A DNA stretch of 11,866 nt, from the NCBI GenBank assembly GCA_937902525.1, contig CALEKV010000081.1, positions 1 through 11,866 on the forward strand, in the 5' to 3' direction. This document shows, piece after piece, positions 1 through 11,866 of the stretch (position 1 is its first letter; the number at the start of each line of letters is the position of its first letter). The DNA comes from an uncultured Candidatus Saccharibacteria bacterium. GTDB taxonomy: Bacteria; Patescibacteriota; Saccharimonadia; Saccharimonadales; Saccharimonadaceae. A model generated the notes under the pieces. It was not told where the DNA came from. It searched no databases and was given only the letters and a program-made list of their open reading frames with translations. A program made the translations under genes and the position numbers.

Positions 1-698
1 GTCATCCAATACAGTACAAGTGTGGCAACCAAAACAGCAAACGTCCAAAAGATCATTAGCCCCACCCCCTCACTCAGTAGGCCAACCGATGTTAAGCCAG
101 AATAAACCAGTGCCACTATCCCAACAGGTACCAGCTGTATAACACCAACAACTGCGACGACAATAGAGGCAGCAATTGGCGCACCCGCGCTATATATACC
201 ATCACGCAAACGCGGCTTGTGACCAGCCATAATGTCACGCAACAACCACACCACGGTGAGCCACAACATGGTCGCTATCAAAGACATGTAAATCTGTTGT
301 TCGGCGCTGATGTCTCCTGGTGAGACAAACGCCGAGACCAGCAGCAACCCCGCTTGGCCAACAGACCCCCAAACCCCCCGGGAGACTTCGCCAGTCGACT
401 GATTAACAAGGTCTGATATCTCTTGGTAGGTTGCCTGGTTTGTTACGCCACCGATTAAAAATATAAATAGCACATACAAAAGTACCAGCAAACTAAATAG
501 TCGCCTGTGTCGCCATAACATCAACCAAACCTTGGCAGTAAAGCTCCAGTAACCTGGCAGCTTTAAGGACCGCACGTAATCACGCCTGCGCGTACGCCTA
601 AAACTGCGGTGCGGACGGCGCATTAAAAACGCAGCATTACGTATTGCCAATGAATCTTTCCAAACTAAAAACCTGAGCCATGGGTGAAAATGCTTCAT
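1..698 (-). CDS. Polytopic membrane protein, C-terminus beyond window
   Basis: An open frame runs from an ATG at 698 to the window edge without a stop, giving 232 visible residues; the C-terminus is missing because the window ends. The first 65 residues are strongly basic (an RRTRRRDYVR stretch near residue 35) and Trp-rich, so this end is probably cytoplasmic. Hydrophobic segments follow at about residues 67-84, 113-126 (weak), 137-154, 175-200 and 212-231, with short polar loops. No enzymatic motif is visible. I do not recognise a named family; the basic N-terminus followed by several helices resembles uncharacterised membrane proteins of Saccharibacteria (recollection, not a search). A TATAAT box at 716-721 lies 17 bases upstream of the ATG, leaving a very short leader with only a weak AGG as ribosome site. 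It is the last gene of a minus-strand series after two tRNA genes. Confidence 0.75.
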   Translation of the reverse strand, partial: MKHFHPWLRFLVWKDSLAIRNAAFLMRRPHRSFRRTRRRDYVRSLKLPGYWSFTAKVWLMLWRHRRLFSLLVLLYVLFIFLIGGVTNQATYQEISDLVNQSTGEVSRGVWGSVGQAGLLLVSAFVSPGDISAEQQIYMSLIATMLWLTVVWLLRDIMAGHKPRLRDGIYSAGAPIAASIVVAVVGVIQLVPVGIVALVYSGLTSVGLLSEGVGLMIFWTFAVLVATLVLYWM

Positions 699-715
699 AT
701 TTTATACCTGTTGTT

Positions 716-721
716 ATTATA
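716..721 (-). promoter_or_regulatory. -10 box of the membrane protein gene
   Basis: A perfect TATAAT is read on the minus strand 17 bases before the ATG at 698. No convincing -35 hexamer is present at 17-base spacing. The implied leader is about 10 nucleotides. Confidence 0.5.
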
Positions 722-789
722 GCAGTGGTTAGCCAAAAAATAATATAGCTGTAAGTGACGTGCGAGTTCGACGCATCACATTCTACCAA

Positions 790-814
790 CTAAAACGCCC
801 AGGCAAGCCTGGAC
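790..814 (-). terminator. Terminator downstream of the tRNA pair
   Basis: Minus-strand RNA folds GTCCAGG-CTTG-CCTGGGC (7 bp, one G-U pair), followed by GTTTTAG, just after the CCA end of tRNA-Leu. A larger outer palindrome (CCAACTAAAA at 785-794 against TTTTAGTTGG at 816-825) pairs the terminator tail with the tRNA 3' end, so the structure is partly symmetric. Confidence 0.6.
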
Positions 815-822
815 ATTTTAGT

Positions 823-908
823 TGGTGCGCAGAGCGGGGGTCGAACCCGCACGTCTTTTGGACAAGGGATTTTAAGTCCCTCGCGTCTACCAGTTCCGCC
901 ATCCGCGC
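823..908 (-). tRNA. tRNA-Leu (anticodon UAA)
   Basis: A full 86-nt cloverleaf is visible on the minus strand. Acceptor arms GCGCGGA and TCTGCGC pair with one G-T. The anticodon stem AGGGA/TCCCT encloses loop CTTAAAA, so the anticodon is UAA. A long variable arm, as expected for a class II leucine tRNA, precedes a T arm with GGTTCGACCCC. Discriminator A and the CCA end are encoded. It is followed by a terminator and preceded 9 bases upstream by tRNA-Cys, so the two are co-transcribed. Confidence 0.95.
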
Positions 909-917
909 AATAAAATA

Positions 918-991
918 TGGAGGCACGTACGGGAGTTGCACCCGTCTACGCGGTTTTGCAGACCGCTGCGTAACTGCTCCGCCAACGCGCC
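918..991 (-). tRNA. tRNA-Cys (anticodon GCA)
   Basis: A 74-nt cloverleaf on the minus strand. Acceptor arms GGCGCGT and ACGTGCC pair. The anticodon stem GCGGT/ACCGC encloses CTGCAAA, giving anticodon GCA. The discriminator base is U, the usual identity element for tRNA-Cys, and CCA is encoded. It is the first gene of the Cys-Leu tRNA unit. Confidence 0.95.
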
Positions 992-1001
992 ATCACGTAT
1001 G

Positions 1002-1007
1002 ATTATA
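1002..1007 (-). promoter_or_regulatory. Promoter of the tRNA unit (extended -10)
   Basis: TATAAT preceded by TGG (TGn type extended -10) lies 10 bases before the 5' end of tRNA-Cys. No clear -35 element is seen at 17 bases. Confidence 0.55.
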
Positions 1008-1093
1008 CCAAATAAAATACAATTATTACCCATAATCTCGCAACGACTGTTCTATTCAGCTAATTATGAAACCATGACGTGGTCGCAGGTAGA

Positions 1094-1585
1094 CTAAGCG
1101 GAAAGTGCGGCCACGTGCTCAATGATGTAACTTCTGGTGTCGTCAATTGATTTGCCAAGCACTATGGCTAGCTCGCCATACAAGGCCTTTTCGGCCTTTT
1201 GGAAATATATTTTATCCTTTTCGCAGCGCTTTTGTCCTTTTCGGGACTTGGCCTCACCGCGAACATAAGCGGTTTTTATAATACAGATTAAGCTCTCGTG
1301 ATTTTCGCTGTTAAATAATCCTTTATAGGTATTTTCAAGTGTGCGCTCATTTGTGTCTGCACACTCAATTGCAGGTATTTTTTTAACTAAATTGTCGATT
1401 TCGGCCTTGGTAAGTAGCGGCCTGAATGTAAGCTTGGGCGAATTGACTGGCGCGTGAATAATTAGCGACGAGTCATAGCAGGGAGCTAATTTGTAATAAT
1501 CACCGTTGCCCCTAAAATTTTGAATTATGTCGCAAATTTTACAGACATTGCGACGATACATGATAATTTGTCCTATTTCTAACAT
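1094..1585 (-). CDS. CarD/CdnL-family RNA polymerase-binding regulator
   Basis: This 163-residue protein has the layout of the shorter CarD-like regulators common in Bacillota. An N-terminal RNAP-interaction (Tudor-like) part (about 1-70) begins MLEIGQIIMYRRNVCKI and includes YYKLAP and the APVNSPKLTFRPLLTKAEID block. A helical C-terminal part (about 75-160) contains the GLFNSENHESLICIIKTAY and AEKALYGELAIVLGKS segments typical of the DNA-contacting half. Family members bind the RNA polymerase beta subunit and stabilise the open promoter complex, often at rRNA and growth genes. I chose the ATG at 1585, not the in-frame start 39 bases upstream, because AAAGGGA sits 4 bases before it and the conserved family N-terminus starts there. 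No terminator is obvious downstream. Confidence in the family is high; the precise regulatory role is inferred. Confidence 0.85.
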   Translation of the reverse strand: MLEIGQIIMYRRNVCKICDIIQNFRGNGDYYKLAPCYDSSLIIHAPVNSPKLTFRPLLTKAEIDNLVKKIPAIECADTNERTLENTYKGLFNSENHESLICIIKTAYVRGEAKSRKGQKRCEKDKIYFQKAEKALYGELAIVLGKSIDDTRSYIIEHVAALSA

Positions 1586-1661
1586 ACGTCCCTTTCGTAC
1601 AAAAAAGAGCCTGCTCCACAACAAGGTTTTCGCCCGGGAACCGCTCTATATCTGTAGTGTA

Positions 1662-1690
1662 ATTATATCACACTTTTAAAATATTTTGTA
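1662..1690 (-). promoter_or_regulatory. Probable promoter of the CarD-like gene
   Basis: TATAAT at 1662-1667 with a poor -35 (TACAAA, 1685-1690) at 17-base spacing. The -10 lies inside a short GTG...CAC dyad. The leader to the ATG is about 70 nt. Confidence 0.5.
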
Positions 1691-1930
1691 GCCAGTGGCA
1701 CACCCAGCAGCCGGCTTGAAAGATTGCATCGCCAAGATCGTTTTTGTCGGGATAGCCCATCGCATAGTCAAGTTTTAACTTTGGTGCACCAATGCGACCT
1801 ATCGTGGAACCAGATTGTCCCTAGCTTGCGATTGATGCAGTCGAAGCTAATCGATTTAGGCTTTGAGTATCATAACGGAAATATTGTTATAAACGAAACG
1901 GAAACTGAGGGGAGCCAGTACTATGCGTAA
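1688..1930 (+). other. Unassigned gene remnant before the PLD pseudogene
   Basis: The plus strand is open here without a credible start. Its stop at 1928-1930 overlaps the ATG of the PLD pseudogene (1923), and a GGGGAG ribosome site precedes that ATG, so the two look like an old translationally coupled pair. The C-terminal part reads like protein (LIDLGFEYHNGNIVINE); the front half does not. A 17-base exact match to the dispersed repeat of this window (GTTTTAACTTTGGTGCA, 1772-1788) sits in it, which suggests the gene was disrupted. I do not recognise a family. The minus strand also has a 50-codon open frame here, which I do not trust. Confidence 0.3.
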
Positions 1931-2384
1931 TCCTTTTGTTAGGTCGCGGCCGTTTAGTTACGATAGCACGGCACTCTATGACCAAAACACGTTTTATGCG
2001 GCGTTAGACCGTGATTTAAGCCGTTGCCAGGGTGAAGACCGCGGACCGCATGAACGTGCTCCTACCCATTTTTGAGAAAATGCGCAAGCGTAATGTAAGA
2101 ATCATCATCAACACGAGCAATCCCATCGAACACGACGGCGATTATATTCAGCAAGCTCAGAAATCGATACTAATATTGCAAAATATGGGAGTTAAGGTTT
2201 TGTACACTACTAAGCACCACAGAAAGCTAGTTATTATTGATCGTCGCATAAGTTACGAAGGAAGTCTGAATATACTATCCTTTACTAACAGTTGTGAAAC
2301 AATAAGGAGGATTTTGTGTCTGATGTGATCACAAATGATTTATATAACTACTTGGGCTTGCACAGGATAATCGTAGCTATGTAA
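1923..2384 (+). pseudogene. Phospholipase D-like (HKD) domain protein, frameshifted
   Basis: Three frames together give one recognisable PLD-like domain. Frame one (from 1923) reads MRNPFVRSRPFSYDS, then the LYDQNTFYAALDRDLSRC segment. After about 2025 it shifts into frame two (about 2032-2315), MNVLLPIFEKMRKRNVRIIINT up to the HKD motif HRKLVIID and YEGSLNIL. At about 2316 it shifts again to SDVITNDLYNYLGL and stops at 2384. Around the first shift the expected short stretch between DLSRC and the MNVLLP helix is mostly missing, so this is a small deletion plus frameshift rather than one sequencing error. Proteins of this type use HxKxxxxD motifs for phosphodiester hydrolysis and are often attached to nucleic-acid enzymes. 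The HKD motif survives, but no single frame encodes the whole domain. Confidence 0.75.
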
Positions 2385-2414
2385 ATACTTGCCTCAGCCC
2401 TCTGGCGATGACAC

Positions 2415-2440
2415 AAAAAACACCCAATTAGGCGTTTTTT
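2415..2440 (-). terminator. Rho-independent terminator after the JAB-E1 unit
   Basis: In minus-strand RNA AAAAAACGCC pairs with GGTGTTTTTT around a 6-nt loop (10 bp, one G-U). On the plus strand that position would be an A-C mismatch, so the minus reading is favoured. It lies 121 bases beyond the E1-like stop and may also serve the convergent pseudogene side. Confidence 0.65.
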
Positions 2441-2519
2441 GCATAGTAATAATATCTATCACGATCGATTCGCTGTCTACAGCTCATCAGCACGACTATT
2501 GTCATTCGTGGTCGGTCGC

Positions 2520-2555
2520 GGGGACCCTGCAGACATGTCAGCCCGCAGGGTCCCC
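2520..2555. repeat. Perfect 11-bp inverted repeat next to the E1-like stop
   Basis: GGGGACCCTGC (2520-2530) and GCAGGGTCCCC (2545-2555) are exact inverse complements around a 14-base loop that contains the palindrome GACATGTC. It starts 6 bases after the E1-like stop codon and marks the point where composition changes from AT-rich to GC-rich. No T-run follows on either side, so it may stabilise the mRNA 3' end or be a boundary scar. Confidence 0.6.
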
Positions 2556-2561
2556 AGTTGT

Positions 2562-3302
2562 TCACTCCTCGATGTCACCAATGAGGGTAACCTCTCCAGT
2601 CTCACCATCCCAGTTCATGAGACGGCAGATTGGCAGTCCCCTGGACCAGCGCGACAGATGGCGGCACATGAAGCCGGCCATGACAGTCGCAGGGTACACG
2701 ATGGCACGCATCGTGCAGGTGATCCCGGTCGTCGCCTCGCTGTCGTCGAACAGCCAGTCGGCCTCGTACCAGTCGCCGTCGAGCGGTTCGATGGCAAAAA
2801 TCTGGGCGGTCTGGCCGCCCAGTCGTCCATCGAGGTAGAGCTCGACATCCGGCGAGTTGGTGACTGCCTCCCAGATGATCTTGCGGGACCTCATTGAGTC
2901 GACGGCACCGATGACGATGGCGCCTTCGATGATGTCTTTGGCAGTGAAGAGACGCTGGCGAACCAGCACCTCGACGGCGCCGTACTCGATGAGTACTTCC
3001 GCGAGCGCCTCCACCTTGGGACGGTAGAGGTCGCGATGGCGGAACGCCTTCTGAGAGGCGAGGTTCCGCGGCTCGACGTCGTCATCGTCGTACAGCACGA
3101 AGCGCTTGAAGCCCATCGTGATGAGCTCGAACGCCACGTTGCTGCCGATGCCGCCGCACCCGATGATGGTGACGGGTGAGGTCGCCTTGTCGGGATCGAA
3201 CCAGCCGGTCTGATCGGCCCAGTCCGGTGCGTTCTGGTGAACGGCCGCGTAGAGCATGCCATCTTCGGTGTCGGTGACGGTCAGGGTGAAGGGGTCGGTC
3301 AT
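2562..3302 (-). CDS. E1-like / ThiF-family Ubl-activating enzyme
   Basis: A 246-residue ThiF/HesA/MoeB-type adenylating enzyme. The Rossmann nucleotide loop VTIIGCGGIGSN spans residues 44-55. The acidic turn YDDDDVEPRNLASQ (71-84) supplies the Asp, Arg-Asn and Gln positions typical of E1 adenylation sites, followed by RPKVEAL with Lys96 and GAVDSMRSR with Asp135. A late TTGITCTMRA segment carries Cys196, the best candidate for the thioester Cys. No CxxC zinc pairs, second catalytic domain or C-terminal ubiquitin-fold domain are seen, so it is a minimal E1. By family it would adenylate the C-terminal Gly of the neighbouring Ubl and form a thioester. The ATG at 3302 overlaps the stop of the JAB gene (ATGA) and has AAAGGA 7 bases upstream. 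It is strongly GC-rich. A ThiF role in sulfur-carrier chemistry is the main alternative. Confidence 0.88.
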   Translation of the reverse strand: MTDPFTLTVTDTEDGMLYAAVHQNAPDWADQTGWFDPDKATSPVTIIGCGGIGSNVAFELITMGFKRFVLYDDDDVEPRNLASQKAFRHRDLYRPKVEALAEVLIEYGAVEVLVRQRLFTAKDIIEGAIVIGAVDSMRSRKIIWEAVTNSPDVELYLDGRLGGQTAQIFAIEPLDGDWYEADWLFDDSEATTGITCTMRAIVYPATVMAGFMCRHLSRWSRGLPICRLMNWDGETGEVTLIGDIEE

Positions 3303-3982
3303 CGGAAATCCTTTCGTGTGCTGTCGTAGGGGTCGTCGTATTCGGGGTCGTCATCCCATGTACCCATGGCGAATCCTGCCTGAGCAGGATTGTAGCGGGA
3401 GCTGGGCGGCCGCTTGATGGGGATGACGCTGCACTTGGTGGCGATCTGGGCTTTGTAGGGCGCCAGGTCGACGTCCGGGACGTCGTCAACCACCAGAAGT
3501 TCGGCTTGGGTGCCGATGCGGTACGGGCGGTAGACCTCGAAGTTGAGCGTGGCTTGCCCGCGGTTGTTGATGACCATGAAGAACATGGCATCAAGTGCGG
3601 TCGCCCGGCCGATGTCATGGTGCGACTTGAGGTCGGTTGTCGAGAATGAGGCAGTACCACCGACGTGGCTGTGCCACAGGATTCGGTATACGTTCTCATT
3701 CGCGTCGAACTGCTCCTCGTAGTCCATGACTGCGACCTCACCGGCAGGATCGGTCCGAGCGGTGCCCGGTGCGACGTGCTGATCGACGATGAAGACGGAG
3801 CCTGGAATGACCCAGAACTGCTCGGTGTCGAGCTGACGCGCGAACGCGTAGCCACACACCTCGTTCTTGCCGGCTGCTACGGCGTAGCGTACCATCTCGT
3901 CGAACTCTGCTCGATCGATGATGAGCCGCGGTGCGCTGGACAGTGCCAACGGACGGCACAGAGTGGTGTACTTCTTTGACAC
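3299..3982 (-). CDS. JAB/JAMM metallopeptidase (Ubl isopeptidase-like)
   Basis: A 227-residue protein with a complete JAMM zinc site: Glu41 in NEVCGYAF, then WHSHVGGTASFSTTD giving His104, His106, Ser114 and Asp117 in the exact HxH-x7-S-x2-D spacing. The MPN core spans about residues 18-155; a tail of about 70 residues ends in an acidic stretch (WDDDPEYDDPYD). JAMM enzymes remove ubiquitin or Ubl from targets, or trim Ubl precursors. Because the neighbouring Ubl already ends in Gly, deconjugation is the more likely job. The start is a GTG at 3982, chosen because AAAGGGG lies 5 bases before it and the MPN fold begins soon after. It heads a two-gene unit with the E1-like gene and has its own promoter near 4064-4092. 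Confidence 0.9.
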   Translation of the reverse strand: MSKKYTTLCRPLALSSAPRLIIDRAEFDEMVRYAVAAGKNEVCGYAFARQLDTEQFWVIPGSVFIVDQHVAPGTARTDPAGEVAVMDYEEQFDANENVYRILWHSHVGGTASFSTTDLKSHHDIGRATALDAMFFMVINNRGQATLNFEVYRPYRIGTQAELLVVDDVPDVDLAPYKAQIATKCSVIPIKRPPSSRYNPAQAGFAMGTWDDDPEYDDPYDSTRKDFR

Positions 3983-4063
3983 GGGGTCCCCTTTCTGGGA
4001 GGGTTGACGTGGAGTGAAAGAGCGTGTTGATCGTTACGAAAACGAGACGATTGACACCTTATA

Positions 4064-4092
4064 ATTATAGCACAAACAATAAAAAAAGTCAA
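4064..4092 (-). promoter_or_regulatory. Promoter of the JAB-E1 unit
   Basis: Minus-strand TTGACT (4087-4092), 17-base T-rich spacer, perfect TATAAT (4064-4069). The predicted start near 4057 gives a leader of about 75 nt before the GTG at 3982. Confidence 0.8.
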
Positions 4093-4107
4093 TGTATATA
4101 CATTGAC
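4088..4107. promoter_or_regulatory. 20-bp perfect palindrome over the -35 box (candidate operator)
   Basis: GTCAATGTATATACATTGAC is a perfect 20-base palindrome. It contains the first five bases of the -35 hexamer of the JAB-E1 promoter, so a dimeric regulator bound here would block RNA polymerase. No matching palindrome is seen at the Ubl or E2-like promoters. Confidence 0.6.
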
Positions 4108-4109
4108 GA

Positions 4110-4165
4110 AATACGAAAATGATGCGGGGGCCGCCGCACACGCTTGCGCGCGCACGACGACCCCC
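4110..4165 (-). terminator. Long hairpin with GCAA tetraloop, probable terminator
   Basis: In minus-strand RNA an 18-bp stem (arms 4148-4165 and 4126-4143) closes a GCAA (GNRA) tetraloop. Five of the pairs are G-U and would be mismatches on the plus strand, which shows that the minus RNA is the functional one. The downstream tail GCATCATTTTCG has only a short T-run, so termination may be partial. It sits 244 bases after the Ubl stop and 18 bases before the JAB-E1 operator palindrome. Confidence 0.65.
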
Positions 4166-4409
4166 AACCACGAACTCTCGCAGGCCTCCGGTTTCTCATC
4201 TTAGGATAAGGTGGAGAATCCGACAGTGGACGGACCGGCCTCGGGTGTACATTATATCTAGCATAGTAATGCCAGATGACACCTAAGCGACGCCGTTTCG
4301 ATGCCGACTTTAGCGAGATCACAGCGTTTGGAGTGGAGACAACCCGAGGGTCGCTACGACACACGCATGTGATTTACTACTCTACAGGGGTTCGTGGAAC
4401 TCGGTGTCC
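4166..4409 (-). other. Non-coding gap between Ubl gene and hairpin, with a lone -10 box
   Basis: I see no supported protein gene here. A perfect TATAAT on the minus strand (4251-4256) would start RNA near 4244 and, with the hairpin at 4126-4165, define a transcript of about 130 nt. There is no matching -35 box. A 36-codon basic open frame (starting MRNRRPARVRGWG) lies inside, without a ribosome site. A small RNA or a long Ubl 3' UTR are both possible. Confidence 0.3.
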
Positions 4410-4643
4410 TCAGCCCAGGTTGGGCTTCGGGACGGCGTCTACCTTGGTGGCGCCCTCGACGGGCGCCTCCGGCTGCACCTGGGTGCCGTCGACGAGGATG
4501 GCGACGCCGATCGGCGCGGGGATGCCGAGCGCGTCGGCGGCCTCGGCGAGGACCTCGGCGGCGGTGGCGCCCTGGTTGAGCTCGACGTCGACGCGCCCCT
4601 TGACGCCGCTGATGCGGACGGAGACGGTGTTCTTCGCGGTCAT
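4410..4643 (-). CDS. Ubiquitin-like beta-grasp protein (C-terminal Gly)
   Basis: A 77-residue protein with the beta-grasp order. Strands lie at about 5-12 (NTVSVRIS) and 16-23 (GRVDVELN), a helix at 26-40 (ATAAEVLAEAADALG), further strands at 46-57 (GVAILVDGTQVQ) and a last strand at 65-71. A flexible tail VPKPNLG ends exactly on a Gly, as in ubiquitin, ThiS, MoaD and bacterial Ubls. A single terminal Gly and no residues after it mean it needs no processing. Lysines at 4, 15, 67 and 73 could accept chains. The start is the ATG at 4643, with a perfect AGGAGG 7 bases upstream; the in-frame extension to 4706 lacks a ribosome site. It has its own consensus promoter and is flanked by hairpins on both sides, so it forms a single-gene unit that can be made in excess. 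ThiS/MoaD-like sulfur carriage is the alternative, but the E2-like and JAB neighbours argue for conjugation. Confidence 0.85.
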   Translation of the reverse strand: MTAKNTVSVRISGVKGRVDVELNQGATAAEVLAEAADALGIPAPIGVAILVDGTQVQPEAPVEGATKVDAVPKPNLG

Positions 4644-4719
4644 TGTGAACCTCCTGGTTCGTGGGTTGGGATGTACGACTCGTGAGTTGGGTTCCAGCCT
4701 CATCACATGTCAGTTACGC

Positions 4720-4748
4720 ATTATATATCAAATCTTATATTTTGTCAA
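4720..4748 (-). promoter_or_regulatory. Consensus promoter of the Ubl gene
   Basis: Minus-strand TTGACA (4743-4748), exactly 17 bases, then TATAAT (4720-4725): a perfect sigma-70 type consensus at both hexamers, the strongest promoter in the window. The leader is about 70 nt and ends in AGGAGG. Confidence 0.9.
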
Positions 4749-4802
4749 CACAATTTACAAATAATCTCATAATTATCTGGATGTGACAAATTACGGGAAA
4801 TG

Positions 4803-4837
4803 AAAAGGGGCGCATACGAACATGTCGTATACGCCCC
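4803..4837 (-). terminator. Rho-independent terminator after the E2-like gene
   Basis: Minus-strand GGGGCGTATACGA pairs fully with TCGTATGCGCCCC (13 bp with one U-G) around a 5-nt loop and is followed by TTTTC. On the plus strand the U-G would be a C-A mismatch. It starts 20 bases after the E2-like stop and separates that gene from the Ubl promoter. Confidence 0.85.
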
Positions 4838-4856
4838 AAGGGCTTGCTCCTTTCTT

Positions 4857-6290
4857 CTACGCGGTCTTGAGTGCGGTTGCACCGACCGCCACCTGGGTGG
4901 CGCGACGTCGCCTGGGACGCGTCGGAAGCTTGCGCTGCCAGACGTTATCCATGGCAATCTCGGCGAACTGTCCTTCCTCGATGAGGTACTCGTGGCCTGC
5001 GCTCAGGGAATTCATGATCCCGATGGCGATGTTGACGCAGTGACCGAAGTCGCCGCGTCGGTAGGCATCGAGGATCTCGACAATACTCGTCCTGCCGAAG
5101 CAGAAGCGATTCGCATCTGGATGCCACCCCTGGTTGTATGAACCACCAGCAGGGCATCGCGTCCGACGAACCTTCATGGTCGTGCCGAAGTAGGCATCCT
5201 CCGTTCGGAGGTACAGCTCGAAGTCGCCGAGGTCGTACCGCTTGCCGTCGTGAACGACGCTGTTGCGGACGTGGAGTACTGGTATGCCGTCACCATCGAA
5301 CTTGATGGCGATGACGCCGGGCAGAGTCGAGATGTACTCGAGAATCTGCCGAGCAACGGCCTGGTCGCCTTCCTTGTTCGCGTTGGCGCGAGCCCGCTGA
5401 AGCGTCTCGAGCTGTGACTTGTAGTCGCGCAGTTGGGCACGCGCATGACGGAGCTGATCGTTGTCCGCGGTCTTGTACCGTTCGTACTCACGGATCGTCG
5501 ACTTGACGTTCCTGATCTGGCGATCGACACTATCGGCGCCTCCACACTTCTGGAGTGCTTTGAGTGCCTTGACGGGATCGGTGACGTACCCAGACCAAGG
5601 CATGTCGTCTGCGTGCGTGTCCGGTGGGTCCATCTCGTCATCACGCATGTTGGCGCGGATCAGCTCTGAGAGCTTCTCGGCGATGTGCGCGATGATCGAG
5701 GCGATGTCACCGGCCGCAAACTGCTCGGTCAGAACGTGCGGATGCTGCGTCTGGTAGTAAGCTACGGTGAGCTCTCCAATCCTGTGGGTATTCGTCCAGT
5801 ACTGACGACGGAACGCATTGTAGGCGCGAGTGATGTCCTGGCCGACGATGTAGATGCGACCATTGACGAAGTACTCGTACCCAACCTCGATCCACCCGAT
5901 GCTCTGACCCTCGGGGCTGAGCGGAGCAGTATCGATGAGAACGGCGAGTTCACCGGCACGACCGACACGCGTGCCAGCGACATACGGCAGTGCGATGAGC
6001 GCGTCGTACCTCTGCTGGAGCTCGGCGTCGGTGAGGCGGGGTCGGTTCTCGAGCTCAGTGAGCATGGTCTTGAGCCGCTTGAGCTCAGCGGTGTCGTCCT
6101 TGATCTCTCGGGTGTAGGTCTCGACAGCCCGTTCCTCGTCGCGGATGAGACCCTGAAGCCTGCCCAGCTCGTCGTTGCCTTCGTGCCGGGCGTGCCACTC
6201 CAAGTACTTCATCCACTTGGGAAGCAGGTCGTTGTCCGACTGCGTCCAGGTGGGGTTGGGTAGGATGCACGTGGTACCGGGTGTGGGCAT
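4857..6290 (-). CDS. Coiled-coil protein with tandem E2/UBC-like modules
   Basis: A 477-residue protein with two similar halves. Each half has a charged coiled coil (about 45-85 and 255-305), then a strand-rich block starting ALPYVAG (about 100) or TLPGVIA (322), and finally an HP-containing segment followed by two helices. The second half has GWHPDANRFCFG (388-399) with Cys397 placed like the E2 active Cys in the HPN...CxG pattern, then a helix SIVEILDAYRRGDFG. The first half has QHPHVLTE (His183-Pro184-His185) and FAAGDIASIIAHIAEKL but no Cys, so it looks like a pseudo-E2. A very basic RPRRRR stretch lies near the C-terminus. The ATG at 6290 has AAAGGAGGG 4 bases upstream and beats the TTG at 6323. 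By context it would carry the Ubl as a thioester. The E2 assignment rests on pattern and neighbours and is less certain than E1 and JAB. Confidence 0.7.
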   Translation of the reverse strand: MPTPGTTCILPNPTWTQSDNDLLPKWMKYLEWHARHEGNDELGRLQGLIRDEERAVETYTREIKDDTAELKRLKTMLTELENRPRLTDAELQQRYDALIALPYVAGTRVGRAGELAVLIDTAPLSPEGQSIGWIEVGYEYFVNGRIYIVGQDITRAYNAFRRQYWTNTHRIGELTVAYYQTQHPHVLTEQFAAGDIASIIAHIAEKLSELIRANMRDDEMDPPDTHADDMPWSGYVTDPVKALKALQKCGGADSVDRQIRNVKSTIREYERYKTADNDQLRHARAQLRDYKSQLETLQRARANANKEGDQAVARQILEYISTLPGVIAIKFDGDGIPVLHVRNSVVHDGKRYDLGDFELYLRTEDAYFGTTMKVRRTRCPAGGSYNQGWHPDANRFCFGRTSIVEILDAYRRGDFGHCVNIAIGIMNSLSAGHEYLIEEGQFAEIAMDNVWQRKLPTRPRRRRATQVAVGATALKTA

Positions 6291-6332
6291 GAGCCCTCCT
6301 TTGGGTGTAGAAGATGAAGTCAAGTTGCGCCA

Positions 6333-6356
6333 CGCCCCAACGCCAGTTGAGGGGCG
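6333..6356 (-). other. Hairpin in the leader of the E2-like gene
   Basis: CGCCCC (6333-6338) and GGGGCG (6351-6356) pair, with an inner AAC/GTT extension. It lies in the 5' leader between the promoter and the ribosome site. A regulatory role is only a possibility. Confidence 0.35.
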
Positions 6357-6373
6357 GAGACGCGGATAAATAT

Positions 6374-6402
6374 ATTATAGCATGAGTAGTGAAAAAATAC
6401 AA
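6374..6402 (-). promoter_or_regulatory. Promoter of the E2-like gene
   Basis: Perfect TATAAT (6374-6379) with a weak TTGTAT -35 (6397-6402) at 17-base spacing, in an AT-rich gap. The leader to the ATG at 6290 is about 77 nt. Confidence 0.65.
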
Positions 6403-6575
6403 TATGCGATGCGTTGGACAAGGTTTTTTTGGGGCAGATAAAAGGACTTGGCCACGTTCCGCGACCCCCGGATTTCACGATTTAAAGCACAGCTTTTATC
6501 GAAAATTCCGTTTCCGAACTGCCACTGGCAGTTTTCACCTCCACGCCCGGGTGGAGATTCAAATCTCAAAACAAT

Positions 6576-6698
6576 ACCAAAATTGAAACCCAGGCATAAA
6601 ACCTGGGTTTTAACTTTGGTGCAATTTTACACTTTCGCGCGAACCCAGTTCCAGCGGAATTGTGAGTGAGTCGCGCCGCCTGTGCGGGCAAGCCCGAC
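6576..6698 (+). repeat. Dispersed palindromic repeat, copy A
   Basis: The element starts with an inverted repeat (6576-6594 against 6602-6620, 19 bases with two mismatches, CCAGG/CCTGG core). It continues with GTGCAATTTTACACTTTCGCGC, the core complement AACCCAGTTCCAGCGGA, and ends with a CGGGC/GCCCG hairpin. It stops 2 bases from the stop codon of the ThrRS-like gene and may act as that gene's terminator. Copies B and C in opposite orientation share the core. The rest of the gap from 6403 to 6575 has small dyads (ACTGCC/GGCAGT near 6520) and no gene I can support. Confidence 0.85.
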
Positions 6699-6700
6699 AC

Positions 6701-8032
6701 TTACAACTGCCTACTTATTTCAACAACCCACTCACGCCTAATGAACGGTTTGCCACTCATTTCTTTGGCAAGGTTCTTGGCAAGTTTTTTGAGTTCCTTG
6801 CAGCCGTCATCAATCTCTTGCTGACCGATAACAACTTTATGCGGTACAAAGTCTTGGTGAGCTCTTTTGAGTTTTGAGGACACGCTTATACTTCTGTCAT
6901 CAATTTCAATGCGTAGTGGTAAATCTGACAGTTCTCTGACAAGTGCCTGGCACTTTTCTACAAACTCACCGCCAACAGAGATAAGACGAATATGGACAGG
7001 ATTGAGCCATAGCGGTAAACCTTGCTCAAAGTTGTCAAACAAAATATACAAGTAGCGTTCAATACCGCCTGGAATTGCCGAGTGAATGATGACGGGATGT
7101 TTTGCGTTGCCGTCCTCGTCAATATAGTGAATGTTGAGACGTGGCGCATTGCCAATATCTACTTGAATACAGCCAATCTCGCGCGACTGTCCGAGTTTGT
7201 CAATTATCTTGTAGTCAACATTAACCACCCAGTAACGGTCTTGACCGTCCTCTATGATATTCACCAGAACATCAGCGCCAAGTGAAACGGGTATTTCCTC
7301 GATGTAATGCCTGTATTCTTGCCAAACTTTTTCAGACGGCACTTCTATCACTACCTGATATTCTCGCCTTGCCTCTTTGCCAGCTTCTACGATTTTAGCT
7401 TGCAGTTTAGGAAACCACGCAAACGCTTCGGCTGCGTCCTTGAAGTACGGGTGTATATCGGGCATATAGAACCGTCTTTGACGCATGAGCAACATCATCT
7501 CGCCGCTTTGTTCATGGCGGTAACAATCCGACAACGAAAAATGGGCAAACGGCAATTGCTTATGGCTGAGTGGCGACTTGGAAGCCAAGTTAAACTGCGG
7601 ATAACTCGCGTCATAACTCATCACTACATCTGATTTACCCGATTTGAACCGATACAACCTATCGCCAAACAGTGAAGCATACGCTTCAACAACAGGGTGT
7701 TGCAAACTAAACATATTTGCGCCGCTTACTTCGTAAACAGGCAAACCCAGCTCATGCACAAGTTGTCTTGCGTAATCTTGCACAAGTCGCCTCATAAAGT
7801 TTGCTTTGTAGTTGTACTGAACATGACCAATATCTGCGTTTGGCTCCCAGTTAAAGCCCAATTTGCTGGCATATGCCAGATATTCAGGTTTGTTGTTTGA
7901 CTGCCCAACCAGTATTTCACCTAGCGCTTCGCGCTTCACGAAGTCGGCAAACTGCTTGCTAATTTTGGGTATTTTTAAGTAGTCATTGATTTCAATAACT
8001 TGTTTTTCTTGATTTAGTACAAAATATTTCAT
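6701..8032 (-). CDS. Threonyl-tRNA synthetase-like protein, short form
   Basis: A 443-residue class II synthetase most like the ThrRS core. Motif 2 is visible as CYRHEQSGE (Arg172, Glu174). The zinc-site region retains His194 (DIHPYF) and His317 (VIIHSA), and motif 3 is GGIERYLYIL (Arg326). The C-terminal anticodon-binding domain starts LPLWLNPVHIRLISV near 339. Usual bacterial ThrRS has about 640 residues; the TGS and editing (HxxxH) domains are absent here, replaced by about 75 unassigned N-terminal residues. The zinc Cys of the NCPGH motif is not present; the aligned stretch reads DASYPQF. I start at the ATG at 8032 because GGAG lies 6 bases before it; the ATG at 8044 has no ribosome site. 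The threonine attenuator upstream supports Thr-related function. It could charge tRNA-Thr, be a resistant paralogue, or be a non-charging relative. Confidence 0.82.
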   Translation of the reverse strand: MKYFVLNQEKQVIEINDYLKIPKISKQFADFVKREALGEILVGQSNNKPEYLAYASKLGFNWEPNADIGHVQYNYKANFMRRLVQDYARQLVHELGLPVYEVSGANMFSLQHPVVEAYASLFGDRLYRFKSGKSDVVMSYDASYPQFNLASKSPLSHKQLPFAHFSLSDCYRHEQSGEMMLLMRQRRFYMPDIHPYFKDAAEAFAWFPKLQAKIVEAGKEARREYQVVIEVPSEKVWQEYRHYIEEIPVSLGADVLVNIIEDGQDRYWVVNVDYKIIDKLGQSREIGCIQVDIGNAPRLNIHYIDEDGNAKHPVIIHSAIPGGIERYLYILFDNFEQGLPLWLNPVHIRLISVGGEFVEKCQALVRELSDLPLRIEIDDRSISVSSKLKRAHQDFVPHKVVIGQQEIDDGCKELKKLAKNLAKEMSGKPFIRREWVVEISRQL

Positions 8033-8100
8033 AGAGAACTCCATTAAAAATTAGGTTTATGCCCCTGATTTTCGTCCTAAATGGAGTTGTCGTTCCGAGA

Positions 8101-8176
8101 TAAACAAAAACTCCCGCCGTCGGGAGTTTTCTTAATCAATAGCAAGCCCGACGGTCTAAGACAACACCGTCGTCGT
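8101..8176 (-). promoter_or_regulatory. Threonine transcription attenuator (leader hairpins 1-4)
   Basis: Minus-strand leader RNA offers three mutually exclusive hairpins. 1:2 is CGACGGT (8166-8172) with ACCGTCG (8149-8155), 7 bp. 2:3 is CCGTCGGG (8147-8154) with CCCGACGG (8117-8124), 8 bp. 3:4 is AAAACTCCCG with CGGGAGTTTT (about 8107-8130), 10 bp, followed by TTTTTG, a rho-independent terminator. The three Thr codons of the leader peptide lie at 8168-8176, over strand 1, and its stop (8156-8158) is directly before strand 2. A ribosome stalled at Thr codons would free strand 2 to form 2:3 and allow read-through; one that reaches the stop would mask strand 2 and let 3:4 terminate. Confidence 0.85.
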
Positions 8177-8206
8177 TATCTGGTTTGGCTTGATTGATTT
8201 AACCAT
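8156..8206 (-). CDS. Threonine leader peptide of the ThrRS-like gene
   Basis: A 16-codon open frame, MVKSIKPNQITTTVLS, runs from the ATG at 8206 to TAG at 8156-8158. Codons 10-13 read Ile-Thr-Thr-Thr (ATA ACG ACG ACG), the control-codon cluster expected of a thr-type leader. It lies between the promoter and the terminator hairpin that precede the ThrRS-like gene. There is no ribosome site. The ATG is 6 bases after the TATAAT box, so it would sit at or very near the RNA 5' end and be read leaderlessly. Too short for usual gene finding; support comes from codon content and exact register with the hairpins. Confidence 0.8.
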   Translation of the reverse strand: MVKSIKPNQITTTVLS

Positions 8207-8212
8207 ACATTT

Positions 8213-8241
8213 ATTATAGCACACTTAAATGATTAACGCAA
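8213..8241 (-). promoter_or_regulatory. Promoter of the leader peptide / ThrRS-like gene
   Basis: TATAAT (8213-8218) with TTGCGT (8236-8241) at 17-base spacing on the minus strand. The distance of 6 bases from the -10 to the leader ATG implies a leaderless start. Confidence 0.75.
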
Positions 8242-8257
8242 GCGTTTTGCTGGTGGG

Positions 8258-8328
8258 ACGCGTGCGGCTTACTCACAGTTCCGCTGGAACTGGGTTAGCG
8301 CGAAAGTGTAAATTGCACCAAAGTTAAA
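8258..8328 (-). repeat. Dispersed palindromic repeat, copy B
   Basis: Shares with copy A, in inverted orientation, TCCGCTGGAACTGGGTT, GCGCGAAAGTGTAAA, TTGCACCAAAGTTAAA and the ACTCAC stretch. The distal palindrome arm is missing, so it is a truncated copy. With copy A it brackets the ThrRS-like gene and its whole control region. Confidence 0.8.
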
Positions 8329-8441
8329 TGAGATTCCGGTAAACTGATGATTACTGCACTGAGTGTGGCAATGTGCGCGGTGTTGGTAAAGATAGTAAGC
8401 CGCAGGTAGTATTTGTGGCCTATAAAATTCTTCACAAGCTC

Positions 8442-8447
8442 TATAAT
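8442..8447 (+). promoter_or_regulatory. -10 box, leaderless arrangement (DUF1801 gene)
   Basis: TATAAT followed by 6 bases and the ATG at 8454. No ribosome site precedes the ATG and no good -35 is seen. Confidence 0.65.
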
Positions 8448-8453
8448 TAAGAT

Positions 8454-8789
8454 ATGAAAAATAGCACAGTTGACGAATACATACAGAAACAGCCGGCGCC
8501 GCAGCAAGAAATTTGCCAGAAGTTACGGCAGTTAGTGTTTGAGACGTTTCCAAATATAGCGGAAGAAATGAAGTGGGGCGTGCCTACCTATGACGGCGGG
8601 CAGTACTACATTGTCGCCCTTAAAGATCACGTTAACTTAGGTTTTTCGCTGAATGGTTTAAGTAAAGATGAGTATGCATTATTTGATGGTGGCGGTAAGA
8701 CCATGCGGCATGTTGTAGCGACGTCGGCTACTTTCACTTGCTCACAAAAAAGCGAATCGTTGTTTCCATTTTGTCTGTGTCGGGGGTGA
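8454..8789 (+). CDS. DUF1801 (YdhG-like) protein, 3' end replaced
   Basis: Residues 1-87 match the DUF1801 pattern: VDEYIQKQPAPQQEICQKLRQL, then AEEMKWGVPTYDG, HVNLGFSLNG and GGGKTMRHV. These small proteins share a fold with the frataxin-like YdhG group; their function is not settled. After about 8714 the family pattern stops, and the last 24 residues are read through the antisense of the 3' end of the convergent GyrI-like gene (overlap 8734-8789). The usual closing segment after MRHI is absent, so a deletion probably fused the gene end to its neighbour. The product may be non-functional. The start is the ATG 6 bases after TATAAT, consistent with leaderless expression. Confidence 0.7.
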   Translation: MKNSTVDEYIQKQPAPQQEICQKLRQLVFETFPNIAEEMKWGVPTYDGGQYYIVALKDHVNLGFSLNGLSKDEYALFDGGGKTMRHVVATSATFTCSQKSESLFPFCLCRG

Positions 8790-9351
8790 ACTTTAAATAG
8801 ATTTCCCGGTGCTTTTTCCCGATTCTTTTATAGCCGTTGTCAGCTATAAACTTTTCCATCGCTTGGAAGGTGGTCTGAAATTCCGTATCATAAGAACCTT
8901 TGTGCAGCATTTGAACACACAGGCCGTCCTCTATTTCTTCAAGCTTCACTTCACCAAGCAGCAGGTTTTTATTTTTGACATTTAACTCAAGGGCCTTTTC
9001 AAACACTGCTTCGTCAACAAAATCCGGCTGACGTATCATTATTTTGTACTGCAAAAAGTCTTTGCTAAACTCTTTCGCCTTTTTGCCCTTAGCCGATATG
9101 TCCCATATACCCTCAAGCGGGTAAACAGTGTACTCAACATATCCCTTTGGGGTAACCCCCGCCTTTGGCATCATTTTGACAGTGTATGCTAATTTGTAAA
9201 GTGTTTTTACCCGTGCTTGAAAATCTTTGTTGTTATTTGGGTTGCCTTTGCCCTCTATGGTAAAGAACTTAATTTTTGGCACTTGCACGATAACCGGCTC
9301 TGCTTTTGGCAGATACAATTCCTCTTCCTGCTTTCTCCACTCGTACTTCAT
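8734..9351 (-). CDS. GyrI-like small-molecule-binding domain protein
   Basis: A 205-residue stand-alone GyrI-like protein. Recognisable blocks are MKYEWRKQEEELYLPKAEP at the start, FFTIEGKGNPN (about 30-40), YTVYPLEGIWDIS (about 78-90), IMIRQPDFV and CVQMLHKGSYD (about 145-155), and HREIYL near the end. Members bind cationic or hydrophobic small molecules in the fold shared with the ligand domains of BmrR-type regulators; here there is no DNA-binding domain, so it may sequester or hydrolyse small molecules. The ATG at 9351 is preferred over the one at 9366 because family proteins begin MKYEW and a TATAAT box ends 6 bases before it, again without a ribosome site. The 3' end overlaps the truncated DUF1801 gene on the other strand. 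Confidence 0.82.
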   Translation of the reverse strand: MKYEWRKQEEELYLPKAEPVIVQVPKIKFFTIEGKGNPNNNKDFQARVKTLYKLAYTVKMMPKAGVTPKGYVEYTVYPLEGIWDISAKGKKAKEFSKDFLQYKIMIRQPDFVDEAVFEKALELNVKNKNLLLGEVKLEEIEDGLCVQMLHKGSYDTEFQTTFQAMEKFIADNGYKRIGKKHREIYLKFTPDTDKMETTIRFFVSK

Positions 9352-9357
9352 AGAGGT

Positions 9358-9363
9358 ATTATA
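9358..9363 (-). promoter_or_regulatory. -10 box, leaderless arrangement (GyrI-like gene)
   Basis: TATAAT on the minus strand, 6 bases before the ATG at 9351. It lies inside the upstream in-frame extension, which argues against the earlier start. Confidence 0.65.
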
Positions 9364-9496
9364 CAACTTTTGCAGGGTGCTCTACCTGTGACGTGGTATA
9401 TGAAAGAATTGTTTTGCTGTAGTGACAGGTTTTGACATAATTTTTTTGCATAGTCATCACATATTGTAAACAATCTGCAAACAGGGGCGAATCTGC

Positions 9497-9502
9497 TATA
9501 AT
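9497..9502 (+). promoter_or_regulatory. -10 box before the hydrolase remnant
   Basis: TATAAT 7 bases before the ATG at 9510. It may now drive the Nudix gene downstream. Confidence 0.6.
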
Positions 9503-9509
9503 TACGCTT

Positions 9510-9578
9510 ATGAAACGAGTCGTAGTTGTTCACTGTTGGGGCGGTAGTGGTAGCAATATGTCGCTTAAATGGAATTAG
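9510..9578 (+). pseudogene. N-terminal stump of an RBBP9/YdeN-type alpha/beta hydrolase
   Basis: The 22-codon frame begins MKRVVVVHCWGGS, the start of RBBP9/YdeN-like serine hydrolases (strand, then H-x-W-G-G-S oxyanion region), and then loses similarity and stops at 9578. The catalytic Ser, Asp and His of the family lie further on and are absent. The promoter box is intact. The break lies just before the Nudix gene at 9598, so a deletion probably joined the two. Confidence 0.65.
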
Positions 9579-9585
9579 CAGGGGT

Positions 9586-9591
9586 TATAGA
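9586..9591 (+). promoter_or_regulatory. Possible -10 box, leaderless arrangement (Nudix gene)
   Basis: TATAGA followed by 6 bases and the ATG at 9598. It is weaker than the other boxes but has identical spacing. Confidence 0.4.
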
Positions 9592-9597
9592 AAATAT

Positions 9598-10116
9598 ATG
9601 AAAAATATTCTCACAATTTACGAACAGGACATCTTCCCAGAGGCGCCAATTGTCGATACCGCTGGTTTTAGCAGGCGTGAAGCCGCGCGTGCGGTGGTAT
9701 ATGACGATGCTGGTAAGATTGCATTGTTGCGGGCAGGGCTCCACAGCTACCACAAGTTACCTGGTGGCGGTATAGACGAGGGGGAAGACGTACCGACTGC
9801 ACTCGGCCGAGAACTATTAGAGGAAATTGGCTGTAGAGCAGAAGTAACTGGCGAAGTTGGTAAGATTATTGAATACAGGGATCAATTTCAGCTAGAGCAA
9901 ATATCTTACTGTTTTATTGCTCAGCAAGTTGGCGAAAAAGGCGAACCCAATTTTACTGAAAGAGAGCTTCAAGATGAATTTTCAATAGTTTGGGTTGATG
10001 ATATTGACCATGCTATCGCGCTGCTTAAACAAGACAAGCCCGCCGATTACGGGAGTCGGTTTATACAAAAACGCGACCTGGCCATATTGAAGGCAGCAAA
10101 AGAACACGCGGTCTAG
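9598..10116 (+). CDS. Nudix hydrolase
   Basis: A 172-residue Nudix protein. The Nudix box is complete at residues 57-79: G-x5-E (Glu63), x7, then Arg71-Glu72, Glu75-Glu76 and Gly78, in the segment GIDEGEDVPTALG plus RELLEEIGC. The preceding strand ends YHKLPGG, the usual lead-in. Nudix enzymes hydrolyse a nucleoside diphosphate linked to another group with Mg2+ at the box glutamates; the substrate cannot be read from the sequence. I chose the ATG at 9598 because the 24 codons upstream in frame overlap the hydrolase remnant and show no family similarity. No ribosome site is present; a TATAGA box 6 bases upstream suggests leaderless expression. The nearby methyltransferase fusion carries a second, different Nudix domain. 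Confidence 0.85.
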   Translation: MKNILTIYEQDIFPEAPIVDTAGFSRREAARAVVYDDAGKIALLRAGLHSYHKLPGGGIDEGEDVPTALGRELLEEIGCRAEVTGEVGKIIEYRDQFQLEQISYCFIAQQVGEKGEPNFTERELQDEFSIVWVDDIDHAIALLKQDKPADYGSRFIQKRDLAILKAAKEHAV

Positions 10117-10174
10117 TAGCTTGCAAACAACTACCACAGCTGTTTGTGCCTATCAGTTAGAGTTCTCTTTATGG

Positions 10175-10224
10175 CACCAAATAAAAAAGGCCAAGAAGGC
10201 CCATTCTATTTGGTGGAATTTTAC
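10175..10224 (+). repeat. Palindromic repeat fragment (copy D)
   Basis: CACCAAATA (10175-10183) and TATTTGGTG (10207-10215) are inverted, with inner GGCC/GGCC. The right arm continues GAATTTTAC, so TTGGTGGAATTTTAC is shared exactly with copy C. It lies after the Nudix stop and may act as terminator. The gap 10117-10421 otherwise holds the elements listed next and no gene I can support. Confidence 0.55.
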
Positions 10225-10270
10225 GACTCCGCTAGAACCTATTTTGAGGAAAAATGCTGAATTACACAAG

Positions 10271-10316
10271 CCCCGCCGTGATTTTTTAGAAAAGGAAAAG
10301 GGCGCTTCTGGTCGGG
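10271..10316 (+). repeat. Left arm of inverted repeat around the methyltransferase-Nudix gene
   Basis: This 46-base stretch, from CCCCGCCGTGATTTTTT to TTCTGGTCGGG, matches the inverse complement of 11587-11633 at 39 of 46 positions by hand alignment. Confidence 0.8.
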
Positions 10317-10320
10317 TCGC

Positions 10321-10385
10321 GTTTCGGCAAAAGCCGAAACAGGCGGCGTGGCTCTGGTCGGCAAAGCCGACACGCTTCGCAAGCG
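10321..10385. repeat. Three consecutive small hairpins
   Basis: GTTTCGGC-AAAA-GCCGAAAC (10321-10340), GTCGGC-AAA-GCCGAC (10357-10371) and CGCTT-CGC-AAGCG (10373-10385) follow each other. All have short loops and no T-run. They look like repeat-derived structure between the left repeat arm and the promoter. Confidence 0.6.
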
Positions 10386-10392
10386 AAACGTA

Positions 10393-10415
10393 AACAGATG
10401 AAAATCTGTTATAAT
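10393..10415 (+). promoter_or_regulatory. Promoter with overlapping inverted repeat (methyltransferase-Nudix)
   Basis: AACAGAT-GAAA-ATCTGTT (10393-10410) is a perfect 7-bp inverted repeat whose last base is the first base of the TATAAT box (10410-10415). The ATG at 10422 is 6 bases after the box, a leaderless arrangement. The dyad could be an operator. Confidence 0.6.
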
Positions 10416-10421
10416 TCAGGT

Positions 10422-11564
10422 ATGAGCAACGTCTGGCAAGACATACCCCAAAATTATAATAAGCAAGACTGGATAGACAGACCGTCAGTCTTTGCAGAAC
10501 AAGCCTTGCCATACTTCCCTAAAGGCGGAAAAGTGCTGGAACTTGGCGCAGGGCAAGCGCAGGACGGCTGTTATTTTGCGGAACAAGGTTTTTCGGTTAT
10601 TTCCACCGACCTTGAAGATAGTGCGCTTGAACTGGCAAAACAAAAAGTAGCCGACAAGGGCGTTAGCGTTGAAGTACAAAAAGTTGATTTGCGTGAAGAA
10701 CTGACATTTGATAATGAAAGTTTTGATGTAGTTTACGCCCATTTGTCGCTACATTATTTTGACCACGAAACAACAACGCGACTAATTGGCGAGGTGCGGC
10801 GAGTATTGAAGCCGGGTGGCGTGCTGGCGTTTCTAGTAAACTCAGTAAACGACCCTGAATACAAACAAGGCGAGGAGATTGAGCCTGACTATTTCCAGAT
10901 AGGCAAAACGGCAAAACGCTATTTTAGCGAAGCCACCGCGCGGAAATATACACGATGGTTTGATGTCAATTTACTGGACGAACTCGGCGAAACCTACAAA
11001 GACGCCGCCAAAGGCGTGCGTAATCTTGTGCGTTTTGTAGGCACAAAACCAAAAGAGCTAAAACCCTACAAATTAGCAATTCCCTATGTTGGCGCGATTG
11101 TTGAACGTGATAATAATGGCGTAAAAGAGGTTTTGTTGCAAATGCGCTGGAAACCGCACGCCGACCCACTGTATTCTGGCACACTTGAATTTCCCGCTGG
11201 CGTGCTTGATAAGCCCTACGAAAGCGTTTATGAAACCGCTGCGCGAGAAATACAAGAGGAAACAGGCTTGACGTTAAAGGCAATCAGAGGCGAGGACAAA
11301 ACAAAAGTTTACAGCCCAAAAGGCACAGACGAAATAATTGCTTTTAGACCATTCTGTTGTACGCAACAGTTGAAAGACGGCAAGCCCTGGATTGGTTTTG
11401 TTTTTATTTGCGAAGTTGAAAATGGCGAACCAAAGTCACAGTTGAGCGAAACTAAAGACGCAAAATGGGTCGCTGTAAGTGAAGTTAAACAATTATTTGA
11501 GAGTTCGCCAGAACAATTCTTTGGTCTTGAACTACCCGCTTGGGAATACTACTTTAAGCAATAA
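10422..11564 (+). CDS. Fused SAM-dependent methyltransferase and Nudix hydrolase
   Basis: A 380-residue two-domain protein. Residues 1-205 form a class I SAM methyltransferase: motif I VLELGAGQAQDG (38-49), acidic Asp63 after strand 2, VDLRE (88-92), motif IV FDVVYAHLSLHY (101-112) and LKPGG (129-133). After a short linker, residues 216-380 form a Nudix domain with lead-in LEFPAG and box VLDKPYESVYETAAREIQEETGL (261-283; Arg275, Glu276, Glu279, Glu280). The front of the box has one residue more than the G-x5-E standard. The fusion suggests that both activities act on one small molecule or on a methylated nucleotide product, but the substrate is unknown. The earlier in-frame ATG at 10398 is rejected because the TATAAT box lies between it and the ATG at 10422. 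The gene sits between inverted repeat arms. Confidence 0.87.
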   Translation: MSNVWQDIPQNYNKQDWIDRPSVFAEQALPYFPKGGKVLELGAGQAQDGCYFAEQGFSVISTDLEDSALELAKQKVADKGVSVEVQKVDLREELTFDNESFDVVYAHLSLHYFDHETTTRLIGEVRRVLKPGGVLAFLVNSVNDPEYKQGEEIEPDYFQIGKTAKRYFSEATARKYTRWFDVNLLDELGETYKDAAKGVRNLVRFVGTKPKELKPYKLAIPYVGAIVERDNNGVKEVLLQMRWKPHADPLYSGTLEFPAGVLDKPYESVYETAAREIQEETGLTLKAIRGEDKTKVYSPKGTDEIIAFRPFCCTQQLKDGKPWIGFVFICEVENGEPKSQLSETKDAKWVAVSEVKQLFESSPEQFFGLELPAWEYYFKQ

Positions 11565-11586
11565 CAACGGCGTAGCCGTTAAAAGG

Positions 11587-11633
11587 CCCGACCAGAAACA
11601 CCCTTTTCCAAATTAAAAAAATCACGGCGGGGG
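11587..11633 (-). repeat. Right arm of inverted repeat around the methyltransferase-Nudix gene
   Basis: Inverse complement of the left arm at 10271-10316 with 39 of 46 matches. It begins 22 bases after the gene's stop; a small AACGGC/GCCGTT hairpin lies between. Confidence 0.8.
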
Positions 11634-11671
11634 AAGTTTCAAAAAATATGCAAAGAGTTTTTCTGGGCGGG

Positions 11672-11808
11672 GCGCGTGCGGGCTTGCCCGCACAGGCGAC
11701 GCGGCTCACCCATAGCTCCGCTGGAACTGGGTTCGCGCAAAAGTGTAAAATCTCACCAACATTAAAACCCGGGTACATTCCCGGGTTTTAATGTTGGTGG
11801 AATTTTAC
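11672..11808 (-). repeat. Dispersed palindromic repeat, copy C
   Basis: It contains the GCGGGC/GCCCGC hairpin, GCTCAC, the core TCCGCTGGAACTGGGTT, CGCGCAAAAGTGTAAAA and a long palindrome. The palindrome pairs 11754-11773 with 11780-11799 perfectly over 20 bp around a 6-base loop, with an outer GTAAAAT/ATTTTAC. The same order occurs in copy A read on the minus strand. The last 58 bases of the window hold only a small GCCAG/CTGG hairpin. Confidence 0.85.
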
Positions 11809-11866
11809 AACCCTCCAGGTCCCTTTGAAGTAGGACACTAGCCAGAAAGGCTGGTGTATATGAAGC

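Follow-up and report, generated by a model that had tools for sequence, protein, structure and literature searches.

An important question raised by this locus is whether a bacterium can hold, in four neighbouring genes, what is needed to attach a ubiquitin-like protein (Ubl) to targets and to take it off again. Between positions 2562 and 6290 of the window, as we call the whole 11,866-nucleotide stretch that was analysed, the minus strand encodes an E2-like protein, a Ubl, a JAB protease and an E1-like protein (Table 1). We read the set as a probable reversible ubiquitin-like protein conjugation system, at a probability of about 0.83, because of the families involved, their conserved residues and the recurrent linkage of the genes. 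Judged from sequence, the locus has the general hallmarks of Ubl conjugation, namely a linked Ubl with terminal Gly, a Cys-bearing E1 and E2, and a JAB; among 17 carrier genomes, the exceptions are two that lack JAB and one that lacks the E2 Cys. The proposal of the preliminary description, that these genes conjugate the Ubl and remove it again, stands as the best reading.

The four genes are adjacent on one strand, as first described, but a single operon is the less likely arrangement. They probably form three adjacent predicted units (E2; Ubl; JAB-E1), since the promoter-like sites of the Ubl gene (12/12) and of JAB-E1 (11/12) each follow a terminator-like hairpin. Within the last unit, the JAB stop and E1 start share a 4-bp ATGA overlap. 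The promoter scan of the minus strand reported none at the candidate -10 of the E2 gene (6373..6378). The stretch around this possible -10 resembles the JAB-E1 promoter stretch (73%).

Table 1. Positions of the cassette genes, key codons and predicted transcription signals in the window.
Feature	Position	Strand	Basis
E2-like protein, 477 aa	4857..6290	-	alignment, AF2 secondary structure, profile comparison
Codon of E2 His390	5121-5123	-	alignment A1
Codon of E2 candidate catalytic Cys397	5100..5102	-	alignment A6
Possible -10 of E2 gene, TGCTATAAT on minus strand	6373..6378	-	read from sequence
Terminator-like hairpin 3' of E2 gene	4807..4837	-	sequence scan, predicted
Promoter-like site of Ubl gene, TTGACA-17-TATAAT, 12/12, sigma-70-type	4720..4748	-	consensus match only
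Ubiquitin-like modifier, 77 aa, C-terminus ...VDAVPKPNLG	4410..4643	-	alignment A5, AlphaFold, Foldseek
Terminator-like hairpin, 19 pairs, between Ubl and JAB-E1	4125..4166	-	sequence scan, predicted
Promoter-like site of JAB-E1, TTGACT-17-TATAAT with TG, 11/12	4064..4092	-	consensus match only
JAB/JAMM metalloprotease, 227 aa, GTG start; E41, H104, H106, S114, D117	3299..3982	-	Pfam, alignment
E1-like ThiF-fold adenylyltransferase, 246 aa	2562..3302	-	Pfam, alignment, tree
Codon of E1 Cys196	2715-2717	-	alignment

The modifier itself starts at the ATG at 4643, with AGGAGG upstream, and ends exactly in Gly (KPNLG), as had been noted. Its Pfam matches stay below cut-off (Ub-Mut7C 0.0095, ThiS 0.012). 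AlphaFold models it as a single beta-grasp (pLDDT 80), for which the top Foldseek rows are the parkin Ubl, Caldiarchaeum ubiquitin and ubiquitin (prob 1.00), four rows reaching E <= 0.001. Only Met1 and the terminal Gly are invariant in alignment A5, from which P0165 was kept out because the C-terminal part of this sequence, from a 520-base contig, differs from the family. Across the 17 carrier genomes the Ubl ends in NG (n=14), LG (n=1) or NG plus one residue (n=2); as background, 29 of 2937 ORFs of 60-150 aa end in NG, the Ubls themselves included. The searched loci supplied part of one Ubl profile (10 sequences) and the whole of another (16), so that the E-values of those members are not independent.

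For the E1-like protein, the nucleotide loop and candidate Cys196 reported earlier are both borne out: it matches ThiF in Pfam (2.9e-22), contains GxGGxG and keeps Cys196 in 32/32 rows of alignment A2. G50, N80, K96, D135, R160 and C196 are retained in all 24 patescibacterial and all 80 viral E1s compared. ThiF likewise has a Cys at this position. Two of the 13 plasmid matches to the E1 were inspected and rejected, one (H4) being a thiamine operon and the other (H7) a ThiF gene adjoining an MFS transporter. The protease matches Prok-JAB (1e-8), and its sequence gives the JAMM pattern of the original reading, Glu41, H104-S-H106, x7, S114-x2-D117. The E, HSH, S and D columns are kept in 16/16 aligned JABs; these had been chosen by the HxH..S..D pattern, so the Glu alone is independent conservation.

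The fourth protein was the hardest to place and needs closer argument. Starts of homologues favour ATG 6290, hence 477 aa, and in its AF2 secondary structure a coiled coil plus UBC-like module appears twice: first with a UBC-like half that has no Cys (about residues 22-215), then with a UBC domain that has Cys397 (about 309-430). An E2-like half lacking the Cys thus appears to be joined to a putatively active E2. All 22 rows of A1 (the window plus 21 relatives; P0001, a 97% identical relative, lies outside it) keep His390 and Cys397, and 23/23 rows of A6 keep Cys397. The latter alignment excludes L147 (genome G295), whose E2 is without Cys at this position, and most E2s of distant Saccharimonadia do not retain the HP histidine.

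Only with the broad profile does this protein fall, as judged from alignment, in the E2/UBC superfamily; its close family does not get there by itself. That family gave 0.2% to E2s in hhalign, the 25 Pfam families listed for its 23 members (A6) include none of E2s, and the 60 PDB matches listed for A6 contain no E2; the single sequence drew only weak coiled-coil-type matches from Pfam, PADLOC, PHROGs and NCBIfam. The broad profile A7, on the other hand, connects the protein with relatives in phages and in other Patescibacteria that have the motif HPH..G..C[LW]G, and a graded motif series leads from the family to the HPHV..G..CLG of L142 and viruses. Among the 23 PDB rows found with A7, the first 15 are all E2 L3-type ubiquitin-conjugating enzymes with the Cys aligned: two chains named L3A2-1 (3.4e-5, 3.6e-5), which read HPNIDEKGQVCL in the stretches printed, their HP and Cys matching those of A7, and 13 chains under the name Ubiquitin-conjugating enzyme E2 L3 (5.2e-5 to 0.008). 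Profile-profile comparison with four human E2s, using a profile to which L131 was added by hand, gave 84.1% and 91.6% (scores 36.3 and 41.3) against at most 5.8 in 30/30 column shuffles. The broad profiles exclude L147, and their pieces were cut around C.G, so that the presence of the motif in them is by construction. Pfam matches of A7 members remain below significance (UQ_con in 2/26, best 0.014; Prok-E2_D 0.029 and Prok-E2_B 0.1, 1/26 each). Fold comparison, as proposed in the preliminary description, placed the parkin Ubl and ubiquitins first for the Ubl; for the whole E2, coiled coils dominate the Foldseek and VIA rows and no E2 is among them. The predicted helix/strand order of the E2 fits UBC. 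The HP...CxG segment first spotted in this coiled-coil protein gains weight from the retained C397 and the L3-type matches. Since PF27605 is precomputed on three close relatives, the family is at least catalogued. Farther afield, tblastn of the E2 against plasmids and phages found no match. A Chloroflexi match (L002; 3e-5, relative to candidate stretches) was judged chance, with no E1, JAB or Ubl match in its locus; PF14461 had no match in 101 Chloroflexi genomes, a scan that is uninformative because 14 controls were silent too.

How widely does the set occur? E1 is found at 1e-20 in 17 of 392 sampled Saccharimonadia genomes, all of which also have an E2 (15 with the first profile, L147 and L148 with the wider one) and a Ubl with (sub)terminal Gly; JAB is present in 15, the exceptions being G312 and G096, where none lies nearby. 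The genes are linked in 16 carriers and divided between two contig ends in the other. Recurrence in 17/392 genomes makes the co-occurrence of the four genes more than chance. The probable CPR host also looks right, and more precisely like Saccharimonadia: E1/E2 relatives, where named, are Saccharimonas or Saccharibacteria, and a neighbouring synthetase-like gene has close matches in the class genomes G035 (61%) and G032 (81%, residues 4-225). Its remaining matches, 22-36% identical in the rows shown, may represent another synthetase.

Relatives also occur in phages. We took the best 80 of 178 confirmed E1 matches in IMG/VR, the closest 39% identical to ours. When matches up to 5 kb from the E1 are counted, 42 of these 80 loci have an E2, 70 a JAB and 23 a Ubl, and 16 have all three, figures to be read with the E2 profile partly trained on the same loci and many loci being near-copies. 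The phage sets share the four families, stand-alone genes and E1 Cys196, but differ in gene order, in an E2 motif of HPH..G..C[WL]G, and in the Ubls of the 16 complete sets, most of which extend by a short tail beyond GG or AG. An E2 pattern scan of IMG/VR had yielded 25 stretches and no relative because its patterns were too specific; the E1 route later revealed the viral E2s.

Two alternatives bear on the chemistry. The genes could serve sulfur-carrier or thiocarboxylate biosynthesis, with a ThiS/MoaD-like Ubl, a ThiF/MoeB-like E1 and a JAB that trims the carrier. ThiF/MoeB models do score on the E1, albeit below cut-offs, structure comparison of the Ubl lists SAMP1 and a mycobacterial molybdopterin synthase chain among its neighbours, and ThiS-E1-JAB sulfur operons appear in the relevant sections of Iyer et al. 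(PMC1779556). We nevertheless consider this very unlikely: an E2 accompanies the set in 17/17 carriers, ThiG and MoaE exceed cut-off in 0/17 (one sub-cut-off ThiG match, 2.0e-4, in G312) against controls at 13/14 and 11/14, the tested genomes being carrier relatives, and no rhodanese, sulfur or cofactor family is among the 10 window proteins scanned. Nor is the situation named beforehand as adverse, no UBC fold and a ThiS/MoaD-like Ubl with JAB not conserved, the one encountered, given the profile support for the E2 and JAB in 15/17. If the 477-residue protein were no E2 but a coiled-coil scaffold in which HP..C arose by chance, E2s would be expected to be absent from its Pfam and fold-search results, as they are, yet we find this reading hard to credit beside a Cys kept throughout A6, the graded series to L142 and viruses, and the Cys-aligned L3-type chains.

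Other readings concern role and origin. Anti-phage defence, similar in function to Bil or type II CBASS but of separate lineage, would be a role within the conjugation explanation and compatible with it; we regard it as a tentative option. The sparse distribution (17/392) speaks for it, as do the GC of the cassette (59.6% vs 44.9% in flanks) and its GC3 (0.76-0.97 vs 0.41-0.52), and Bil and CBASS are named anti-phage pathways in the part of PMC13373217 that treats them. However, GC differs by 0.02 or less at several other loci, neighbours in relatives resemble ordinary chromosomal genes by eye, no defence gene was recognised in the window, and in the same part of PMC13373217 Bub operons are not shown to protect. 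It is also conceivable, if unlikely, that the genes are phage-derived and co-opted or decaying in the host, their main home being large phages that modify host proteins. The 16 complete viral sets among the best 80 loci and the 39% identity of the best viral E1 fit this origin; on the other hand, 20 CPR E1s form one clade (100/99) free of viral rows, in a tree without L135/L136, and join the viral rows weakly (59/79 at the deepest fork, 89/86 left open), patescibacterial E1s from L142, L144 and L145 are placed elsewhere, and the window has no recognised phage gene.

In the features tested, the cassette departs from Bil, PRTRC, type II CBASS and Bub, which agrees with the earlier view that its layout matches neither of the first two. 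Type II CBASS and 6A-MBL have an E2-E1 fusion in place of separate genes, accompanied by a CD-NTase or by JAB and MBL; the 6A-MBL model reaches 47.5 of 320 bits, and Pfam placed no CD-NTase or MBL family among the 10 window proteins scanned. Bub relies on oxyester chemistry and a serine protease; the E1 profile matches Citrobacter BubCD (1.7e-9), but that is a 458-aa chain, E1-like from about residue 189, and ours a separate 246-aa protein. Type 6d corresponds to the later PRTRC set, whose PRTRC_ThiF model gives the E1 31.7 bits against a cut-off of 144.75. As set out in the sections of Iyer et al. 2006 that deal with it, type 6d shares stand-alone Ubl, JAB, E1 and E2 genes, but its E2 is without the classical His, having one after the Cys instead, and it includes a fifth, alpha-helical protein (PMC1779556). 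The passages on Bil (BilABCD) in PMC11354881 describe a Ubl, E2, JAB and E1 set for ISG15-like conjugation, with a two-domain Ubl (BilA), a BilD of inactive and active adenylation domains plus a Cys domain, and a CEHH motif in the E2. Compared with these passages, the four-part composition is the same, whereas here the Ubl is a single domain (one beta-grasp), the E1 has neither inactive adenylation half nor separate Cys domain, and the E2 has HP...C, no CEHH pattern after C397 in conserved columns, and a Cys-less E2-like half. The PADLOC BilD model matches the E1 at residues 42-145 only (1.8e-5).

For conjugation, our preferred reading, we infer chemical steps, substrate and role alike from these genes. 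JAB would trim a Ubl precursor where a tail exists; here the Gly is already terminal. The E1, a single-domain protein and presumably a homodimer, would adenylate this Gly with ATP and take the Ubl as a thioester on Cys196, from where it would pass to Cys397 of the E2 domain, with the Cys-less half and coiled coils probably scaffolding E1, Ubl or target. Transfer to a target amine would follow, no E3 being recognised nearby, and JAB would cleave the conjugates. The role is most likely, if weakly so, conditional (stress or anti-phage), given the sparse distribution, the foreign composition in the window and the relatives in phages.

Large phages and some further Saccharimonadia have related kits, which suggests a little-explored branch of bacterial ubiquitination; among the matches listed from the open-access PMC literature, none describes such a system in Saccharibacteria or phages. 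We would put at even odds the joint proposition that one undescribed lineage of fully stand-alone Ubl conjugation systems is common to Patescibacteria and large phages, with a minimal single-domain E1, a Cys-less/active tandem or membrane-anchored E2, a JAB and a Ubl ending in NG/LG, and that phages tag host proteins with it. The conjugation reading would place a complete E1-E2-Ubl-JAB cascade in bacteria whose carrier genomes measure 0.7-1.3 Mb, and with its single-domain E1, four small proteins could suffice to reconstitute a minimal ubiquitination cascade. The phage link also raises two testable questions, whether phages use a ubiquitin-like modifier of their own to mark host proteins, and whether this machinery has passed between bacteria and phages. 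In the crAss-like phage cr111_1, the E1 is annotated as a thiamine biosynthesis protein and its neighbour as a metalloprotease domain.

As predicted from their sequences, the four proteins of the cassette provide all the catalytic parts of a minimal cycle in which a ubiquitin-like protein (Ubl) is handled by an E1, an E2-like protein and a JAB/JAMM protease. Its role may be anti-phage defence or the regulation of host proteins. The four genes had been described in the preliminary description as adjacent on one strand, and they do lie together on the minus strand, with the JAB and E1 reading frames sharing 4 bases. Pfam placed the E1 (ThiF) and the protease (Prok-JAB) above cut-off, matched the Ubl below cut-off only and recognised no E2 family in the E2-like protein.

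Features of the window
Feature	Position	Strand	Remarks
E2-like gene	ATG 6290 to 4857	-	477 aa; first in transcription order
Ubl gene	ATG 4643 to 4410	-	77 aa; second in transcription order
JAB gene	GTG 3982 to 3299	-	third in transcription order
E1 gene	ATG 3302 to 2562	-	last in transcription order
Short ORFs	1923-2328		between tRNA pair and cassette; presumably resembling fragments of a phospholipase D-like gene
Synthetase-like gene	6701-8044		encodes a class II synthetase-like protein of 447 aa that has an anticodon-binding domain
Dispersed intergenic repeat	6586-6696, 8264-8312, 11679-11789		right side of window; 111 nt; 83% inverted pair plus third partial copy
Methyltransferase-NUDIX fusion protein	10398-11564

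The identity of the E2-like protein depended on profile comparison. When a broad profile of 26 sequences (A7, window included) was searched against 177,635 PDB sequences, the top 15 of 23 rows comprised 13 chains labelled Ubiquitin-conjugating enzyme E2 L3 (5.2e-5 to 0.008) and, ahead of them, a pair labelled L3A2-1 (3.4e-5, 3.6e-5), with E2 L6 (0.18) and E2 15 (1.2) lower down amid unrelated rows. HP and Cys were aligned in both printed alignments with L3A2-1, which upholds the E2-like HP...CxG segment proposed earlier. Using hhalign, a 40-sequence profile gave 84.1% and 91.6%, depending on direction, against four human E2s, with scores of 36-41 versus at most 5.8 in 30/30 column shuffles. 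Other results run contrary to this: the close E2 family by itself gave 0.2% in hhalign. The active site forms a series from WHPDANRFCFG in the window through HPHVDKHGNACLG (L142, a phylum-level locus) to HPHVSMSGQPCWG (locus L021), and is similar in viruses. In an AF2 model of the window protein (pLDDT 85, pTM 0.56), a module of long helix, short helix, strands and helices occurs twice, the motif Cys being present in the C-terminal module only; hhalign matched the N-terminal half to the C-terminal half at 96.1% and to the broad E2-domain profile at 97.9%, both scores coming partly from coiled coil. Of 17 E2s checked for hydropathy, 10 carry a strongly hydrophobic segment (19-residue mean > 2.7), which suggests membrane anchoring; each of the 10 belongs to the 12 E2s that are not in the window's group.

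The E1 is a single ThiF domain, and its PDB profile search returned UBA7, MccB, ThiF, UBA1, the NEDD8 E1, BubCD and others. Its candidate Cys196, singled out beforehand, proved invariant in the E1 alignment (32/32 rows) and in 24/24 patescibacterial and 80/80 viral E1s; Salmonella ThiF also has a Cys at this position, and Cys196 alone is therefore no proof of conjugation. The predicted JAMM residues (HxH, S, D and Glu41) are likewise retained, the E, HSH, S and D columns being kept in 16/16 JABs, although these were chosen by their HxH..S..D pattern and so the Glu alone is an independent observation.

Homologues of the E2 (22 proteins; Candidatus Saccharimonas sp. the sole organism name given) and of the E1 (125, 120 of them listed) were found. 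In a sample of 392 genomes, drawn from the class to which the Saccharibacteria genome with locus L001 belongs, the close E2 profile matched 15 and the E1 profile (1e-20) 17. The genome-context search envisaged for the four-gene set shows that it recurs: E1, E2 and Ubl are all present in 17/17 carriers when loci are read (in G001 spread over two contigs, apparently at contig ends, L001/L134 and L083), and JAB in 15/17, being missing from G312 and G096. A classical sulfur pathway would be another home for a Ubl and an E1; ThiG and MoaE were each found above cut-off in 0/17 carriers, which argues against it. Eleven carriers have the order E2-JAB-E1-Ubl; the window's E2-Ubl-JAB-E1 is found in L120 and L121 and is compatible with G001, the two carriers without JAB have E2-E1-Ubl, and L126 has JAB-E1-Ubl-E2. 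One Saccharimonadia genome, G149, holds two separate Ubl/E2/JAB/E1 sets (L129 and L149) about 3 kb apart. In a phylum-level sample, E1 occurred in 6/379 genomes, including G001: L142, L144 and L145 have E2, JAB, E1 and a Ubl-like match, L143 has E2 and E1, and L146 E1 alone. The Ubl-like matches of L142 (3885-4496) and L145 (3642-4691) lie within longer proteins; the former may contain a pair of Ubl-like units and has a short stretch with Cys at its end.

Viral relatives were reached via E1. Within 5 kb of it, the best 80 of 178 loci had JAB in 70, E2 in 42 (4 without the PH..C.G pattern; the profile was trained partly on these same loci) and Ubl in 23 (threshold 0.01), and all three in 16 (L003, L004, L005, L006, L007, L010, L013, L014, L015, L016, L018, L019, L022, L035, L056 and L058); many loci are near-identical, and independent cases are fewer than these counts. 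Ubls of the complete sets have Gly within the last four residues, with endings including RGG, KGGIH, IGGD, EGGE and KGGR; 4 of the 23 matches, none in complete sets, do not. Ubls of the complete sets often carry a short tail beyond GG or AG. In crAss-like phage cr111_1 (L150 3664-5669), an E1 relative annotated 'thiamine biosynthesis protein' adjoins a protein noted as having a metalloprotease domain. The same E1 is matched by 77 phage records, and crAss-like Bacteroides phages stand out in the 30 that were listed. Twenty CPR rows of the E1 tree make up a single clade (100/99), with the window's group (window, L083, L120, L121, L128) at 100/97; L142, L144 and L145 are separate from this main clade, whose link to the viral rows has weak support.

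Bacterial Ubl-E1-E2-JAB operons were predicted by Iyer et al. 2006 (PMC1779556), BilABCD is summarised in a review (PMC11354881), and an EMBO J paper (PMC13373217) mentions 544 identified Bub operons. The window set misses at least one tested feature of each of Bil, PRTRC, type II CBASS/6A-MBL and Bub, in keeping with the earlier view that its layout resembles neither Bil nor PRTRC, and we found no description of it in the open-access literature searched.

The cassette differs from its surroundings in base composition: its GC is 59.6% (flanks 44.9%), and its GC3 is 0.76-0.97 (0.41-0.52 in six neighbour genes). Simple consensus scans gave 7 promoter-like and 8 terminator-like sites in the window, where shuffles averaged 1.5 and 3.1, respectively. 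Because the top two promoters lie directly 5' of Ubl (12/12 consensus) and of JAB-E1 (11/12), and hairpins with T-rich tails lie 3' of the E2 and Ubl genes, we read the cassette as three putative adjacent transcription units and not a single operon. The synthetase-like gene is closely matched in G035 (61%) and, over residues 4-225, in G032 (81%). These relatives are among neither the E2- nor the E1-profile matches of the class sample and therefore appear to be without the set; because gene order differs, no clean empty site was found in them. G032 also has the window's tRNA pair (75% identical), about 8 kb from its synthetase-like gene on the same contig. The window's synthetase-like protein is shorter than most of the ~600-aa frames matched in class genomes.
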